From contig NZ_CAMEFX010000005.1 of assembly GCF_945915845.1 (NCBI RefSeq), forward strand, positions 1-64,000: a stretch of DNA of 64,000 bases, given 5' to 3'. This document shows, piece after piece, positions 1 to 64,000 of the stretch. The notes under the pieces were generated by a model. It saw only the letters and a list, made by a program, of their open reading frames with translations. It was not told the origin of the DNA and ran no database searches. Position 1 is the first letter of the stretch. The number at the start of each line of letters is the position of its first letter. Position numbers and translations under genes: made by a program. Origin of the DNA: an uncultured Actinobacillus sp. GTDB taxonomy: Bacteria > Pseudomonadota > Gammaproteobacteria > Enterobacterales > Pasteurellaceae.

Positions 1-26
1 TTAAAACTTCTAAACCAACGCTCCAT
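1..26 (-). mobile_element. IS3-type transposase fragment at window edge
   Basis: The first 26 bases are identical, in the same orientation, to 3490-3515, which encode the transposase segment around MERWFRSFK on the minus strand. Identity stops at base 26, where toxin-tail coding sequence begins. This is the broken end of another copy of the same IS, most of it lying left of the window. Confidence 0.7.
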
Positions 27-192
27 GATGTATCATTTGGGTGGAGCTAAATCAATAAATCCGCTAACTAATTTAATGAATAAAATAAGATCTTACTCTC
101 CATCTAATCCTAATTCCGGGATATATGATATTGCTGGAGATTCGGCAAGTTGGGGAAAAGAAATATTTGATGATATTTTAAATAAACTATAG
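25..192 (+). pseudogene. Truncated C-terminal toxin tail (polymorphic toxin)
   Basis: An open frame with ATG at 25 and 28 runs to TAG at 190-192, and the same frame is open back to base 1 through the IS fragment. It encodes about 55 residues containing GIYDIAGDSASWGKEIFDDI and ending DDILNKL. The short tail, immediately followed (8 bases later) by an immunity-like gene, matches the tip of a polymorphic toxin whose front part was replaced by IS sequence. No catalytic motif remains, and I cannot name the toxin family. It is probably non-functional. Confidence 0.5.
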
Positions 193-200
193 GAGCTTAA

Positions 201-653
201 ATGAAAAAAATCGAATTTAAAGAGGGAGACTTATTTTTTATCAATGATATAGAGCTAATAGGAAAAACAGAAAATAAGACTCTCAGCTTTGGAAACGAAA
301 AACGAGTAGGTAAGTTAATTTATATCTCTTCTTTGTTTAAGGGAATGATTGGGTTTCTTCCTTCAAAAGAAACTTTTAGTACTCCGCCGCAAAATATCCA
401 AGAAATAGAATTTACAAAAACTGTTATTTATACAGATTATATAGAATTAAAAAATGGCAATTGGAATATTATCGGACATCAAGATACGACAAATGCAGAA
501 TCCCTTCTAACAACACGAAGAGTAGCAAATGCTATTATGATTAAAGATGATGAAATCAGGATTTGTACAGAAGAGGATTATAAAAAATATAAAAACCAAG
601 GTATTGCTGGTTTAGGAGCTGTTCATTATTTACTTATGAATTTACCTAAATAA
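201..653 (+). CDS. Putative immunity protein, Imm26-like
   Basis: A 150-residue acidic, soluble protein with no signal peptide or membrane segment. The opening FKEGDLFFI, a central strand region (KRVGKLIYIS) and GNWNIIGHQD resemble Imm26-type immunity proteins (GDxF...G-R...W-IIG pattern); this is from memory of the family, not a search. It starts 8 bases after the stop of a toxin tail with GGAG at 192-195, the usual toxin-immunity arrangement. It would neutralise the toxin whose tail precedes it. As that toxin is broken, the gene may survive as an orphan protecting against kin. Low GC fits its accessory neighbours. Confidence 0.55.
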   Translation: MKKIEFKEGDLFFINDIELIGKTENKTLSFGNEKRVGKLIYISSLFKGMIGFLPSKETFSTPPQNIQEIEFTKTVIYTDYIELKNGNWNIIGHQDTTNAESLLTTRRVANAIMIKDDEIRICTEEDYKKYKNQGIAGLGAVHYLLMNLPK

Positions 654-662
654 GCTGGCTGA

Positions 663-1121
663 GAAACGCCTTATTCTTATGTTCATAATGTTTTAGATTT
701 TCTTGATCCGTTTGGGTTGGCTGTTTGTCCTACATTAATTAAAGATAACCTAGGAAGGATAAAAGAATCCAGTGCAACAATTACAAAAGAGATGATTGGA
801 ACGGGAACGAGAGTTAATAATAGTGCTAGAGCTTATGCAAAAGCAATGGGTAATCAAGGAGATGATGCAGGACATATTTTAGCTAAAATTCTAGGTGGTC
901 AAGGAGGAAAAGGAAATATATTCCCTCAATTAAAAGGAATTAATCGTGGGGATTATAGAGCATTTGAAAAACAAATAAGAGATTTGCTAAAAAGTGGCTC
1001 CGGTCCATTAGATCTTAAATGGAGTTTCACATATAACGGAAAAGGAACAAGACCGACAGGAATTCAATATGATGTATTCAAAGACGGAGTAAAAATATTA
1101 GATGAACTATTCCCAAACTAA
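663..1121 (+). pseudogene. Orphan Rhs C-terminal toxin tip, DNA/RNA non-specific endonuclease (Endonuclea_NS_2-like)
   Basis: The frame opens after a stop at 660-662 and reads ETPYSYVHNVLDFLDPFGLA, the hallmark end of an Rhs core just before the variable toxin. About 130 residues of toxin follow: DDAGHILAKILGGQGGKGN, FPQLKGINRGDYRAFEKQI, then TRPTGIQYDVF, matching the Endonuclea_NS_2 nuclease fold. The His of AGH and Asn of GNIFPQ are the expected active-site residues, so the domain looks intact. There is no Rhs core or ATG start upstream (only TTG at 717), so it is a displaced cassette that could act only after recombination onto an rhs gene. Its immunity gene follows 11 bases later. Confidence 0.7.
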
Positions 1122-1132
1122 AGAGGTGGCTA

Positions 1133-1531
1133 ATGGAAAATGCAAAAGAAATATTATTTAAATTTTTTGATGAAATGTATTTATGGAATAGAGAAGCTTA
1201 TCAATACACACAAGAAAATGGATTTGGAATTGAAACTCAAAAAGTATTACTTTCAAGCTTAGAACCCATAGTGAGAAAATTTTGCACTAAGAAAATTATC
1301 GACCAAATTTCTGTGAAATGTTCAGAAATACCAAAATATGATAAAAATAATCTTATTCTAGAAGGAACTGATGAAATTAATAAAAATAAAATAGCATTTT
1401 ACATACGAGAATTAAATAGGTCCAAGAGTCTTTATAAATATACTCTTATCCATAAAAATGGAGTATGGTTAATAGATAAAAAAGATTGGCTTGTAGAATT
1501 TGATAACAAATGGGAAAAACATTATATCTAA
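1133..1531 (+). CDS. Immunity protein for Rhs nuclease tip, NTF2-fold type
   Basis: A 132-residue soluble protein directly downstream of the nuclease tip, preceded by GAGGTGG at 1122-1128. Its C-terminal stretch, YKYTLIHKNGVWLIDKKDW, is the typical end of NTF2-fold immunity proteins, where the strand closes with W-LIDKK. A diverged paralogue lies at 1817-2203 with the same ending. It presumably binds and blocks the adjacent DNA/RNA endonuclease. Position and ending support the call; the specific family assignment is from memory. Confidence 0.65.
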   Translation: MENAKEILFKFFDEMYLWNREAYQYTQENGFGIETQKVLLSSLEPIVRKFCTKKIIDQISVKCSEIPKYDKNNLILEGTDEINKNKIAFYIRELNRSKSLYKYTLIHKNGVWLIDKKDWLVEFDNKWEKHYI

Positions 1532-1541
1532 TTATATACAT

Positions 1542-1635
1542 CCCCCCGATGGCGCTCGTCTCTGACGAGTGCCTATATCTCATATTTTAGATAAATTGTT
1601 TAGCCCCCCGTCTGGAGACGGGTGCTATCGGGGGG
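1542..1635. mobile_element. 94-bp MITE-like element with 5-bp target duplication
   Basis: The element begins CCCCCCGAT (1542-1550) and ends ATCGGGGGG (1627-1635), perfect 9-bp terminal inverted repeats. With mismatches the similarity extends to about 21 bp (pattern CCCCCCGATrGCrCyCGTCTC at each end). Each end also folds on itself (GCGCTCGTC with GACGAGTGC; CCCGTC with GACGGG). TACAT directly flanks both sides (1537-1541 and 1636-1640), as expected of a 5-bp target-site duplication. It has no coding capacity, so it is non-autonomous. I do not recognise the parental transposon. Confidence 0.65.
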
Positions 1636-1807
1636 TACATATCGAGAATTTGAAAAGTCAGTTCGCAAAATGTTAGAAAAACATGGTTCTTTAGACTTAA
1701 AGTGGAAATTTAATTATCCTAATGTAAATTCTACAAGACCAAATGAAATTATTTATGATGTCTTTCATGACGGAAAACTTTTAGATACTTTAACATTTAT
1801 AAATTAG
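1636..1807 (+). pseudogene. Decapitated second copy of the Rhs nuclease tip
   Basis: The frame TYREFEKSVRKMLEKHG continues to LDLKWKFNYP, then STRPNEIIYDVFHDG. It is clearly homologous to the last 55-60 residues of the intact nuclease tip at 717-1121 (DYRAFEKQIRDLL, LDLKWSF, TRPTGIQYDVF). The front half, including the AGH catalytic His, is missing. The remaining frame abuts the MITE-like insertion, which supplies a spurious upstream start in the raw frame (1622). The fragment cannot be an active nuclease. It marks an earlier truncated cassette, possibly kept because its immunity gene follows 9 bases later. Confidence 0.75.
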
Positions 1808-1816
1808 AGATTTTAT

Positions 1817-2203
1817 ATGACAGAAAAAGATACTTTTATATGTTTCATGAACGAAATGCACAAATGGGAAAGTTATGCCACTAATATTGGATTAGCGAAC
1901 AATCTTGATGAGCATAGAGAAATAGTAAGAAATATATTTAATAAATATTGCACGCCAAAAGATAGAAAAAGAGGGAAACCCAATATTCTATCTGCAAGTT
2001 CTATTTCGAGCTATGATTTATCAACACAACCAATATATAACATTGAATACAAAACTAAAAAAACAATCATATATACAAAACAAAAAAATAAAGCTGAAAA
2101 TAATTTTAGATATACATTAATATTAAAAAATGATAAGTGGCTTATAGATAAAAAAGAAATCAGCTATAATAACGGCGAAAGTTGGGAGAGCTCTATATTA
2201 TAA
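1817..2203 (+). CDS. Second NTF2-fold-type immunity protein
   Basis: A 128-residue soluble protein with [18 protein letters not shown] near the C terminus, the same signature as the immunity protein at 1133-1531. The two diverge elsewhere, so they likely protect against different alleles of the nuclease. It follows the decapitated second nuclease tip, preserving the toxin-then-immunity order. The gene seems intact although its toxin is dead, as is common in orphan immunity arrays. The stop codon overlaps the start of an Rhs core scrap. Confidence 0.65.
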
Positions 2204-2276
2204 CCGATTCCGCTACTACGATCCTGAAAGTGGGAGTTATATTTCGAGTGATCCGATTGGGTTAAATGGTGGGTAA
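2193..2276 (+). pseudogene. Rhs core fragment (YD-repeat end)
   Basis: This frame reads [20 protein letters not shown] followed by PIGLNGG and a TAA stop at 2274-2276. It is the conserved final YD repeat of the Rhs core. Nothing of the core remains before or after it. It overlaps the last codons of the immunity gene in another frame, showing a recombination joint between an immunity gene end and an rhs core end. It is non-functional and explains how the array grew by successive C-terminal replacements. Confidence 0.8.
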
Positions 2277-2310
2277 TCCGGTGCGGCTTTGTTATGTAAA
2301 GCCCCAATAT

Positions 2311-2331
2311 AGAGATTTTATAGCCATCTCT
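2311..2331. repeat. Small hairpin before the tandem-RNA promoter
   Basis: AGAGAT (2311-2316) pairs with ATCTCT (2326-2331) and is followed by six A on the plus strand. Read on the minus strand, T bases precede the stem rather than follow it. It may be a weak plus-strand read-through barrier between the rhs scrap and the downstream promoter. Confidence 0.3.
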
Positions 2332-2339
2332 AAAAAAAC

Positions 2340-2371
2340 TTGACATTGATTCATAAAACCCCCAATATACT
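2340..2371 (+). promoter_or_regulatory. Candidate promoter for the tandem-repeat RNA
   Basis: A perfect -35 hexamer TTGACA lies at 2340-2345. TATACT at 2366-2371 is 20 bases on, longer than ideal. The overlapping AATATA at 2364-2369 gives an 18-base spacer. Transcription would start near 2376, just before the structured repeats. Confidence 0.5.
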
Positions 2372-2374
2372 CAT

Positions 2375-2565
2375 AGGTAGCGTAGCCTAAATAACGCAAT
2401 GAGGTTGTTGGCTCATCGTCAATCTGAAACTAATCTAGAATGTAAAGGTCTAGCGGTGGCAGGCACCAGAAAACTCTGATATAAATCTAGGATGCAAAGG
2501 CCTAGCGGTGGCAGACACCAGAATAAACCAACAATTAAGCCCACACGTTTGTGGGCTTAATGCTT
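2375..2565 (+). ncRNA. Structured RNA with two tandem 40-nt repeats (candidate RNA antitoxin or leader RNA)
   Basis: Two 40-nt units (2433-2472 and 2485-2524) differ at only four positions. Each forms two hairpins. Unit 1 pairs CTAGA (2435-2439) with TCTAG (2449-2453) around ATGTAAAGG. Unit 2 pairs CTAGG (2487-2491) with CCTAG (2501-2505) around ATGCAAAGG. The A-T to G-C change is compensatory. Each is followed by GGTG-CACC with a 5-nt loop. Upstream, TAGG-CCTA (2374-2389) and ATGAG-CTCAT (2399-2415) may also pair. A promoter precedes it and an 11-bp terminator-like stem ends it, 20 bases before the next gene. I do not recognise the family; the layout resembles type III antitoxin RNA. Confidence 0.6.
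2535..2560 (+). terminator. Perfect 11-bp stem after the tandem RNA
   Basis: TTAAGCCCACA (2535-2545) and TGTGGGCTTAA (2550-2560) form a perfect stem with loop CGTT. The following sequence is only moderately T-rich, so termination may be partial. Partial read-through would let some transcripts reach the gene starting at 2581. Confidence 0.6.
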
Positions 2566-2580
2566 TCTGAAGGAATAATA

Positions 2581-3018
2581 ATGAGTACTAAATTTGTGGA
2601 TATAAAAGACCAAATTTTAATGAGTTAAAAAAATTTGAATATCTTTTAACTCACATTGAAATGTGCAGCAGTTTTCCTTAATAAACACTTTATTAATAAA
2701 GAAATGATTTATAGTACTAATAATGAATCCATTTCTCTTATATTTAAACGTAGTAATTTTATGCACCTATGCGGAATTCAATATAGTGAAGGTGCCTCAG
2801 AATTCTTTAATCTAGCCTTAATAAAACAAATCGATCTTAGCAAAATTTTTATTAAAACCGATGGGACAACATTTCAAAAATTATCAGTGTTAAGCTCAAT
2901 AAATTCTTTACTTACTTCAGATATCACATTGACCGAAGGTGTTTTTTATCTAAATTTGTCTTTTGATAAAGCGTTAAAAACAAGAAAAAAAGTCTTTGCA
3001 CTAACATTAGTGCAATAA
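2581..3018 (+). pseudogene. PBECR4-like nuclease gene, apparently doubly frameshifted
   Basis: ATG at 2581 follows GAAGGAA (2569-2575) and reads MSTKFVDIKDQI before stopping at 2626. The -1/+2 frame from about 2616 continues FNELKKFEYLLTHIEMCSS until 2680. The original frame then resumes with FLNKHFINKEMIYS and runs to the stop at 3016-3018. Two compensating 1-base indels would restore about 150-160 residues. The C-terminal part contains FMHLCGIQY, DGTTFQKLSVL and FYLNLSFDKALKT, which I associate with PBECR4 (a Barnase/EndoU/ColicinE5/RelE-like nuclease fold). Its place just after a repeat RNA suggests a toxin partner. Alternatively the real product is only 2656-3018 (TTG start), or the indels are assembly errors. 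Confidence 0.55.
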
Positions 3019-3111
3019 TGATAATACATTTATTCCGCTGTCATTGATTAATCTTAAATTTATAAATAATTTTCCAAACGGAAATAAAGTAACTCATATT
3101 AAGTCCATTCA

Positions 3112-3140
3112 TTTACAAGATAGCACAGAAATAATATACT
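3112..3140 (+). promoter_or_regulatory. Promoter for the second small RNA
   Basis: TTTACA (3112-3117) and TATACT (3135-3140) are separated by exactly 17 bases, a good sigma-70 promoter. No open reading frame follows, only structured sequence ending in a terminator. Confidence 0.6.
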
Positions 3141-3146
3141 TATAGT

Positions 3147-3300
3147 TCATCAGTGTGAAGAGTACTGAATGATTGGGAAAATGTCCCCTCGATCATTTAA
3201 AAGGCAGGGATCCGAGTACTTGTACGAACCAATCTTAGATTGGGTTTGTTAGGCGCGGCTAACAAAGTATGTAATGGGGAGCTTATGCTCCCCTTCATTT
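3147..3300 (+). ncRNA. Candidate ~150-nt small RNA with four stem-loops
   Basis: Between a good promoter and a strong terminator there is no ORF but a chain of helices. AATGAT/ATCATT (3168-3173 with 3192-3197) is extended by GGGA/TCCC (3175-3178 with 3184-3187) and enclosed by AGTACT/AGTACT (3161-3166 with 3215-3220). AACCAATC pairs with GATTGGGTT (3227-3246, one bulge). TTTGTTAG pairs with CTAACAAA (3245-3266). The terminator stem follows. The unpaired AAAAGG near 3199-3204 echoes the AAAGG loops of the upstream tandem RNA. It is not 6S, tmRNA or RNase P as far as I can judge; the family is unknown. Confidence 0.6.
3276..3300 (+). terminator. Rho-independent terminator of the second small RNA
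   Basis: GGGGAGC (3276-3282), loop TTAT, GCTCCCC (3287-3293), then TTCATTTTT. Confidence 0.8.
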
Positions 3301-3323
3301 TTCTAATGATCTTTATAAAAAAG

Positions 3324-3414
3324 TTACAGCATATTTACTGATTCTCTCAGCATTTCTACATCATGTTCAATATAGCCAAGTGTTACGCTGATATCCTTGT
3401 GTCCTAACAGCTTC
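3324..3414 (-). pseudogene. Tyrosine recombinase C-terminal tail
   Basis: The last 30 or so codons of the minus-strand frame read KLLGHKDISVTLGYIEHDVE and end in SVNML. This is the C-terminal active-site region of a phage-type integrase: the LLGH motif and, nine residues on, the nucleophilic Tyr of GYIEH. The rest of the recombinase is missing. The frame is fused in phase to a transposase fragment at about 3414. It marks the remains of an integrated element. Confidence 0.65.
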
Positions 3415-3738
3415 TGAACCAAATAATCTTTCACATCGTTGACCGCACTTTCAAAATCAACATAACCACCATATGCCATCCACTCATATTTAAAACTTCT
3501 AAACCAACGCTCCATCGGGGCATTATCCCAGCAGTTGACCCGTCGGCTCATACTTTGTGTTAACTTGTGGTTTTGCACACATTGGGTAAATTGCTTGCTC
3601 CCATAAATACTGCCTTGGTCTGAGTGAAACAACATCGTTTTCCTACGTTTGGTCTGCAACATAGCGTGATTTAATGCATCGATAACCCATTGCGCATCGT
3701 GGTGTCGACTCAGTTTCCAACCAACCACTTGGCGGTCT
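3415..3738 (-). mobile_element. IS3-family OrfB transposase remnant (truncated at both ends)
   Basis: The minus-strand frame contains DRQVVGW, MLFHSDQGSIYGSKQF, LTQSMSRRVNCWDNAPMERW and FRSFKYEWM, the DDE core of an IS3-family transposase (second Asp in HSDQG, Glu in PMERW). Its front end is cut at about 3738, beside the stop codon of the antitoxin gene. Its back end is fused to an integrase tail at about 3414. The first Asp and the usual YNxxRPH ending are absent, so it is inactive. The same IS appears at the left window edge. Confidence 0.8.
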
Positions 3739-3741
3739 AAC

Positions 3742-4107
3742 TTAAGCCTGTAATTCGTTAATAAGCTCAGGTTTGCGGTGTAGTAGGTCTAACAGCGTTT
3801 TGGCGGCACCACTTGGTTTGCGTAAGCCTTGTTCCCAAGAGCGAAGGGTCGCAACTGAAATACCGAGCTTCTCCGCAAATTTAGGTTGTGATAATTTGGC
3901 GGCATGACGAGTTTCAACAATAGGGGAGACTTCAATTTGCGTTAAGCGAACGCCTGTAAAGTCGCCTTGTTTGACAAGTTCTAGAGTATCTCGTAAATCT
4001 TCTGCGTGTTCAGCCATTTCTGGATCGTCTTCAATCACAGCCTGAATGATAGTTTCTATATTCCAATGTTTGGCTTTTTCTTGAATTTTTTGATGAATCT
4101 TATCCAT
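3742..4107 (-). CDS. HTH antitoxin of a HigBA-like type II toxin-antitoxin pair
   Basis: A 121-residue protein with a helix-turn-helix of the Xre/HigA kind in the C-terminal half: LSQPKFAEKLGISVATLRSW followed by EQGLRKPSGAAKTLL, about residues 72-108. The N-terminal half is helical and acidic, probably the toxin-binding part. Its start overlaps the toxin gene's 3' end by 8 bases, giving the toxin-first order typical of higBA and NadS-type pairs. It should neutralise the RelE-fold toxin and autorepress the operon. Its stop codon abuts the IS remnant, but the protein looks complete. Confidence 0.8.
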   Translation of the reverse strand: MDKIHQKIQEKAKHWNIETIIQAVIEDDPEMAEHAEDLRDTLELVKQGDFTGVRLTQIEVSPIVETRHAAKLSQPKFAEKLGISVATLRSWEQGLRKPSGAAKTLLDLLHRKPELINELQA

Positions 4108-4411
4108 TTTTCGCTCCTGTTAATTGTTTTAAATCTTGGTTTGATAAGTTTTCTTTTTCATTTTTGGTGTAAATATCCATCATAATGACAACGCCATCTT
4201 CTAGTAAGTTGAAGTAGATTACTCTTACTCCTCCTCTTTTTCCCTTGCTATTTGCTTGCCAACGAACTTTGCGTAAGCCGTCAGCATGTTTTATGACATC
4301 TCCAACTAAAGGATTTTGGGCAATATAACTAAAAAATTCGAGGCGTTCGTCCTCTGTCCAAATCTCTCTGGCTTTACGCTGAAATTTCTGATATTCGATA
4401 ATGGTATACAT
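4100..4411 (-). CDS. RelE/HigB-family mRNA interferase toxin
   Basis: A 103-residue basic protein. The centre DGLRKVRWQANSKGKRGGVR followed by VIYFNLLEDGVVIMMDIYTK matches the RelE/HigB2-like fold, with basic residues (KGKRGG) before the central strands and the end LSNQDLKQL. It would cleave mRNA on the ribosome when unopposed. It is the first gene of the pair, preceded by GGAGAG seven bases before the ATG and by a good promoter at 4435-4462. The overlap with the antitoxin implies translational coupling. It is intact. Confidence 0.8.
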   Translation of the reverse strand: MYTIIEYQKFQRKAREIWTEDERLEFFSYIAQNPLVGDVIKHADGLRKVRWQANSKGKRGGVRVIYFNLLEDGVVIMMDIYTKNEKENLSNQDLKQLTGAKNG

Positions 4412-4434
4412 CTCAACTCTCCTTAGTGAAATGT

Positions 4435-4462
4435 ATTATACTCTTACTATGTCTTATTGCAA
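4435..4462 (-). promoter_or_regulatory. Promoter of the HigBA-like operon
   Basis: On the minus strand TTGCAA (4457-4462) and TATAAT (4435-4440) are 16 bases apart, about 24 bases upstream of the toxin start codon. Confidence 0.65.
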
Positions 4463-4469
4463 TGCTAGC

Positions 4470-4495
4470 AAAAGAAAACCGCCGTAGTGGCGGTT
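4470..4495 (-). terminator. rdgC terminator
   Basis: AACCGCC (4477-4483) and GGCGGTT (4489-4495) form a 7-bp stem with a 5-base loop. On the minus strand it is followed by TTCTTTT, so it ends rdgC transcription 60 bases past its stop. Confidence 0.75.
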
Positions 4496-4553
4496 GGGTT
4501 AAGTAGAGAAATTTTGTTTTTACGAGTAGGTCTGATTGGTACATCCTTTACAG

Positions 4554-5462
4554 CTATAACCGCTCTTTTTCTCCCCCTAAATCATCCAATAAAAATGCAG
4601 TAAGTTTTGCGAGTTCGCCTGTCATTAAAATAAAATCGGCATCAAATCGTTGTGCAAAATCTTCCTTGAGAATATCATCATTTTTTTCACGAATTTGATC
4701 GGCAAATTTTAAGCGTTTTAATGAGCCGTCATCACAGAATACAAAGCTTAAATGTTCGTCCCAATCTAATGCTAACTTAGTGATAAGCTTGCCTTTTTCT
4801 AAATGTGATAAAATTTCTTCGCTTTCCAATGGTTGATTTTTACAGCGAATAATCCCTTTATCATCCGAGGCTTTAAGTTCCCCTTCTTCAAGTGCGGTTA
4901 AATATTGTGGAATATTATTTTGCGCGATCCAATTCGTCATGGCTAAAGCCGGTTCAATAGTAAACGCAAGGGGGATGACAGGCAAGGAACCTACGGATTT
5001 ACGCAATAAGGCTAGCGCGTCTTCTGCTCGTTTACTTGCAGCAGCATCCACATAAATCAGATTAGTTTCAGTATTAATCCAAATCGCGGTGTGCTGATTT
5101 TTGCTGAATGCGCGTGGTAATAACATGGCAATAACATCATCTTTTAAGGCCTGTTTTTCGGTTTTCTTTAATTTTCTCGCTTCTTTTTCCTCTACTTGTC
5201 GTACTCGTTCATCTAATTCCGCTTTAATAACATGACTGGGCAAAATTTTTTCTTCTTTACGCGCCACTAACAGTATTTGTTTACCCACGGAAAAATGTAA
5301 TAACTCAGAACCTCGTAAAGGGGTGCTCCAACCAAATTTACTCATATCTGATTGATTACATGGGTAATATTGATGTTGGGCTAGTTGATTTTGTAAATCC
5401 GACCAATCCAATTCTTTGGTTAAACGGTAAATAAGAGCATTTTTAAACCAGTACATTGGCAT
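4554..5462 (-). CDS. rdgC: Recombination-associated protein RdgC
   Basis: A 302-residue protein that matches RdgC over its whole length: MYWFKNALIYRL at the start, SDMSKFGWSTPL near residue 40, and LTKELDW and LALDWDEHLSFV motifs. RdgC is a nucleoid-associated ring protein that binds double-stranded DNA and limits RecA loading. Length is normal for the family (about 300). It is transcribed alone, divergently from proC (55 bases between starts), and ends in a clear terminator. It sits at the boundary between the accessory island and the core genome. Confidence 0.95.
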   Translation of the reverse strand: MPMYWFKNALIYRLTKELDWSDLQNQLAQHQYYPCNQSDMSKFGWSTPLRGSELLHFSVGKQILLVARKEEKILPSHVIKAELDERVRQVEEKEARKLKKTEKQALKDDVIAMLLPRAFSKNQHTAIWINTETNLIYVDAAASKRAEDALALLRKSVGSLPVIPLAFTIEPALAMTNWIAQNNIPQYLTALEEGELKASDDKGIIRCKNQPLESEEILSHLEKGKLITKLALDWDEHLSFVFCDDGSLKRLKFADQIREKNDDILKEDFAQRFDADFILMTGELAKLTAFLLDDLGGEKERL

Positions 5463-5517
5463 TCCTTTTAATTAAACGTAAAATGTCACCATATTCTAAT
5501 CGATTTTAGGGAAAAAT

Positions 5518-6333
5518 ATGCAACAGAAATCTATTTGTTTTATTGGTGGCGGTAATATGGCACAGGCAATAGTGTTTGGATTATTAAAAAAAAGCTATAC
5601 GGCGAATTTAATTACCGTCTGTGATCGGAATGAAAGCAAAAGAAAATTATTTGCTGAACAGGGCGTCAATACGACAACGGATCCTGCTCAGGGAGCCGCG
5701 CTGGCAGATGTGGTAGTTTTAGCCGTAAAACCTCAGAGCGCGGCAGAAACTTGTATCACCCTAAGCGCGGTCGATTTTAGTGATAAATTGGTGATTTCTA
5801 TTATGGCCGCTATTCCAACTCAACGATTAACCGCACTTTTGCCCACAGCGCAAAATATTGTACGCGTTATGCCAAATACACCCTCATTGGTGTCAGAGGG
5901 CATGGCAGGATTGTTTGCACCATCTTCTGTAGCGGCAGAGCTTCAATCCTTTGCTGAAGAACTATTAAATGCCGTGGGCAAAACCTGTTGGGTAACAGCT
6001 GAAAATGATATGCACAAGGTAACTGCGGCCTCAGGTTCTAGTCCGGCTTATTTTTTCTTATTCATGGAAGCCATGCAACATGCGTTATTAAATATGGGAT
6101 TAACAGAAAAACAAGCACGAGAACTTATTCAACAATCTGCTTTTGGGGCGGCAAAAATGGTGGTGGATAACCCACAAACGAGTTTGACGACTTTACGTGA
6201 AAATGTCACGTCTAAAGGTGGCACAACAGCGGCCGCGTTAGCCGTATTTAATGACAAGCATTTAGTCGACACTGTTGAACAAGCTATGCAGGCTTGTGTG
6301 GCAAGATCGAAAGAAATGGAAATGCTGTTTTAG
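5518..6333 (+). CDS. proC: Pyrroline-5-carboxylate reductase
   Basis: Catalyses the last step of proline synthesis, NAD(P)H-dependent reduction of 1-pyrroline-5-carboxylate to L-proline, in the cytoplasm. The 271 residues begin with a Rossmann motif (CFIGGGNMAQAIVFGLL, about residues 6-22). They include VRVMPNTP and end with the family signature VTSKGGTTAAALAVF (about 237-251). ATG at 5518 follows a purine-rich GGGAAAAAT. It is monocistronic and convergent with alaA. The other visible proline gene, proA, lies 45 kb away at 50584. Confidence 0.95.
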   Translation: MQQKSICFIGGGNMAQAIVFGLLKKSYTANLITVCDRNESKRKLFAEQGVNTTTDPAQGAALADVVVLAVKPQSAAETCITLSAVDFSDKLVISIMAAIPTQRLTALLPTAQNIVRVMPNTPSLVSEGMAGLFAPSSVAAELQSFAEELLNAVGKTCWVTAENDMHKVTAASGSSPAYFFLFMEAMQHALLNMGLTEKQARELIQQSAFGAAKMVVDNPQTSLTTLRENVTSKGGTTAAALAVFNDKHLVDTVEQAMQACVARSKEMEMLF

Positions 6334-6345
6334 CCCATTTATGGC

Positions 6346-6366
6346 GGGGCAAATAGAATTCGCCCC
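6346..6366. terminator. Bidirectional hairpin between proC and alaA
   Basis: GGGGC (6346-6350) and GCCCC (6362-6366) flank an 11-base loop; T-rich sequence follows on the plus strand (TTGTTGTATTTATTATTTTT). It serves the convergent pair. Confidence 0.5.
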
Positions 6367-6378
6367 TTGTTGTATTTA

Positions 6379-7596
6379 TTATTTTTGTTTGTAATTACTC
6401 AAGAACCGCGAGAATTTGCCTAAGGCATCTTCTAGGGTGCTAATATGTGGCAAGAACACTAAACGGAAGTGGTCTGGGGCATGCCAATTAAAGCCACGTC
6501 CATGCACTAATAATACTTTTTCCTGACGTAATAAATCCAGCACTAATTTTTCATCGTCATAAATGCCAAATTTCTCAATGTCAATTTTCGGGAACATATA
6601 AAGCGCACCTTTCGGTTTTACACAACTAATTCCGGGAATTTGATTGAGTAAGTCATACGCACGTTGGCGTTGTTCATAGAGTCGCCCACCTGGGACGATG
6701 AGTTCATTGATACTTTGATAGCCTCCTAAGGCGGTTTGAATAGCGTGTTGCATTGGTACATTGGCACATAAACGCATGGAAGCAAGCATATTCAAACCTT
6801 CGATATAACCTTGAGCTTTATCTTTGGGACCATTTAAGATCATCCAGCCTTGACGGAAACCACAGATGCGATAGGCTTTAGATAAGCCGTTAAAGGTGAC
6901 GGTTAAAAGATCGGGGGCAATCGCTGCGATATGATGGTGTACGGCACCGTCATATAAAATTTTATCGTAAATTTCATCAGCAAAAATAATGAGACCATGC
7001 TCTCGTGCAACATCAGCGATTTGCTCCAATAAATCTTTACTATACACAGCACCGGTTGGGTTATTAGGGTTAATAATCACAATCCCTTTAGTACGAGAGG
7101 TAATTTTACTTTTAATATCCTCAATAGAAGGGAACCAATCGGATGATTCATCACATAAATAATGCACTGCTTTTCCGCCGGAAAGCGTTACTGCAGCGGT
7201 CCAAAGCGGATAATCAGGCATTGGCACTAAGACTTCATCATCGTTGTTTAGTAAGGCTTGCATTGACATGGTAATTAATTCTGACGCACCGTTGCCAATA
7301 TACACATCGTTGACAGTGGAACCGTGAATACCTTTAGATTGGTAATATTGTACTACTGCTTTTCGTGCAGAATATAAGCCTTTTGAATCACAATACCCCT
7401 GAGAAGTAGCCATATTGCGGATAATATCCACCATAATTTCATCGGGTGCTTCAAACCCAAAGGGCGCGGTGTTGCCAATATTTAATTTGAGAATTTTATT
7501 GCCTTCTTCCTCAAGGCGTAAGGCTTCTTGATGGACAGGACCACGAATATCATAACAAACGTGTTCCAACTTATCGGATTTAGGAAAATAGTTCAT
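6379..7596 (-). CDS. alaA: Glutamate-pyruvate (alanine) aminotransferase AlaA
   Basis: A PLP-dependent class I/II aminotransferase of 405 residues, making alanine from pyruvate with glutamate as donor. It has NPNNPTG (176-182), ADEIYD (206-211) and the Schiff-base Lys240 in NGLSKAYRICGFRQG. The N terminus (SDKLEHVCYDIRGPVH) is diagnostic of the AlaA/YfbQ branch rather than AspC. Start ATG at 7596 is preceded by AAAGGAAAG. It is divergent from menF, with a 160-base spacer holding an inverted repeat. Confidence 0.93.
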   Translation of the reverse strand: MNYFPKSDKLEHVCYDIRGPVHQEALRLEEEGNKILKLNIGNTAPFGFEAPDEIMVDIIRNMATSQGYCDSKGLYSARKAVVQYYQSKGIHGSTVNDVYIGNGASELITMSMQALLNNDDEVLVPMPDYPLWTAAVTLSGGKAVHYLCDESSDWFPSIEDIKSKITSRTKGIVIINPNNPTGAVYSKDLLEQIADVAREHGLIIFADEIYDKILYDGAVHHHIAAIAPDLLTVTFNGLSKAYRICGFRQGWMILNGPKDKAQGYIEGLNMLASMRLCANVPMQHAIQTALGGYQSINELIVPGGRLYEQRQRAYDLLNQIPGISCVKPKGALYMFPKIDIEKFGIYDDEKLVLDLLRQEKVLLVHGRGFNWHAPDHFRLVFLPHISTLEDALGKFSRFLSNYKQK

Positions 7597-7636
7597 TTAG
7601 CTTTCCTTTTTTTGATAAAAAATAAATAGATAGGGC

Positions 7637-7657
7637 GTTAATTTGTGAAAAATTAAC
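7637..7657. promoter_or_regulatory. Inverted repeat in the alaA-menF intergenic region
   Basis: GTTAATTT (7637-7644) and AAATTAAC (7650-7657) form an 8-bp dyad with a 5-base centre. Each arm contains GTTAATT, the core of an ArcA box. It could be an operator for either divergent gene; this is inference only. Confidence 0.35.
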
Positions 7658-7758
7658 CGCACTTTACCCTTATTTTTAACAGAATGAAAGATTTACTAAA
7701 AAAAATTTTTGAATTGGGGTAAAATGCAGAACAATTTTGTCAGGAATTTATGAACTAA

Positions 7759-9030
7759 ATGATGTTTGAGTTACTTGCTGAAAAAGTGAAATCTCACCAA
7801 ATTGATGCACAATCACCGATGATTACTGTATTTCATCTTGAAATAACAGAATTTGGTGAGCTTTTAGCATGGCTTAAAGCACAACATGTGTTTCCCCAAT
7901 ATTATTTAAATTTCCGTGATAGTGATAATAAACTGGTGGCAGTGGGAAAAGTGCGGTCTTTTGGGGATGAGATTTCAGCACAACAATTTATTGAAAAGAC
8001 ACAACAGCCTTTAATTGGCGGATTAACCTTTAATAAAAAGGGGGATTTTTGGTTACCGCGTTTGTTGATTGAGCAACAAAAACAACAAACAGTGATTTCT
8101 GTCTTTATTGATAATCAAGCCAATTTAGTAGAAGAAAAACAACAAGCATTAAGCGCGATTCAGGCATTAACCTGTTTTGCGGAGCTTGAACCGTTAAATT
8201 CTCAGGCTCGCTTAGTTTCGCAAAAGGCTAACCAAGAGGAATGGTGTCATTGGGTTGAACAGGCGTTAAGTGCCATTGAGCAAGGTGAATTAAATAAAGT
8301 CGTGTTAGCGAATGAAAGCTTGTTTGAAAGTACGCAACCGATTAATGCCCAAGATTTTCTTGCAGAAAGCGAAAAACAAAATACAGGTTGTTACCATTTT
8401 CTGTATGCAAAAACGCCAGATAGTGTTTTTGTTGGGTCAACGCCTGAGCGTTTATTTGAACGCTGTGGTGAACAAGTCAAAACTGAAGCGTTAGCAGGTA
8501 CAGCGTTAATGTCTGATGATGCAAAGCAAAATCAAGCGCAAGCGGATTGGTTGTTACATGATCAAAAAAATGATGATGAAAACCGGCTTGTGGTAAAAGA
8601 TATTTGTGATAATTTACAGGAGTTTGTGCGTCATATTCAAGTGGGGCAAGTGGAACTCAAACAGCTTCGTCGAGTCCAACATTTACGCCGCTGTATTCAA
8701 GCAGAGTTAAAAGCTCACTTTGCTGATGCAGCTTGCTTACATGCGATTCACCCTACGGCAGCAGTGTCAGGATTGCCGCAGCAAAACGCCCTGGCATTTT
8801 TACAAAAAACAGAAAATTTTGACCGCACTTGGTATGCAGGAACCTTGGGAATAATGACTCAATCTCATGGGGAATTTTGTGTGACTATTCGTTGCGCGTT
8901 TATTGAACAAAATAGAATTCGGATTTTTGCTGGCGCCGGTATTGTTGCAGGTTCAGTTCCTTTATTGGAATGGCAGGAAATTGAACGCAAGGCATCGGGG
9001 TTAGTCACTTTATTAAGCACAGGAAAGTAG
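7759..9030 (+). CDS. menF: Isochorismate synthase MenF
   Basis: Converts chorismate to isochorismate, the first step of menaquinone synthesis. The 423 residues carry the chorismate-binding enzyme domain in the C-terminal 260: KVVLANES, FVGSTPERLFER, ALAGTA, LHAIHPTAAVSGLP and RIFAGAGIVAGS. It lies 26 bases before menD, so the two are probably co-transcribed. Menaquinone carries electrons to fumarate reductase, also encoded in this window. Two ATGs (7759, 7762) are possible starts. Length is typical (about 430). Confidence 0.93.
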   Translation: MMFELLAEKVKSHQIDAQSPMITVFHLEITEFGELLAWLKAQHVFPQYYLNFRDSDNKLVAVGKVRSFGDEISAQQFIEKTQQPLIGGLTFNKKGDFWLPRLLIEQQKQQTVISVFIDNQANLVEEKQQALSAIQALTCFAELEPLNSQARLVSQKANQEEWCHWVEQALSAIEQGELNKVVLANESLFESTQPINAQDFLAESEKQNTGCYHFLYAKTPDSVFVGSTPERLFERCGEQVKTEALAGTALMSDDAKQNQAQADWLLHDQKNDDENRLVVKDICDNLQEFVRHIQVGQVELKQLRRVQHLRRCIQAELKAHFADAACLHAIHPTAAVSGLPQQNALAFLQKTENFDRTWYAGTLGIMTQSHGEFCVTIRCAFIEQNRIRIFAGAGIVAGSVPLLEWQEIERKASGLVTLLSTGK

Positions 9031-9056
9031 ACACTAGTCGAATAATGGAGAGTAAT

Positions 9057-10763
9057 ATGTCAGTCAGCACCTTTAACCGTTGTTGGTCGAAAGTGATTTT
9101 AGAAACATTAACACGTCATGGTGTGAAGCATGTTTGTATTGCGCCTGGTTCTCGTTCAACCCCGTTAACTCTCGAAGCTGTACGTCTGCAATCTCAACAG
9201 AAAGTGCAATGTCACACGCATTTTGACGAACGTGGTTTAGGTTTTTTTGCTTTAGGGTTGGCTAAATCATCTCAGTCTCCCGTGGTGATTATTGTGACTT
9301 CAGGTACTGCAGTGGCCAATTTATATCCGGCAGTCATTGAGGCAAGACAAAGTGCGGTGAATTTAATTGTTATTTCGGCAGATCGCCCGGCAGAATTATT
9401 AGAATGTGGTGCAAATCAGGCGATCCTTCAAGAAAATATGTTTGGCGTTTATCCTGTCGCTACATTGAATTTACCTAAACCTCATCAAGATTATGCGGCA
9501 AAATGGCTCATTTCAACTATTGAACAGGCTTGTTATCAGCAAGCAGAGAAAAATGGGGTTATTCATATTAATGCGCCATTTGCTGAACCTCTGTACGATG
9601 CAGATGTAGATAATATTGATATTCATCCTTGGCTTGCACCTATTCAGCGTTGGTTAGGTCAGCATCAACCTTGGACAGTACATCAAAAGCCACAACAAGA
9701 AGTGATGGTTCATGAACATTGGGATCATTGGCGAACCAAACGTGGTGTATTAGTGGTAGGGCAGTTACCACATGGCCATGCGATGGGAATCAAAGCTTGG
9801 GCAGAAACGATGGGGTGGGTGATGCTAACGGATATTCAATCTGGCGTTGAACCGAATTTGCCTTATGTGGATATTTGGTTGGCGAATAAAACCGTACGGG
9901 AAAAATTATTACAAGCAGATTTGGTTATTCAACTGGGGTCGCGTTTTGTGAGTAAAAGAATTAATCAATTTTTGCATGATTTTCAAGGTGAGTACTGGGT
10001 TGTAGATGAAAGTGAATCTCGAGTAGATCCTTTTCATCATACGCAAACGCGTTTTATCGCGAAAGTTCATCATTGGCTACGAGCGCATCCACCATTACGC
10101 CAAAAACCTTGGTTGTTAGAACCTTTGGCTCTTTCTAATTTCTGTGCAACCTTTATTGAACAGCAAGTCGGGGGCGGGTTGAATGAAGCGTCTTTGGCTC
10201 ATCATATTGGGCGTCTATTACCGAAAAACTGCTCGTTATTCTTAGGGAATAGTTTATTTGTTCGTTTGGTTGATGCATTAACGAAACTATCTGAGACTTA
10301 CCCTGTTTATACCAACCGTGGCGCAAGCGGTATTGATGGTTTGATTGCAACAATTGCCGGTATAGGTATTGGCGCCAATCAGCCTGTTGCGGCAGTGATT
10401 GGTGATACTTCAGCACTCCATGATTTGAATTCGCTCGCGTTACTAAGAAAAGTGACGCAACCAACAGTTTTATTTGTGGTGAATAATAATGGTGGTGCGA
10501 TTTTTGATATGTTGCCGGTGGGCGCAGAGGTAAAAAATGCTTATTATCGCATGCCACATCATTTAGATTTTTCTGAAGCTGCGGCGATGTTTGAATTGAA
10601 ATATGCACGACCTTACACTTGGGCGGATTTAGGACAAGCCTTAAAACTTGCTTATGCTCGTAAAGAAACGACTATTATTGAAATTAAAGTTAGCCCAAGT
10701 GATGGTGCAAATGTTTACAAAGGCTTAATTGAACAAATTAGCCAGGCAGTTATTGGCGCGTAA
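9057..10763 (+). CDS. menD: SEPHCHC synthase MenD (menaquinone synthesis)
   Basis: A ThDP-dependent enzyme that joins 2-oxoglutarate and isochorismate to give SEPHCHC, the second menaquinone step. It has CIAPGSRSTPLTLEA near the N terminus, FDERGLGFFALGLAK, the VTSGTAVANL motif, and in the C-terminal third GDTSALHDLNSL and the ThDP-binding region VNNNGGAIF. I place the start at ATG 9057 (MSVSTFNRCW): GGAG lies 6 bases before it, whereas the in-frame ATG at 9045 is itself part of that Shine-Dalgarno sequence. The protein is 568 residues, a normal length. Confidence 0.93.
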   Translation: MSVSTFNRCWSKVILETLTRHGVKHVCIAPGSRSTPLTLEAVRLQSQQKVQCHTHFDERGLGFFALGLAKSSQSPVVIIVTSGTAVANLYPAVIEARQSAVNLIVISADRPAELLECGANQAILQENMFGVYPVATLNLPKPHQDYAAKWLISTIEQACYQQAEKNGVIHINAPFAEPLYDADVDNIDIHPWLAPIQRWLGQHQPWTVHQKPQQEVMVHEHWDHWRTKRGVLVVGQLPHGHAMGIKAWAETMGWVMLTDIQSGVEPNLPYVDIWLANKTVREKLLQADLVIQLGSRFVSKRINQFLHDFQGEYWVVDESESRVDPFHHTQTRFIAKVHHWLRAHPPLRQKPWLLEPLALSNFCATFIEQQVGGGLNEASLAHHIGRLLPKNCSLFLGNSLFVRLVDALTKLSETYPVYTNRGASGIDGLIATIAGIGIGANQPVAAVIGDTSALHDLNSLALLRKVTQPTVLFVVNNNGGAIFDMLPVGAEVKNAYYRMPHHLDFSEAAAMFELKYARPYTWADLGQALKLAYARKETTIIEIKVSPSDGANVYKGLIEQISQAVIGA

Positions 10764-10784
10764 AAGGCGGATTAGGTAAAAAAT

Positions 10785-10804
10785 AAGCCCGTCGTGGGCT
10801 TTTA
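10785..10804 (+). terminator. menD terminator
   Basis: AAGCCC (10785-10790), loop GTCGT, GGGCTT, then TTATT: a compact rho-independent terminator 21 bases after the menD stop. Confidence 0.75.
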
Positions 10805-10875
10805 TTGAAAGATAAACAGACCCTAATGAACGATTTTAAAATTAATGAGTCCAATGAACCCTAAATGAGTAAAAA

Positions 10876-11685
10876 ATGGAAAAAATAATGCGTGAGAAAG
10901 CACTCGTTGAAGTGAAAAATCTTACCTTTAAACGAGGTGAGCGCACCATTTATGACAATCTTAATTTGCGTGTAGAAAAAGGTAAAATTACCGCAATTAT
11001 GGGGCCTTCTGGAATCGGTAAAACAACATTGTTAAAGCTAATCGGTGGGCAGTTGCATCCTGAGCAAGGCGAGATTTTATTTGATGGCAAGGATATTTGC
11101 CAAATGTCTAACCGAGAGCTGTATCATGTTCGCCAACGCATGGGAATGTTGTTTCAGTCGGGAGCATTGTTTACGGATATTTCTACCTTTGATAATGTCG
11201 CGTTCCCTATTCGCGAACATACGAATTTGCCTGAAGCATTAATTCGTAAGATTGTTTTAATGAAATTGGAATCCGTAGGATTGCGTGGTGCGGCAAATTT
11301 AATGCCATCAGAATTATCAGGCGGTATGGCGCGTCGAGCGGCTCTGGCTAGAACGATTGCCCTTGATCCTGATTTAATTATGTATGATGAACCTTTTACC
11401 GGGCAGGATCCTATTAGTATGGGTGTCATTATCAGTTTGATTAAGCGTCTTAATGAAGCCTTGAAATTGACTTCTATTGTGGTTTCCCACGATGTGCAAG
11501 AAGTCTTAAGTATTGCAGATTATGCGTATATTATTGCAGATAAACGTGTGATTGCAGAAGGAACGCCTACTTCATTGCTTCAAAGTGCGGATCCGCAGGT
11601 GGTACAATTTATTCAGGGTAAGGAAGATGGACCTGTGCGTTTCCATTATCAGGCCAATGACTATTTAGAGGATTTATTTCAATGA
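10876..11685 (+). CDS. mlaF: ABC transporter ATPase MlaF (phospholipid transport)
   Basis: The cytoplasmic ATPase of the MlaFEDB complex, which moves phospholipids between inner membrane and periplasmic carrier to keep outer-membrane lipid asymmetry. It has Walker [11 protein letters not shown]-loop [10 protein letters not shown], signature [13 protein letters not shown], Walker B LIMYDEPF and the switch His in VVSHDVQEV. The C-terminal FRYQ-like extension ([14 protein letters not shown]) is typical of MlaF. ATG 10876 is used; ATG 10888 (MREKALVEV), with GGA seven bases upstream, is equally possible. Its 3' end overlaps mlaE by 4 bases. Confidence 0.93.
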
Positions 11686-12461
11686 TTGTACAATTAATCT
11701 CTCACTTAGGTCTGGCGGTAATTAAATCAGTACGCGCGTTGGGGCGTTCCGGTTTTATGTTTTTTGGTGCATTAGTGGGGAAACCTGAATTTCGTAAGCA
11801 TGCGCCATTATTAATCAAGCAGCTTTATGTACTGGGTGTGCAGTCTTTATTGATTATTCTGCTTTCAGGCTTTTTTATCGGTATGGTGCTAGGGTTGCAA
11901 GGTTATGTGGTTTTAGTGGACTTTGCTGCCGAAGCGAATGTTGGACAATTAGTTGCACTTTCGTTATTACGTGAATTAGGCCCCGTTGTGACCGCACTTT
12001 TATTTGCCGGGCGAGCAGGTTCTGCATTAACAGCGGAAATCGGTTTAATGAAAGCCACAGAACAACTTTCTAGCTTAGAAATGATGGCAGTGGATCCGCT
12101 ACGCCGTGTGATTGCGCCACGTTTTTGGGGCGGTGTGATTGCGATGCCTATTCTAGCGATATTGTTTACTTCTGTTGGTGTCATTGGCGGCTCTCTTGTG
12201 GGGGTAGATTGGAAAGGTATTGACAGTGGTTCCTTTTGGTCTGTGATGCAAAATGCAGTAGATAGTAAAGATTTACTTTATGGTTTTATTAAGAGTATTG
12301 TTTTTGCTTTTGCAGTTGTGTGGATCGCTTTATTCAATGGTTATGATTGCGTGCCGACCTCGGAAGGCATTAGCCAAGCAACGACAAAAACCGTGGTGCA
12401 TTCGTCATTAATGGTATTAGGTTTAGATTTTGTATTAACTGCGATGATGTTTGGTGCATAA
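11682..12461 (+). CDS. mlaE: ABC transporter permease MlaE
   Basis: The inner-membrane permease of the Mla phospholipid transporter, 259 residues. Several hydrophobic segments are visible ([56 protein letters not shown], the C-terminal [13 protein letters not shown]). [17 protein letters not shown] is the hallmark of the MlaE family. Overlapping ATGA with mlaF indicates translational coupling. It is followed after 34 bases, including a single uptake sequence, by mlaD. Confidence 0.93.
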
Positions 12462-12495
12462 CCAATCAGAGTGCGGTGAAAATTAGGAAATTTTT

Positions 12496-12987
12496 ATGCG
12501 ACAAACAATTAAATACGAATTTTGGGTGGGATTATTTTTACTTTTAGGTATCGCCGCTCTGGTGTTTATGGGTTTAAAAGTGGCAAATGTGCAAGGTTTT
12601 AATGAAGCAAAATCTTATCACGTCACTGCAACTTTTGATAATATAGGAGGTCTTAAAGTGCGCGCACCATTAAAAGTCGGTGGCGTGGTAATTGGTCGCG
12701 TGACCAATATCGCTTTAGATGAAAAGACTTATTTACCCAAAGTCACCATTGCAGTAAATGAAGAATTTAATCAAATTCCTGATAACAGTTCTCTTTCTAT
12801 CAAAACCTCAGGCTTACTTGGCGAACAATATATTGCTTTAAGTGTTGGGTTTGATGATGGTGAAACAGAAATGTTAAAAGAGGGAAGTAAAATCGTAGAT
12901 ACTAAATCTGCATTGGTATTAGAAGATCTTATTGGTCAGTTCTTATATGGCGATAAGAATAAAAAAGAAGAGCCTGCGGCTCAATAA
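12496..12987 (+). CDS. mlaD: MCE-domain substrate-binding protein MlaD
   Basis: A periplasm-facing, membrane-anchored protein that forms the hexameric lipid ring on MlaFE. It is 163 residues: a single N-terminal transmembrane helix (LFLLLGIAALVFMGLKV, about 13-29), then one MCE domain with TFDNIGGLKVRAPLKVGGVV and the conserved LGEQYIAL near residue 110. The short acidic C-terminal tail (GDKNKKEEPAAQ) is normal. Third gene of the mla operon. Confidence 0.93.
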   Translation: MRQTIKYEFWVGLFLLLGIAALVFMGLKVANVQGFNEAKSYHVTATFDNIGGLKVRAPLKVGGVVIGRVTNIALDEKTYLPKVTIAVNEEFNQIPDNSSLSIKTSGLLGEQYIALSVGFDDGETEMLKEGSKIVDTKSALVLEDLIGQFLYGDKNKKEEPAAQ

Positions 12988-13014
12988 TTCGGAAAGTGAT
13001 TAATCGGAGTGTTT

Positions 13015-13650
13015 ATGACTATGCAATTCAAAACCTGGTTTTCAAAAATATTAGTTTTGGTCACCGCACTTTTTGCGGTGCAAGCAGTAATGGCAGCAGA
13101 TAGCCCTTATGAATTAACTAAACAAGCTGCAGAGAAATTATTCTCTGATCTTAAAGCTGAACAAACAAAAATTAAATCAAATCCCAACCATTTGCGCTTA
13201 ATTGTACGCAATGATTTAATCCCTTATGTACATGTGAATTATGCAGGTTCATTGGTATTAGGACCTTATTTTAAATCAACAACACCAGAACAGCGCGAGA
13301 AATTCTTTGCGGCCTTTGAAAAATATATCGAACAAGCTTATGCACAGGCTTTAACATTGTATGCAAACCAAGACATTCAAGTTCAAAAAGAGCAAGTGGA
13401 AGGCAATACGGCGAGTGTGCTTGTCAAATTGTTACCGACTTCAGGCAATGAAACGTTAAATATTACTCTGTTATGGCGTAAGAATAGTAAAACAGGGAAG
13501 TGGCAAGTTTACGATATGATTGCCGCTGATGGCTTGAGTATGGTGGATAGTAAAAAAGTAGAGTGGAGTGGGGTGTTACGTAAAGAGGGGATTGATGCCT
13601 TAACCATTCAAGTAGAAAAAGCTGCGGCAGCCCCTGTAGTGATTAAATAA
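13015..13650 (+). CDS. mlaC: Periplasmic phospholipid-binding protein MlaC
   Basis: The soluble shuttle that carries phospholipids between MlaA at the outer membrane and MlaFEDB. I choose ATG 13015 (MTMQFKTWFSKIL): GGAG lies 6 bases before it, and the alternative GTG at 13009 has no ribosome site. A signal peptide ends at AVMAA (about residue 27). The mature part has the family motifs NHLRLIVRNDLIPYV and LVLGPYFKS, and KWQVYDMIADGLSM-like sequence near the C terminus. An uptake signal sequence encodes part of the signal peptide (TALFA). About 211 residues. Confidence 0.92.
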   Translation: MTMQFKTWFSKILVLVTALFAVQAVMAADSPYELTKQAAEKLFSDLKAEQTKIKSNPNHLRLIVRNDLIPYVHVNYAGSLVLGPYFKSTTPEQREKFFAAFEKYIEQAYAQALTLYANQDIQVQKEQVEGNTASVLVKLLPTSGNETLNITLLWRKNSKTGKWQVYDMIAADGLSMVDSKKVEWSGVLRKEGIDALTIQVEKAAAAPVVIK

Positions 13651-13656
13651 TTTAAG

Positions 13657-14025
13657 ATGACAGTAGAAAAACAAGCCCAGACCAATGTAAAACTGACGTG
13701 GTCGGCAATACAAAATAATGATAAAATTGCTCTCCAGCTTGCTGGGGAGCTTTCTCGTAATACGTTGTTGCCTCTTTGGAATGAATGGAAAAGGCAGCAA
13801 CGTTTTGCTGTTTTAAGTACCGTGCACATGGCGAATCATGTTATTGAATGGGATCTTTCATCATTAATACGTATGGATTCAGCAGGCTTTGCGCTATTTA
13901 GCGAATTATTGCATGACATACAAAAAATAGCGACATCACAAAAAATAATAAATGTGCCGGATGAACTGATTACACTGGCTGAATTATTTGATTTAGGTGA
14001 CTGGTTAAACTCTTTTATTGATTAA
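13657..14025 (+). CDS. mlaB: STAS-domain protein MlaB
   Basis: A 122-residue STAS-domain protein that binds MlaF and stabilises the ATPase dimer. Evidence: the central WDLSSLIRMDSAGFALFSEL (the DSAG motif of STAS domains, about residues 66-85) and its place directly after mlaC, 6 bases downstream, as in other Mla operons. Sequence is poorly conserved otherwise, as usual for MlaB. Cytoplasmic. Confidence 0.88.
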   Translation: MTVEKQAQTNVKLTWSAIQNNDKIALQLAGELSRNTLLPLWNEWKRQQRFAVLSTVHMANHVIEWDLSSLIRMDSAGFALFSELLHDIQKIATSQKIINVPDELITLAELFDLGDWLNSFID

Positions 14026-14036
14026 CGGAACATACA

Positions 14037-14294
14037 ATGGAACCAATAGAAATTGAACGTATTTTAAAAGAATCTTTACAACTTGATGAGGTTTATGCTC
14101 AAGGGGAAAATGCCCATTTTGGGGTAATTGTTGTGAATGATGATATTGCGGCGTTATCACGTGTTAAGCAACAGCAAACTATTTATGCTCCTTTAATGCC
14201 TTATTTTGAAACCGGAGAAATTCATGCGTTGACCATTAAAACCTATACCAAAGAAAAATGGAAAATGGATCGTATGTTAAATGGAATGAACTAA
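14037..14294 (+). CDS. ibaG: BolA-family iron-metabolism protein IbaG
   Basis: An 85-residue BolA-like protein (formerly YrbA) that partners monothiol glutaredoxins in iron-sulfur handling and acid stress. The C-terminal segment GEIHALTIKTYTKEKW is the BolA signature with its helix-turn. The position between mlaB and murA is conserved in gammaproteobacteria. It is 11 bases after mlaB and 22 before murA, so it is co-transcribed. Confidence 0.9.
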   Translation: MEPIEIERILKESLQLDEVYAQGENAHFGVIVVNDDIAALSRVKQQQTIYAPLMPYFETGEIHALTIKTYTKEKWKMDRMLNGMN

Positions 14295-14313
14295 TAAAAG
14301 GCAAGGGGAATAA

Positions 14314-15594
<1,281 letters not shown>

Positions 15595-15607
15595 TGGGTT
15601 TAATATG

Positions 15608-15636
15608 AAAATGGCGGATTAATTCCGCCATTTTTA
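15608..15636 (+). terminator. murA terminator
   Basis: AAAATGGCGGA (15608-15618) pairs with TCCGCCATTTT (15624-15634) across a 5-base loop, followed by T. Confidence 0.85.
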
Positions 15637-15657
15637 TGGTTAAACATTATTCATGAT

Positions 15658-16356
15658 TTAGGAATAATTTCTTTGCCCAAATATCGCCGTACCAATTCGT
15701 ACCATAGTAGAACCACAAGCAATCGCTGTATTCATATCATCAGACATTCCCATGGAAAGTGTATCAATTTGTTGATTTGGACAAGCGGCTTTTAATTCCT
15801 CAAATAAGGCTTGCATCGCACTCAGTGCTTTTTCTTGTTCTGCCATATTATCTGTTGGAGCAGGGATTGCCATCAAACCACGTAAACACAAGCGCGGTAG
15901 ATTTTCAATATGTTTAGCTAAGGCTAGCATTTCTGTAGGCGGAATACCCGATTTGCTACTTTCATCGCTAATATTAATTTGAATTAGTACATTTAATGGC
16001 TTTTTATAAGCCGAACGCTGTTCATTTAAACGATCAGCAATTTTTGTACGATCAATGGTTTGCATCCAATCAAAATATTCTGCCACTAAACGGCTTTTAT
16101 TCGATTGTAACGGGCCGATAAAATGCCATTCTAACTCAGGATGTTTATCCGCAAAATATTGAATTTTCTCTATACCTTCTTGCACATAATTTTCACCAAA
16201 TGCGATTTGCCCTGCGTCAATGGCTTCTTGAATAGCTTCTACGGGCTTAGTCTTAGAAACGGCTAATAATTTCACCGCACTTTGTGGGCGTTGGGCTTGA
16301 TGACAGGCGGCTTGAATTTGTTGGTGGATGGTGGCCAAGTTATCTTTTATTTGCAT
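15658..16356 (-). CDS. yggS: Pyridoxal phosphate homeostasis protein YggS
   Basis: A 232-residue cytoplasmic PLP-binding protein (PLPBP/COG0325) that buffers PLP and affects amino-acid pools; it has no known catalytic activity. PLP Lys35 sits in LLAVSKTKPVE. FGENYVQE, WHFIGPLQSNK, IQINISDESSKSG and LSMGMSDDM are all family landmarks. The gene stands alone on the minus strand, divergent from sodC with 94 bases between. Confidence 0.94.
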   Translation of the reverse strand: MQIKDNLATIHQQIQAACHQAQRPQSAVKLLAVSKTKPVEAIQEAIDAGQIAFGENYVQEGIEKIQYFADKHPELEWHFIGPLQSNKSRLVAEYFDWMQTIDRTKIADRLNEQRSAYKKPLNVLIQINISDESSKSGIPPTEMLALAKHIENLPRLCLRGLMAIPAPTDNMAEQEKALSAMQALFEELKAACPNQQIDTLSMGMSDDMNTAIACGSTMVRIGTAIFGQRNYS

Positions 16357-16450
16357 AATTATTTATTTATCTTTATATTTAAATTGTCCTGATAAGGATG
16401 TATTTTAGCTCAATTATACTATGACGAGTAGACAAACAAATAGGTAACTT

Positions 16451-16999
16451 ATGAAAAAAGCACTTTTAACACTTGCTTTAGTTGCAGCAACAGGTACAGC
16501 AGTTGCACACATGGATAAGCCAAATACAACAGAAGGCTTAAAAATTAATGTACAATTATTAGATCCTGTAAAGGGTAATCAAGATGTTGGTTTTGTGTCA
16601 GTCACGGAATCAAAATATGGTTTAGTGTTTACTCCTGAATTAAAAGGTTTAACTGCAGGTGTTCACGGTTTCCATATTCATGAGAACCCAAGCTGTGATG
16701 CTAAAGAAAAAGACGGCAAGTTAACTGCTGGTTTAGCTGCAGGTGGTCACTGGAATCCTAATGGTGCCAAAGCACATGGTTTCCCATGGTCTGATGAAGC
16801 GCATTTAGGCGATTTACCCGCGCTTTATGTGGATGCAGAAGGCAATGCGACTCATCCAGTATTAGCACCACGCTTAAAATCATTAGCGGATATTAAAGGC
16901 CGTTCAATTATGATTCATGCTGGTGGTGACAACCATTCTGATGAACCAAAACCATTAGGTGGTGGCGGTGCAAGAATGGCTTGTGGCGTAATTAAATAA
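16451..16999 (+). CDS. sodC: Periplasmic Cu/Zn superoxide dismutase
   Basis: Removes superoxide in the periplasm. 182 residues with signal peptide [20 protein letters not shown]. Copper ligands lie in [12 protein letters not shown]; zinc ligands and the bridging His lie in [24 protein letters not shown] (starting about residue 98); the electrostatic-loop His and Arg are near [14 protein letters not shown]. The conserved disulfide cysteines are Cys of NPSCD and Cys of MACGVIK. Gene is complete, monocistronic and followed by a strong terminator. Confidence 0.96.
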
Positions 17000-17013
17000 G
17001 ACAAAATTGATTA

Positions 17014-17050
17014 AAATAAGCATGAAAATCAAACTTCATGCTTATTTTTT
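17014..17050 (+). terminator. sodC terminator
   Basis: AAATAAGCATGAA (17014-17026) and TTCATGCTTATTT (17035-17047) form a 13-bp stem with an 8-base loop, ending in a T tract. Confidence 0.9.
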
Positions 17051-17120
17051 TATTTTCTATTTGACAACGACATAAAATCTAGGTATTTATAACAACATTA
17101 GTTTCAATAAAGAAAATACT

Positions 17121-17189
17121 ATGAATTTTAACCGCACTTTAACTACCACCATTATTATGATTACCATGACGTTGTCTGTGGCGGGGTAG
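17121..17189 (+). CDS. thrL: thr operon leader peptide
   Basis: ATG at 17121 opens a 22-codon frame, MNFNRTLTTTIIMITMTLSV then AG, stop TAG 17187-17189. Six Thr and three Ile codons in the centre make it a classic threonine/isoleucine-sensing leader. Translation stalling when charged tRNA-Thr or tRNA-Ile is scarce would prevent the attenuator at 17213-17236 from forming. Notably the DNA uptake signal (ACCGCACTT) is embedded in the codons for N-R-T-L. It lies 94 bases before thrA. Confidence 0.85.
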   Translation: MNFNRTLTTTIIMITMTLSVAG

Positions 17190-17212
17190 TGCGAACAAAA
17201 GAATACCAAGAG

Positions 17213-17236
17213 ACCCGCACTTAAGCGGGTTTTTTT
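17213..17236 (+). terminator. thrL: thr attenuator
   Basis: ACCCGC (17213-17218), loop ACTTAA, GCGGGT (17225-17230) and seven T: an intrinsic terminator 24 bases after the leader peptide stop and before thrA. It is read-through controlled. Confidence 0.85.
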
Positions 17237-17282
17237 ATATGCCGATTTAGCAAACTCAACAAATTTTAAGAAGGAAAATATT

Positions 17283-19739
17283 ATGCGTGTACTTAAATTC
17301 GGTGGCACATCGCTTGCCAATCCAGAACGCTTTTTACAAGCAGCAGAGCTGATTGAAAAAGCCCATTTAGAAGAACAGGCGGCAGGTGTGCTTTCAGCTC
17401 CGGCTAAAATTACCAATCATCTCGTCGCGCTTTCTGAAAAAGCCAGCCAAAACCAACCTACCGATAGCCATTTCAATGACGCAGTAGAAATCTTCTACAA
17501 CATTATCAATGGATTACACGCCAAAAATAACAACTTCGATTTAGCCGGTACAAAAGCGTTAATTGACGCAGAATTTGCTCAAATTGCAGATTTGTTAGAT
17601 AACATTCGCGCTGCCGGTAAAGTGGAAGATGCGGTAAAAGCGACCATTGATTGCCGTGGTGAAAAATTATCTATTGCCATGATGAAAGCGTGGTTTGAAG
17701 CCTGTGGGTACAATGTGACCGTGATTAATCCAGTGGAAAAATTATTGGCATATGGTACTTATTTAGAAAGTAGCGTGGACATTGCAGAATCGACTAAGCG
17801 AATGGATGCCGGTTCTATTCCAAAACAGAATGTGGTTTTAATGGCCGGTTTTACCGCAGGTAATGAAAAAGGAGAGTTGGTTTTATTAGGTCGCAATGGT
17901 TCGGATTATTCGGCTGCTTGTTTAGCGGCTTGTTTAGGCGCAAGTGTGTGTGAGATTTGGACGGATGTGGATGGTGTGTTTACTTGTGACCCACGTTTAG
18001 TGGCTGACGCACGTTTATTGCCACACCTATCTTACCGTGAAGCCATGGAATTGTCTTATTTTGGGGCAAAAGTGATTCATCCACGTACAATCGGTCCATT
18101 GGTTCAAACAAATATTCCGTGCTTAATTAAAAATACAGGCAACCCAAGTGCGGCCGGCTCTGTAATTGATAGCGATGAAAATGCGTCTGAAGAATTACAG
18201 GTTAAAGGCATTACTAATTTAGATAACGTTTCAATGTTTAACGTTTCAGGTGCCGGAATGCAAGGTATGGTAGGAATGGCAGCACGCGTATTCTCCACGA
18301 TGTCGAAAGCAGGCATTTCAGTGATTTTAATTACCCAATCTTCATCCGAATACAGTATTAGCTTCTGTGTCCCGGCAAAATCTACAGAGCTTGCTTTGGA
18401 TGTGTTGAATGCAGAATTTGCCCATGAACTACAAACAGGCGACTTAGATAAGGTTGAAATTATTCGTGAATTGTCAATTGTATCTGTTGTCGGTGATGGT
18501 ATGCGTTCAGCGAAAGGGATTGCAGCACGTTTCTTCTCATCCTTAGCAGAAGCTAACATCAGCATTGTAGCGATTGCACAAGGTTCATCAGAACGCTCAA
18601 TTTCTGCAGTTGTACCAATGAATAAAGCGATTGAAGCGGTCAAAGCAACACATCAAGGGCTATTTAACAATAAAAAGTCTATTGACGTCTTCCTTGTTGG
18701 CGTAGGGGGCGTTGGTGGGGCTTTGATCGAGCAAATTAAACGCCAAAAAGAATTTTTAGCGAAAAAAGATATTGAAATTCGTGTTTGTGCTTTAGCCAAT
18801 GCAGATCAAATGTTACTCAATGAAAACGGCTTAAATTTAGATAACTGGAAAGACGATTTAGAGAATGCGATTCAGCCATCAGATTTTGATGTGTTGTTGT
18901 CTTTTATTAAGTTGCATCATGTGGTGAATCCTGTTTTTGTTGATTGTACTGCGGCGCAATCTGTTTCTAATCTTTACGCGAGAGCATTGCGTGAGGGTTT
19001 CCATGTGGTTACACCGAATAAGAAAGCCAATACAGGTAGCTTTGCTTATTATCAAGAATTACGCCAAGCTGCACGCCAAGGTCGCCATAAATTCTTATAT
19101 GAAACCAATGTGGGAGCAGGTTTACCTGTGATTGAGAATTTACAAAATTTACTGGCAGCAGGGGATGAAGTCGAAAAATTTGAAGGTATTCTTTCAGGTT
19201 CGTTATCTTTCATTTTCGGTAAATTAGAAGAAGGATTAACGTTATCTCAAGCGACCTTTATTGCGAAAGAAAAAGGCTTTACCGAACCTGATCCGCGTGA
19301 TGATCTCTCAGGTGCTGATGTGGCTCGCAAGTTGTTAATTCTTGCGCGTGAAACAGGTTTACCATTGGAATTTGAAGATATTGAGGTGGAAGGTGTATTA
19401 CCTAAAGGTTTTTCTGAGGGGATGAGCAAAGAAGAATTCTTGAAAATTTTGCCGGAAGTGGATGCTGAATTTAATAAGCGTGTTGAAGCAGCAAAAGCGG
19501 AAGGTAAAGTGTTGCGCTATGTGGGCTCAATTAATGGTAGCAAATGCCGTGTTGCGATTGAAGCGGTAGATGAAAATCATCCGCTCTATAAAGTGAAAGA
19601 TGGAGAAAATGCCCTTGCATTCTTAACGCGTTATTACAGCCCGATTCCATTATTATTACGTGGTTATGGGGCGGGTACTGATGTGACTGCCGCAGGAATT
19701 TTTGCAGATATTCTCCGCACTTTACAAGGAGGCGCGTAA
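17283..19739 (+). CDS. thrA: Bifunctional aspartokinase I / homoserine dehydrogenase I
   Basis: Catalyses the first and third steps from aspartate to threonine. 818 residues: aspartokinase domain first ([10 protein letters not shown] at 4-13, [10 protein letters not shown] about 206), two ACT regulatory repeats in the middle (about 315-460), then homoserine dehydrogenase ([14 protein letters not shown] near 475, [15 protein letters not shown], and [18 protein letters not shown]). RBS AAGGAAAAT before ATG 17283. Threonine feedback is expected through the ACT domains. Its TAA overlaps thrB's ATG by one base. Confidence 0.97.
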
Positions 19740-20686
19740 TGAGTTTACGTATTTATGCCCCTGCATCAAGTGCCAATATTAGCGTGGGTTTTGATACGCT
19801 TGGTGCAGCAATTTCCCCCATTGATGGCTCATTGTTAGGTGATGTGGTACAAATTGATGATATTGCAACTGGTTTTGAATTGGAAAGTGCGGGCTATTTT
19901 GTGCGTAAATTACCAAAAGAACCACAAAAAAATATCGTTTATCAGGCCTATGTATTATTTAGTGAACGTTTTAAATTACGTGGTGGGAATATTAAACCGT
20001 TACGTTTAACCCTTGAAAAAAATATGCCGATTGGTTCAGGGCTTGGCTCAAGTGCTTGTTCGATTGTAGCAGCATTGGTAGCATTAAATCAGTTCCATAA
20101 TGAACCTTTTTCTAAAATGGAATTATTAGAAATGATGGGGGAATTGGAAGGGCGAATTTCAGGTTCAATTCACTATGATAACGTTGCGCCTTGTTATTTA
20201 GGTGGTGTGCAATTAATGGTGGAAAGCCTTGGTAATATTAGTCAAACCTTACCGTTTTTTGATAACTGGTATTGGGTGTTGGCTTATCCCGGTATTGAAG
20301 TGTCAACAGCAGAAGCTCGTGCGATTTTACCAAAAAGCTATACACGCCAAGATGTGATAGCCCATGGTCGTCATTTAGGTAGTTTTGTACATGCTTGCCA
20401 TACCCATCAAGAAGTCTTAGCTGCACTTATGATGCAAGATGTGATCGCGGAGCCTTATCGTGCACAGTTGTTACCTAACTTCGCGGAGGTGAAACAAGCT
20501 ACTCGTGATTTAGGTGCGTTGGCAAGCGGTATTTCAGGCTCTGGCCCAACGATGTTCAGCATTGCTCCTGATTTACAAACCGCGATGAAGATAGAAAACT
20601 ATCTTGAGCAACATTATCTACAAAATAACGAAGGTTTTGTGCATATTTGTAAAGTGGATAATGCAGGCGCACGGGAATTAGCGTAA
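19739..20686 (+). CDS. thrB: Homoserine kinase
   Basis: Phosphorylates homoserine to O-phosphohomoserine. A 315-residue GHMP kinase with the phosphate loop [17 protein letters not shown] (about 97-113) and [13 protein letters not shown] near the C terminus. One-base stop/start overlap with thrA (TAATG) implies translational coupling. A paired uptake-sequence hairpin follows before thrC. Confidence 0.96.
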
Positions 20687-20702
20687 AATACCCCAAAATT
20701 TA

Positions 20703-20727
20703 ACCGCACTTTACCTCAAAGTGCGGT
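20703..20727 (+). terminator. Inverted uptake-sequence hairpin between thrB and thrC
   Basis: ACCGCACTTT (20703-20712) and AAAGTGCGGT (20718-20727) form a perfect 10-bp stem with a 5-base loop. Lacking a long T run and lying inside the operon, it may partly attenuate thrC or protect the thrAB message end. Confidence 0.5.
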
Positions 20728-20755
20728 CTGTTTTACTAAAGATTGGAAGACAAAT

Positions 20756-22030
20756 ATGAAGTTATACAACATTAAACACCCAGAAGAACAAGTTAATTTC
20801 TCGCAAGCGGTACGCCAAGGTTTAGGTAAAGATCAAGGTTTATTCTTTCCTGAAACTATCCCAACCTTAGATAATATTGATGAATTATTAGCGTTACCAT
20901 TAGTTGAACGCAGCCAAAAAATCTTAGGGGCAATTATCGGTGATGAAATCCCAACAGATAAATTAAATGCGATGGTAAAAAACGCCTTTACTTTCCCTGC
21001 GCCCGTGGAAAAAGTCGAAGAGGGTGTTTATGCCCTTGAGTTATTCCATGGTCCAACTCTGGCGTTTAAAGACTTTGGCGGTCGTTTTATGGCACAAGCC
21101 TTAGCCGCTGTGCGTGGTGATGGCAAAATTACCATTTTAACCGCCACATCAGGCGACACCGGTGCAGCAGTGGCGCATGCGTTTTATGGCTTGGAAAATA
21201 TTGATGTGGTAATTTTGTATCCAAAAGGCAAAATCAGCCCATTACAAGAAAAATTATTCTGTACGTTAGGCGGTAATATTCGCACTGTGGCGATTAACGC
21301 AGACTTTGATGCTTGCCAAGCCTTAGTGAAACAAGCCTTTGATGACGCAGAATTACGTCAAGCTATCGGTTTAAATTCAGCTAACTCCATCAATATCAGC
21401 CGTTTATTGGCACAAATTTGTTACTACTTTGAGGCCGCAGCACAACTCAGCCCGGCTGAGCGTCAAAATTTAGTGGTTTCGGTACCAAGTGGTAACTTTG
21501 GTAATCTAACCGCAGGTTTAATCGCCAAAACCTTAGGTTTGCCGATCAAACGCTTTATCGCCTCAACCAACGCCAACGACACGGTTCCGCGTTATTTGAA
21601 ATCAGGCGAATGGTCGCCAAATGCTACCGTTGCCACCCTTTCTAACGCCATGGATGTGAGCCGTCCGAACAACTGGCCGCGTGTGGAAGAGTTGTTTAAA
21701 CGCAATGGATGGGGGTTATCTGAGCTAGGTGCGGGGGCATTGACTGATGTTGAAACGGAAGAGGCATTAAAAGCTCAGTATGCTAAAGGTTATTTGTGTG
21801 AGCCACACGGTGCAATTGCTTATCAAGTATTAAAAGATCAATTACAAGCTGGCGAGACAGGCTTATTCCTTTGCACCGCACACCCAGCGAAATTTAAAGA
21901 AAGCGTTGAGCGTATTTTAAATATCGAACTACCATTGCCGGAAGCCTTGGATAAACACAATAAATTACCATTGCTTTCAGATGAAATGGACGCGGATTTT
22001 GCACAATTACGTGCTTATTTGTTGAAATAA
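20756..22030 (+). CDS. thrC: Threonine synthase
   Basis: A PLP enzyme converting O-phosphohomoserine to threonine. 424 residues with the N-terminal MKLYNIKHPEEQVNFSQAV typical of the family, the PLP Lys in LAFKDFGGRFM (about 107), TSGDTGAAV, and SVPSGNFGN in the centre. GGAAGA precedes the ATG. It ends the thr operon and is followed by a terminator. Confidence 0.96.
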   Translation: MKLYNIKHPEEQVNFSQAVRQGLGKDQGLFFPETIPTLDNIDELLALPLVERSQKILGAIIGDEIPTDKLNAMVKNAFTFPAPVEKVEEGVYALELFHGPTLAFKDFGGRFMAQALAAVRGDGKITILTATSGDTGAAVAHAFYGLENIDVVILYPKGKISPLQEKLFCTLGGNIRTVAINADFDACQALVKQAFDDAELRQAIGLNSANSINISRLLAQICYYFEAAAQLSPAERQNLVVSVPSGNFGNLTAGLIAKTLGLPIKRFIASTNANDTVPRYLKSGEWSPNATVATLSNAMDVSRPNNWPRVEELFKRNGWGLSELGAGALTDVETEEALKAQYAKGYLCEPHGAIAYQVLKDQLQAGETGLFLCTAHPAKFKESVERILNIELPLPEALDKHNKLPLLSDEMDADFAQLRAYLLK

Positions 22031-22042
22031 TCAACCATAACG

Positions 22043-22066
22043 GGTGGGCTTGCCCCACCTTTTTTA
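22043..22066 (+). terminator. thrC terminator
   Basis: GGTGGG (22043-22048) pairs with CCCACC (22054-22059), then TTTTTTATT. Confidence 0.85.
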
Positions 22067-22079
22067 TTAAGGAATTTTT

Positions 22080-22424
22080 ATGATCATTGTTTACGGCATT
22101 AAAAACTGCGACACCGTGAAAAAAGCCCTAAAATGGCTGGCGGATCATCAGATTGAACACAAACTTCACGATTACCGCGTGGACGGCTTAGGCCCGAATT
22201 TTTTAACGCAAGCGGAAAACCAATTCGGTTGGGATAACTTGGTGAATAAGCGCAGCACCACGTGGCGTAATTTGGATGAGAATATCAAAAAAACACTCGA
22301 CAAACCCACCGCACTTCGTGTGTTGGCAGAACAGCCGACCTTGATTAAACGCCCGATTATTCTACAAGATAACATCGCATTGATTGGGTTTAATGAAAAA
22401 GACTATGCAGAAAAATTAAAATAA
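22080..22424 (+). CDS. yffB: ArsC/Spx-family protein YffB
   Basis: A 114-residue thioredoxin-fold protein of the ArsC/Spx/MgsR family: [16 protein letters not shown] near the N terminus carries the single Cys, and LIKRPIIL is the conserved second half. The E. coli relative YffB was reported to bind glutathione; its physiological role is unclear. Its stop overlaps the ATG of dapE by one base, the same pairing seen in E. coli. Confidence 0.9.
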
Positions 22425-23554
22425 TGAAAAACGAAATTATCAATCTTGCACAAAATTTAATTCGTCGTCCATCTATTTCCCCTGATGACCAAGGTTGTCA
22501 GCAAATGATCGCGGAACGTTTGGCAAATTTAGGTTTTGAAATCGAATGGATGAATTTTGGTGAAACCACCAACTTATGGGCAAAACATGGTTCAACTAAG
22601 CCTTTAGTTGCATTTGCGGGGCATACGGATGTGGTGCCAACCGGGGATGAAAGCCAATGGCAATATCCGCCTTTTAACGCAGAAATTGTGGGCGATATGC
22701 TCTATGGACGTGGGGCAGCAGATATGAAGGGTTCTCTTGCGGCAATGATTGTGGCGGCGGAAGAATATGTCAAAGCCAATCCTAATCACAGCGGAACCAT
22801 TGCATTTTTGATTACCTCTGACGAAGAAGCCGCTGCCAAAGACGGCACAACGAAAGTAGTGGATGCCTTAATGGCACGTGGCGAATTGATTGATTATTGT
22901 ATGGTGGGCGAGCCGTCAAGTAGCCAAACTCTTGGTGATATTGTGAAAAACGGTCGCCGCGGTTCTATTACAGGCAACCTTTATATTCAAGGGATTCAAG
23001 GACATGTGGCGTATCCGCATTTGGCGGATAATCCTGTGCATAAAGCCGCGCCTTTTTTAACAGAATTAACTCAATATCAATGGGATAAGGGCAATGAATT
23101 TTTCCCACCGACCAGTTTGCAAATTGCCAATATTCAAGCAGGCACAGGCAGTAATAACGTGATCCCTGGGGAACTTTATGTGCAATTTAATTTGCGTTAT
23201 TGCACGGAAGTCACCGATGAAATCATTAAAAATAAAGTGGCGGAAATGCTGCAAAAACACGGTTTAACTTACCGAATTGAATGGAATTTATCAGGTAAGC
23301 CATTCTTAACTAAACCGAATAAATTAGTGAAAGCGGTGGTGGACAGCCTTGAGCAAATTGTCGGTATTACGCCAAAATTAGACACAGGCGGCGGCACCTC
23401 TGATGCCCGTTTTATCGCTTTAATGGGCGGTGAAGTGGTGGAGTTAGGGCCACTGAACGCCACGATTCACAAAGTGAATGAATGTGTCAGTGTGACAGAT
23501 TTAGCCACCCTTGGCGATGTGTACAAACAAATGTTGGTAAACTTGTTGGATTAA
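22424..23554 (+). CDS. dapE: Succinyl-diaminopimelate desuccinylase
   Basis: A zinc-dependent M20-family hydrolase producing LL-diaminopimelate for lysine and peptidoglycan. 376 residues; metal ligands lie in [13 protein letters not shown] (His about 67), [10 protein letters not shown] (Asp about 100), the catalytic pair in [12 protein letters not shown] (about 134), and [13 protein letters not shown] near the end. It is coupled to yffB upstream (TAATG) and followed one base later by the M15 peptidase gene. Confidence 0.96.
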
Positions 23555-23555
23555 T

Positions 23556-24236
23556 ATGACCTTAACTGCGGAACAATTAACCGGCAAGGTGCGTTCGCAT
23601 CTGGTGAATTTACCTTGTCCCCATTCGCCGAACCATTTTTTACAACCCCAAGCGGCGCGAGCTTTCCTGTCTTTGCAAAAAAGTGCGGTGGAAAATGGCT
23701 TTAATTTACAACCTGCCAGCAGTTTTCGCGATTTTCAGCGTCAACAGCTGATTTGGAACGGCAAATTTAACGGCGAACGCAAAGTGCATGATGATCAGGG
23801 AAAGGCTTTAGATTTAACCGCACTTTCCGATTGGGAAAAATTGCAGGCGATATTACGTTGGTCAGCGATGCCGGGGGCAAGCCGTCATCATTGGGGAACG
23901 GAAGTCGATTTCTTCGATCCTGATTTATTGCCTCAAAATCAAGGCTTGCAACTGGAGCCTTGGGAATATGAACAAGGGGGGTATTTTGCGGATTTAAGCG
24001 CGTGGCTGGCGGATAATTTGGAAAAATTTGATTTTGCTTTGCCGTTTATGCAATCCCACAAAACCCTTGAAGTTGGGCGCGAACCTTGGCATATCAGCTA
24101 TCTTCCCTTGGCAGAAATTGCCGCGCAACAATTCACCCCGGCGATCTTAATTGAGAGTTGGCAGAATGAAGACATTGCCGGAAAAGCATGTTTGCTTACC
24201 CATTTAGGCGAGATTTTTCAGCGGTTTGTGTTGTAA
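23556..24236 (+). CDS. M15-family D-alanyl-D-alanine carboxypeptidase-like protein
   Basis: A 226-residue VanY/M15-type zinc peptidase. It has SSFRDFQRQQLIWNGKF, then the zinc motif SRHHWGTEVDFFD (His and Asp ligands) and EPWHISYL with the third His: the complete M15 metal site. No signal peptide is visible at the N terminus (MTLTAEQLTGKV), so it may act on cytoplasmic muropeptides or be exported unconventionally. It is the last gene of yffB-dapE, starting 1 base after the dapE stop, so linked to wall metabolism. Confidence 0.85.
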   Translation: MTLTAEQLTGKVRSHLVNLPCPHSPNHFLQPQAARAFLSLQKSAVENGFNLQPASSFRDFQRQQLIWNGKFNGERKVHDDQGKALDLTALSDWEKLQAILRWSAMPGASRHHWGTEVDFFDPDLLPQNQGLQLEPWEYEQGGYFADLSAWLADNLEKFDFALPFMQSHKTLEVGREPWHISYLPLAEIAAQQFTPAILIESWQNEDIAGKACLLTHLGEIFQRFVL

Positions 24237-24245
24237 ATACATAGG

Positions 24246-24275
24246 AAAAGTGCGGTGAAATTTCACCGCACTTTT
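24246..24275. terminator. Uptake-sequence palindrome terminator
   Basis: A perfect 30-bp palindrome (15-bp arms, 24246-24260 and 24261-24275) made of AAAAGTGCGGTGAAA and its complement, 9 bases after the M15 peptidase stop. It is two uptake signals serving as a terminator. Confidence 0.7.
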
Positions 24276-24290
24276 CAGACCGATGACAAG

Positions 24291-24431
24291 CCCTATACGA
24301 GCCGTATAGGGTTACTTAATCTGAGCCGCTCTGCGGCTCTTCCTTTCAGCCCCAGCGGGGCTGGGCTTAATGAACCTAGCACGGCTCGTGCTAGGTTATG
24401 TCTCAACGATGAGCTTTGTCAGAAATCTGAC
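24291..24431. repeat. Cluster of five tight hairpins
   Basis: Five consecutive perfect stems occupy 141 bp. CCCTATACG-AGC-CGTATAGGG is at 24291-24311. GAGCCGC-TCT-GCGGCTC is at 24323-24339. CAGCCCC-AGC-GGGGCTG is at 24347-24363. The fourth (24373-24397) has 11-bp arms AACCTAGCACG and CGTGCTAGGTT around GCT. GTCAGA-AA-TCTGAC is at 24418-24431. The first four have 3-base loops and unrelated stem sequences, so they are not copies of one repeat. They lie between two convergent genes. Function unknown. Confidence 0.7.
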
Positions 24432-24454
24432 TTTCGTCTATTATGCCTTTTGTT

Positions 24455-25000
24455 TTAATCTTGCAAAATCAATGTTTTCAAATATTGATAAATGTCACGA
24501 TACGCCTTAGGCGGTTTATTTTGTGCCTTTTCTTTTTGCGCGGAACGAATTAAATTGCGCAAGTGTTGGCGATCGGCATTTGGATGTTCGTCCAACAATT
24601 TCGCTAAAGCATCATCACCTTGTTCCACTAATTCATCGCGTAACAATTCCAGTTTATGCAATATGGCTTGTTGCTGATTATGCTTGTTTTCGATTTTATC
24701 TAGGCTTTCGCGAATATGGTTAATTTCCTCTTCCGTTGCCGAACGAAGTAATTTACCGATAAATTGCAATTGGCGGCGTTTGGCTTCTAAACGAGAACGG
24801 CGTGCTAAATTGATGGCATCTAGCAAGGTTTCATCCAGTTGGATTTTATCCAAATTCGTTTGTGTGAGTTCCACTAATTTTGAACCCAACTTTTTTAATT
24901 CTTCCGCATCGCGTTTAATTTCGCTTTTGCTCACCCAAATAATTTCTTCTTGTTCGTCATCAGTCCAATCTAATTCAGGCTTTTTGCCACGTTTTTTCAT
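24455..25000 (-). CDS. darP: Ribosome biogenesis factor DarP (YjgA)
   Basis: A 181-residue highly charged helical protein, DUF615. [20 protein letters not shown] at the start and [12 protein letters not shown] at the end are the family's conserved blocks. In E. coli it associates with late 50S precursors. The gene is divergent from pmbA, a neighbour pairing seen in E. coli. Its 3' end meets the hairpin cluster. Confidence 0.92.
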
Positions 25001-25070
25001 TCTTTCAAATCCTATTTATTCAAATTTTGCGCCATTTTAGCAAATAAGCTACAATGCGACAAATTTTCAG

Positions 25071-25096
25071 GTAGGGCGAATAGGCGAAGCTACCAA
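25071..25096. repeat. TAGGGCG-type short palindrome
   Basis: GTAGGGCGAAT at 25071-25081 is followed by an imperfect reverse arm (GCTACC, 25089-25094). It shares TAGGGCGAAT with the repeats at 53562 and 57525 and lies just before pmbA. Confidence 0.4.
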
Positions 25097-25118
25097 GTCG
25101 TATGGATTTAAAGGAAAA

Positions 25119-26477
25119 ATGGTCAAAACAGAACAACATTCAACCGCGCTTTTAAAAGTGCAAGAACAAGAATTACGTGAAGCCGTGAGCTATGCCGTTG
25201 AAATTGCCACTCAAGCAGGTGCAACAGCCGAAGTGGCGGTAACAAAAGTCAGCGGATTATCCGTTTCAACCCGTTTGCGCGAAGTGGAAAACGTGGAATT
25301 TAATAACGATGGTGCTCTAGGCATTTCCGTTTATTTAGGGCAGCAAAAAGGCAATGCGTCAACCTCTGATTTAAGTCCGGCAGCCATTAAAAATGCTGTG
25401 GAATCAGCGTTGGCCATTGCGAAATATACTTCAGCGGATGATTGTGCGGGGCTTGCACCAAAAGAATTAATGGCATTTGATGCCCCTGATTTAGAGTTAT
25501 ATCACCCTGCAGAGATTGACGTGGATCAAGCAATTGACTTGGCGTTGCAAGCGGAAAGCGCAGCATTAGATTATGATAAGCGTATCGTAAACAGCAATGG
25601 CACCAGTTTTAATTCTCATCAAGGTGTGCGTGTTTATGGCAATAGCTATGGAATGTTGCAAAGCTATTTATCCAGTCGTTATTCTATTTCTTGTTCGGTA
25701 TTAAGCGGCGCGGATGACCAACTTGAGAGCGATTATGAATACACGGTTTCACGGAACGTCACAGCGTTAGAAAGTCCAGAATGGGTCGGGCACAACGCTT
25801 CGCAAAAAGCCATTGCGCGTTTAAATCCGCAAAAAATCGCAACCCAAGAAAGCCCGGTCATTTTCTTGAACGATGTGGCAACGGGATTGATTAGCCATCT
25901 AGCGGCAGCGATTAGCGGCGGCAGCCTGTATCGTCAAAACAGCTTTTTGTTAGATCATTTAGGCAAACAAGTGTTACCGGATTGGTTTGAAATCAATGAA
26001 CATCCGCACTTAATCGGACGTTTAGCCTCAACGCCTTTTGATAGCGAGGGCGTTCGTACTTCAGATAAAGCAATCATCAAAGACGGCGTTTTGCAAACCT
26101 ATTTACTCACCAGTTATAGTGGCAAAAAATTAGGGATGCAAAGTACAGGGCATGCCGGTGGGATTCATAACTGGTTAGTAAAACCGAATTTGCAAGGAAA
26201 ACTCACCGCACTTTTACGCCAAATGGGAACAGGGTTGTTGGTCACGGATTTAATGGGGCAGGGCATTAATATGGTGACGGGGGACTACAGCCGTGGTGCT
26301 TCTGGTTTTTGGGTGGAAAATGGTGAAATTCAATATCCGGTTTCTGAAATTACTATTGCAGGGGATTTGAAAACCATGTTGCACAATATCGTTGCAGTGG
26401 CTGATGATATTGAACATCGTTCAAATATCCAAACAGGGTCTATTTTGCTTGAAAATATGAAAATTTCAGGGAATTAG
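25119..26477 (+). CDS. pmbA: Metalloprotease PmbA (TldE)
   Basis: The TldE half of the TldD/TldE protease, needed in E. coli to mature microcin B17 and to degrade CcdA; in TldD/TldE the catalytic zinc site is in TldD. 452 residues: early [17 protein letters not shown], then [33 protein letters not shown] and the terminal [25 protein letters not shown] precedes the start. tldD is not in this window, so the partner is elsewhere. Confidence 0.94.
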
Positions 26478-26496
26478 AGACGGTTTGTGCTTCATA

Positions 26497-26524
26497 AAAA
26501 GATCGCTTAAATGCGGTCTTTTTT
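26497..26524 (+). terminator. pmbA terminator
   Basis: AAAAGATCGC (26497-26506) pairs with GCGGTCTTTT (26513-26522) with one G-T pair, then TTA. Confidence 0.75.
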
Positions 26525-26628
26525 ATTTGTTATTAACAGAATGAAGTCCGTTCATTTTTTAGCAGGCGAGGTAAAAGATAAATAAAAAAGGAAGCCTTGC
26601 GTTGCTTCCCTTTGATGTTCTATGCTTT

Positions 26629-27171
26629 TTATAAAATACGGCGAGATTGAGTATAGGTTCTTGCCCAATAGTTTTCATCTAACGAGCTAATGGTTACCCC
26701 TTGGCTAGTGCTTGCGTGCATAAATTTATTATTGCCAATATACACCCCTACGTGGCTATTCTTGCGGAAAAATACGAGATCCCCTTGTTGTAATTGATGT
26801 TTTTGGATTTGGCGACCAAGATAACGTTGTTCACTGGTTGAACGCGGGAGTGACATGCCAAACGCTGCCGCAAAAGTTTCTTGCATAAAGGCAGAACAAT
26901 CAATACCTTGGCGAGTGGTTCCCCCCATACGATAACGTGTTCCAGCCCATTGGTTATACACTTTCGCTAAATTTTGAACACCCGCTTTTGATGAGGTTGA
27001 AGTGATTAACGGGAAATTTGGGCGGTTCGTTTTTAATGTTCCAATCAATGCCGTCAATTCAGCATCGTTTTGCGTCATTTCTGACGCAGAACCACCACCT
27101 GCTTGCTTCGGTGAAGCCGAACAAGCCGCTAAAAATAATACACTTGTTAATAGAATAACTTTCTTAAACAT
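26629..27171 (-). CDS. mepS: NlpC/P60 lipoprotein, MepS-like murein endopeptidase
   Basis: A 180-residue outer-membrane lipoprotein that probably cleaves D-Ala-mDAP crosslinks for wall growth. Lipobox LAAC with the acylated Cys at residue 17. The NlpC/P60 domain has catalytic Cys in GIDCSAFM, His in NSHVGVYIGN and a third polar residue in FMHASTSQGV. The final block (SSLDENYWARTYTQSRRIL) resembles MepS more than NlpC, but either name is defensible. Monocistronic, with a perfect CRP site about 100 bases upstream. Confidence 0.85.
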   Translation of the reverse strand: MFKKVILLTSVLFLAACSASPKQAGGGSASEMTQNDAELTALIGTLKTNRPNFPLITSTSSKAGVQNLAKVYNQWAGTRYRMGGTTRQGIDCSAFMQETFAAAFGMSLPRSTSEQRYLGRQIQKHQLQQGDLVFFRKNSHVGVYIGNNKFMHASTSQGVTISSLDENYWARTYTQSRRIL

Positions 27172-27272
27172 AATATAAAAAATAAAAATATTTTGATAAA
27201 AATAAACTCGACCGAGAGTCTATCAAAAAAATACTGGTAAAACCACCTTTAATTTCATTTTTAAGCACTTTT

Positions 27273-27288
27273 TGTGATGAAAATCACA
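27273..27288. promoter_or_regulatory. Perfect CRP-binding site
   Basis: TGTGA-TGAAAA-TCACA is an exact match to the CRP consensus. It lies 101 bases upstream of the MepS-like gene and downstream of lpd, so it most likely acts on the former. The centre also makes it suitable for TfoX/Sxy-independent canonical CRP control. Confidence 0.7.
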
Positions 27289-27364
27289 TTTTTATGCAGA
27301 TTTTTTCCCTTTGTGAGATGTTGCTCTGCATAATTATGCAAAATCACAAAATGAATAAAAAGAA

Positions 27365-27395
27365 AACCGCACTTTTATCGCATAAAAGCGCGGTT
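27365..27395 (-). terminator. lpd terminator containing an uptake sequence
   Basis: AACCGCACTTTTAT (27365-27378) pairs with ATAAAAGCGCGGTT (27382-27395), one mismatch. It sits 23 bases beyond the lpd stop on the minus strand, followed by TTTTC. Confidence 0.7.
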
Positions 27396-27417
27396 ATATT
27401 TTAGTTTATTTTAGCGA

Positions 27418-28842
27418 TTATTTTTTCTTCGCTTTAGGGTTAGGTAAATCTGTTACCGAACCTTCAAAGACTTCAGCAGCTAAACCTACTGACTCATGTA
27501 AAGTTGGGTGAGCGTGGATGGTTAACGCAATGTCTTCTGCATCACAACCCATTTCAATGGCTAAACCAATTTCACCTAACAATTCACCCGCATTAGTCCC
27601 CACGATAGCACCGCCAAGAATACGGTGGGTATCTTTGTCGAAGATAAGTTTCGTCATACCATCTGCACAATCTGAAGCAATCGCACGACCTGAGGCTGCC
27701 CAAGGGAATGTTGCCACTTCGTAATTCAAGTTTTCCGCTTTACATTCTTTTTCAGTTTTGCCGACCCAAGCTACTTCTGGTTCAGTGTAAGCAATAGATG
27801 GGATTACTTTCGGGTCAAAGTAATGTTTTTTACCGGCAATGACTTCTGCTGCAACGTGACCTTCATGTACACCTTTATGCGCTAACATTGGTTGACCCAC
27901 AATATCACCAATCGCAAAAATGTGTGGCACATTGGTGCGCATTTGTTTATCGGTACGGATAAAACCACGTTCATCAACAGCAACACCTGCTTTTTCTGCG
28001 TCAATTAGTTTGCCGTTTGGTGTACGACCAATCGCTACTAACACAGCGTCATAAACGCGCGTTTCATTTGCCGCTTTGCCTTCCATGGAAACATGAATAC
28101 CGTCTTCTTTGGCTTCAACGGCGGTCACTTTGGTTTCTAAAAGTAGGTTGAATTTTTTCTCAATGCGTTTGGTGTAGATTTTAACGATGTCTTTATCTGC
28201 GGCAGGGATCACCTGATCAAACATTTCAACCACATCGATTTGTGAACCTAACGCGCTATATACCGTTCCCATTTCTAAACCGATAATACCACCGCCCATA
28301 ACAAGTAGTCTTTTTGGAATTTCACGTAAAGCAAGGGCATCCGTTGAATCCCAAACACGTGGATCTTCGTGTGGAATAAATGGTAATTGGATTGGGCGAG
28401 AACCTGCCGCGATAATGGCGTTATCAAATTTAATCGTTGTTGCATTACCTTCGCGATCGGTTGCCACTAAGGTATGGCTATCGGCAAACTTCGCTAAACC
28501 TTCAACTACATTGACTTTACGCATTTTTGCCATACCGGCTAAACCGCCTGTTAAACGGCTTACTACGCCATCTTTACCCGCACGAATTTGGTCTAAATCA
28601 ATGGTTGGCTCGCCAAAAACAACACCGTGATGTTCAACGTGTTTTGCGTCTTCAATGACTTTCGCTACGTGTAACAAGGCTTTAGATGGAATACAGCCTA
28701 CGTTTAAGCAAACACCACCTAATGTTGAATAACGTTCCACTAAAACCGTATCTAAGCCTAAGTCTGCACAACGGAATGCGGCAGAATAACCTGCCGGACC
28801 TGCACCAAGTACAACAACTTGTGTTTTAATTTCTTTGCTCAT
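27418..28842 (-). CDS. lpd: Dihydrolipoamide dehydrogenase (E3)
   Basis: A flavoprotein reoxidising lipoamide in pyruvate and 2-oxoglutarate dehydrogenases. Start at 28842 (MSKEIKTQVVVLG), with AAGGAAG just upstream; an in-frame codon at 28878 would add 12 residues without a ribosome site. 474 residues: FAD motif VVVLGAGPAGYSAA, redox disulfide Cys45/Cys50 in GGVCLNVGCIPSK, NAD motif MGGGIIGLEMG, and catalytic His-Glu in HAHPTLHES. Third gene of aceE-aceF-lpd. Confidence 0.96.
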   Translation of the reverse strand: MSKEIKTQVVVLGAGPAGYSAAFRCADLGLDTVLVERYSTLGGVCLNVGCIPSKALLHVAKVIEDAKHVEHHGVVFGEPTIDLDQIRAGKDGVVSRLTGGLAGMAKMRKVNVVEGLAKFADSHTLVATDREGNATTIKFDNAIIAAGSRPIQLPFIPHEDPRVWDSTDALALREIPKRLLVMGGGIIGLEMGTVYSALGSQIDVVEMFDQVIPAADKDIVKIYTKRIEKKFNLLLETKVTAVEAKEDGIHVSMEGKAANETRVYDAVLVAIGRTPNGKLIDAEKAGVAVDERGFIRTDKQMRTNVPHIFAIGDIVGQPMLAHKGVHEGHVAAEVIAGKKHYFDPKVIPSIAYTEPEVAWVGKTEKECKAENLNYEVATFPWAASGRAIASDCADGMTKLIFDKDTHRILGGAIVGTNAGELLGEIGLAIEMGCDAEDIALTIHAHPTLHESVGLAAEVFEGSVTDLPNPKAKKK

Positions 28843-28895
28843 TTTTCTTCCTTTTCTCAAAATGTGCGGATTTTTCACCGCACTTTTGCCATTAA

Positions 28896-30779
28896 TTACA
28901 TAACTAAACGGCGTAAGTCAGATAATACACCATTAATGAATGTAATGAAACGAGCGCCATCTGCACCATCAATGACACGGTGGTCATAAGACAATGATAA
29001 TGGCAACATTAAACGTGGGGTAAATTCTTTACCATTCCATACCGGTGTCATTTCTGATTTTGACACACCAAGAATCGCTACTTCAGGCGCATTCACGATA
29101 GGGGTAAAGTGTGTACCACCAATACCACCAAGGCTTGAAATGGTGAAACAACCGCCTTGCATATCGGACGCCGTTAATTTACCTGCTCGGGCTTTTTTCG
29201 ATACTTCCGCTAATTCACGAGAAAGCTCAATAATGCCTTTTTTGTTTACATCTTTAAATACAGGAACTACTAAACCATTAGGCGTATCAACTGCTACACC
29301 AATGTTGATGTATTTTTTCAAGGTCAAGCGTTGCGCATCTTCTGAAATTGAGCTGTTGAAACGTGGATATTGTTCTAAGGCTTTTGCCACCGCTTTCATA
29401 ATAAACACAAGCGGTGTGACTTTCACATCTTGTTTCGTTTTTTCAAGCAAGGCATTTTGTTCTTTACGGAATTGCTCAAGCTCAGTAATATCCGCTTTAT
29501 CCCATTGGGTAACATGTGGAATCATCACCCAGTTACGATGTAAGTTTGCACCTGAAATTTTTTGGATTCGACCTAATTCCACTTCTTCGGTTTCACCGAA
29601 CTTGCTGAAGTCCACTTTTGGCCATGGTAATAAGCCTAAACCTGCACCATTTGCCGCACCGGTAGCTGCCGCGCCACTCTCAAGTGCTTTAAGAGCGTTT
29701 TTCACATAGTCTTGAACGTCTTCTTTTAAGATACGACCTTTTCGACCAGTCCCTTTTACTTTATCCAAGTTAACACCAAATTCACGTGCTAAACGGCGAA
29801 CAACAGGGGTTGCATGAGCATAACTATTGCTTGCAGCTACGGTATCTTGATTGACTGGTGCTAAAGATTGAGCCGGCGCAGATGCCGCTGATGCTTGAGT
29901 CGGTGCCGGTGTTGAAACAGGTGCTTGAGTAGGTGCTGATGCAACTTGAGCCGGTGCAGAACCTTGTGCTTCAAAACGCATAATTAATGAACCGGTTGAA
30001 ACCTTATCGCCTGATTTCACTAAAATTTCTTTTACCACACCTGCAAATGGTGCTGGCACTTCCATTGACGCTTTATCGCCTTCAACGGTAATCAAAGATT
30101 GCTCTTCTGAAACGGTGTCACCCACTTTAACCATGATTTCAGTAACGTTTACTTCATCGCCACCGATGTCCGGAACATTCACATCTTTCACGACAGCACT
30201 TGTAGTTGCCGGTGCAGATTGTTCAACAGGTGCTTGAACCGCAGGTGCTGGTGCGCCTGTTTCAAATTTCATAATCAATTTACCCGTTGAAACTTTGTCA
30301 CCTACCGCAATTAAAATCTCTTTCACGATACCTGCGATTGGCGCAGGCACTTCCATTGAAGCTTTGTCACCTTCAACATTGATAATAGATTGATCAACTT
30401 CAACGCTGTCGCCCACTTTAACCATAATTTCAGTGACGTTTACTTCATCGGAACCGATATCAGGTACGTTGACTTCCACGATCGCTGAGGCTGTTGCAAC
30501 TGGTGCCGGTGCTGCTTGAGCCTGCGCTTCTGCTACAGGTGCAGAACCTGCTGCTTCTAGTACGAACATTGGCGAACCTGTTGTTACTTTGTCGCCGACT
30601 TTTACTAAAATTTCTTTTACTACGCCAGCTTCAGGGCTTGGTACTTCCATTGAGGCTTTGTCACCTTCAACATTGATAATGGATTGGTCAACTGCAACAG
30701 TATCCCCAACCTTAACCATGATTTCTGTTACACTGACTTCATCAGCCCCGATATCCGGTACATTAATTTGTTTTGACAT
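28896..30779 (-). CDS. aceF: Pyruvate dehydrogenase E2, dihydrolipoyl acetyltransferase
   Basis: The core acetyltransferase of the pyruvate dehydrogenase complex. Start at 30779 ([11 protein letters not shown]) with AAGGA upstream; the longer frame to 30875 lacks a ribosome site and translates the intergenic hairpins. 627 residues: three lipoyl domains with lipoylated Lys41, Lys139 and Lys236 (each in GDKASMEVP), Ala/Pro-rich linkers, an E1/E3-binding domain ([20 protein letters not shown], about 322), and a catalytic domain ending with [13 protein letters not shown]. Three lipoyl domains match E. coli. Confidence 0.96.
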
Positions 30780-30801
30780 TTTGGTAATCCTTCTTGTAAA
30801 C

Positions 30802-30865
30802 GGACAGGGATAAACCCTGTCCCTACAAATATCTTTTATTCGTAGGGCGGATTTTATGCCCGCCC
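30802..30865. repeat. Nested hairpins between aceE and aceF
   Basis: GGACAGGG (30802-30809) pairs with CCCTGTCC (30815-30822). GGGCGG (30845-30850) pairs with CCGCCC (30860-30865). CCCTAC near 30820 pairs with GTAGGG at 30842-30847, so alternative folds compete. The GTAGGGCGGAT core resembles the repeats at 53562 and 57525. In the aceE-aceF spacer this may process or stabilise mRNA, setting E1:E2 ratio (inference). Confidence 0.55.
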
Positions 30866-30902
30866 GATTTTGCAAAATTTTATAAATTTTTTACCGTTTT
30901 TA

Positions 30903-33560
30903 TTATGCATATAACGGATTAATACGATCTACATTCAAGCCGAATTTCGTAATGGCGTCTGCAACCACTTGAGTGGTTACTGTGCCTTCTTTCGCTAATT
31001 GCGATAATGCAGCTACAACAATGTAACGTTCATCCACTTCAAAATGTTCACGTAAGTTTGCACGGCTGTCTGAACGACCGAAACCGTCCGTACCTAACAC
31101 ATGGTAGTGTTGAGTTGGTACGAATGCACGAATTTGATCTGCATAAGCTTTCACATAGTCGGTTGCTGCGACAGTTGGAAGATCCGCTAATACTTGTGCA
31201 ACATAAGGAACACGTGGTGTTTCAGTTGGATGTAATAAATTCCAACGCGTTGCATCATTACCATCACGACCTAATTCATTGAATGATGGAGCAGAGAACA
31301 CATCTGCAGTAATACCATAGTCATTAGCAAGAATACGCGCGGCTTCACGCACTAAACGCATAATTGCACCGGAACCTAACAACTGAACGCGACCTTTGCC
31401 GTTACCTTCAACGGTTTCAAATTTATAAAGACCTTTACGAATCCCTTCTTCAGCACCTGCCGGCATCGCTGGTTGCTCTGTGATTTCATTTAATGTGGTC
31501 ATGTAATAGAACACATCTTCTTGTTTTTCACCGTACATACGGTTGATACCATCTTGCATGATCACAGCGACTTCGAAAGCGAATGACGGATCATAGGTAA
31601 TACAGTTAGGGATAATGCCTGCTTGAATATGGCTATGACCATCTTCATGTTGTAAACCTTCACCATTTAAGGTTGTACGACCCGAAGTACCCCCCACCAT
31701 GAAACCACGCGCTAATTGGTCGCCCGCCAACCACATCATATCGCCCACACGTTGGAAACCAAACATAGAGTAATAGATGAAGAACGGAATCATTGGTTGA
31801 TTGCTTACTGAGTAAGATGTCGCTGCCGCAACCCAAGATGAGGTTGCGCCTAACTCATTGATCCCTTCTTGCAAGATTTGACCATCTGTTGCTTCACGGT
31901 AGTAAGCCACTAAATCACGGTCTGATGGTACATAAACCTGACCTTGTGGGCTATAAATACCCACTTGACGGAACATCCCTTCCATACCAAAGGTACGGGC
32001 TTCATCCGCAAGAATCGGCACAATAGTTTTACCAATATTTTTATCTTTTAATAAAATATTTAATACACGCACAAATGCCATTGTGGTTGAAATACCACGT
32101 GGTTGCTCATCAAGTAACGCTTGGAATTCTTCCAATGCAGGAACTTTATATTCCACATCAAATTTTGCACGGCGAGCAGGGACATAACCATTTAAGGCTT
32201 TACGTCTGCCGTGTAAATAATTGTATTCTTCAGAGCCTTCAGGGAATTTAATGTATTCCAAGTTTTCCACTTGTTCATCAGTTAATGGTAAATGGAAATG
32301 ATCACGGAAGCCTTTTAAGCTCTCTAATGACATTTTCTTAGATTGATGTGCGGTGTTTTTACTTTCAGCTTCAGGAATTTTATAGCCTTTAACTTGGTGA
32401 ACTAAAACCACAACAGGTTTATCTGCTTTTTGCGCACGTTCATAAGCCGCATAAAGTTTTTCAGTATCATGCGCACCACGGCGTAATGCCCAGATTTCAT
32501 CGTCTGTCATGTCAGCTACTAATGCTGCAGTTTCAGGATAACGACCGAAGAAGTGTTCACGAACATAAGCACCATTTTTAGATTTGAAGGTCAAATAGTC
32601 GCCATCAACTACTTCCATCATTAATTGTTTTAATTTACCGGACGTATCTTTTTCCAGTAATTTATCCCAGTTGCTCGCCCAAAGCACTTTAATGACTTCC
32701 CAGCCGGCACCGGTAAATAACGCTTCTAACTCTTGAACGATTTTACCGTTACCATGAACCGGACCATCTAAACGTTGTAAGTTACAGCTAATCGTAAAAA
32801 TTAAGTTATCTAAACCTTCACGCGCTGCAAAACTCAAATCACCTTTAGATTCGATTTCATCCATTTCACCATCGCCTAAGAACGCGTAAACTTTTTGATC
32901 CTTAGTATCTTTTAAGCCACGGTTATCTAAATATTTTAAGAAACGCGCTTGACGAATTGCATTCACCGGGCCTAAACCCATTGAAACCGTTGAGAATTGC
33001 CAGAAATCAGGCATTAATTTAGGGTGTGGGTAAGAAGATAAACCATCTGCAAAGGCTTCTTGACGGAAGTTATCCATTTGTTCTTCCGTGATACGACCTT
33101 CAACAAATGCACGCGCGTAAATACCCGGCGCCGCATGCCCTTGGAAGAACACTAAGTCACCACCGTTTTTCTCAGTAGCACCTTTAAAGAAATGGTTAAA
33201 ACAAACTTCATACATTGAAGCAGCAGATTGGAAAGTCGAAATATGACCACCTAAATCCAAATCTTTCTTCTGACTACGCAACACCATCGCAATGGCATTC
33301 CAACGTACCGCTGAACGAATACGGCGTTCAATTTTGTGGTCACCCGGATAAACCGGCTGTTCAGAGACAGGGATAGTGTTAACATAGGCGGTTGTGGTGC
33401 CTGACGGCAAAGAAACACCATCAACACGCGCTTTGCTCATCAATTCTTCAATGATAAATTTTGCACGCTCAACGCCTTCTTCACGAATTAATGAATCAAG
33501 TGATTGTAACCAATCTTGAGTTTCGATTGGGTCTACGTCATGGGTTAAGTTTTCTGACAT
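30903..33560 (-). CDS. aceE: Pyruvate dehydrogenase E1 component
   Basis: ThDP-dependent decarboxylation of pyruvate and acetylation of E2 lipoyl groups. Start at 33560 (MSENLTHDVDPIETQDWLQS) with GGAAAG four bases before; the frame extends to 33590 without support. 885 residues, standard for homodimeric E1: GGHISTFQSAASMYEVCFNH, the ThDP motif FLGDGEMDEIES to CNLQRLDGP, and YYSMFGFQRVGDM. First gene of the operon. No pdhR gene is present beside it; control may be by other regulators. Confidence 0.97.
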   Translation of the reverse strand: MSENLTHDVDPIETQDWLQSLDSLIREEGVERAKFIIEELMSKARVDGVSLPSGTTTAYVNTIPVSEQPVYPGDHKIERRIRSAVRWNAIAMVLRSQKKDLDLGGHISTFQSAASMYEVCFNHFFKGATEKNGGDLVFFQGHAAPGIYARAFVEGRITEEQMDNFRQEAFADGLSSYPHPKLMPDFWQFSTVSMGLGPVNAIRQARFLKYLDNRGLKDTKDQKVYAFLGDGEMDEIESKGDLSFAAREGLDNLIFTISCNLQRLDGPVHGNGKIVQELEALFTGAGWEVIKVLWASNWDKLLEKDTSGKLKQLMMEVVDGDYLTFKSKNGAYVREHFFGRYPETAALVADMTDDEIWALRRGAHDTEKLYAAYERAQKADKPVVVLVHQVKGYKIPEAESKNTAHQSKKMSLESLKGFRDHFHLPLTDEQVENLEYIKFPEGSEEYNYLHGRRKALNGYVPARRAKFDVEYKVPALEEFQALLDEQPRGISTTMAFVRVLNILLKDKNIGKTIVPILADEARTFGMEGMFRQVGIYSPQGQVYVPSDRDLVAYYREATDGQILQEGINELGATSSWVAAATSYSVSNQPMIPFFIYYSMFGFQRVGDMMWLAGDQLARGFMVGGTSGRTTLNGEGLQHEDGHSHIQAGIIPNCITYDPSFAFEVAVIMQDGINRMYGEKQEDVFYYMTTLNEITEQPAMPAGAEEGIRKGLYKFETVEGNGKGRVQLLGSGAIMRLVREAARILANDYGITADVFSAPSFNELGRDGNDATRWNLLHPTETPRVPYVAQVLADLPTVAATDYVKAYADQIRAFVPTQHYHVLGTDGFGRSDSRANLREHFEVDERYIVVAALSQLAKEGTVTTQVVADAITKFGLNVDRINPLYA

Positions 33561-33824
33561 AGTACTTTCCTTTTTAAGTGAGTGAATCAAATGGCTTACA
33601 ACTTAGAAGCCGCTTAAATCCTAAACAGATAAAATCGAACTTGTTATCTATTTAACAAAATTTTTGAAATTTTATAGAATTTTTTGAGTGAAAGATAGTA
33701 AATTTTACTTATTTTTAACAAATTTTTCACGATATAAAGTAAAAGTACCACATATTTCTGATTATGGGCCAGAATGACAGTTAAGAATTGATAGTGATAA
33801 AAGACGACTTGAGGACTATATTGC
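33561..33824 (-). promoter_or_regulatory. aceE upstream region
   Basis: About 260 bases of very AT-rich sequence between aceE and the der terminator. It has no ORF of note. It must contain the promoter of aceEF-lpd on the minus strand; TTGTTA followed 18 bases later by TATCTT is a weak candidate, not convincing. I see no PdhR-like palindrome. Confidence 0.4.
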
Positions 33825-33860
33825 AAAAAGTGCGGTGCAGATCATTTGACCGCACTTTTT
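33825..33860 (-). terminator. der terminator built from an inverted uptake-sequence pair
   Basis: AAAAAGTGCGGT (33825-33836) and ACCGCACTTTTT (33849-33860) form a 12-bp stem, 7 bases past the der stop on the minus strand. Confidence 0.75.
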
Positions 33861-33866
33861 GATGGA

Positions 33867-35381
33867 TTAACGTTTCGATTTTTTTATAAATTTCATTAAG
33901 CGTTTACGTTTGCGTAATTGGCTTGGCGTTAATTTATTGCGTTTGCCTGCAAATGGGTTGTTACCTTCTTGGAAGAGAAGACGAATTGGTGAGCCGATAA
34001 TTTTTAAGCTACGGCGATAATAGTTTGATAAATAACGCTTATAGCTATCAGGTAAACGTTCAATTTGGTTGCCGTGTACAACAATAATCGGCGGGTTGTA
34101 GCCACCTGGGTGTGCGTATTTTAATTTGATACGGCGACCGCTCATCATCGGTGGTTGGTGTTCATCTGTTGCCATTTGCAAAATACGGGTGAGAATCGAT
34201 GTTGTCATTTTTTGCGTTGCACAAGCATAGGCTTCACGCACACTATCAAATAAATTTCCCACACCGCTACCGTGTAAAGCGGAAATAAAATGTACACGAG
34301 CAAAGTCAATAAAATCAAGACGGCGATCGAGTTCTGATTTTACGCGATCTTTTACTTCTTGATCTAATCCATCCCATTTATTGACCACAATAACTAAAGA
34401 ACGCCCTGCATTTAAAATAAAACCAAGTAAAGACAGATCTTGGTCAGAAATACCTTCGCGAGCATCAATCGTTAGTAACACTACGTTTGCATCTTGAATG
34501 GCTTGTAGTGTTTTAATTACTGAGAATTTTTCAACGGCTAAATGGACTTTTCCGCGTTTACGAACGCCTGCCGTATCAATGATAGTGTAGTGCTGTCCAT
34601 CACGTTCCATGGGAATATAAATACTGTCACGTGTCGTGCCGGGTAAGTCATAAACAACAACGCGATCTTCGCCTAAAATACGGTTGGTTAGAGTAGATTT
34701 ACCCACATTCGGACGCCCTACAATAGCAATTTTGATATTTTTATCTTCAGGGGCTTCATTTTCTTCTTCCAGAGCTTCATCTAGCAGAGCAGTGTCATTA
34801 TCATCAGAAAAATCAAAATCACTATCCCATTCATCTTGCTCAGAATTTTCCGCTTTTTCTTCCGCACTTTCTTCACTCATTTTGGCAGCCAGTGGTGCGA
34901 GCACCTCTTCCATAAGTTGAGTGACACCACGACCTTGTGCAGCGGCAATTTGCGCAATATCTCCTAAGCCTAATTGATAGAATTCAGCGCAATGGCTATC
35001 AGCATCAATACCATCAGTTTTGTTTGCGACTACAACTGTGGTTTTATTTTGACGTTGGCGTAGATAATGTGCAATTCCAATATCCGCCGGGGTTAAGCCA
35101 GCGCGCGCATCGACTAAGAATAAAACGACATCAGCTTCTTCAATAGCGAGCAAAGATTGCTCAGCCATTTTTTCTTCTACACCTTCTTCAGAACCATCGA
35201 TACCGCCGGTATCAATAACAATAAAATCATAACCGGCAATATTAGCTTGGCCGTATTTACGGTCACGAGTTAAGCCCGGAAAGTCAGCAACAAGCGCATC
35301 ACGTGTACGTGTTAATCGGTTGAATAATGTGGATTTTCCTACATTTGGGCGACCCACAAGGGCAACGACTGGAGTAGTCAT
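33867..35381 (-). CDS. der: GTPase Der (EngA), 50S ribosome assembly
   Basis: Tandem-domain GTPase essential for 50S subunit maturation. 504 residues from ATG 35381 ([17 protein letters not shown]), with GAGG six bases upstream; the earlier TTG at 35393 is unlikely. G1 GRPNVGKST occurs twice (about residues 10 and 218), with DTGG/DTAG and NKTD/NKWD motifs for each domain. An acidic linker ([19 protein letters not shown]) joins them, and a C-terminal KH-like domain ends in a basic tail. Normal for the gammaproteobacterial form. Confidence 0.96.
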
Positions 35382-35497
35382 AAAAAACCTCAATAAATTA
35401 GAAAAGTTGCACTAAGTTTGCTCATTAGGTGCAAATAAATAATCGCGCATTATAGCGGATTTTCTGTTAGATGAAAAATGAAGACGTAGAAAAAGAC

Positions 35498-35538
35498 AAA
35501 AGTGCGGTCAAAAATAGAAAATTCTTGACCGCACTTTT
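35498..35538 (-). terminator. yedE terminator (paired uptake sequences)
   Basis: AAAAGTGCGGTCAA (35498-35511) pairs perfectly with TTGACCGCACTTTT (35525-35538). It lies immediately past the yedE stop. Confidence 0.75.
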
Positions 35539-35543
35539 CAGGA

Positions 35544-36605
35544 TTAAAGGCTCGATTTTTTCGTTAAGCCAATATAAATGCAGAAAATGAAACCAATAAG
35601 TAATGCATAAGGAGAGTAGTCGCTAATGCCAGCACCAGATGCCGCAAGGCTTAAACGATGCGCTGCAGCAGCCCCAACTAACATCCCTAAAATAAACATA
35701 CTAGAATTATTATCACCTTCGCCAAGATGAACGAGATGTTTGCCAGGACAACCACCGCCAAGCGAGAAACAAAGCCCACATAGCGCCATACCTAGGAAAT
35801 TCCAGAACCATTGATTGTGGGCAATAGGTTGTTTTTCAAAACCAAGATTAAATTGTCCTAGCGTATAGTTTGTGATTACAGCAAATACAACTAGTGCAAT
35901 AACGCCATTTAGTAGCGTTGGGTCTTTGAAAAGCACCATATTACGGAATGCACCAATAGAGCAAAAACGAGATTTTTGCATAAGTACACCCAGCACTAAA
36001 CCCGCACCAAGAGAAAGCCATAAATTTGCATGTTGCGAGGCAGGACCTTTTTGTGAAAAGTAGAGTGGTAAACCTTCACCAAAACTGAATTGAGTAAGAA
36101 TGCCTACAAACAGAGCAACAGCAATAATAATAGGCAGAAAACCGAGCACACTTGATTGTTCTTTTGCTCTGCCTAATGAAAAGCCTTTATTAGCAAAAAA
36201 GATCCCTCCTAGTACCCCAACAAATAAGCCGGCAATACCCGCGATTGCAGTTAAATCTCCGCCTCCTAAGCGCAAATAAGCACGCCATGGGCAACCTAAA
36301 AATACTAAGGCGCCAATCATGGCGAAAAGACCGAGAAAAAATCGGGTGAAAGGAGCGGAACCACCACGCGGTTTGAATTCTCTAGACATTAATGCACTCA
36401 TTAATGCACCTAAGATTAAGCCAATTAATTCGGGGCGGATATATTGTAATGGAGCGGCTTGATGAAGCCCGACGGAACCGGCTGTATCACGTAAAAAACA
36501 TGCAGCGCAGAATCCCATATTTGCTGGATTGCCATTGTAGGTTAGAAGTGGAGCAATGATACCAAGTGCAGCACCTGCAACCACAGGCCATTTTGAAATA
36601 TTCAT
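35544..36605 (-). CDS. yedE: YeeE/YedE-family membrane transporter
   Basis: A 353-residue polytopic membrane protein with about nine to ten hydrophobic segments. YeeE/YedE proteins import sulfur- or selenium-containing species; the YedE branch is proposed as a selenium transporter. Conserved Cys sites sit in GFCAACFLRD, FLGCPWRAYLRLGGGDL, KSRFCSIGAFRNM and SLGGGCPGKHLV, the duplicated pattern of this family. The usual neighbour yedF (TusA-like) is absent here. Monocistronic. The substrate is inferred from family only. Confidence 0.85.
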   Translation of the reverse strand: MNISKWPVVAGAALGIIAPLLTYNGNPANMGFCAACFLRDTAGSVGLHQAAPLQYIRPELIGLILGALMSALMSREFKPRGGSAPFTRFFLGLFAMIGALVFLGCPWRAYLRLGGGDLTAIAGIAGLFVGVLGGIFFANKGFSLGRAKEQSSVLGFLPIIIAVALFVGILTQFSFGEGLPLYFSQKGPASQHANLWLSLGAGLVLGVLMQKSRFCSIGAFRNMVLFKDPTLLNGVIALVVFAVITNYTLGQFNLGFEKQPIAHNQWFWNFLGMALCGLCFSLGGGCPGKHLVHLGEGDNNSSMFILGMLVGAAAAHRLSLAASGAGISDYSPYALLIGFIFCIYIGLTKKSSL

Positions 36606-36749
36606 AATGAAACCCTTGTGATATCGAATGTTAAGATCAAATTGTGTGTTTTAAGTTTAATTAAAACGGGATAATTGTACTGGTTAACGAGCAGAAGAAA
36701 CACAGGAGAATGTCAGAAATGTGTACTAGATCAAACTTTAAATAAAATA

Positions 36750-36775
36750 AAAGCACAGTCAATGAACTGTGCTTT
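36750..36775 (-). terminator. tRNA-Asp transcript terminator
   Basis: AAAGCACAG (36750-36758) and CTGTGCTTT (36767-36775), 8-base loop; on the minus strand the stem is followed by TATTTTATTT. Confidence 0.75.
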
Positions 36776-36782
36776 AAAAAAT

Positions 36783-36859
36783 TGGCGGAATGGACGGGAC
36801 TCGAACCCGCGACCCCCTGCGTGACAGGCAGGTATTCTAACCAGCTGAACTACCACTCC
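36783..36859 (-). tRNA. tRNA-Asp (GTC)
   Basis: 77 nt including encoded CCA. Acceptor GGAGTGG pairs with CCATTCC; the anticodon arm has CCTGTCACG with anticodon GTC; the T arm has GGTTCGAGTCC. The second, distal copy of a tandem pair. Confidence 0.95.
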
Positions 36860-36894
36860 GCAGTACTTATATAAGGAGTCAAAATGAAAAAAAT

Positions 36895-36971
36895 TGGCGG
36901 AATGGACGGGACTCGAACCCGCGACCCCCTGCGTGACAGGCAGGTATTCTAACCAGCTGAACTACCACTCC
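36895..36971 (-). tRNA. tRNA-Asp (GTC), first copy
   Basis: Sequence identical to the copy at 36783-36859, 77 nt with encoded CCA and anticodon GTC. It is separated from it by 35 bases, so both are processed from one transcript. Confidence 0.95.
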
Positions 36972-37047
36972 GCTAAGTGGTGCGAATAATACTTGTCAAA
37001 GTGCATTTCGTCAACTCTTTTTTTAGTTATTTAAAATAGTTGATTAA

Positions 37048-37842
37048 TTAATGCACGGTTTCCGTAAGTTCAGTTTGTGGCATTAAGCGTTTTACCCAAA
37101 TACAATTCTCTTTACTTTTTTTTTGGATGGCTTTAATTTGTTCTTCATGTGCAAGACGCTCTTCTTCAGTTGGCTGTAATATCTTCAAATCAGTCACCAT
37201 TTCAACCGCACTTTTTGTCATGGTCTGCACTTGTTCGACTTTGATTTCAGGAGTTTGTGGTTCAGTTTCATCAAACAAACTGACTTGTCCACCGGTCATA
37301 GCAAGATAGACATCCCCTAAAATTTCCGCATCCAGTAACGCTCCGTGAAGTGTTCGTTTGCTATTATCGATATGCAAGCGGTCACAAAGCGCATCTAAAC
37401 TATTTCGTTTGCCTGGATATTGACGGCGAGCAAGCTGTAATGTATCGGTAACAACACAAATATCAGCCGTTTTTATGTCAATATTGTGTTTTTTGAATTC
37501 ATAGTCCATAAAACCCACATCGAAGGGGGCGTTATGAATGAGCAATTCTGCACCTTTAATAAAATCAATAAATTCTTGAGCAATGCTTGGGAAATCAGGT
37601 TTGTCGGCTAACATTTCGTCCGTAATGCCATGAACTTGAATAGCCTCAGGATCAACTGGCCGATCCGGCTTAATATACAGATGCAATTTACGTCCTGTAT
37701 ATTTACGATTAACCATTTCAACGGCACCAATTTCAATAATACAATGCCCTTCATAATGTGCGCCAAATTGGTTCATACCTGTTGTTTCGGTATCTAGCAC
37801 AATTTGACGTTCGATTTGTGATGCTGATTTTGGAGTTGTCAT
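37048..37842 (-). CDS. dnaQ: DNA polymerase III epsilon subunit (proofreading exonuclease)
   Basis: 3'-5' exonuclease that proofreads the replicative polymerase. 264 residues: Exo I IVLDTETTGMN, Exo II IHNAPFDVGFMDYEF, Exo III HGALLDAEILGDVYL. After the nuclease domain, QVSLFD (about 186-191) is a near-ideal beta-clamp binding motif. The C-terminal tail should bind the alpha subunit. Divergent from rnhA with 58 bases between starts, the same arrangement as in E. coli. Confidence 0.96.
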   Translation of the reverse strand: MTTPKSASQIERQIVLDTETTGMNQFGAHYEGHCIIEIGAVEMVNRKYTGRKLHLYIKPDRPVDPEAIQVHGITDEMLADKPDFPSIAQEFIDFIKGAELLIHNAPFDVGFMDYEFKKHNIDIKTADICVVTDTLQLARRQYPGKRNSLDALCDRLHIDNSKRTLHGALLDAEILGDVYLAMTGGQVSLFDETEPQTPEIKVEQVQTMTKSAVEMVTDLKILQPTEEERLAHEEQIKAIQKKSKENCIWVKRLMPQTELTETVH

Positions 37843-37900
37843 TAGAATATTCTCAAAATTTACGGTATGATCATCATAACTTTGGCGATTGTATCAGATT

Positions 37901-38365
37901 ATGAAGAAATACATTGAAATTTTTACGGATGGCTCATGTTTAGGCAACCCGGGGGCAGGTGGTATTGGCGTTTTATTACGTTATAAACAACATGAAAAAA
38001 CGATTTCAAAGGGTTATTTTAAAACAACCAATAACCGCATGGAGCTACGAGCAGTTATTGAAGCATTGGATAGCCTAAAAGAACCTTGCAAAATTACCTT
38101 AAGTAGCGATAGTCAATACATGAAAAATGGAATTACGCAGTGGATTTTTAATTGGAAGAAAAATAATTGGAAAGCCAGTACAGGCAAGTCTGTAAAAAAC
38201 CAAGATTTATGGATTGCACTTGATGCCGCAATTCAACGCCATGAAATCAACTGGAAATGGGTAAAAGGACATGCCGGTCATCGTGAAAATGAAATTTGTG
38301 ATGAATTAGCCAAACAAGGGGCAGAAAACCCGACTTTAGAAGATATTGGCTATCAAGCTGAATAG
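37901..38365 (+). CDS. rnhA: Ribonuclease HI
   Basis: Degrades RNA in RNA-DNA hybrids. 154 residues from ATG 37901 ([18 protein letters not shown]); the upstream TTG at 37889 is less likely. Catalytic Asp10 (FTDGS), Glu48 (NRMELRAV), Asp70 (SSDSQY) and the later Asp in CDELAKQGA are all present, with the basic protrusion [16 protein letters not shown]. Ends in a strong terminator. Confidence 0.96.
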
Positions 38366-38410
38366 AAAAAGTGGCTAATAGTTGAAGAAAACCAATATTA
38401 GCCACTTTTT
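38366..38410 (+). terminator. rnhA terminator
   Basis: AAAAAGTGGCTAATA (38366-38380) pairs with TATTAGCCACTTTTT (38396-38410), a perfect 15-bp stem usable from both sides (rnhA and grpE converge here). Confidence 0.85.
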
Positions 38411-38442
38411 ATCTATACTATGCACTGATTAAGTTTGACCAA

Positions 38443-39018
38443 TTATGCGGCAACCATTACCATCGCTGGACGAATGACGCGATTATTGAGTAAATAGCCT
38501 TTTTGTAGAACTGTGGTAATTTGGTTTGTTTCAAAGCCTTCTGCAGGTTGCATTGAAATCGCTTGATGTAAATCCGGGTTAAAGGTTTCCCCCACAATCC
38601 CTACGGGCTCAATACCAAAACGAGCAACTGTCGCTAATAATTCTTTTAAGGTTAATTCTACACCATCAAATAACCCTTTTATGGACTCATCTTCTTTATT
38701 AGCCGGTGTAGCAAGGGCGCGTTCAAGGTTATCAATCGTATTCAAAATATCCTTTGAAAATTTCTCTAGAGCAAACTTATGGGCTTTCTCCACATCTTGT
38801 TCAGCACGGCGGCGAATGTTATCCACTTCCGCACGAGCGCGTAACAACGCATCTTGTTCTTTTTTTGCGGCATCAGCAAGCTGTTCTTCCAATTCTTGAA
38901 CGCGCGCAATCGCTTCTTCTAAAGGATCTGCGGCAGTTTCTTCCGCTTGAACCTCTGGCTGTTCTAATTCTTCTGTGTTTTCAGCCAAATTTTCTTGCTT
39001 TAATTCTTGTTCAGACAT
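38443..39018 (-). CDS. grpE: Nucleotide exchange factor GrpE
   Basis: Releases ADP from DnaK in the chaperone cycle. 191 residues: an acidic N-terminal stretch ([20 protein letters not shown]), a long coiled coil (about 30-95, including [20 protein letters not shown]), and the beta domain with [18 protein letters not shown] and [20 protein letters not shown]. dnaK is not adjacent. No clear sigma-32 promoter was identified. Divergent from nadK. Confidence 0.95.
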
Positions 39019-39152
39019 TGTTTTCTCCGTTTTATCAATGTTATCAATGAAAGTGCGGTCATTTTAGCAAAGGATTTTATGAATGTTAACCTTTGCGCTA
39101 TGCTTGTTTCGTTGTAATATAAGGGCTGTTTAAGATAATTCAAGCAAAATCT

Positions 39153-40064
39153 ATGGAAATCCAACAAGAACACCGTAATCCGCTACATACTTCCTTTAAA
39201 ACTATTGGTTTGGTCGGGCGGCCGCGCCATGATGTCACCTTACAAATGCATAAAAATATTTATCTGTGGTTACAAGAGCGTGGTTATCAAGTGCTTGTGG
39301 AAGATGAAGTGGGGAAATCATTAGATATTGTCGAATCAGATTTGGCAAATCTTGATGAAATCGGTCAAAAAGCACAGCTAGCGATTGTGATTGGTGGTGA
39401 TGGCAATATGTTGGGGCGGGCACGTATTTTATCCAAATATGGTATTGCCTTAATTGGGATTAACCGTGGGAATTTAGGCTTTCTTACAGATATCGATCCG
39501 AAAAATACTTATGCACAACTACAAGCTTGTTTGAATGGTGAGTTTTTTGTGGAAGAGCGTTTTATGCTTGAGGTTAACGTTGTGCGTAATAACGAAATTA
39601 TTGCCACAGGCCATGCCATTAACGAAGCGGTAATTCATCCGGCAAAAATAGCCCATATGATTGATTTTCATGTGTATATTGATAATAAATTTGCCTTTTC
39701 CCAACGTTCTGATGGCTTAATTATTGCGACGCCAACCGGCTCAACAGCCTATTCTTTATCGGCTGGTGGGCCTATTCTAACACCACAATTAAATGCGATT
39801 GCCTTAGTTCCTATGTTCCCACATACGCTTTCATCACGTCCGCTAGTGATTGATGGTAACAGTGAAATTTCTTTACGTTTTGCTGAATATAATACGCCAC
39901 AATTAGAGGTAGGTTGTGACAGCCAATTAACCTTGAGCTTTAATAGTGATGATATTATTACTGTGAAAAAATCACCCTATAAGTTCCGATTGCTACATCT
40001 TCAAAATTATAATTATTACAATGTATTAAGTTCAAAATTAGGCTGGCTAAAAAAACTCTTCTAA
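39153..40064 (+). CDS. nadK: NAD kinase
   Basis: Makes NADP from NAD and ATP. 303 residues with the [11 protein letters not shown] motif (about 76-86), [11 protein letters not shown], and the second conserved block [21 protein letters not shown]. Length is typical. The grpE-nadK-recN order is conserved in gammaproteobacteria. recN begins 78 bases later behind an SOS-like operator. Confidence 0.95.
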
Positions 40065-40086
40065 AAAATACTGTAAAAAATCACTT

Positions 40087-40128
40087 TACTGTATATTTAG
40101 ATATTGTTAATATTAAATGTATACAGTA
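40087..40128 (+). promoter_or_regulatory. SOS (LexA) operator-like boxes before recN
   Basis: Box 1 (40087-40106) starts TACTGTATAT, a perfect left half-site, with a degenerate right half. Box 2 (40109-40128) ends GTATACAGTA, a perfect right half-site, with a degenerate left half. Together they flank the -35/-10 zone 15 bases before the recN start, as expected of LexA control. Confidence 0.6.
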
Positions 40129-40142
40129 AAGAGGGTTTTATT

Positions 40143-41819
40143 ATGCTTACTCAACTCACTATTAACAATTTTGCTATTGTCCGCCATTTGGATATTGAAC
40201 TGGCTAAAGGAATGTCTGTTATTACCGGTGAAACAGGGGCGGGGAAGTCTATCGCTATTGATGCATTAGGTTTGTGCTTAGGGCAACGTACGGAAGCTTC
40301 GATGTTACGAGAAGGACAAGAGCGTGCGGATGTGTGTGCGACCTTTGTTATTGAACCACAAAGCCCCGCAGCCAACTGGCTTATTGAGCAAGACTTGCAA
40401 GACCAAGATAACCCTGAGAACTGTATTTTACGCCGTATTATTAATAGTGAAGGTCGTTCAAAAGCCTTTATTAATAGCACCCCAGTGTCTGCAGCACAAT
40501 TAAAAGAACTAGGGCAGCATTTAATTCATATTAATGGACAACACGCATCACAGCTTTTACTCAAAAGTGATTTTCAATTAGAAACGTTGGATAACTTTTG
40601 CGCTCATACTACCTTGTTAGCACAAATGCATGAAGATTATCATCAATGGAAAACACTTCAGCAACAAGTCAAAACTTTTAAACAAAAATGTGCTGAAAAC
40701 GAAGCTAAAAAACAACTTTTACAATATCAAGTCAGTGAATTGGATGAATTTAATCTTCAACCCAATGAATTTTTAGAATTAGAAGAAGATCACAAACGTT
40801 TATCAAATAGCGAAGAATTGACCGCACTTTCACAATCAGCATTACAAGTGTTAAGTGAAAATGAAACGGTTAGTGTAGATAGTTTACTTTATCGAGCCAT
40901 TCAACATTTAGAGGAGTTAGTATCACTCGATCCTAATTATATGGATGTACAAACAATGCTCAATGAGGCATTGATTCAAGTGCAAGAAGCCACCGGTACA
41001 ATGCATAGTCTTTCATCAGGTATTGAGCAAGATCCATATTTGTTACAGGAAATTGAAACACGAATGGGGCAAGCGATTCAACTTGCGCGTAAACACAATC
41101 TCCAACCTACTGATCTTGTTGAGTTTCATCAAACCTTAAAGGCTGAATTAAGTGCATTGTTAGATTTTTCAGAGAGTGAAGAGATATTAATTGAACAAGA
41201 AAAACAAGCTTTTAATAAAATGCAACAAACGGCGACCGCACTTCATCAAAGCCGTCAACAAGGGGCAGATAAATTAGCGGCGGAAGTGACTGCTTCGATT
41301 AAACAGCTAGCCATGGAAAATGCCCAATTTTTTGTTCATTTAGAGACAGATTACAATAAAATAACGACAAATGGTGCAGATAGTGTTGTTTTTAATTTGC
41401 AAAGTAATTTAGGGCAATCAGCACAACCATTGGCAAAAACCGCTTCAGGAGGAGAGCTGTCTCGTATTGCTTTAGCCATTCAAGTGTTGACTTCTGATAA
41501 AACAGCTATTCCAACGCTCATTTTTGATGAAATTGATGTGGGGATTAGTGGAGCCACAGCGAGTGTTGTAGGCAAACTTTTGCGCCATTTAGGGAATAAA
41601 TGCCAAGTCATTTGTGTTACCCATTTACCGCAAGTGGCTTGCCAAGGACATCATCATTTTACGGTAGAGAAATTTACCATAAACGGCAAAACTGAAACCA
41701 ATATGACCGCACTTTCCGCACAAGAACGTGTTAAAGCCTTAGCAAAATTACTTGGTGGGGCCAGTATTACAGAAAGTGCGCTTGCAAATGCACAAGAAAT
41801 GTTAATGCTTGCGTTGTAG
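40143..41819 (+). CDS. recN: DNA repair protein RecN
   Basis: An SMC-like ATPase for double-strand break repair. Start at ATG 40143 (MLTQLTINNFAIVRHLDIEL), with GAGGG upstream; an in-frame ATG-like start at 40104 would place the SOS boxes inside the gene. 558 residues: Walker A TGETGAGKSIAIDALG, a long coiled-coil middle, the ABC signature TASGGELSRIALAIQV and Walker B PTLIFDEIDVGISG near the C terminus. Induced by SOS in relatives. Confidence 0.95.
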   Translation: MLTQLTINNFAIVRHLDIELAKGMSVITGETGAGKSIAIDALGLCLGQRTEASMLREGQERADVCATFVIEPQSPAANWLIEQDLQDQDNPENCILRRIINSEGRSKAFINSTPVSAAQLKELGQHLIHINGQHASQLLLKSDFQLETLDNFCAHTTLLAQMHEDYHQWKTLQQQVKTFKQKCAENEAKKQLLQYQVSELDEFNLQPNEFLELEEDHKRLSNSEELTALSQSALQVLSENETVSVDSLLYRAIQHLEELVSLDPNYMDVQTMLNEALIQVQEATGTMHSLSSGIEQDPYLLQEIETRMGQAIQLARKHNLQPTDLVEFHQTLKAELSALLDFSESEEILIEQEKQAFNKMQQTATALHQSRQQGADKLAAEVTASIKQLAMENAQFFVHLETDYNKITTNGADSVVFNLQSNLGQSAQPLAKTASGGELSRIALAIQVLTSDKTAIPTLIFDEIDVGISGATASVVGKLLRHLGNKCQVICVTHLPQVACQGHHHFTVEKFTINGKTETNMTALSAQERVKALAKLLGGASITESALANAQEMLMLAL

Positions 41820-41830
41820 CAGTGATAATG

Positions 41831-41862
41831 AAAGACCTTGCTTTAAAAACAAGGTCTTTATT
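41831..41862. terminator. recN/ompW bidirectional terminator
   Basis: AAAGACCTTG (41831-41840), 9-base loop, CAAGGTCTTT (41850-41859), then ATTTC. Confidence 0.8.
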
Positions 41863-41896
41863 TCGAATTAATGAAATTAAAGAATTGTAAGATGAT

Positions 41897-42544
41897 TTAG
41901 AATTTATAAGCTAAGCCAGCAAAAGCAATAATCGGATCAAGTTTAATCGCAACTTCATGTTCTGCGCCTAATGCTTTAAAGTTTGCTTTAGTTCGAATAT
42001 GTGTATACCACAATGCTGTATTGAGATAGAAATTATCAGTCAATTTAATATCGATACCTGCATTAATCACTGGACCTACAGAATGTTTTTTAACGCGTAA
42101 ATCAGAGATGTTATCGTTTTTAATTTTTGCGTCAAAGAAACGAGTATAGTTAAGACCAGCACCAATATATGGACGGGAACCAGAATCTTTATTCAAGAAA
42201 TAATATTGAACATATAAGCTAGGTGGTAAGTGTTTTACTTTAACCGTTTCACCTAATGCGGCTCCTAGTGCAGGAACGCTTGCATCAATAGAATGGCTAA
42301 ATGGTGTTGCGGCTAATAATTCAACCCCGATATTATCAGTGAGCATATAGGTTCCAGTTAAACCTAATTGTTGATTATCATGTACATTTAATTTTATGTC
42401 TGTTGCTGTATTAGTATGTGATGATGAATTTGCAGATACATAGATACCACCTGCACGCACAATCCAGCTACCAGCTTCATGTGCTGAAGCAACGCCGCTC
42501 ACTAAAGTTGCTGCGATTCCTAATGCTAACATTGTTTTTTTCAT
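41897..42544 (-). CDS. ompW: OmpW-family outer-membrane protein
   Basis: An eight-stranded outer-membrane barrel for small hydrophobic molecules. 215 residues with signal peptide ending GVASAHEAG (cleavage after about residue 21). Markers: SWIVRAGGIYV, TGTYMLTDNIGVELLAATPF, LPPSLYVQYYF, RPYIGAGLNYT and the terminal AFAGLAYKF with the C-terminal Phe needed for barrel assembly. Divergent from yciC, as in E. coli; perfect FNR and near-perfect CRP sites lie between, suggesting anaerobic induction. Confidence 0.92.
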   Translation of the reverse strand: MKKTMLALGIAATLVSGVASAHEAGSWIVRAGGIYVSANSSSHTNTATDIKLNVHDNQQLGLTGTYMLTDNIGVELLAATPFSHSIDASVPALGAALGETVKVKHLPPSLYVQYYFLNKDSGSRPYIGAGLNYTRFFDAKIKNDNISDLRVKKHSVGPVINAGIDIKLTDNFYLNTALWYTHIRTKANFKALGAEHEVAIKLDPIIAFAGLAYKF

Positions 42545-42636
42545 AATCGACTCCTATGTCTTACAATGAAATAATAACCCTAATATTGTTGTGCATTTAC
42601 ACAAAACAAACTATACCCCTATTGAGGGATTAAATC

Positions 42637-42652
42637 TGTGATCTAGATCATA
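42637..42652. promoter_or_regulatory. CRP-like site upstream of ompW
   Basis: TGTGA-TCTAGA-TCATA matches the CRP consensus at nine of ten core positions. It lies 93 bases before the ompW start codon; its inner TGATCTAGATCA is also FNR-like. Confidence 0.55.
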
Positions 42653-42724
42653 GTTTTAAAAATTAACCTAATTTTTATATCCTGATCTACTGAACTTTTT
42701 ACATTATTATGTTGTCGGGGCATT

Positions 42725-42738
42725 TTGATATAAATCAA
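42725..42738. promoter_or_regulatory. Perfect FNR box between ompW and yciC
   Basis: TTGAT-ATAA-ATCAA is an exact FNR consensus. It lies 93 bases from the yciC start (42818) and 181 bases from the ompW start. Confidence 0.7.
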
Positions 42739-42817
42739 ATTTTCACTTTTTTATGAATTTAATTATAAAGTAGGTATAATGTGCGGTTAAAATTTAATGT
42801 GTTTTATTGGATGGTTT

Positions 42818-43540
42818 ATGACGATTAACTTTACTGAACTATTTAAAGATAGCTGGAATTTTGTACGTAATCAACGTCAATTTGTTGTGACGTTTGTGTT
42901 GATATTTGTTGGTATCACATGGCTGTTGGCATTGGTTGCACCAGAGCAACCTAGAGCAATGATTTCTGATAATGTAGGTGATGATATGGGTATGATGGTG
43001 CAAAAAATCATTCCTTTATTTATCTCTGCTTGGGCACTTGTAGCAATTGATCATATTAGCCAAGGGAAAAATTTAAATTTACAAATATCTGTCATGCAAG
43101 CCCTACGCCGTTTTTTAGGTTTTTTCTTGCTAAGCATGTTATGCTTTCTGCCCCTAGGATTAGGCATTCTCAATGGGGTATATGCAATTATACTAAAACA
43201 ATCCCCTTCTTTTTTTGCTCTTGTTTTAATCGTTCTAGGGATTTTTGTTTTTGTACGCTTTTGCCTCGCACCTATTGCTTATTTAATGGGGGATTGTCAT
43301 TTTAAAAATGCGCTGCCATATATGCTAAAATTAACACACCGCCGCGGCAGTACATTATTTTTATACTGTCTTATCACTTATTTTTGCTTTCCATTGTTCA
43401 TTTTTCAATTGACATTATTGGTAGCCAATAGTATTTCATTATTTCTCGTATTTGTGGTGAGTGCGTTTATCAATACTTTTTCACTCGTATTAACATATCG
43501 TTTTTATACAATTTTTACACAACAGGTGAAGACCAAATGA
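42818..43540 (+). CDS. yciC: UPF0259 membrane protein YciC
   Basis: A 240-residue inner-membrane protein with about six hydrophobic segments. I choose ATG 42818 ([19 protein letters not shown]) because this aligns with the E. coli YciC N terminus; the earlier ATG 42797 adds seven residues. Function unknown. It opens the yciC-yciB-yciA-yciI run and overlaps yciB by 4 bases (ATGA). Confidence 0.85.
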
Positions 43541-44073
43541 AACAACTACTCGAATTTATACCACTCATACTCTTTTTCGTGGTTTACAAACTTTCCGGCA
43601 TTCAAGCCGCTGCAATAACCTTGATGATAGCAACCGCACTTCAATTGGCCATTTTAAAATTTAAATATGGTGCAATTGAAAAACAACAAGTTATTATGGG
43701 AAGTGCGGTGATATTTTTTGGTGCTTTGACCGCCTATTTTAACGAAGTTAAATACTTACAATGGAAAGTGACCCTTGTTTATGCTTTTTTTGCCTGTGTG
43801 TTATTAATTGCTCAATTGGGTTTTAAAACACCTTTAATTCAAAAATTACTGGGCAAAGAACTTGAATTGCCCACTGAAGTTTGGCATAAACTTAATCTTG
43901 GTTGGGCACTTTTCTTTATTATATGTATGCTCATGAATATTTATATCAGCCAAAATTATTCGGAAGAAATTTGGGTTGATTTTAAATCTTTTGGCATTAT
44001 TGCTATGACACTTGTTGCCACAGTGGCAACGGGTATTTATATTTATCGTTATCTACCAAAGGACAAAGAATAA
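43537..44073 (+). CDS. yciB: Inner-membrane septation protein YciB (IspA-type)
   Basis: A 178-residue membrane protein with five hydrophobic segments. Family landmarks: [21 protein letters not shown] at the start, [16 protein letters not shown], and [11 protein letters not shown] followed by [20 protein letters not shown]. YciB interacts with envelope growth proteins in E. coli; its precise role is unsettled. It ends 3 bases before yciA. Confidence 0.93.
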
Positions 44074-44076
44074 GCT

Positions 44077-44538
44077 ATGACAGAACAAAAACAAGCTCGC
44101 CAACCTGATGGTTCGTTAATTTTACGTACACTTGCTATGCCATCGGATACCAATGCGAATGGCGATATTTTCGGTGGCTGGATTATGTCACAAATGGATA
44201 TGGGCGGTGCTATCTTGGCAAAAGAAATTGCCAAAGGTCGTGTCGTTACAGTTTGTGTAGATAAGATCACATTTTTACGCCCAATTTCTGTTGGCGACGT
44301 TGTTTGTTGTTACGGGAAATTACTTAAAGTTGGCCGCACTTCTATGCAAGTTAAAATGGAAGTTTGGATCAAACAAGTCTATGAAGGTGTTCGAGATCGA
44401 TATTGTGTAACGGAAGCGCTTTTTACTTATGTGGCTATCGATAAAGATGGTAAACCACGTCCAGTACCAACCGAAAACAATCCAGAATTAGAACAAGCAC
44501 TTGCATTGTTAATGCAAGAGAGTAAAAACGAAGCATAG
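44077..44538 (+). CDS. yciA: Acyl-CoA thioesterase YciA
   Basis: A hot-dog fold thioesterase of 153 residues hydrolysing a broad range of acyl-CoAs. MPSDTNANGDIFGGWIMSQMD carries the catalytic Asp of the NANGDIFGG motif; VTVCVDKITFLRPISVGDVV is the second conserved block. Coupled closely to yciB and yciI. Confidence 0.94.
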   Translation: MTEQKQARQPDGSLILRTLAMPSDTNANGDIFGGWIMSQMDMGGAILAKEIAKGRVVTVCVDKITFLRPISVGDVVCCYGKLLKVGRTSMQVKMEVWIKQVYEGVRDRYCVTEALFTYVAIDKDGKPRPVPTENNPELEQALALLMQESKNEA

Positions 44539-44553
44539 ATAAAAGGAGGAAAC

Positions 44554-44838
44554 ATGGACTACTTTGTTATTTTCGCTCAAGATATCCCCAATACATTAGA
44601 AAAACGCCTTGCTGTTCGTCCAGAGCATCTAGCGCGTTTACAACAGTTACAAGATGAAGAGCGTCTTTTAACTGCCGGGCCTAATCCTACTGCTGATGGC
44701 TCTAGCGTAACAGGTTCCACAGTGATTGCTAAATTCGCCAGTCTTGAAGAAGCGCAAACCTGGGCAAGTCAAGATCCTTATGTGGATGCCGGTGTCTATG
44801 GAGAAGTGATTATTAAGCCTTATAAGCGCGTCTTCTAA
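44554..44838 (+). CDS. yciI: YciI family protein
   Basis: A 94-residue ferredoxin-fold protein with [24 protein letters not shown] (conserved His of the putative active site) and [31 protein letters not shown]. Function is not firmly known. GGAGGA precedes the ATG. Last gene of the yci run, followed by a terminator. Confidence 0.9.
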
Positions 44839-44857
44839 TCTATTTATGGCATAGCAT

Positions 44858-44881
44858 ACGCACCTTCGAGGTGCGTTTTTT
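44858..44881 (+). terminator. yci operon terminator
   Basis: CGCACCT (44859-44865), loop TCG, AGGTGCG (44869-44875), then six T. Confidence 0.85.
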
Positions 44882-44922
44882 GTCCGAAAAAAAGAAAAAA
44901 ACATCGTGCTTTTCTTATTTTT

Positions 44923-44936
44923 ATGATCTAAATCAT
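44923..44936. promoter_or_regulatory. FNR-like palindrome upstream of arcA
   Basis: ATGAT-CTAA-ATCAT, within the longer palindrome TTATGATCTAAATCATAA, differs from the FNR consensus TTGAT-N4-ATCAA by one symmetrical base each side. It lies 94 bases before the arcA start; arcA is FNR-controlled in E. coli. Confidence 0.55.
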
Positions 44937-45029
44937 AAAAACTAGCTAATAAGCGACATTTTCTATTGTTACAAATTTGTTGCAAATATAAAATACCCCT
45001 AATTAAAACTAGGGATTATAGGGGCGGTT

Positions 45030-45737
45030 ATGAAAACACCACACATTCTTATTGTAGAAGATGAAACCATTACGAGAACAACGCTAAAAAGTATTTTTGA
45101 AGCGGAAGGTTATGATGTTTTTGAAGCAACCGATGGGGTACAGATGAACCAAATTTTAGCGGAAAAAGAGATTCATCTTGTTGTTATGGATATTAATTTG
45201 CCGGGTAAAAACGGGTTAATGCTTGCTCGAGAACTGCGTGAAAAAGCCAATGTGGGCTTAATGTTTTTAACGGGGCGAGATAATGAAGTTGATCGAATTC
45301 TTGGCTTAGAAATTGGGGCGGATGATTATATTACCAAGCCATTCAACCCTCGTGAATTAACTATTCGTGCACGCAATTTATTGCAACGCACCATGAAAAA
45401 TAGTGAAGAAAAACAAATGCTTGTTGAGTTTTATCGTTTTAACGGTTGGACCTTAGACATTAATCGGCATGTATTGATTAATCCGGAAGGGGAAGAATAT
45501 AAACTACCTCGCAGTGAATTTCGTGCAATGCTTCATTTCTGTGAAAATCCGGGAAAAATTCAAACGCGTGAAGAGCTTTTGCATAAAATGACAGGGCGCG
45601 AACTAAAAGAGAATGATCGTACTGTTGATGTTACTATTCGCCGTATTCGTAAACATTTTGAAAATCACGAAGGAACGCCTGAAATCATCGCGACTATTCA
45701 TGGTGAAGGTTATCGTTTTTGTGGTGAAATTGAATAA
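45030..45737 (+). CDS. arcA: Aerobic respiration control response regulator ArcA
   Basis: OmpR-type DNA-binding regulator phosphorylated under low oxygen by ArcB. 235 residues: receiver domain with Asp54 ([11 protein letters not shown]) and acidic pocket EDE at 10-12; C-terminal winged helix with [20 protein letters not shown] and [15 protein letters not shown], nearly identical to E. coli ArcA. It is likely to control frdABCD in this window, which has an exact ArcA box. Its sensor gene is not here. Confidence 0.96.
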
Positions 45738-45765
45738 ATCATAACTAACACGAATTATAAAAAAT

Positions 45766-46248
45766 ATGACAAAGAAAAAACAAAAAATAGGCTCTAATAC
45801 GATTGCATTAAATAAACGTGCCCGTCACGATTATTTTATAGAAGAAGAAATTGAAGCTGGACTTTCATTACAAGGTTGGGAAGTAAAGTCTATGCGAGCA
45901 GGAAAAGCAAATATTAGCGATAGCTACGTTATTTTTAATAACGGTGAAGCTTTTCTGTTTGGTGCCAATATTCAACCTTTAAGTGTGGCTTCAACACATA
46001 TTGTTTGTGATCCAACCCGAACACGTAAATTATTATTAAGTAAACGTGAATTGGATAGTTTATTTGGTAAAGCAAATCGTGATGGATACACCATTCTCGC
46101 GCTTTCCCTTTATTGGAAAGGGGCGTGGGCAAAAGTCAAAGTTGGTTTGGCCAAAGGGAAAAAACAGCATGACAAGCGCGAAGATATCAAAGAACGCGAA
46201 TGGAAAATGCAAAAAGATCGTATTATGAAAAACACCCAGCGTGGCTAG
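45766..46248 (+). CDS. smpB: SsrA-binding protein SmpB
   Basis: Delivers tmRNA to stalled ribosomes for trans-translation. 160 residues: [38 protein letters not shown], and the C-terminal basic helix [20 protein letters not shown] that mimics a codon-anticodon helix. The ssrA gene for tmRNA is not seen in the window. Only 28 bases after arcA, possibly co-transcribed. Confidence 0.96.
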
Positions 46249-46251
46249 ATT

Positions 46252-46283
46252 AAACAGCTTCATTAATATGGAGCTGTTTTTTT
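46252..46283 (+). terminator. smpB terminator
   Basis: AAACAGCT (46252-46259) pairs with AGCTGTTT (46272-46279), then TTTTT. Confidence 0.8.
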
Positions 46284-46336
46284 ATGAGAATCATACAGCT
46301 TGAGAATTTTTACATAAAAACTTGAAATTAATTTCA

Positions 46337-46356
46337 GGCTGTATATAATGGCAATA
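46337..46356 (+). promoter_or_regulatory. SOS-like box upstream of lexA
   Basis: CTGTATAT at 46339-46346 matches the left half of the LexA consensus. The right half is degenerate. It lies about 30 bases before the lexA start codon, as expected for autorepression. Confidence 0.5.
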
Positions 46357-46383
46357 TATACTATATAAGGGTAAGGAGAACAA

Positions 46384-47016
46384 ATGAAATTAAGCAAACC
46401 GTTGACTGCACGTCAACAAGAAGTGTACAACTTTTTGAAAAGTTATATTGATAAAACAGGTATGCCGCCGACACGTGCAGAAATTTCACGTGAATTGGGT
46501 TTTCGTTCTCCCAATGCGGCAGAAGAGCATTTGAAAGCACTTGCGCGTAAAGGTGCTGTAGAGATTTTAGCAGGGACATCACGCGGTATTCGTTTACTAC
46601 TCGATGCAGCAAATGATGAACTTGAAGGATTACCATTAATTGGGCAAGTTGCAGCAGGTGAACCTATTCTTGCAGAACAACATATTGAAGGAACTTACAA
46701 AGTGGATCCGGATATGTTTAAACCTCAAGCAGATTTCTTGCTTAAAGTTTATGGTCAATCTATGAAAAATATCGGTATTATGGATGGCGATCTCCTCGCA
46801 GTTCATAGCACGAAAGATGTACGAAATGGTCAAGTGATTGTGGCACGAATTGAAGACGAAGTGACTGTAAAACGTTTAGAGCGTAAAGGTGATGTTATTT
46901 ATCTTCATGCAGAAAACGAAGAATTCGAGCCTATTGTGGTTAATTTACGTGAAACAGAACATTTCTCAATCGAAGGGATTGCTGTAGGCATTATTCGTAA
47001 CAATGCTTGGATGTAA
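46384..47016 (+). CDS. lexA: SOS repressor LexA
   Basis: Represses the SOS regulon and self-cleaves when RecA is activated. 210 residues: winged helix at the N terminus ([22 protein letters not shown]), cleavage site Ala91-Gly92 in QVAAGEPI, catalytic Ser126 (VYGQSMKN) and Lys163 (EVTVKRLE). AAGGAG precedes the ATG. recN and lexA itself in this window carry LexA-like boxes. Confidence 0.97.
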
Positions 47017-47042
47017 TCAAACGATATTGCAGATAAATTAGA

Positions 47043-47074
47043 GGTAATAGGCAATTTGCCTATTACCCTTTTTT
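47043..47074 (+). terminator. lexA terminator
   Basis: GGTAATAGGCA and TGCCTATTACC (47043-47067) form an 11-bp stem; CTTTTTT follows. Also faces the convergent mnmC end. Confidence 0.85.
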
Positions 47075-49085
47075 ATACAACTGTAGCTCCCTTTAGCAGT
47101 TTTCGCATCCAACTACGATTTGCGCTTAATGCGTGCATAATATCTTCACTTAATGGTACAGGTTCTCCATAAATAATTGAAGCAAGCGTTTCCCCTAAAA
47201 TAGGTGCAGAGGTTAAACCGCGTGAACCAAGAGCCGCGATGAGGTAGAGGTTATTGTAATTTACCGCAGATGGAATTGGTTGTTTACGGCGGCGCAAGTT
47301 AAACAAGTTTTTGTATTGTTCGGCTTGAGCATAAAAATTTGGCACATTGCCTACCATTGGGATACGGTCACGCACAGCACAGCGTATGCCAACTCTTGCA
47401 AGGTTGCTTTGTGTATTCACATCTTGTGTCCAATCTAAACGGAGATTTTTCTGGATTTTTTGTTGATTTTCTTGCTGTTCAATTTCACTAAATTGGCGAT
47501 CATCACTATCACGCACATGACTTGCACCAATGCAATGACTTGTTTGCGCATAATCCACAGGTGTTAAATAGCCGTCATAACACACGACAGATTTGAGTTT
47601 ACGTAAGGTTTCGGTTGTCTGAATTTGACTTACCTGACCTCGAACAGGGTAGAGTGGAAGTTGTTCAGTTTGAGTAAAATGATTAACTTTATAACCATTA
47701 GCTAACACCACAATATCATGACTAAATTTTTCGTTATTGGCGGTGATAAGTTGCCAACCCACTGGGTTTTGTTCAAGTGCGGTGATTTTTTGCGATGTTT
47801 TTATATTTAAACCGAGTGTGTGTAAATAAGCGAAACTATTTTGTACAAACTGACGTGGAGCAAGCCATGCCCCTTTGGGAATAAATCCACCGCCACAAGG
47901 TACAGGTAAGCCAATCGCATCACTGAGCTCTTCGGACGTCATTGGGCGATATAAATCAGATGACCAATGATAGCTAGCTATTTTTGCTAATTTCACTTCA
48001 CTTTTTTCATCGTAACCGCATAGGGCAATACCGCATATTTCGTGTTCAAATTCAATATTGTTGACGATGGCTTGGCGTAATCGTTGGTGCCCATAAGCAA
48101 ATGCATGGATGTAGAAACGGATATTTCGCAAATCGTCATCGCTAAGCTGTGGATAAAAAGCACCTTGTTTATTGCCTGAAGCATTGAGAGCCAGAGCTTC
48201 ATCTTCACAATAAACAGTGACCTTTGCGCCGCGTTCTAATAAGGAAAGTGCGGTGAAAAGTGAAGCAATTCCTCCGCCTATAATAGCAATATCGGCTTGA
48301 CCTTCAAATTGCGCCGCTTGCGGTAAATACCAAGGAGTTTGGGAGTGTTGTTCTGAAGTCTGTGTTTTGGTTCCTGCCAAACATTCTCGTTTATGTCCAA
48401 ATCCCTTGCGTTTTTCAACTTGAAAGCCGACAGATTCAAGCCCTTTTCTCACCGCACTTGCCGCTGTGAATGTAGCAAAAGTGCCGTTTGTTTTGCTGTA
48501 ACGGTACATAAAGGTGTAGACTTGTTCATTCCACATATCGGGGTTTTTACTTGGAGCAAAGCCGTCCAGAAACCAAGCATCTACACGATTTTGCATTACA
48601 TCCCCAAGTTGTGGTAATTGGGTTTGAATATCGCCAAACCAAAGATCTAATGTGGTTTCGGCAAAGTGAATGCGTGTACAGCCTGTGATGGGATCTTGCC
48701 AGTTTAATTGTAAGGTGGCGGAAAGCGATTGAAATTCGGGATAGCTTTGATGTGCCTGAATTAAATTTTCTACTGGGATAGGGTGTTTTTCAAAAGAAAT
48801 GAAAAACAAACGTTTAAGTGGTGAATGTGGGGTTTCTTGGCGAAATTTACGGAAGAGCGTGGTTACTGCAAAGAAATTTAATCCTGTACCGAAACCTGTT
48901 TCAGCAATGACAAAATGTGAATCCGTAAACTGTTGCCAACGTTCCCATAAACGATTTCCTTCAAGAAAAACATATTGGGATTCGGCTAAGCCGTTTTGAT
49001 TTGAGAAATAAACATCATCAAAAGCATCAGAAATTGGGGTATTGGTTTGATCAAAATGGATTTTTGCTGGTTGTACGTGTAACAT
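47073..49085 (-). CDS. mnmC: Bifunctional tRNA modification enzyme MnmC
   Basis: Finishes mnm5s2U at tRNA wobble position 34. 670 residues: N-terminal methyltransferase domain (FGTGLNFFA about 64-72; [18 protein letters not shown]) and C-terminal FAD oxidase domain ([23 protein letters not shown] near 258; [23 protein letters not shown]). Domain order and length are those of the E. coli fusion. Monocistronic, divergent from fabB. Confidence 0.95.
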
Positions 49086-49250
49086 AATGATTTCTTTTAT
49101 GGTGTAATTGATACATTATAAGCGCAGAATGATGTAAAGTGGTCGAATGTTGTAATAAAAACTTGATTTATTTTGATTTCATAGTAAATTACCATTCAGC
49201 TTACAAGTGTAAGGCGAGTTTAAAATAACCTAGTAACAAAGGAAAAAAGA

Positions 49251-50471
49251 ATGAAAAGAGCCGTTATCACAGGTTTCGGTGTTATCTCTAGTATCGGTAA
49301 CAACAAAGAAGAAGTTTTAGCCTCATTAAAAGTAGGTAAATCAGGGATTGAAACTGTACCTAGCTTTATCGAAATGGGGATGCGTAGCCATATCGCCGGG
49401 ACGATTAAATTAGATCCTTCTGAGCATATTGATCGTAAAGTTTATCGTTTTATGGGCGATGCGGCAGCTTATGCTTATCTTTCTATGAAAGAAGCGATTG
49501 AAGACGCCGGTTTGACGGAAGAGCAAGTATCTAATGACCGTACCGGTTTAGTTATCGGGGCGGGGACAGGTTCTGCACATAGCCAATTAGTGGCTTGTGA
49601 TGCGGTCCGTGGTCCACGTGGTGTAAAAGCAGTAGGGCCTTATGCTGTGACGAAAACAATGGCATCAAGTGTATCCGCTTGTTTAGCGACACCTTATAAA
49701 ATTCGCGGTGTGAACTACTCAATGAGTTCAGCTTGTGCGACATCTGCGCACTGTATTGGTCATGCTTGGGAATTAATCCAATTAGGCAAACAAGACATCG
49801 TTTTTGCCGGTGGTGCGGAAGAATTATCTTGGGAATGTGCTACAGAGTTTGATGCAATGGGCGCACTTTCAACAAAATACAATGATACCCCAGAAAAAGC
49901 TTCTCGTGCTTATGATGCAAACCGTGACGGTTTCGTTATTGCCGGTGGTGGTGCTGTTGTGGTGGTAGAAGAATTAGAGCACGCATTAGCACGTGGTGCG
50001 AAAATCTACGCAGAAATCGTCGGTTATGGTGCAACATCAGATGGCTATGACATGGTAGCACCAAGTGGCGAAGGCGCGGAACGCTGTATGAAACAGGCAA
50101 TGGCCAACGTAGATAGCCCAATCGATTATATCAACGTACATGGTACATCAACACCGGTGGGTGATGTAAAAGAATTAGGCGCGATCAAAAATGTATTTGG
50201 CGACAACGTTCCTGCAATTTCATCAACGAAATCAATGACAGGTCACTCTTTAGGCGCGGCTGGAGCACATGAAATTATTTATACGCTATTAATGTTGGAT
50301 AATGATTTTATTGCGCCAAGTATCAATATTGAAACCTTAGATGAACAAGCACAAGGTTTAAATATCGTCACAGCAACCAAAGAAAATGCTGGCTTACAAA
50401 CAGTTATGTCGAATAGCTTTGGTTTTGGTGGTACAAATGCAACCTTGGTGTTTAAACGTTATACCAAATAA
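49251..50471 (+). CDS. fabB: Beta-ketoacyl-ACP synthase I
   Basis: Elongating condensing enzyme of fatty-acid synthesis, needed for unsaturated fatty acids. 406 residues with nucleophile Cys162 in [12 protein letters not shown], His in [12 protein letters not shown] (about 298) and [10 protein letters not shown] (about 333), and [14 protein letters not shown] at the end. AAGGAAAAAAG precedes the ATG. Followed by a paired uptake-sequence terminator. Confidence 0.96.
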
Positions 50472-50489
50472 TTGACGTAAGACAGGATG

Positions 50490-50532
50490 AAGTGCGGTGA
50501 AAATTGATGATGTTTTTCACCGCACTTTTTTT
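50490..50532 (+). terminator. fabB terminator (paired uptake sequences)
   Basis: AAGTGCGGTGAAAA (50490-50503) pairs with TTTTTCACCGCACTT, then TTTTTT. Confidence 0.8.
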
Positions 50533-50583
50533 ATATTCCAAAATCGAGTATGCTGTGGAAAATTATAAATTAAGGAATGTATT

Positions 50584-51834
50584 ATGACCAATTTAATTGA
50601 AATGGGAAAAGCAGCACGCCAAGCGTCCTTTGAGTTAAGTCAGCTTTCAACCCAAGAAAAAAATCGTGCGTTACAAATCATTGCGGATCAACTGGAAGCC
50701 AAACAAGATGAGATCTTGCGTGAAAATGCAAAAGATATTGAAAATGCCAGAGAAAAAGGGATTAGCGAGGCGATTATTGATCGTTTGTTATTAACCCCTG
50801 AGCGTCTGAAAGGCATTGCCAATGACGTGCGTCATGTGATTTCTTTAGCCGATCCTGTGGGCAAAATTATTGATGGTGGCGTGTTAGATAGTGGTTTGAA
50901 ATTAGAGCGTTTGCGTGTTCCCGTTGGTGTGATCGGTACAATTTATGAAGCTCGCCCTAATGTGACCATTGATGTGGCAAGCCTTTGCTTGAAAACAGGC
51001 AATGCGGTAATTTTACGGGGTGGCAAAGAAACGCAACATTCCAATCAGATTTTAGTTAATGTCGTGCAACACGCCCTTGAACAAGCGGGGTTACCGAAGG
51101 CAGCCGTAAAGGCGATTACTGACCCTGACCGCGCATTGGTGATGGAATTGCTGAAGTTGGATCGTTATGTGGATATGATTATTCCACGCGGCGGCGCAAG
51201 TTTACATGAGCTTTGTAAACAACATTCAACCATCCCTGTGATCGTGGGCGGAATTGGGGTTTGTCATACCTTTGTAGAGCAAAGTGCGGATCAAAATAGA
51301 GCAATTTCGGTGATCAAAAATGCGAAAACCCAACGCCCTAGCACCTGCAATACCTTGGAAACCTTGTTAGTTCAAGAGAGCATTGCCGCGGAATTTTTAC
51401 CAAAACTCGCTGCAGACTTAAACGTCAACTATTTTGCAGATGCGACTGCGCTGAATATTTTAAAACAGGCTGGTGCGGATGTGCAGGCGGTGCAAGATGA
51501 AGATTTGCGTAAAGAATGGCTTTGCACGAATTTAAATGTATTGGTGGTTAAAGATATTCATGCCGCCATCGATCACATTCGCGAATATGGCACGCAACAT
51601 TCGGAAGCGATTTTAACTGAAAGCCAGCAGTTGGCACGTCAATTCGTGGCGCAAGTGGATGCTGCCGCGGTTTATGTTAATGCGAGCACCCGTTTCACTG
51701 ACGGCGGACAATTTGGTCTCGGTGCAGAAGTGGCGGTCAGTACACAAAAACTGCACGCCCGAGGCCCTATGGGATTAGAAGCCTTAACCACTTATAAATG
51801 GGTGGCTGTGGGGGGTTATACGTCACGAGTGTAG
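50584..51834 (+). CDS. proA: Gamma-glutamyl phosphate reductase
   Basis: NADPH-dependent reduction of glutamyl phosphate to the semialdehyde that cyclises to pyrroline-5-carboxylate, the substrate of ProC. 416 residues: [29 protein letters not shown], the catalytic Cys in [12 protein letters not shown], and [17 protein letters not shown]. proB is not adjacent. AAGGAA precedes the ATG. Confidence 0.96.
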
Positions 51835-51843
51835 TGCATTTTA

Positions 51844-51868
51844 GCGTGGTGGGATAACCGCCACGTTT
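51844..51868 (+). terminator. proA terminator
   Basis: GCGTGG and CCACG (51844-51865) pair around an 11-base loop, then TTTGTG; modest stem. Confidence 0.5.
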
Positions 51869-51893
51869 GTGTTTGACAAAGAGCCGAATAGAC

Positions 51894-51925
51894 AAAAGGC
51901 GTTAACCGAAGTTAACGCCTTTTTT
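51894..51925 (-). terminator. tRNA-fMet terminator with UUCG tetraloop
   Basis: On the minus strand GGCGTTAAC-TTCG-GTTAACGCC is a perfect 9-bp stem closed by the very stable C(UUCG)G tetraloop, followed by TTTT. It begins 7 bases past the tRNA end. Confidence 0.85.
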
Positions 51926-51931
51926 AAATTC

Positions 51932-52008
51932 TGGTTGCGGGGGCCGGATTTGAACCGACGGCCTTCGGGTTATGAGCCCGACGAGCTACCAAGCTGCTCC
52001 ACCCCGCG
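51932..52008 (-). tRNA. Initiator tRNA-fMet (CAT)
   Basis: 77 nt with encoded CCA. CGCGGGG at the 5' end leaves the first base unpaired against CCCCGCA, as in initiator tRNAs; the anticodon stem has the three G-C pairs (GGGCTCATAACCC). Confidence 0.95.
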
Positions 52009-52075
52009 TCTGATGTGCGTAAATATACGCTTTTCATTTAAGATTGCAAGTCAAAATCGTGCAATTGCCGACAAA

Positions 52076-52501
52076 TTAAACGGATTGGATAAATGATTGC
52101 TGAATTTGTCGCCAAAGTTCACGCTTTTGTTTGGCATTTTGTTTCAATTTCGCCAGTTCTTCCGTTTGCCAAAGAGGGCTATTATCCGTTTTCAATTGTT
52201 CAAAAGTGCGGTGAATTTTTTCGCTGTTTTCTGACAACAACCAATAATACACCGGTTGTTGAACCTTTAAATGTTGCGCATGATCAAAATCGATAAGCAA
52301 ACATTCATTTTTCTGTATTTCAACACTGCGCAAAAGATCCCATAAAAAGGGTTCATCAAAATCTAAAGCCGTTTCAGCAATGACAATAAGACGGATTTCT
52401 TGTGACACAGGAATATTCACCGCCCCTTTTAGCACATCAGGCCGGCGTAATTGCCATTGCGTAATCCCCATTTCTTGTAGTAACAAATCGCGTCTGTTCA
52501 T
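52076..52501 (-). CDS. holD: DNA polymerase III psi subunit
   Basis: Couples the clamp loader to chi and single-strand binding protein. 141 residues: MNRRDLLLQEMGITQWQLRRPDVLKG is the conserved N-terminal gamma-complex binding segment; LWDLLRSVEI and a basic C terminus follow. Divergent from rsmC (62 bases), the pairing seen in related genomes. Confidence 0.9.
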   Translation of the reverse strand: MNRRDLLLQEMGITQWQLRRPDVLKGAVNIPVSQEIRLIVIAETALDFDEPFLWDLLRSVEIQKNECLLIDFDHAQHLKVQQPVYYWLLSENSEKIHRTFEQLKTDNSPLWQTEELAKLKQNAKQKRELWRQIQQSFIQSV

Positions 52502-52562
52502 TCGGTTTCCGTTTTCCGTTATAATGCCGATAATTTTAGCCTACCTTATAGGATTTTCCCAA

Positions 52563-53555
52563 ATGATTTCTCTCGAAAGCCAAGTTTTAGAACGCCATTT
52601 ACATTTATTTCAAGATAAAACCATTTTATTTGCGGGCGGCATTAACGATGATTTTCCGCAACAAATTCGCCCAATGGCAAAAAATGTTGAGATCTGGTCG
52701 TGGTATTTTGATTATGCCAAAACGCAAAGTGCGGTGAATTTTTCGGTTGTTTTGGATAAAACCGCGGATTTGATTGTGTATTATTGGACAAAAAACAAAG
52801 CGGAAGTCCAATTCCAATTAATGCAATTACTTGCCAATGCAAAGGTTGGACAGGAAGTATTGATCATTGGCGAAAATCGTTGTGGTGTGCGTTCGGTAGA
52901 AAAATTGTTGGGCGAATTGGGGGAGGTGGGCAAAATTGATAGCGCGCGCCGTTGTGGCTTGTATCATTTTCAACTACAAAAAACACCGCACTTTCAATTA
53001 GATAAATATTGGACGCTTTATGAAAATCCGCTGTTGGGGGGCTTAAGAATTTATAGTTTACCGGGGGTATTTAGTGCCAATGAATTGGATAATGGCACGG
53101 CGTTATTGCTCTCAACCATTGATACGCATATTCGTGGCGATGTGTTGGATTTAGGCTGTGGTGCAGGGGGGATTGGCGCGTATTTGAAAAAGCAAAACCC
53201 GAAAGCCAATGTTATGATGACCGATATTCACGCCATGGCCATTGAATCGGTGAAGAAAACCTTAGCGGAAAACCAGTTAGACGGTAAGGTGCAGGCAAGT
53301 GACGTGTTTTCGCATATTCAAGACAAATTTGATCTCATTATTTCTAATCCACCGTTCCATGACGGCATTGATACCGCTTATCGAGCCGTGAACGAATTGA
53401 TTAAACAGGCAAAATGGCATTTAAAAGACGGCGGCGAGCTACGCATTGTGGCAAATGCTTTCTTGCCTTATCCTGATTTACTTGACCAATATTTTGGTTC
53501 ACATGATGTGCTGGCGAAGAATGGAAAATTTAAGGTTTATTCTGTCAGAGCGTAA
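52563..53555 (+). CDS. rsmC: 16S rRNA m2G1207 methyltransferase
   Basis: Methylates G1207 of 16S rRNA using SAM. I place the start at ATG 52563 (MISLESQVLERHLHLFQDK), which matches the family N terminus and has AGGA upstream; the longer frame from 52380 overlaps holD and is spurious. 330 residues: SAM motif VLDLGCGAGGIGAYL and catalytic SNPPFHDGID near residue 263. Confidence 0.94.
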   Translation: MISLESQVLERHLHLFQDKTILFAGGINDDFPQQIRPMAKNVEIWSWYFDYAKTQSAVNFSVVLDKTADLIVYYWTKNKAEVQFQLMQLLANAKVGQEVLIIGENRCGVRSVEKLLGELGEVGKIDSARRCGLYHFQLQKTPHFQLDKYWTLYENPLLGGLRIYSLPGVFSANELDNGTALLLSTIDTHIRGDVLDLGCGAGGIGAYLKKQNPKANVMMTDIHAMAIESVKKTLAENQLDGKVQASDVFSHIQDKFDLIISNPPFHDGIDTAYRAVNELIKQAKWHLKDGGELRIVANAFLPYPDLLDQYFGSHDVLAKNGKFKVYSVRA

Positions 53556-53561
53556 AGCGAG

Positions 53562-53585
53562 TAGGGCGAATGGAAATTCGCCCTT
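53562..53585. repeat. TAGGGCG palindrome, copy A
   Basis: 24 bases, TAGGGCGAATGG at the left and AATTCGCCCTT at the right, folding through AGGGCGAAT/ATTCGCCCT. Identical to 57525-57548. Lies just past rsmC. Confidence 0.75.
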
Positions 53586-53633
53586 GATGATAGCTTATTA
53601 TTACAAATGCAATGATACTTTTTTGATTGATCA

Positions 53634-55034
53634 CTAAAACGTCTTCTCAAAACTCAAATAAACCCGATTTCGTTTATATGAATAAAGATCCACTAAATTT
53701 GAATTCACACGCTGATATTGATAGCTGATTTTCGGCGTAATTCCCCAAAAATGCAGGTTACGATGCCAAAGTGTAACGTTCAGACCTAACTCTCTATCTT
53801 GACGTACTTGATTAAAAATGCGGTGAGCTTGGTCAAATTCACGCTTTCCATAACTGAGCTGAATACGGCTGGAAATGCCGCCCCACCATTCTTGCCCCCA
53901 ACCGATTCGCCCTGTATAGCGTTTTGAGGCTAAAGAACGCTCTAATGTCCGATCTCGCAGCACATCTACACCGCCATAGAGATAACTTTTCGCATTAAAG
54001 GCATAAAGTAGCGTGGCAGAACCAAATAATGTTGTGCTATCCGCCAGCTGATTTTCACCCCGATGTTTGAGCTTACCCATTTCCCCTGCGGTAGAAAGTT
54101 GCCATTGGGAGGTAAGCCAATGTTCGGCTTCAACTCGAACTCCATAGCCGTGATTGTAGCGATGATTACCATACCAACGCATTTCGTAATAAGGCAAAAA
54201 GGAAAGACGACTTTGGGCATTTTGATACTGGTAGCCAAGACTTGAACGGTTTTGTTGATCGTCAAATTGATGATTATCCCAATAGGATTTTCCGCTAAAT
54301 TGGTTCTCAAAATGCAGATAGTGCGAACCGCTGACGTTCCAATTTTTAGCCAAATTGAGATGATAACTTAGCCCATTTGCCGATTGCGGTAGCGACTCTT
54401 CCGTTTTCTTAAACGGCACATTCCCCACCCGAACATAAGGCGAGCTTGAGGCATTATTGACATTGCTTTCGTGCAAATAATTCACACCAAAGTCGAATGT
54501 CCAATCCGAACGTTTTTGAATAGCGGCAATATATTGTTCCACTCCATTTGCAATTTGCGGTGGTAATCCGTCCGCTTGTAACTTACGAAATTGTGCAAGT
54601 GCGGCTTCATTTTGCCGATCTTCAAACAACATCTGCGCTAAACGAAAACGCACAGGCTGAAAATTAGGGTGTTTCGCAATAATGCCACGATAGAGATCGA
54701 TTGCCGTTTTATACTCCCCCTGACTTGCCAAAATAATGCCGTTGGCATAATCGATCAGTATCAAATCGGGATTGGGTGTTTGTTGATAAATCCACACCAG
54801 TTCAGGCAATAAATGAAATTGTCGGCTATCAATCGCCCGATTTAACATTTGACGAGTCAGTTCAGGCTTACTAATAAGCTCTTTAGTTAAAGTGATTTCC
54901 TCACTATTTGCGGATTTTTCTGAAAAAATAACCGCTTGTTGTGGTAATGTAGGCTCGGCGGATTTGATTTCCAATTCGGGGGTTGCGTTTACTGCTAAAG
55001 GAATAAAAAAGGTAAGGGAGAGATATTTTTTCAT
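53634..55034 (-). CDS. Slam-family surface lipoprotein assembly modifier (type XI secretion)
   Basis: An outer-membrane translocon that moves lipoproteins to the cell surface. 466 residues: signal peptide MKKYLSLTFFIPLAVNA, a helical/TPR periplasmic part (about 65-180, with DYANGIILASQGEYKTAIDL and FRLAQMLFEDRQNEAALAQF), then a beta-barrel from about 185 (RSDWTFDFGVNYLHESNVNN) ending in YLSFEKTF with terminal Phe. The barrel has the DUF560 signature of Slam. The likely substrate is the lipoprotein gene upstream on the same strand (55491-56891). Confidence 0.85.
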   Translation of the reverse strand: MKKYLSLTFFIPLAVNATPELEIKSAEPTLPQQAVIFSEKSANSEEITLTKELISKPELTRQMLNRAIDSRQFHLLPELVWIYQQTPNPDLILIDYANGIILASQGEYKTAIDLYRGIIAKHPNFQPVRFRLAQMLFEDRQNEAALAQFRKLQADGLPPQIANGVEQYIAAIQKRSDWTFDFGVNYLHESNVNNASSSPYVRVGNVPFKKTEESLPQSANGLSYHLNLAKNWNVSGSHYLHFENQFSGKSYWDNHQFDDQQNRSSLGYQYQNAQSRLSFLPYYEMRWYGNHRYNHGYGVRVEAEHWLTSQWQLSTAGEMGKLKHRGENQLADSTTLFGSATLLYAFNAKSYLYGGVDVLRDRTLERSLASKRYTGRIGWGQEWWGGISSRIQLSYGKREFDQAHRIFNQVRQDRELGLNVTLWHRNLHFWGITPKISYQYQRVNSNLVDLYSYKRNRVYLSFEKTF

Positions 55035-55122
55035 AAATTTAAGTGTAATTTGCTATGCCCAAATAGGCGTTTATACAAGTTTTCATTAAAGATGAAGTAA
55101 CAAATTACACTTAAAGCTAAAG

Positions 55123-55365
55123 TCAGAATAATTCTGGAGGAAAAACCGCACGTTTTTCAGATAAGATTTCTTGAGCCTCTTGCATTGCTTGTAGTGTTAC
55201 GGCATTTGGCACTTTGACTTCAAATGGTATTGCCTTCTCCTTTGCAACACGAGTTACCGCCATGCGTAAGAATTCAGACATCGTTAGGCCCATTGCTTTT
55301 AGTGCAGCAGTTGCTTCATCTTTAATGCCATTATCAATTCTAGCTCGGATATAAGTTTCACTCAT
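55123..55365 (-). CDS. Solitary RelB/DinJ-family antitoxin
   Basis: An 80-residue ribbon-helix-helix protein: SETYIRARIDNGIKDEATAA (DNA-binding strand and helix) then LKAMGLTMSEFLRMAVTRVA, followed by a toxin-binding tail. This is a typical DinJ/RelB antitoxin. The expected YafQ/RelE toxin gene should follow on the same strand, but 55035-55122 holds no such frame; the next gene is the Slam. It is therefore an orphan and may regulate its neighbours. GAAGGAG precedes the ATG. Confidence 0.8.
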   Translation of the reverse strand: MSETYIRARIDNGIKDEATAALKAMGLTMSEFLRMAVTRVAKEKAIPFEVKVPNAVTLQAMQEAQEILSEKRAVFPPELF

Positions 55366-55490
55366 ATAGAATACTCCTTCTCATTTGTAGTCCTATTGTA
55401 GTCTTTTTTGAACAATAAGTACAATTTAAAGAATGAAACCCACACAGAAAACTTGTTAATGTGTGGGGTGAATTTATATCCTACGATTGA

Positions 55491-56891
55491 TTATTGACGT
55501 TTGCCTCCGAAACTAATCGTATGTGTATTTGGTGTATAAGTTACAATGCCTACAGCTTCTTCTGCATTTGGTCCTGCAAAATATCCTATATAACTATATT
55601 CATTTAAAACAGAATTTTGCTGACTAACCGTACCGCTAAATACAACAGCATCATTTGATGATACGATATTACCATTGTTTAGATCATAGTTTCCTGATTT
55701 CAAATTTTGAATATTTCCTGAAACAACTCCAGTTTTAAAATTAGCATCAAGAGTAAGATTACCGACAGATTGATATGGAGTATAAGTTTTCATACCAGCA
55801 TTATCTTCTTTCTCTATATATCCAGTTTCAATTGCCTTGCCTTTATATGTTGCAGAATTTCCTTGTGTAATAAATTCTGCAGTATTTTCAGTTTGTAGCG
55901 CCACAAAACCTGATTTACTTTTTATTTCTCCCGTAGTGTATGATAGCTCATAATCTAGCCCGAAATTAGAATTATGAATTGTACCGCCATTTCCAACCCA
56001 ACTAGCATAGGTAGAATAAGGTTGATTTACAAAATAGATAGTTCCTTTTTCACCTAAATTTGTAGCAACATCTTCCATATTACCATTTTGCAAACGTTGG
56101 CTAATTCCCTTAGCAGTAATCTTTGAAGCATGAACTTCATCATCAGTCGGAGCTTCATAGAAATTAATTTTGTCTGCCATAACTCTATCAAACCCACTCT
56201 GAGTATCATTTCCTAACCATTCAAAATGATCACCGCTAGGTAAAAAATATCTTGAACGAGCATTATTATTTTCGCCAGTATGTCGCCAAGTCGAACTCTC
56301 CGCAGTAAATGTTTTTTGAGCTTCTTCTAATCTACGTTGTTCTTCTGCAAGACGTTCTGCTTCTTCTTGTGCTTTACGTTTAGCCTCTTCAAGATAAGGG
56401 GATAACTCAGCTTCTAATTTAGCTATATCTTCTCGAGCTTTTGCCAAATCTTTAGCGGCTTTATCCGCTGCGGCTTGGGCTTTTGCTTGTTCTGTAGCAG
56501 TTGCATTTTCAGCATTTTTTAGTGCTTGTTGCGCAGCTGCAAGATCTTTTGCAGCTTTATCCGCTGCTGCTTGAGCTTTCGCTTTTTCTGCCGCAGTGGC
56601 ATTTTCTGCATTTTTTAACGCTTGTTGTGCTTTTGCCAATTCAGCTTCAGCCTTAGCTTTAGCCGCTTCTACTGCTTTTACTTTTTCGGTTGCTTCATTT
56701 GCACTATTTTGTGCAGATTTAACCGCTTGTTGCTCTACTTCCACCTGTTTTTTCAATGCTTCGATTTGTTTTGCTTGTTCTGGATTATTCGTTGGTGCAG
56801 ATGAACCACCGCCACCACCGCCCGAGCTACAAGCTGTGACACCTAATGAAACTAAAATTGCCATTGCTGCTGTTTTAACTGACAAACGCAT
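55491..56891 (-). CDS. Slam-dependent surface lipoprotein with coiled-coil repeats
   Basis: A 466-residue surface lipoprotein. Signal peptide and lipobox VTAC with acylated Cys21, then a Gly-rich spacer (SSGGGGGGSS). Residues 37-195 form an Ala/Lys/Glu-rich coiled coil containing two near-identical 32-residue repeats (88-119, 120-151). The C-terminal half (about 200-466) is beta-rich with barrel-like strands and ends VTYTPNTHTISFGGKRQ, like the TbpB/HpuA-type C-lobe recognised by Slam. Ligand unknown. It is upstream of the antitoxin and Slam genes on the same strand. Confidence 0.8.
   Translation of the reverse strand: MRLSVKTAAMAILVSLGVTACSSGGGGGGSSAPTNNPEQAKQIEALKKQVEVEQQAVKSAQNSANEATEKVKAVEAAKAKAEAELAKAQQALKNAENATAAEKAKAQAAADKAAKDLAAAQQALKNAENATATEQAKAQAAADKAAKDLAKAREDIAKLEAELSPYLEEAKRKAQEEAERLAEEQRRLEEAQKTFTAESSTWRHTGENNNARSRYFLPSGDHFEWLGNDTQSGFDRVMADKINFYEAPTDDEVHASKITAKGISQRLQNGNMEDVATNLGEKGTIYFVNQPYSTYASWVGNGGTIHNSNFGLDYELSYTTGEIKSKSGFVALQTENTAEFITQGNSATYKGKAIETGYIEKEDNAGMKTYTPYQSVGNLTLDANFKTGVVSGNIQNLKSGNYDLNNGNIVSSNDAVVFSGTVSQQNSVLNEYSYIGYFAGPNAEEAVGIVTYTPNTHTISFGGKRQ
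56439..56630 (-). repeat. Two 96-bp tandem repeats in the lipoprotein gene
   Basis: They encode residues 88-119 and 120-151, each beginning AQQALKNAENATA and ending ADKAAKDLA. In-frame repeat units of this kind can expand or contract, changing the stalk length of the surface protein. Confidence 0.75.
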
Positions 56892-57037
56892 AGAAAGACC
56901 TCATTTTAATGTGTTATTTAATAAAAATATGTGTAAAATACGAGCTATTTTAAAAGTAGACTTAATCTTCCGCTAACAACAGATAGTGTGGCGAAACCAC
57001 TCAATTTGTGGGTGGACAAATCAATGGAGGGGAGTTT

Positions 57038-57430
57038 GTGAGTGTTAATGAGAAAATTCGTATGATGCGAGAAATGAATCAATGGTCACAAGAAGAAATG
57101 GCGGCAAAAATGAATATGTCAACGAATGGTTACGCTAAAATTGAACGTGGTGAAACCAAGCTTAATTTGCATAAACTTGAACAGATTGCCCAAATCCTTA
57201 ATATTGACATATTAGAATTGATGCATAGTGAAGGAAAAGGGGTTCTGTTTTTAATGAATGAACATGCCAATAACACAAACTATTATGGGAATCCTGAAAA
57301 CCTTACTGCTGAAATTGAAAAATTAAAGCTGACAATAGCGCACAAAGATGAAATGTTAATGCAGAAAAATGAGGAAATTGTGGCATTGAAAGAAATTATC
57401 ACGTTGTTAAAAACAAAAGCCAATGAATAA
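57038..57430 (+). CDS. Xre-family HTH regulator with coiled-coil tail
   Basis: 130 residues from GTG 57038 (V-SVNEKIRMMREMNQWSQE), which has GGAGGGGAG four bases before; the GTG at 57008 is unsupported. The helix-turn-helix is WSQEEMAAKMNMSTNGYAKI at about 13-32; the C-terminal part (NLTAEIEKLKLTIAHKDEML onward) is a coiled coil likely to dimerise. Divergent from the surface lipoprotein with a 146-base spacer, so it may control it. Target not known. Confidence 0.75.
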   Translation: MSVNEKIRMMREMNQWSQEEMAAKMNMSTNGYAKIERGETKLNLHKLEQIAQILNIDILELMHSEGKGVLFLMNEHANNTNYYGNPENLTAEIEKLKLTIAHKDEMLMQKNEEIVALKEIITLLKTKANE

Positions 57431-57524
57431 TGAAATTTATGGCAAGTTAAAATGCTTAATAGTAGTAATTCAACTATTGCGGCAAAAAGGAACGCAATAT
57501 TACTTACATAGGGGATAGAGGCTT

Positions 57525-57548
57525 TAGGGCGAATGGAAATTCGCCCTT
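57525..57548. repeat. TAGGGCG palindrome, copy B
   Basis: Identical over 24 bases to 53562-53585. On the minus strand it is followed, after about 8 bases, by low-complexity sequence; it lies between the HTH regulator and manA ends and could terminate either. Confidence 0.75.
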
Positions 57549-57556
57549 TTGTATGT

Positions 57557-58750
57557 TTAAGGTAATTTGGAAAGTACGCAATAACCTTTTTCAATGCCGA
57601 TGATTTGATAATTGGTATCAGCGCAAATAAAGGCAGATTGTCCTTGCGTGAGTTCAAGTGCGGTTGAATTAGCGCGAATTTCTAGTTTGCCTTCCATCAC
57701 AAATAAAATCGTGGCATTTTTTGCAGTAGATTGGATATTGAAATTCGGCGCAAAATTCACGTTTTCTAAGGCAAAATCTTTCGCAGGTGTCCAGTAGTCA
57801 TGGGAGCCGTTGCCTTGTGGGGCGGCCGGGATGAGTTCCGGGATGACTTCGCGGCAATCTACAATTTTGAGTAATTCCGGAATATCCACGTGTTTTGGTG
57901 TTAAGCCACCGCGGATGACATTGTCTGAACATGCCATTAATTCGATATTTTGACCACGTAAATAGGCGTGTGGAATTCCTGCATCTTGGTAAATGCCTTG
58001 TCCTTGTGGGACGTGAACGATATTAAATAAATAGAAGCACATCAAACCCGCATCTAATTTATCTGCGGGGATTTGCATTGCATCACGGCAGTAAAGCACC
58101 CAATAATCAGGGTTTTCAGGCGAGAGATCTTCTTGTTTTCTTGACGCAAAAATAGGGTTTAACCAAGCTTCGAGTTGAGCTTGATCCGCTTGCATAATGT
58201 TGGCATAGAAGCTGTGTAAATCTTGTTTTTCTAATTGATCCGCAAGCTCGGAGAAATGGGCTTTTTCGCGTAAGGTTGCCAAAATTTGAGCTTTAGGTTT
58301 GAAACCGTGTAATAACCAGAAATCAGATAACGCGATCATCATTTCGGGTTTATGGTTGTTGTCTTTATAAGTTCGTTTTGGATCTTTTAAATCAACACCA
58401 CGCGCATTTTCAGCGGCAAAACCGAGTTCGGCTTCGGCTTTAGTTGGGTGAAGTTGAATAGAGAGTGGAGCTTTTACGTCAAGAATTTTGAGTAAATAGG
58501 GTAGCTCATCCCCAAACGTTTGACGGCTTTGTTCGCCAAGTGCGGTTGGATTTTGCTTCAAAAATTCAATTAAAGACTGATTTGTGCCGTTGACTTCGAT
58601 TTGTGATGGCGAAGAAACATGCGCACCCAGCCACCATTCTGCGTATTGTGTGTTTGGTTCTTTATTAAAGTGAATTAAGTTAGGAAGATAATCTTCACCG
58701 CCCCAAACGTAATTTTGTAATGTTCCCGTTAGCTTATAAATTCCCGTCAT
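57557..58750 (-). CDS. manA: Mannose-6-phosphate isomerase
   Basis: Zinc enzyme interconverting fructose-6-P and mannose-6-P, for mannose use or GDP-mannose supply. 397 residues: LQNYVWGG at the start, zinc-binding LSIQLHPTKAEAE and NHKPEMMIALSDF, and IPHAYLRGQNIELMACSDNVIRGGLTPKHVD. Monocistronic, with frdD's end 158 bases upstream. Confidence 0.94.
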   Translation of the reverse strand: MTGIYKLTGTLQNYVWGGEDYLPNLIHFNKEPNTQYAEWWLGAHVSSPSQIEVNGTNQSLIEFLKQNPTALGEQSRQTFGDELPYLLKILDVKAPLSIQLHPTKAEAELGFAAENARGVDLKDPKRTYKDNNHKPEMMIALSDFWLLHGFKPKAQILATLREKAHFSELADQLEKQDLHSFYANIMQADQAQLEAWLNPIFASRKQEDLSPENPDYWVLYCRDAMQIPADKLDAGLMCFYLFNIVHVPQGQGIYQDAGIPHAYLRGQNIELMACSDNVIRGGLTPKHVDIPELLKIVDCREVIPELIPAAPQGNGSHDYWTPAKDFALENVNFAPNFNIQSTAKNATILFVMEGKLEIRANSTALELTQGQSAFICADTNYQIIGIEKGYCVLSKLP

Positions 58751-58864
58751 TTTTTGTCCTATTTATGATGAAATATTTGGACTGGTATTGTATCAGAATT
58801 GGTGAGATTGCGCGGAAAAATCCCGTTAAGTGCGGTGAAATTTTGTTGTATTTTGACCAATAAA

Positions 58865-58894
58865 AAAGGGCATAATATTTTCATTATGCCCTTT
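58865..58894 (-). terminator. frd operon terminator
   Basis: AAAGGGCATAAT (58865-58876) and ATTATGCCCTTT (58883-58894), followed on the minus strand by TTTATTGG. Confidence 0.85.
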
Positions 58895-58908
58895 GTATTG
58901 GATGATGA

Positions 58909-59253
58909 TTAAATCGCCGCTACGCCCCAAATGGCTACAATAGTGTAAAGTACCGCTAATCCGTAAAAGATGAAGCCGCCTGCCGGAACATGCACTTTAA
59001 TATCGTGCATACCGTGATGAACGCGGTGTAAGCCAGCCCACATTGGGAAAATAGTCAATGCTAAGATGACTAATTTGCCGAACCAGTGATGGGCAAATGC
59101 GATAATACCTTCAGGGCTAATCATACCGAATGGTAATAATACGCCTAGGATTAGAATTAATACAGGGAACGCAAGACCGCTCACCATACCGCCGGCACTA
59201 AACATCAACCATACAGGTGGCTCGTTAGAGCGTTGTGGATTTTGATAGCTCAT
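58909..59253 (-). CDS. frdD: Fumarate reductase membrane anchor subunit D
   Basis: A 114-residue inner-membrane anchor with three hydrophobic segments ([57 protein letters not shown]). With FrdC it binds menaquinol. It is the last gene of frdABCD and has the family's [15 protein letters not shown] block. GGGAGC precedes the ATG; 12-base gap to frdC. Confidence 0.94.
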
Positions 59254-59265
59254 ATTCTTTGCTCC

Positions 59266-59655
59266 CTAGATAAAGGCTAATACTAAGCCAAGGATTGAAA
59301 CAACCACAAATAAACCTTGAAGTGATTTTTTGATCACATCAGCTTTAATTCCTGTGGTACCGGACATTACTTCACCTGTCATATTGAATAAGGTGAATGC
59401 ATGTAACAATAATGCGGCAAGTGAAATTAAGTTTAAGATCACCACAACCGGATTTTGTAAGAATTCAACAAATCCTGTTTCAAAGGTGTTTGAACCTAAC
59501 GCAAATACACCTTTAAGCAACACTAAGCAGAACCACACTGTTGGAAGTGCGGTGGCTTCGCGCAACATATAGAATTTGTAGAAATCCCAACTTTTCCACC
59601 AAGTCGGGGTGATTTCGCGTACGTATTTTTTACGTTTACTTGTTAATTCGCTCAT
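59266..59655 (-). CDS. frdC: Fumarate reductase membrane anchor subunit C
   Basis: 129 residues with three membrane segments. TSKRKKYVREITPTWWKSWD and FYKFYMLREATALPTVWFCL are the conserved quinone-site end; LLLHAFTLFNMTGEVMSG carries the His of the anchor. Directly follows frdB (12 bases). Confidence 0.94.
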   Translation of the reverse strand: MSELTSKRKKYVREITPTWWKSWDFYKFYMLREATALPTVWFCLVLLKGVFALGSNTFETGFVEFLQNPVVVILNLISLAALLLHAFTLFNMTGEVMSGTTGIKADVIKKSLQGLFVVVSILGLVLAFI

Positions 59656-59667
59656 AGTATTCCCCGC

Positions 59668-60435
59668 TTATGCTTTTGGTTTTAACATTGAGATTAAGTA
59701 GTCTTTCGCGCTTTCCAATTTACCTTGGTTAATCGCTGCCGCAGGGTTTACGTGTTTCGGACAAACTTCTGAACACGCGCCTACGAATGTACAAGACCAC
59801 ACACCGTTTTCACCATTGATAATTGGCATACGCTCTGCTTTACCATTATCACGGTTATCTAAGTTATAACGGTGAGCCATTGTTAATGCTGCAGGGCCTA
59901 CGAATTCCGGGTTTAAACCGAATTGTGGGCAAGCTGCGTAACATAAACCACAGTTGATACACATTGAGAATTGACGGTATTTTTCCAACTGTTTTGGTGT
60001 TTGTTTAGTACGACTTTTCGCAAGTTCTGTATTTTCATGCGGTTTGCCGTCTAATTCAGGCATTTTGTTACCGATGATATACGGTTTAATGCTTTCTAAA
60101 CTTTCAATGAAGTGACTTAAATCTACAACCAAATCGCGTTCAATTGGGAAGTTTGCCAAAGCTTCAATACGCATATGACCGCTATAGTCGCGTAAGAAAG
60201 TTTTACAGGCTAACTTAGGAATACCGTTCACCATCATACCGCACGAACCACAAATCGCCATACGGCAAGACCAGCGGTAAGATAGTTCAGGTTCTAAGCG
60301 GTCTTTAATATAACCTAACGCATCTAATAATGATGTTTGGTTATCGTAAGGCACTTGATAGGTTGTCAAATGCGGCTCTTTGTCAGTTTCAGGATTGTAA
60401 CGCAAGATTTCTACGTTCATTACTTGATTCGTCAT
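59668..60435 (-). CDS. frdB: Fumarate reductase iron-sulfur subunit
   Basis: Transfers electrons from menaquinol to FrdA. 255 residues. The [2Fe-2S] ligands lie in [20 protein letters not shown] and the next Cys; the [4Fe-4S]/[3Fe-4S] ligands lie in [15 protein letters not shown] and [14 protein letters not shown]. Between frdA (12 bases) and frdC. Confidence 0.96.
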
Positions 60436-60447
60436 TGTTGCGTCTCC

Positions 60448-62259
60448 TTATGCCTTTTGTGCAGCTTCTTTTGCTGCTTTTTCTTGAGCTTCAGCTTCAG
60501 CACCGTAAACACGTTTCGCCGGTTGCGATTTCGTGATTTTCACCGGGCTGTAATCAATGCGTGGTGCATCATCGCCGTTGTAGAATGCTAATGTGTGTTT
60601 TAAGTAGTTCACATCATCACGCTCTGTGTAGTCTAAACGTTGGTGCGCACCGCGAGATTCTTTACGTGCAATCGCAGAGTTTGCGATAGATTGTGCTACG
60701 TCTAAGATGTAACCTAATTCAACGGTATAAAGCACGTTGGTGTTAAATACGCTTGAACGGTCTTGGATACGGATACGTTTATAACGCTCTTTCAATTCAG
60801 CGATTTTATTCACCGCAGTTTGCATGCTTGCTTCATCACGGTAAATACCACAACCTTCTTCCATTGCCGTACCCATTTCTTCGCGGATATCCGCCCAGTT
60901 TTCAGTACCTTCTTGGTTGTAAAGATCTTCTAAACGTTTCACCACATCTTTAGCTTGTGCGTCAACCGCACTTTGGTTCGCAGGTTGCGCTTCAACTGCG
61001 CGTTGTGCCGCGTATTCACCTGCAACACGACCTAAAACCACTAATTCTGCCAATGAGTTAGAACCTAAACGGTTTGCACCGTGAAGACCTGAAGAGGCAC
61101 ATTCACCCACAGCAAATAAACCTTTGATACGTGTTTCGCTGTTGAAGTCAATTTCGATACCACCCATGGTATAGTGAACAACAGGGCGTACCGGAATTGG
61201 TTCTTTAACCGGGTCAACACCTTCATAAGCATTTGATAATTCACAAATAAACGGTAAACGTTCATGTAAGTAGTCTGCACCTAAATGACGTAGGTCTAAG
61301 TGAACCACATCAACGCCTTTTGCGGTTTTGAGTGTGTTACCTTTTTTCCATTCTTGCCAGAACGCTTGTGAAACTTTGTCACGTGGACCTAATTCCATAT
61401 ATTTGTTTTCCGGTTTACCGATTGGTGTTTCAGGGCCTAGACCATAGTCTTGTAAGTAACGGTAACCGTTTTTGTTCACCAAGATACCACCTTCACCACG
61501 ACAACCTTCGGTCATTAAGATACCTGTATTTGGTAAGCCTGTTGGGTGATATTGAACGAATTCCATATCACGAAGTGGAACACCGTGACGATATGCCATT
61601 GAAAGGCCGTCACCTGTTACGATACCGCCGTTTGTGTTGAATTTGAATGCACGGCAACCACCACCTGTTGCGATAACAACCGCATTGGCGTTGATTTGCA
61701 CTAATGTGCCTTCCATCATATTCATTGCCACTAAACCACGTGCGTGACCATCATCTACTAAGATGTCTAATACGAAGTGTTCATCGAAACGTTGAATTTG
61801 TGGGAATTGAATGGAAGTTTGGAAAAGGGTATGAAGCATATGGAAGCCGGTTTTATCTGCTGCAAACCAAGTACGTTCAATTTTCATACCACCGAAACGG
61901 CGTACGTTAACATCACCGTCTGCTTTACGAGACCAAGGGCAACCCCAACGCTCTAATTGTGTCATTTCAACAGGGGAATGTTGTACGAAATATTCAACAA
62001 CATCTTGTTCACATAACCAGTCACCACCGGCAACAGTGTCTTGGAAGTGTTTGTCATAGCTATCTTCATCTTTGATAACCGCTGCCGCACCACCTTCTGC
62101 TGCTACGGTATGGCTACGCATTGGATAAACTTTTGATACTAAAGCGATTTTTAGGTTTGGGTTAGCTTCCGCAGCCGCAATCGCTGCACGTAAACCGCCA
62201 CCACCTGCACCCACAATCGCAATATCGACATTAACAGTTTGCACGATATTTTTCTCCAA
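60448..62259 (-). CDS. frdA: Fumarate reductase flavoprotein subunit
   Basis: Reduces fumarate to succinate in anaerobic respiration. 603 residues: FAD motif DIAIVGAGGGGLRAAIA, covalent-flavin His in MRSHTVAAEGGAA (about 45), substrate/catalytic region GCRGEGGILVNKNG, HPTGLPNTG, and RPVVHYTMGGIEI. First gene of frdABCD. Menaquinol supplied by the menF-menD pathway would feed it. An exact ArcA box lies 118 bases upstream. Confidence 0.97.
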   Translation of the reverse strand: MEKNIVQTVNVDIAIVGAGGGGLRAAIAAAEANPNLKIALVSKVYPMRSHTVAAEGGAAAVIKDEDSYDKHFQDTVAGGDWLCEQDVVEYFVQHSPVEMTQLERWGCPWSRKADGDVNVRRFGGMKIERTWFAADKTGFHMLHTLFQTSIQFPQIQRFDEHFVLDILVDDGHARGLVAMNMMEGTLVQINANAVVIATGGGCRAFKFNTNGGIVTGDGLSMAYRHGVPLRDMEFVQYHPTGLPNTGILMTEGCRGEGGILVNKNGYRYLQDYGLGPETPIGKPENKYMELGPRDKVSQAFWQEWKKGNTLKTAKGVDVVHLDLRHLGADYLHERLPFICELSNAYEGVDPVKEPIPVRPVVHYTMGGIEIDFNSETRIKGLFAVGECASSGLHGANRLGSNSLAELVVLGRVAGEYAAQRAVEAQPANQSAVDAQAKDVVKRLEDLYNQEGTENWADIREEMGTAMEEGCGIYRDEASMQTAVNKIAELKERYKRIRIQDRSSVFNTNVLYTVELGYILDVAQSIANSAIARKESRGAHQRLDYTERDDVNYLKHTLAFYNGDDAPRIDYSPVKITKSQPAKRVYGAEAEAQEKAAKEAAQKA

Positions 62260-62376
62260 TCAATAATAGTAAAAAAGAAAATGATGATAAAATACGGCGT
62301 ATTTCAACCGCGCTTCTCTATCACGCTACTATTTTCGCTATAAATCTTCTGAATTTCTACCCCTTTTTTACTATTT

Positions 62377-62409
62377 TGTTAATTAATTTCTCTTTTTGTG
62401 ATCTAACGC
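62377..62409. promoter_or_regulatory. ArcA box and CRP/FNR-like half-site before frdA
   Basis: TGTTAATTAA (62377-62386) is an exact ArcA consensus. TTGTGATC at about 62397-62404 adds a CRP/FNR-like half-site. They lie 118-150 bases upstream of frdA, between it and epmA. No full FNR dyad is seen here. Confidence 0.55.
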
Positions 62410-62528
62410 AAAAAATGGATTTTCTTTGAATGAAAAATGATAATTTAAAAGTAAAGAGCGGGCAGATAAATTGATTAACCCACAGCGATTCACTAAAATA
62501 GCCATACTTTTATTAGCCGAGAATCATT

Positions 62529-63497
62529 ATGTCAGAACAGCAATGGCAACCGTCAGCCAGTATTGATAACTTGTTAAAACGCGCCAAAATTATACGCGAA
62601 ATACGCCAATTTTTTAGTGACCGCGGCGTGTTAGAGGTGGAAACACCCGTTCTCAGCGAATTTGGTGTTACCGATTTGCATTTGTCTACTTTTAGTACAG
62701 AATTTATTGCCCCACAAGGCGAACAATCTAAAACCCTTTGGCTGAATACCAGCCCGGAATATCATATGAAACGCTTGCTTGCCGCAGGCTCCGGGGCGAT
62801 TTTCCAACTTTGCAAAGTTTTTCGTAATGAAGAAGCAGGGCGCCGCCATAACCCAGAATTCACTATGTTGGAATGGTATCGACCGCACTTTGATATGTAT
62901 CGCTTAATTAACGAAGTGGATGATTTATTACAATCGATTTTAGATTGTCCCGCGGCGGAAAGTATGAGTTATCAGTTTGCTTTCCAAGAATATGTCGGCG
63001 TAGATCCGCTTTCTGTTGAGCGAGCTAAGTTAGTGGAAATCGCCAGAGCGCATCATTTTATGTGTGATGATGACGAAGAACGGGATACGTTACTGCAGTT
63101 TTTATTTAGTGAAATTGTAGAGCCTAAGATTGGGCAAGACCGTCCGGTTGCCATCTATCATTTCCCTGCAACACAAGCGGCATTGGCGCAAATTAGCTCA
63201 GAAGATCACCGCGTGGCGGAACGTTTTGAGTTTTATTACAAAGGCTTAGAGCTTGCCAATGGTTTCCATGAATTAACGGATGCCAAAGAGCAATTACGCC
63301 GTTTTGAACAAGATAATTGTCAGCGCGAAAAATATGGCTTACCGCAACGCGCAATTGATTACCGCCTATTAGCCGCGTTACAAGCAGGTATGCCGAATAC
63401 CTCCGGCGTGGCATTGGGGGTGGATCGTTTATTGATGATTGCCTTGGGGGCTGAGCAAATTGAAGACGTGATGTCATTTGGCATTAATAACGCCTAA
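62529..63497 (+). CDS. epmA: Elongation factor P beta-lysine ligase
   Basis: A short class II lysyl-tRNA synthetase-like enzyme that attaches (R)-beta-lysine to EF-P. 322 residues with motif 1 [20 protein letters not shown], motif 2 [20 protein letters not shown], motif 3 [13 protein letters not shown]. No anticodon-binding domain, as expected. Divergent from frdA, an order also seen in E. coli. Confidence 0.95.
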
Positions 63498-63536
63498 AGT
63501 GCGGTCAAAAAAAGTGTTATTTAGTACTTGCACAAA

Positions 63537-63583
63537 GCTGGAATGGCGGTTGGTGAGCTTGTCGAACCATAAGACATTCCAGC
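63537..63583. repeat. Nested inverted repeat after epmA
   Basis: GCTGGAATG (63537-63545) pairs with CATTCCAGC (63575-63583); inside, TGGT (63551-63554) pairs with ACCA (63566-63569) around GAGCTTGTCGA. It lies between convergent genes and could terminate both or be a dispersed repeat. Confidence 0.55.
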
Positions 63584-63609
63584 GTTTACTGCACAAGACT
63601 TATGTTTTG

Positions 63610-64000
63610 TTATTTTCCAATGACATCAATAATCAATACTTCAGATTGCGATCCTAATCGCAATGGAATTCCCCAAAAGCCATAGCCCGAAGTGACAAAA
63701 TAATGCCCATTGCCAAGTTGTTTATAACCATAGGCCAAATCATACATCAACATGGTAAATAAATTGGCAGGAAAAATTTGCCCCTTGTGCGTATGCCCTG
63801 ACACCTGTAAATCAATAGGTAATTGGCTATGTTTCATCACATCAGTAGGGCGATGATCCATTAAAAAAATCGGCATCTTGGTATCCACCGTTTGAAGCAA
63901 GGTCTTGGTTTCAGGACGATTAACCGCCATTTCATCATTTCGTCCAATAAGGACAAATTGATGATTTACGACCACACTTTCATCTTCCAATAATTGCAAA
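63610..64000 (-). CDS. Metallophosphoesterase, C-terminal part (runs off window)
   Basis: At least 129 residues of a calcineurin-like phosphoesterase; the 5' end is beyond 64000. SGHTHKGQIFP holds the last two metal-binding His of the family (GHTH), and MDHRP is the preceding conserved Asp-His segment. The ending YVTSGYGFWGIPLRLGSQ-like block (FVTSGYGFWGIPLRLG) resembles YkuE/membrane-associated members. Substrate unknown. Confidence 0.85.
   Translation of the reverse strand, partial: LQLLEDESVVVNHQFVLIGRNDEMAVNRPETKTLLQTVDTKMPIFLMDHRPTDVMKHSQLPIDLQVSGHTHKGQIFPANLFTMLMYDLAYGYKQLGNGHYFVTSGYGFWGIPLRLGSQSEVLIIDVIGK

Follow-up and report, generated by a model that had tools for sequence, protein, structure and literature searches.

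The broken PBECR4 gene in the analysed DNA (the window, 64,000 nucleotides from an uncultured Actinobacillus sp.) is preceded by a tandem-unit RNA that accompanies PBECR4 in Pasteurellaceae, Lactobacillales, Listeria, Planococcaceae, phages and Enterococcus plasmids. RNA and gene probably form a type III-like toxin-antitoxin module with a non-ToxN toxin, in which toxicity, binding and neutralisation are inferred. To our knowledge, ToxN is the one toxin superfamily for which type III systems are known, AbiF being a recent outlier. The results obtained here concern the RNA itself: how it pairs, that it is associated with PBECR4, that it is bound to neither position nor strand, and that it persists without the gene. 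An initial annotation of the window had already proposed a type III-like locus, and this reading is supported by the conserved repeats, the covariation, the order repeats-terminator-gene and the lack of an Rfam riboswitch match. The case remains inferential, as no experiment shows that PBECR4 is toxic or an RNase, that the RNA is expressed or that the two bind, and two loci (L086 and L071) are exceptions.

The features of the window locus are collected in the table. The covariance model that matches the RNA rests on 29 sequences, one of them the window copy. On sequence grounds this match is not due to chance, because its E value is very low and blastn finds homologous RNA in other genera as well as in a Streptococcus phage (Javan100, 77% identity, in the RNA only and in no other part of the locus). 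The repeat core of about 40 nt differs between the units at four bases, as the initial annotation had stated, and the change from CTAGA/TCTAG to CTAGG/CCTAG does preserve pairing. The promoter drawn there is only half supported, since TTGACA is real but has no -10 hexamer 16-18 nt away; the region is weak by consensus because of the spacing of its two hexamers. Relatives L012 and L015 carry TTGACT-17-TAATCT at this place. The stem between repeats and gene is perfect as described, but not of the 11 bp given there. On the + strand its U tract is weak in the window and no terminator was called, whereas relatives have a clear U tract. The Shine-Dalgarno site that had been claimed is present in the form of a GAAGGA-like motif. 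Linker 2 and loop 1 of the window copy form three Watson-Crick pairs and one G-U pair. The single-sequence folding energy is only modestly low (z = -1.9), pseudoknots being outside that model, so that the decision on the fold came from covariation, and an Rfam search of the region down to E = 10 returned chance matches only, with no family for the window RNA.

Table. Features of the PBECR4 locus in the window.
Feature	Position	Strand	Details and basis
Promoter-like region	2340-2371	+	TTGACA 2340-2345, TATACT 2366-2371, 20-nt spacing
Whole RNA element, match to model R1	2388-2536	+	cmsearch 138.8 bits, E = 5.1e-29
5' hairpin H0	2399-2416	+	Loop GTTGTTGG 2404-2411, predicted to pair with tail 2528-2535
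Repeats	2423-2471, 2475-2523	+	49 nt each, 86% identity
Linker 1 TCTG	2423-2426	+	Predicted partner: unit 2 stem-B loop CAGA 2512-2515
Unit 1	2435-2467	+	Stem A 2435-2453, stem B 2455-2467, loop CAGG 2460-2463; covariation and fold
Linker 2 TCTG	2475-2478	+	Predicted partner: unit 1 stem-B loop 2460-2463
Unit 2	2487-2519	+	Stem A 2487-2505, stem B 2507-2519, loop CAGA 2512-2515; covariation and fold
3' tail CCAACAAT	2528-2535	+	Predicted partner: H0 loop
Perfect 12-bp terminator-like hairpin	2534-2561	+	Between RNA and gene; z = -6.3 against shuffles
Shine-Dalgarno-like GAAGGA	2569-2574	+	Sequence
PBECR4 (PF18813) gene, broken	2581-3144	+	Coding similarity in three frames
Converging ORF, IS-type integrase core joined to tyrosine integrase end	3324-3728	-	PF00665; PF00589 weak

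The PBECR4 assignment made in the initial annotation was confirmed by a Pfam scan (PF18813, E = 4.8e-16, 60.1 bits against a gathering cutoff of 27), and so was the suspected frameshift, as homology to an intact relative runs in three frames (2598-2675, 2653-3012 and 3020-3142). Close relatives such as L008-L011 and L015 have an intact gene. The window locus is a decayed copy from which no full PBECR4 protein can be made while the RNA is preserved, as in many other genomes.

In each unit of the RNA, stem A is of the CTAGG/CCTAG type with a loop of about 9 nt, and stem B is of the GGTG/CACC type with a loop of 5 nt. Pairing with the linkers involves the final four bases of the stem-B loops and crosses between the units: the loop of unit 1 takes the linker ahead of unit 2, and the loop of unit 2 the one ahead of unit 1. 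A pairing of TCTG with CAGA inside one unit was considered and dropped, as each linker is complementary to the other unit's loop. Loop 2 and linker 1 are 100% paired and fully Watson-Crick in 17/17 distinct RNAs; for loop 1 and linker 2, 99.1% of cells are paired (29 RNAs), and 13 of the 17 distinct combinations are fully Watson-Crick, the other four being one pair short. Altogether 132 of 136 ring pairs are Watson-Crick, compared with a mean of 79 and a maximum of 105 in 10,000 permutations. The exchanged pairing (loop 1 with linker 1, loop 2 with linker 2) is complete in none of the 13 RNAs whose units differ. Over all helices 88% of cells pair and 27 of 31 pairs have changed on both sides; neither score was reached in 500 shuffles, and sliding the partners destroyed the signal. 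Kinship among the rows means that the permutation results cannot be taken as exact probabilities, a problem that weighs less on the exchange control, which is made within each RNA. The complementarity between the 5' hairpin loop and the tail likewise covaries across many distinct sequence pairs, among them GTTGTTGG/CCAACAAT, ATGATTAGG/CCTAATCAT, GTTAG/CTAAC, TAGTCGG/CCGACTA and GGCAGG/CCTGTC. This strong base-pair covariation gives a predicted fold in which the two units form a ring, closed by the loop-linker exchange and by the pairing of 5' hairpin and tail.

Natural variants also occur. In L113 the RNA is split into two pieces some 220 nt from one another, each with its own hairpin, unit and tail. 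Crosswise matches link the two in their hairpin loops, tails, stem-B loops and linkers; judged by these matches, it is the same ring assembled from two pieces. Single-unit RNAs occur in L022, L071, L171, L172 and L175, and their loop matches their own linker. L071 lies beside an intact PBECR4 gene, and the idea that two units are required was rejected on this account. Three-unit RNAs were seen in L191 and L197, where, as read by eye, the middle unit matches itself and the outer two match each other. L169 (G418:C80) lacks PBECR4 beside its two tandem ring RNAs, which immediately precede a ToxIN-like locus that has its own repeats and a ToxN gene (PF13958, E = 8.6e-31).

Conservation of the repeats beside PBECR4 was borne out in many genomes. 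PBECR4 was found in nine of 140 Pasteurellaceae genomes, with the repeats upstream in 9/9, and a search of the 140 genomes with the RNA model, which is independent of PF18813, returned the identical nine. Among 398 evenly drawn genomes of Lactobacillales (GTDB order), 53 had PBECR4 and 39 had the RNA, the latter at 47 places, 28 of which adjoin an intact or broken PBECR4 gene. The 261 genomes from the order of Sporosarcina had the RNA at 18 places, seven of them adjoining PBECR4. Over the 799 genomes this amounts to 75 RNA places, 44 adjoining PBECR4, as counted by comparing the coordinate lists of the RNA and PBECR4 searches. The RNA also lies upstream of PBECR4 in a Streptococcus phage and in plasmids of Avibacterium, Enterococcus, Lactiplantibacillus, Pediococcus and Macrococcoides. 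PBECR4 occurs in 76 Enterococcus plasmid records, and the only one read (L032, pEfm741160-vanA) has the ring RNA.

In most loci a structured tandem-unit RNA stands directly before a terminator and the gene, an arrangement that would also suit a cis-regulatory leader, that is, a tandem-aptamer riboswitch or attenuator that senses a ligand or PBECR4 and controls terminator read-through. The initial annotation had held a riboswitch-like or attenuating leader to be the main alternative, and it is weakened by convergent loci and solo RNAs. In L040, L111 and L114, the RNA is located downstream of an intact PBECR4 gene, on the opposite strand and with its own terminator. About 30 RNA places, including L132-L134, L146, L149 and many in the order of Sporosarcina, have no intact PBECR4 gene, usually with the terminator kept. 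Among these places, the gene is cut after about 55 residues in L135, L136 and L138 and replaced by another element in L147 and L148, with the RNA retained in all five. The ring pairing is kept in most of the solo RNAs checked, for which the four-base strings were copied manually out of the sequences. A terminator-like hairpin follows the tail in each of the 35 relatives examined, at a median distance of 3 nt, and in 34 of them the gap between the conserved pairings and the terminator stem is at least 0. There is thus no sign of an attenuator switch, because the conserved pairings do not overlap the terminator. Furthermore, no Rfam riboswitch matches the RNA, and other PBECR4 clades have unrelated leader RNAs. 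We therefore regard a cis-acting leader as very unlikely.

Losses at these loci run in one direction. Only one ring-clade PBECR4 gene was seen to lack a leader RNA altogether (L077); it is interrupted close to its start by an in-frame stop, and its upstream neighbour is a group II intron-type reverse transcriptase gene. A toxin-antitoxin pair predicts just this pattern, in which the RNA outlasts the gene but the gene does not outlast the RNA. Association, trans arrangement and coevolution would fit equally well without inhibition, if the RNA were a substrate, guide or activator and formed with PBECR4 a ribonucleoprotein effector against phages or plasmids; PBECR4 loci do sit on phages, plasmids and integrative elements. 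However, an RNA that often outlives its protein, and a clade protein found only once without RNA and then broken, make up an asymmetry of the antitoxin type, so that such a non-inhibitory partnership appears unlikely.

Under the preferred toxin-antitoxin reading, PBECR4 would be a small BECR-type toxin with inferred RNase activity, and the ring RNA would be a trans-acting antitoxin that binds and silences the nuclease, the binding being assumed by analogy with ToxIN, CptIN and AbiF/RCd22. Each unit might hold one toxin molecule and block its active site, which would give two toxin molecules per two-unit RNA; this stoichiometry is also an inference. The terminator ahead of the gene is presumed to keep the RNA in excess over the toxin mRNA. 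A terminator was detected no more than 130 nt upstream of 57 of 74 standalone PBECR4 genes, compared with 24 of 122 other genes nearby (P = 2e-15). The toxin would become free once transcription ceases or the element disappears, a trigger that is again inferred.

PBECR domains have been described as predicted RNases with a histidine in an N-terminal helix and a C-terminal Ser/Thr (PMC5512222). In A4, the motif NFMHLC with His67 and the motif P-x-S with Ser159 are invariant. The AlphaFold model of PBECR4 is confident (pLDDT 89.9). A Foldseek search of this model against the PDB gave no significant match; RelE, HigB, YoeB and ParE-type toxins were among the weak matches, with probabilities of at most 0.21. 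Pfam and the published prediction are thus what supports the BECR assignment. A sequence search of the PDB found no match, searches with PADLOC and NCBIfam found nothing relevant, and PHROGs returned only families of unknown function. In the literature covered by the search, PBECR was mentioned and PBECR4 was not found by name.

In a tree built from 76 standalone PBECR4 proteins, a branch with 99/99 support separates clades of 49 and 27 rows. The ring RNA is upstream in 40 rows of the larger clade and convergent in three, and weaker variants of it occur in L042 and in the Lactococcus-phage rows L034-L036. L086 has an intact ring-clade gene with a different leader. On the 27-row side, other structured RNAs occupy the same place. 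The RNA class tracks the protein clade, with 16 changes as opposed to 34.6 in shuffles, the classes other than the ring RNA having been assigned by simple sequence motifs. Two of the other leaders are Rfam families: Bacilli-1 (RF02931) is found directly before the standalone PBECR4 gene in L096, L099, L100, L102, L104 and L106, and drum (RF02958) in L058 and L085. L098 also belongs to the loci with Bacilli-1 or drum ahead of a standalone PBECR4 gene. All six Bacilli-1 matches in the 16 genomes tested lie at a PBECR4 gene, and drum was matched only once, and weakly, in 199 Lactobacillales genomes, immediately ahead of a PBECR4 fragment. Like the ring RNA, both are structured and stand before standalone PBECR4; no function is known for either Rfam family. 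Their models do not match the window RNA and their folds differ. Bacilli-1 and drum may be RNA antitoxins of other PBECR4 subfamilies. The Rfam skipping-rope RNA was observed after Bacilli-1-led PBECR4 genes in L096 (168-245, - strand) and L100 (1569-1649, + strand). In polyvalent PBECR4 proteins (ORFs >1000 aa), neither the ring RNA nor an upstream terminator was found.

ToxIN, CptIN and TenpIN consist of a tandem-repeat pseudoknotted RNA, a Rho-independent terminator and a small RNase gene, and in CptIN two RNAs are joined with two toxins (PMC5086642). The PBECR4 loci resemble them in having tandem repeats beside the gene, with two units as the rule and single-unit exceptions, in the Rho-independent terminator between RNA and gene (apart from the weak U tract of the window copy), and in units that are pseudoknots, the last point resting on covariation only. 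In contrast to these systems, the protein belongs to PF18813 and not to PF13958 in the Pfam scan, whose library does find ToxN in L169; the units interlock within one RNA through linker-loop pairing and the 5' hairpin-tail clamp; and the RNA is sometimes convergent to the gene, although the one-operon order fits most loci. For AbiF/RCd22 of Clostridioides difficile, the RNA neutralises by direct binding, in cis and in trans, and a two-motif repeated RNA precedes the gene, with no cut found between the motifs (PMC12373285). PBECR4 shares with this pair a protein outside the ToxN family and an RNA with two repeated motifs before the gene. However, AbiF is an Abi_2 protein (AbiD/F, Cas13-linked) with another RNA motif, and the Pfam scan gave no Abi_2 match at the PBECR4 locus. 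Polyvalent proteins contain the same Pfam domain, of which solo versions in phages have been noted; the part of that work available describes no RNA partner (PMC5512222).

We lean towards the broader view that PBECR4 represents a whole superfamily of nucleases that lie outside the ToxN fold and are neutralised by RNA, through several unrelated inhibitor classes (ring, Bacilli-1, drum and others), and that the ring RNA is a self-closing architecture in which tandem units exchange loop-linker pseudoknots. If true, the pairing of a BECR nuclease with an RNA of its own would add one more independent invention. The candidate system occurs in Pasteurellaceae, lactic acid bacteria, Listeria and phages and on many Enterococcus plasmids, one of them a vanA plasmid, and genes annotated as 'PBECR4 domain-containing protein' would become candidate toxins for plasmid maintenance or phage defence. 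Bacilli-1 and drum, two Rfam RNAs so far without a function, would thereby be offered one, and the fold makes sharp, testable pairing predictions.

Several Pasteurellaceae loci lie between a tRNA-Leu fragment and a converging integrase, and the repeats could in principle belong to the mobile element, as attachment site or in integrase control or replication, and merely travel with PBECR4. The RNA, however, also occurs on a 4.3-kb plasmid that has no integrase, within a Streptococcus phage and, where it stands alone, at unrelated chromosomal places, and its covariation is that of an RNA with pseudoknots; we consider this explanation scarcely credible. In the window, the PBECR4 copy has Rhs tip and immunity genes upstream and the chimeric transposase-integrase remnant behind it; relatives L009 and L014 also have an integrase of this kind after PBECR4. 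Fragments of tRNA-Leu were seen upstream in L011, L012, L014 and L015 and on both sides in L008, which points to tRNA-Leu as the integration site of a small integrase-bearing element. The interval that separates PBECR4 from the converging integrase (window 3145-3323; L008, L009) includes a stretch of about 130 bp that is conserved in several genera and contains GTTAGGC/GGCTAAC-type arms and a GC-rich terminator; it is possibly a recombination site or another RNA. The Rhs-tip debris (1-2203) includes a weakly Imm26-like gene (201-653), an Endonuclea_NS_2 nuclease fragment (717-1121) and two NTF2-type immunity genes (1133-1531 and 1817-2203). Directly past the element is a pair resembling a RelE/HigB-type toxin and an HTH antitoxin (3742-4411, - strand).

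What the first reader, a model, noticed from the sequence alone, without database searches (positions are those of the whole stretch)
3112..3300. Second orphan small RNA with its own promoter and terminator
A TTTACA-17-TATACT promoter, about 150 nt of dense secondary structure without an ORF, and a 7-bp GC-rich terminator with T-rich tail. At least four helices can be drawn. It lies directly downstream of the PBECR4-like gene and next to a recombinase tail, and shares an AAAGG motif with the upstream tandem RNA. It might be a partner, a regulator or a phage-derived RNA.
Basis: partly seen in the sequence, partly recalled or inferred. Interest (0 to 1): 0.65.

Follow-up and report, generated by a model that had tools for sequence, protein, structure and literature searches.

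The report
Orphan RNA partner of toxin-like phosphoribosyltransferase
The small RNA is real: it is a stray copy of an undescribed, knot-shaped RNA that elsewhere sits right behind the gene for one particular toxin-like enzyme, on mobile DNA of many bacteria, and a few phages carry the RNA without the enzyme, so it most likely works as an RNA antidote.

Summary
The RNA is confirmed; the proposed partner is not. Window 3147-3300 holds a member of a conserved RNA family absent from Rfam: an H-type pseudoknot, two hairpins and a terminator, supported by compensatory changes. It is not PBECR4's partner: of nine PBECR4-bearing Pasteurellaceae genomes six lack it, whereas the upstream tandem RNA accompanies PBECR4 in all nine. 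Its partner elsewhere is a ComF/ShosT-like phosphoribosyltransferase (PRTase) without an adjacent protein antitoxin: the RNA lies about 20-220 nt downstream in all 24 loci found through the protein (Pasteurellaceae including ICEhin1056, Enterobacterales, Pseudomonas, Acinetobacter, Vibrio, Betaproteobacteria, Agrobacterium); two loci found through the RNA also have it. In the window the PRTase is gone, a frameshifted PBECR4 gene stands in its place, and the called promoter lies inside that coding sequence. Pseudomonas phages Milchi and Astolliot and two phage contigs carry the RNA without a detectable PRTase, as expected of antitoxin mimics. Best reading: a type III-like toxin/RNA-antitoxin or defence module with a new toxin class and reversed gene order; here an orphan RNA on an ICE remnant. 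Family and pairing are well supported (about 0.95); antitoxin action is inferred (about 0.6). No expression data exist.

The parts
3147..3302 (+). predicted orphan small RNA, from the inferred start to the end of the terminator tail
   Evidence: conserved family in 16-17 Pasteurellaceae loci; R2 match 3166-3265, 70.8 bits; transcription itself not shown
3112..3140 (+). promoter-like TTTACA-17-TATACT, inside the 3' end of the PBECR4 coding sequence
   Evidence: same position relative to the RNA in G003, but may be a by-product of coding
3168..3197 (+). pseudoknot helix P1 (3168-3173 with 3192-3197)
   Evidence: two-sided changes across relatives
3183..3211 (+). pseudoknot helix P2 (3183-3187 GTCCC with 3207-3211 GGGAT)
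   Evidence: 13 distinct helices, 94% standard pairs against 69% shuffled
3229..3243 (+). hairpin P3 (CCAATC-TTA-GATTGG)
   Evidence: paired in relatives in a slightly shifted register
3248..3263 (+). hairpin P4 (GTTAG...CTAAC) with the conserved loop GC(A)GCGG
   Evidence: three pairs with two-sided changes; loop conserved into Alphaproteobacteria
3276..3302 (+). intrinsic terminator
   Evidence: a wholly different hairpin at the same place in G039
2581..3145 (+). PBECR4 nuclease pseudogene standing where relatives have the PRTase gene; not the partner of the RNA
   Evidence: PF18813 match, stops and frameshift
2368..2570 (+). tandem-repeat RNA with terminator, the RNA that does go with PBECR4
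   Evidence: present at all nine PBECR4-bearing genomes
3324..3480 (-). C-terminal remnant of the ICE tyrosine integrase, convergent with the RNA
   Evidence: Phage_integrase match; intact integrase and MobH relaxase at this place in relatives

Best explanation
The RNA is an orphan copy of the RNA half of a mobile two-part module: a toxin-like phosphoribosyltransferase (PRTase) gene followed about 20-220 nt downstream, on the same strand, by a pseudoknotted RNA of about 110-155 nt with its own promoter-like site and terminator. SHOWN by sequence: the RNA family, its pseudoknot and hairpins, its tie to one PRTase family in three classes of Proteobacteria, the swap of PRTase for PBECR4 in the window, and phage copies without PRTase. 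INFERRED: the RNA is made in excess and binds the PRTase, keeping it inactive, as the pseudoknotted antitoxins of type III toxin-antitoxin systems do. Loss of the RNA, with the mobile element or during phage takeover, would free the PRTase, which by likeness to ShosT would disturb nucleotide metabolism and stop growth. Phages that carry the RNA would neutralise the toxin by mimicry. No cognate PRTase remains in the window's genome, so this copy is a leftover, or an anti-addiction copy, on an ICE remnant.
For: RNA directly downstream of the PRTase in all 8 Pasteurellaceae loci with a full-length relative and in all 16 protein-found plasmid or ICE loci examined elsewhere. Reverse test: an E. coli locus and an IMG/VR locus found through the RNA have the PRTase upstream. 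Negative controls (PRTase paralogue loci, PBECR4-only loci) have no RNA. The PRTase resembles the toxin ShosT, keeps its PRPP-site residues, and no protein neighbour recurs beside it. H-type pseudoknot with strong covariation, as in type III antitoxins (PMC5086642). Promoter-like site and terminator of its own. Orphan RNAs decay (5 of 9 with helix defects against 0 of 9, p = 0.03). Phages with the RNA and no PRTase, the situation known for ToxIN and phage PhiTE (PMC3475682). No antisense match to the PRTase 5' region, which speaks for protein binding.
Against: No transcript, toxicity or binding data. The layout differs from type III systems: single RNA copy, downstream of the toxin, separate promoter, and no known ribonuclease fold. 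Several orphan RNAs without PRTase stay well conserved (G117, G121, G000 copy on contig 50), which may mean another function. Loci are not all independent (the Serratia set and two Agrobacterium plasmids are close relatives). The decay test was made after the fact.
Confidence: 0.6

Rival explanations
1. The RNA is an obligate cofactor, guide, sensor or substrate of the PRTase (an active ribonucleoprotein, for example the sensing part of a defence system), not its inhibitor.
For: The same strict pairing and conserved loops; ncRNA-PRTase partnerships exist in type III-A retrons, and PADLOC gives a weak PRTase_III-A match.
Against: Phage and orphan copies without the PRTase are hard to explain for a mere activator, easier for an inhibitor; no reverse transcriptase belongs to the module.
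Confidence: 0.22
2. The RNA is an independent regulatory RNA of the ICE or plasmid (transfer, maintenance or host mRNA control) that merely sits beside toxin genes in an accessory-gene hotspot.
For: Conserved without the PRTase next to PBECR4, VapC, ParE, AbiEii or DUF6630 genes; often near the integrase and MobH relaxase.
Against: 24 of 24 PRTase loci have it, across unrelated plasmids and ICEs in three classes, while other neighbours change.
Confidence: 0.12
3. The RNA controls PRTase synthesis by base pairing (type I-like antisense).
For: Same locus, separate promoter-like site.
Against: No better than shuffled pairing with the PRTase 5' region in 8 loci (z between -1.1 and 1.5).
Confidence: 0.04
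4. The RNA is the partner or regulator of PBECR4.
For: Adjacent in the window, G003 and G115.
Against: Absent from six of nine PBECR4-bearing genomes, while the tandem RNA is at all nine.
Confidence: 0.02

Closest known systems
Type III toxin-antitoxin systems (ToxIN, CptIN, TenpIN)
   Same: Mobile toxin gene paired with a non-coding RNA that folds into an H-type pseudoknot; phage-carried RNA mimics are known for ToxIN (PMC5086642, PMC3475682).
   Different: Toxin is a PRTase, not an endoribonuclease; RNA is single-copy, downstream of the toxin, with its own promoter-like site and terminator.
ShosTA / PsyrTA / RqlHI (PRTase toxin with DprA-like antitoxin)
   Same: PRTase toxin of similar fold and sequence; carried on mobile elements and tied to phage defence (PMC9122126).
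   Different: No DprA-like protein antitoxin next to it; an RNA stands in that role.
Type III-A retrons (RT, ncRNA, PRTase)
   Same: PRTase effector kept together with a non-coding RNA; weak PADLOC match.
   Different: No reverse transcriptase in the module; only L038 has a retron RT nearby.
AvcID (type III-like, deaminase toxin with RNA antitoxin)
   Same: A metabolic enzyme rather than a ribonuclease as toxin, held by an RNA (PMC10511110 abstract).
   Different: Different enzyme family; RNA relation not tested here.

Membership tests
Type III toxin-antitoxin system | non-coding RNA with pseudoknot fold encoded beside the toxin | tested here: met
   P1/P2 covariation and 24 of 24 pairing
Type III toxin-antitoxin system | antitoxin as tandem repeats upstream of the toxin, one promoter, terminator between | tested here: not met
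   single RNA copy downstream, with its own promoter-like site
Type III toxin-antitoxin system | toxin is an endoribonuclease (ToxN-like) | tested here: not met
   PRTase by motif, profile and predicted fold
Type III toxin-antitoxin system | RNA neutralises the toxin by binding | not testable with these tools
   needs expression and binding assays
ShosTA toxin-antitoxin system | PRTase toxin related to ShosT | tested here: met
   PADLOC ShosT E = 7.8e-8 for the L037 protein; ShosT second among PDB fold matches
ShosTA toxin-antitoxin system | adjacent DprA-like antitoxin gene | tested here: not met
   no recurring protein neighbour
Type III-A retron | reverse transcriptase and msr-msd RNA with the PRTase | tested here: not met
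   RT near one locus only (L038)
Type I toxin-antitoxin system | RNA pairs with the toxin mRNA | tested here: not met
   no pairing above shuffles in the 5' region of 8 loci; rest of the mRNA not tested
Any Rfam 15 family | covariance-model match at or above the gathering score | tested here: not met
   none in the window or in seven loci with relatives

The most novel reading that the evidence does not exclude
A previously undescribed addiction or phage-defence system: a ComF/ShosT-like PRTase held or directed by a dedicated pseudoknotted RNA, spread over Alpha-, Beta- and Gammaproteobacteria on ICEs (including the archetype ICEhin1056) and plasmids, and countered by phages that carry RNA mimics in their tRNA clusters.
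Probability: 0.5. Interest if true: 0.88.

Novelty: new variant of a known kind. Interest (0 to 1): 0.8.

Why it matters
It names the likely partner of an orphan PRTase carried by ICEhin1056, the reference resistance-carrying ICE of Haemophilus. It would extend RNA-antitoxin logic to a PRTase, gives a covariance model that finds the RNA in three proteobacterial classes, and points to cultured phages (Milchi, Astolliot) whose RNA can be tested directly as an anti-defence mimic.

Tried and rejected
PBECR4 partner: rejected. Shared AAAGG motif: chance. Antisense to the PRTase mRNA: no signal in the 5' region (an earlier attempt was faulty). Known Rfam RNA: none. Single-stranded DNA element such as oriT or an integron attC site: considered because GTTAGGC resembles an attC core and the RNA is often near the relaxase gene; set aside because the inverse core does not fit, G-U is the commonest outer P2 pair, and a terminator and promoter-like sites accompany it. 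Direct blastn of the window RNA in plasmids, phages and E. coli found nothing; the wider family appeared only through the protein. PRTase profiles in about 400 genomes of the order and 300 of the class gave almost nothing outside Pasteurellaceae, so the module is sparse. PRTase protein in the phage collection: none; in viral contigs by peptide patterns: none. Further viral-contig patterns found nothing. R1 matches below about 31 bits were treated as noise.

Full report
WHAT IS IN THE SEQUENCE. Window 3112-3140 reads TTTACA-17-TATACT and 3276-3293 is a 7-bp, GC-rich hairpin followed by a T-rich tail. The stretch between has no ORF of note and folds 2.5 s.d. better than its shuffles. Taken alone the promoter is not beyond chance: 18 such sites in 6 kb against 24.5 in shuffles. 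Both hexamers are codons of the PBECR4 gene, whose original frame ends at 3145 (read). That gene matches PF18813 but is frameshifted here.

A CONSERVED RNA FAMILY. The DNA query matched its own genome a second time (71%) and several other Pasteurellaceae; one relative in the same genus is identical over 145 nt. A covariance model (R1) gives 16 clear members in 140 Pasteurellaceae genomes and one decayed one. None matches Rfam. In a 15-sequence alignment 96% of the cells of the named structure are standard pairs, with 30 two-sided changes at 10 pairs; no shuffle of 500 reaches that, and no slid version comes near. The structure is an H-type pseudoknot (P1, P2), a middle hairpin (P3), a hairpin with a conserved loop (P4) and a terminator. 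One relative has a completely different terminator hairpin at the same place.

NOT THE PARTNER OF PBECR4. Nine of 140 genomes have PBECR4. At all nine the tandem RNA seen at window 2368-2570, with its terminator, stands upstream of it, in the layout of a type III toxin-antitoxin locus. The RNA of this finding is downstream in only three of them; most of the others have just a short terminator hairpin there, and the more sensitive model R2 finds nothing.

THE PARTNER. In eight Pasteurellaceae loci the gene directly upstream encodes a 234-244 aa protein with a PRPP-binding motif. It resembles the toxin ShosT (PADLOC E = 8e-8), and its predicted structure (pLDDT 85) has ComF and ShosT as best solved matches. 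These eight are all the full-length relatives of that protein in the 140 genomes, and all eight carry the RNA. Beyond the family, tblastn found relatives on plasmids and ICEs at 23-54% identity, among them ICEhin1056 itself. Each has an unannotated gap of 230 nt or more behind the PRTase, and the RNA model's best match in each locus is in that gap, on the same strand. Loci not used to build R2 scored 31-96 bits (Pantoea, Diaphorobacter, Agrobacterium, Cronobacter, Acinetobacter, E. coli, S. entomophila). The E. coli locus was found through the RNA alone and has an annotated phosphoribosyltransferase upstream. The tally is 24 of 24 loci found through the protein, plus two found through the RNA (L140, L145). 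The Serratia loci and the two Agrobacterium plasmids are close relatives, so independent cases are fewer.

COVARIATION ACROSS CLASSES. P2 reads GUCCC/GGGAU, GUCUC/GAGAC, GCCUC/GAGGC, GAUGC/GCAUC, GCGGC/GUCGC, GGCCC/GGGUC, GCUC/GAGC and others: 13 distinct helices, hand-read, with 94% standard pairs against 69% in shuffles, none of 5000 reaching it (an automatic extraction with some mis-anchored rows gives the same verdict). P1 changes likewise. At PRTase loci the RNA has promoter-like sites before it (p = 7e-6) and a terminator in 23 of 24 by the same scan; the 24th (G039) has an evident long hairpin.

WHAT HAPPENED IN THE WINDOW. In several Pasteurellaceae ICEs the RNA lies between an accessory gene and the convergent integrase, next to which is a MobH relaxase gene; ICEs of this kind use tRNA-Leu genes (PMC4908127). 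In the window, G003 and G115 the accessory gene is PBECR4; elsewhere VapC, ParE, AbiEii or DUF6630. The window's genome holds no PRTase of this kind, only a paralogue without the RNA. So the window RNA is an orphan. Orphans decay more: helix defects in 5 of 9 orphans and 0 of 9 PRTase-linked RNAs of Pasteurellaceae (p = 0.03; judged after the fact).

PHAGE COPIES. Viral-contig scans found the RNA in a phage contig (L142: terminase, PhoH, tRNA genes) and in a contig whose reading frames look like phage structural genes (L144), with no detectable PRTase in either record. From L142, blastn reached Pseudomonas phages Milchi and Astolliot, where the RNA (64 bits) sits directly before a tRNA-Gln gene; neither 174-kb genome encodes the PRTase, while the positive control in the same search was found. 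Their pseudoknot has yet another sequence (CGUGG/CCACG and GUUC/GAAC, read directly). A phage RNA that imitates the antitoxin of a defence toxin is known for ToxIN (PMC3475682). That these phages are lytic is not tested here.

MECHANISM. The most economical reading is that the RNA holds a toxin-like PRTase in check by binding it, as pseudoknotted type III antitoxins do (PMC5086642). Shown: family, fold, pairing, swap, phage copies. Inferred: transcription, toxicity, binding, inhibition, defence. It works like a type III system but fails two of that family's defining features (tandem upstream repeats under one promoter; endoribonuclease toxin), so it is not filed as a member. That the RNA is an activator, sensor or substrate of the PRTase is not excluded.

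LIMITS. The literature library is partial; no description of this pairing was found in it, which is weak evidence of novelty.

Noticed in passing
window 2368-3145: Tandem-repeat RNA plus terminator upstream of PBECR4, present in all nine PBECR4-bearing Pasteurellaceae genomes: a type III toxin-antitoxin-like layout with a PBECR4 toxin.
   Followed up: partly
window 1549-1640: Long GC-rich inverted repeat (CCCCCCGATGGC ... GCTATCGGGGGG) between two toxin/immunity gene pieces.
   Followed up: no
window 717-2203: Orphan toxin tail (Endonuclea_NS_2) and two Imm-NTF2 immunity genes, followed by an Rhs-core-like fragment.
   Followed up: no
window 3324-3728 (-): Integrase C-terminus fused in frame to a transposase rve fragment.
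   Followed up: no
window 3742-4411 (-): MqsA/HTH-type antitoxin and RelE-like toxin pair.
   Followed up: no
L122 4134-4837: The PRTase gene of ICEhin1056 (NC_011409.1) is split by a frameshift in the record, while a near-identical protein is intact in G081.
   Followed up: no
L044 about 3970-4087, L090 about 4000-4115, L092: Conserved element (ccctcacaccacgcaatt.ggagcggaaatgtcatactatc) with a hairpin terminator just upstream of PRTase-less RNAs.
   Followed up: no
L105 102-716, L106 1237-1893 (-): PRTase paralogue near ICE genes, without the RNA.
   Followed up: partly
L136 1-3700: Agrobacterium PRTase-RNA pair stands near a CBASS phospholipase gene, a likely defence island.
   Followed up: no
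L038 about 1480-2600: Type III-A retron reverse transcriptase gene about 1.1 kb upstream of the PRTase.
   Followed up: no
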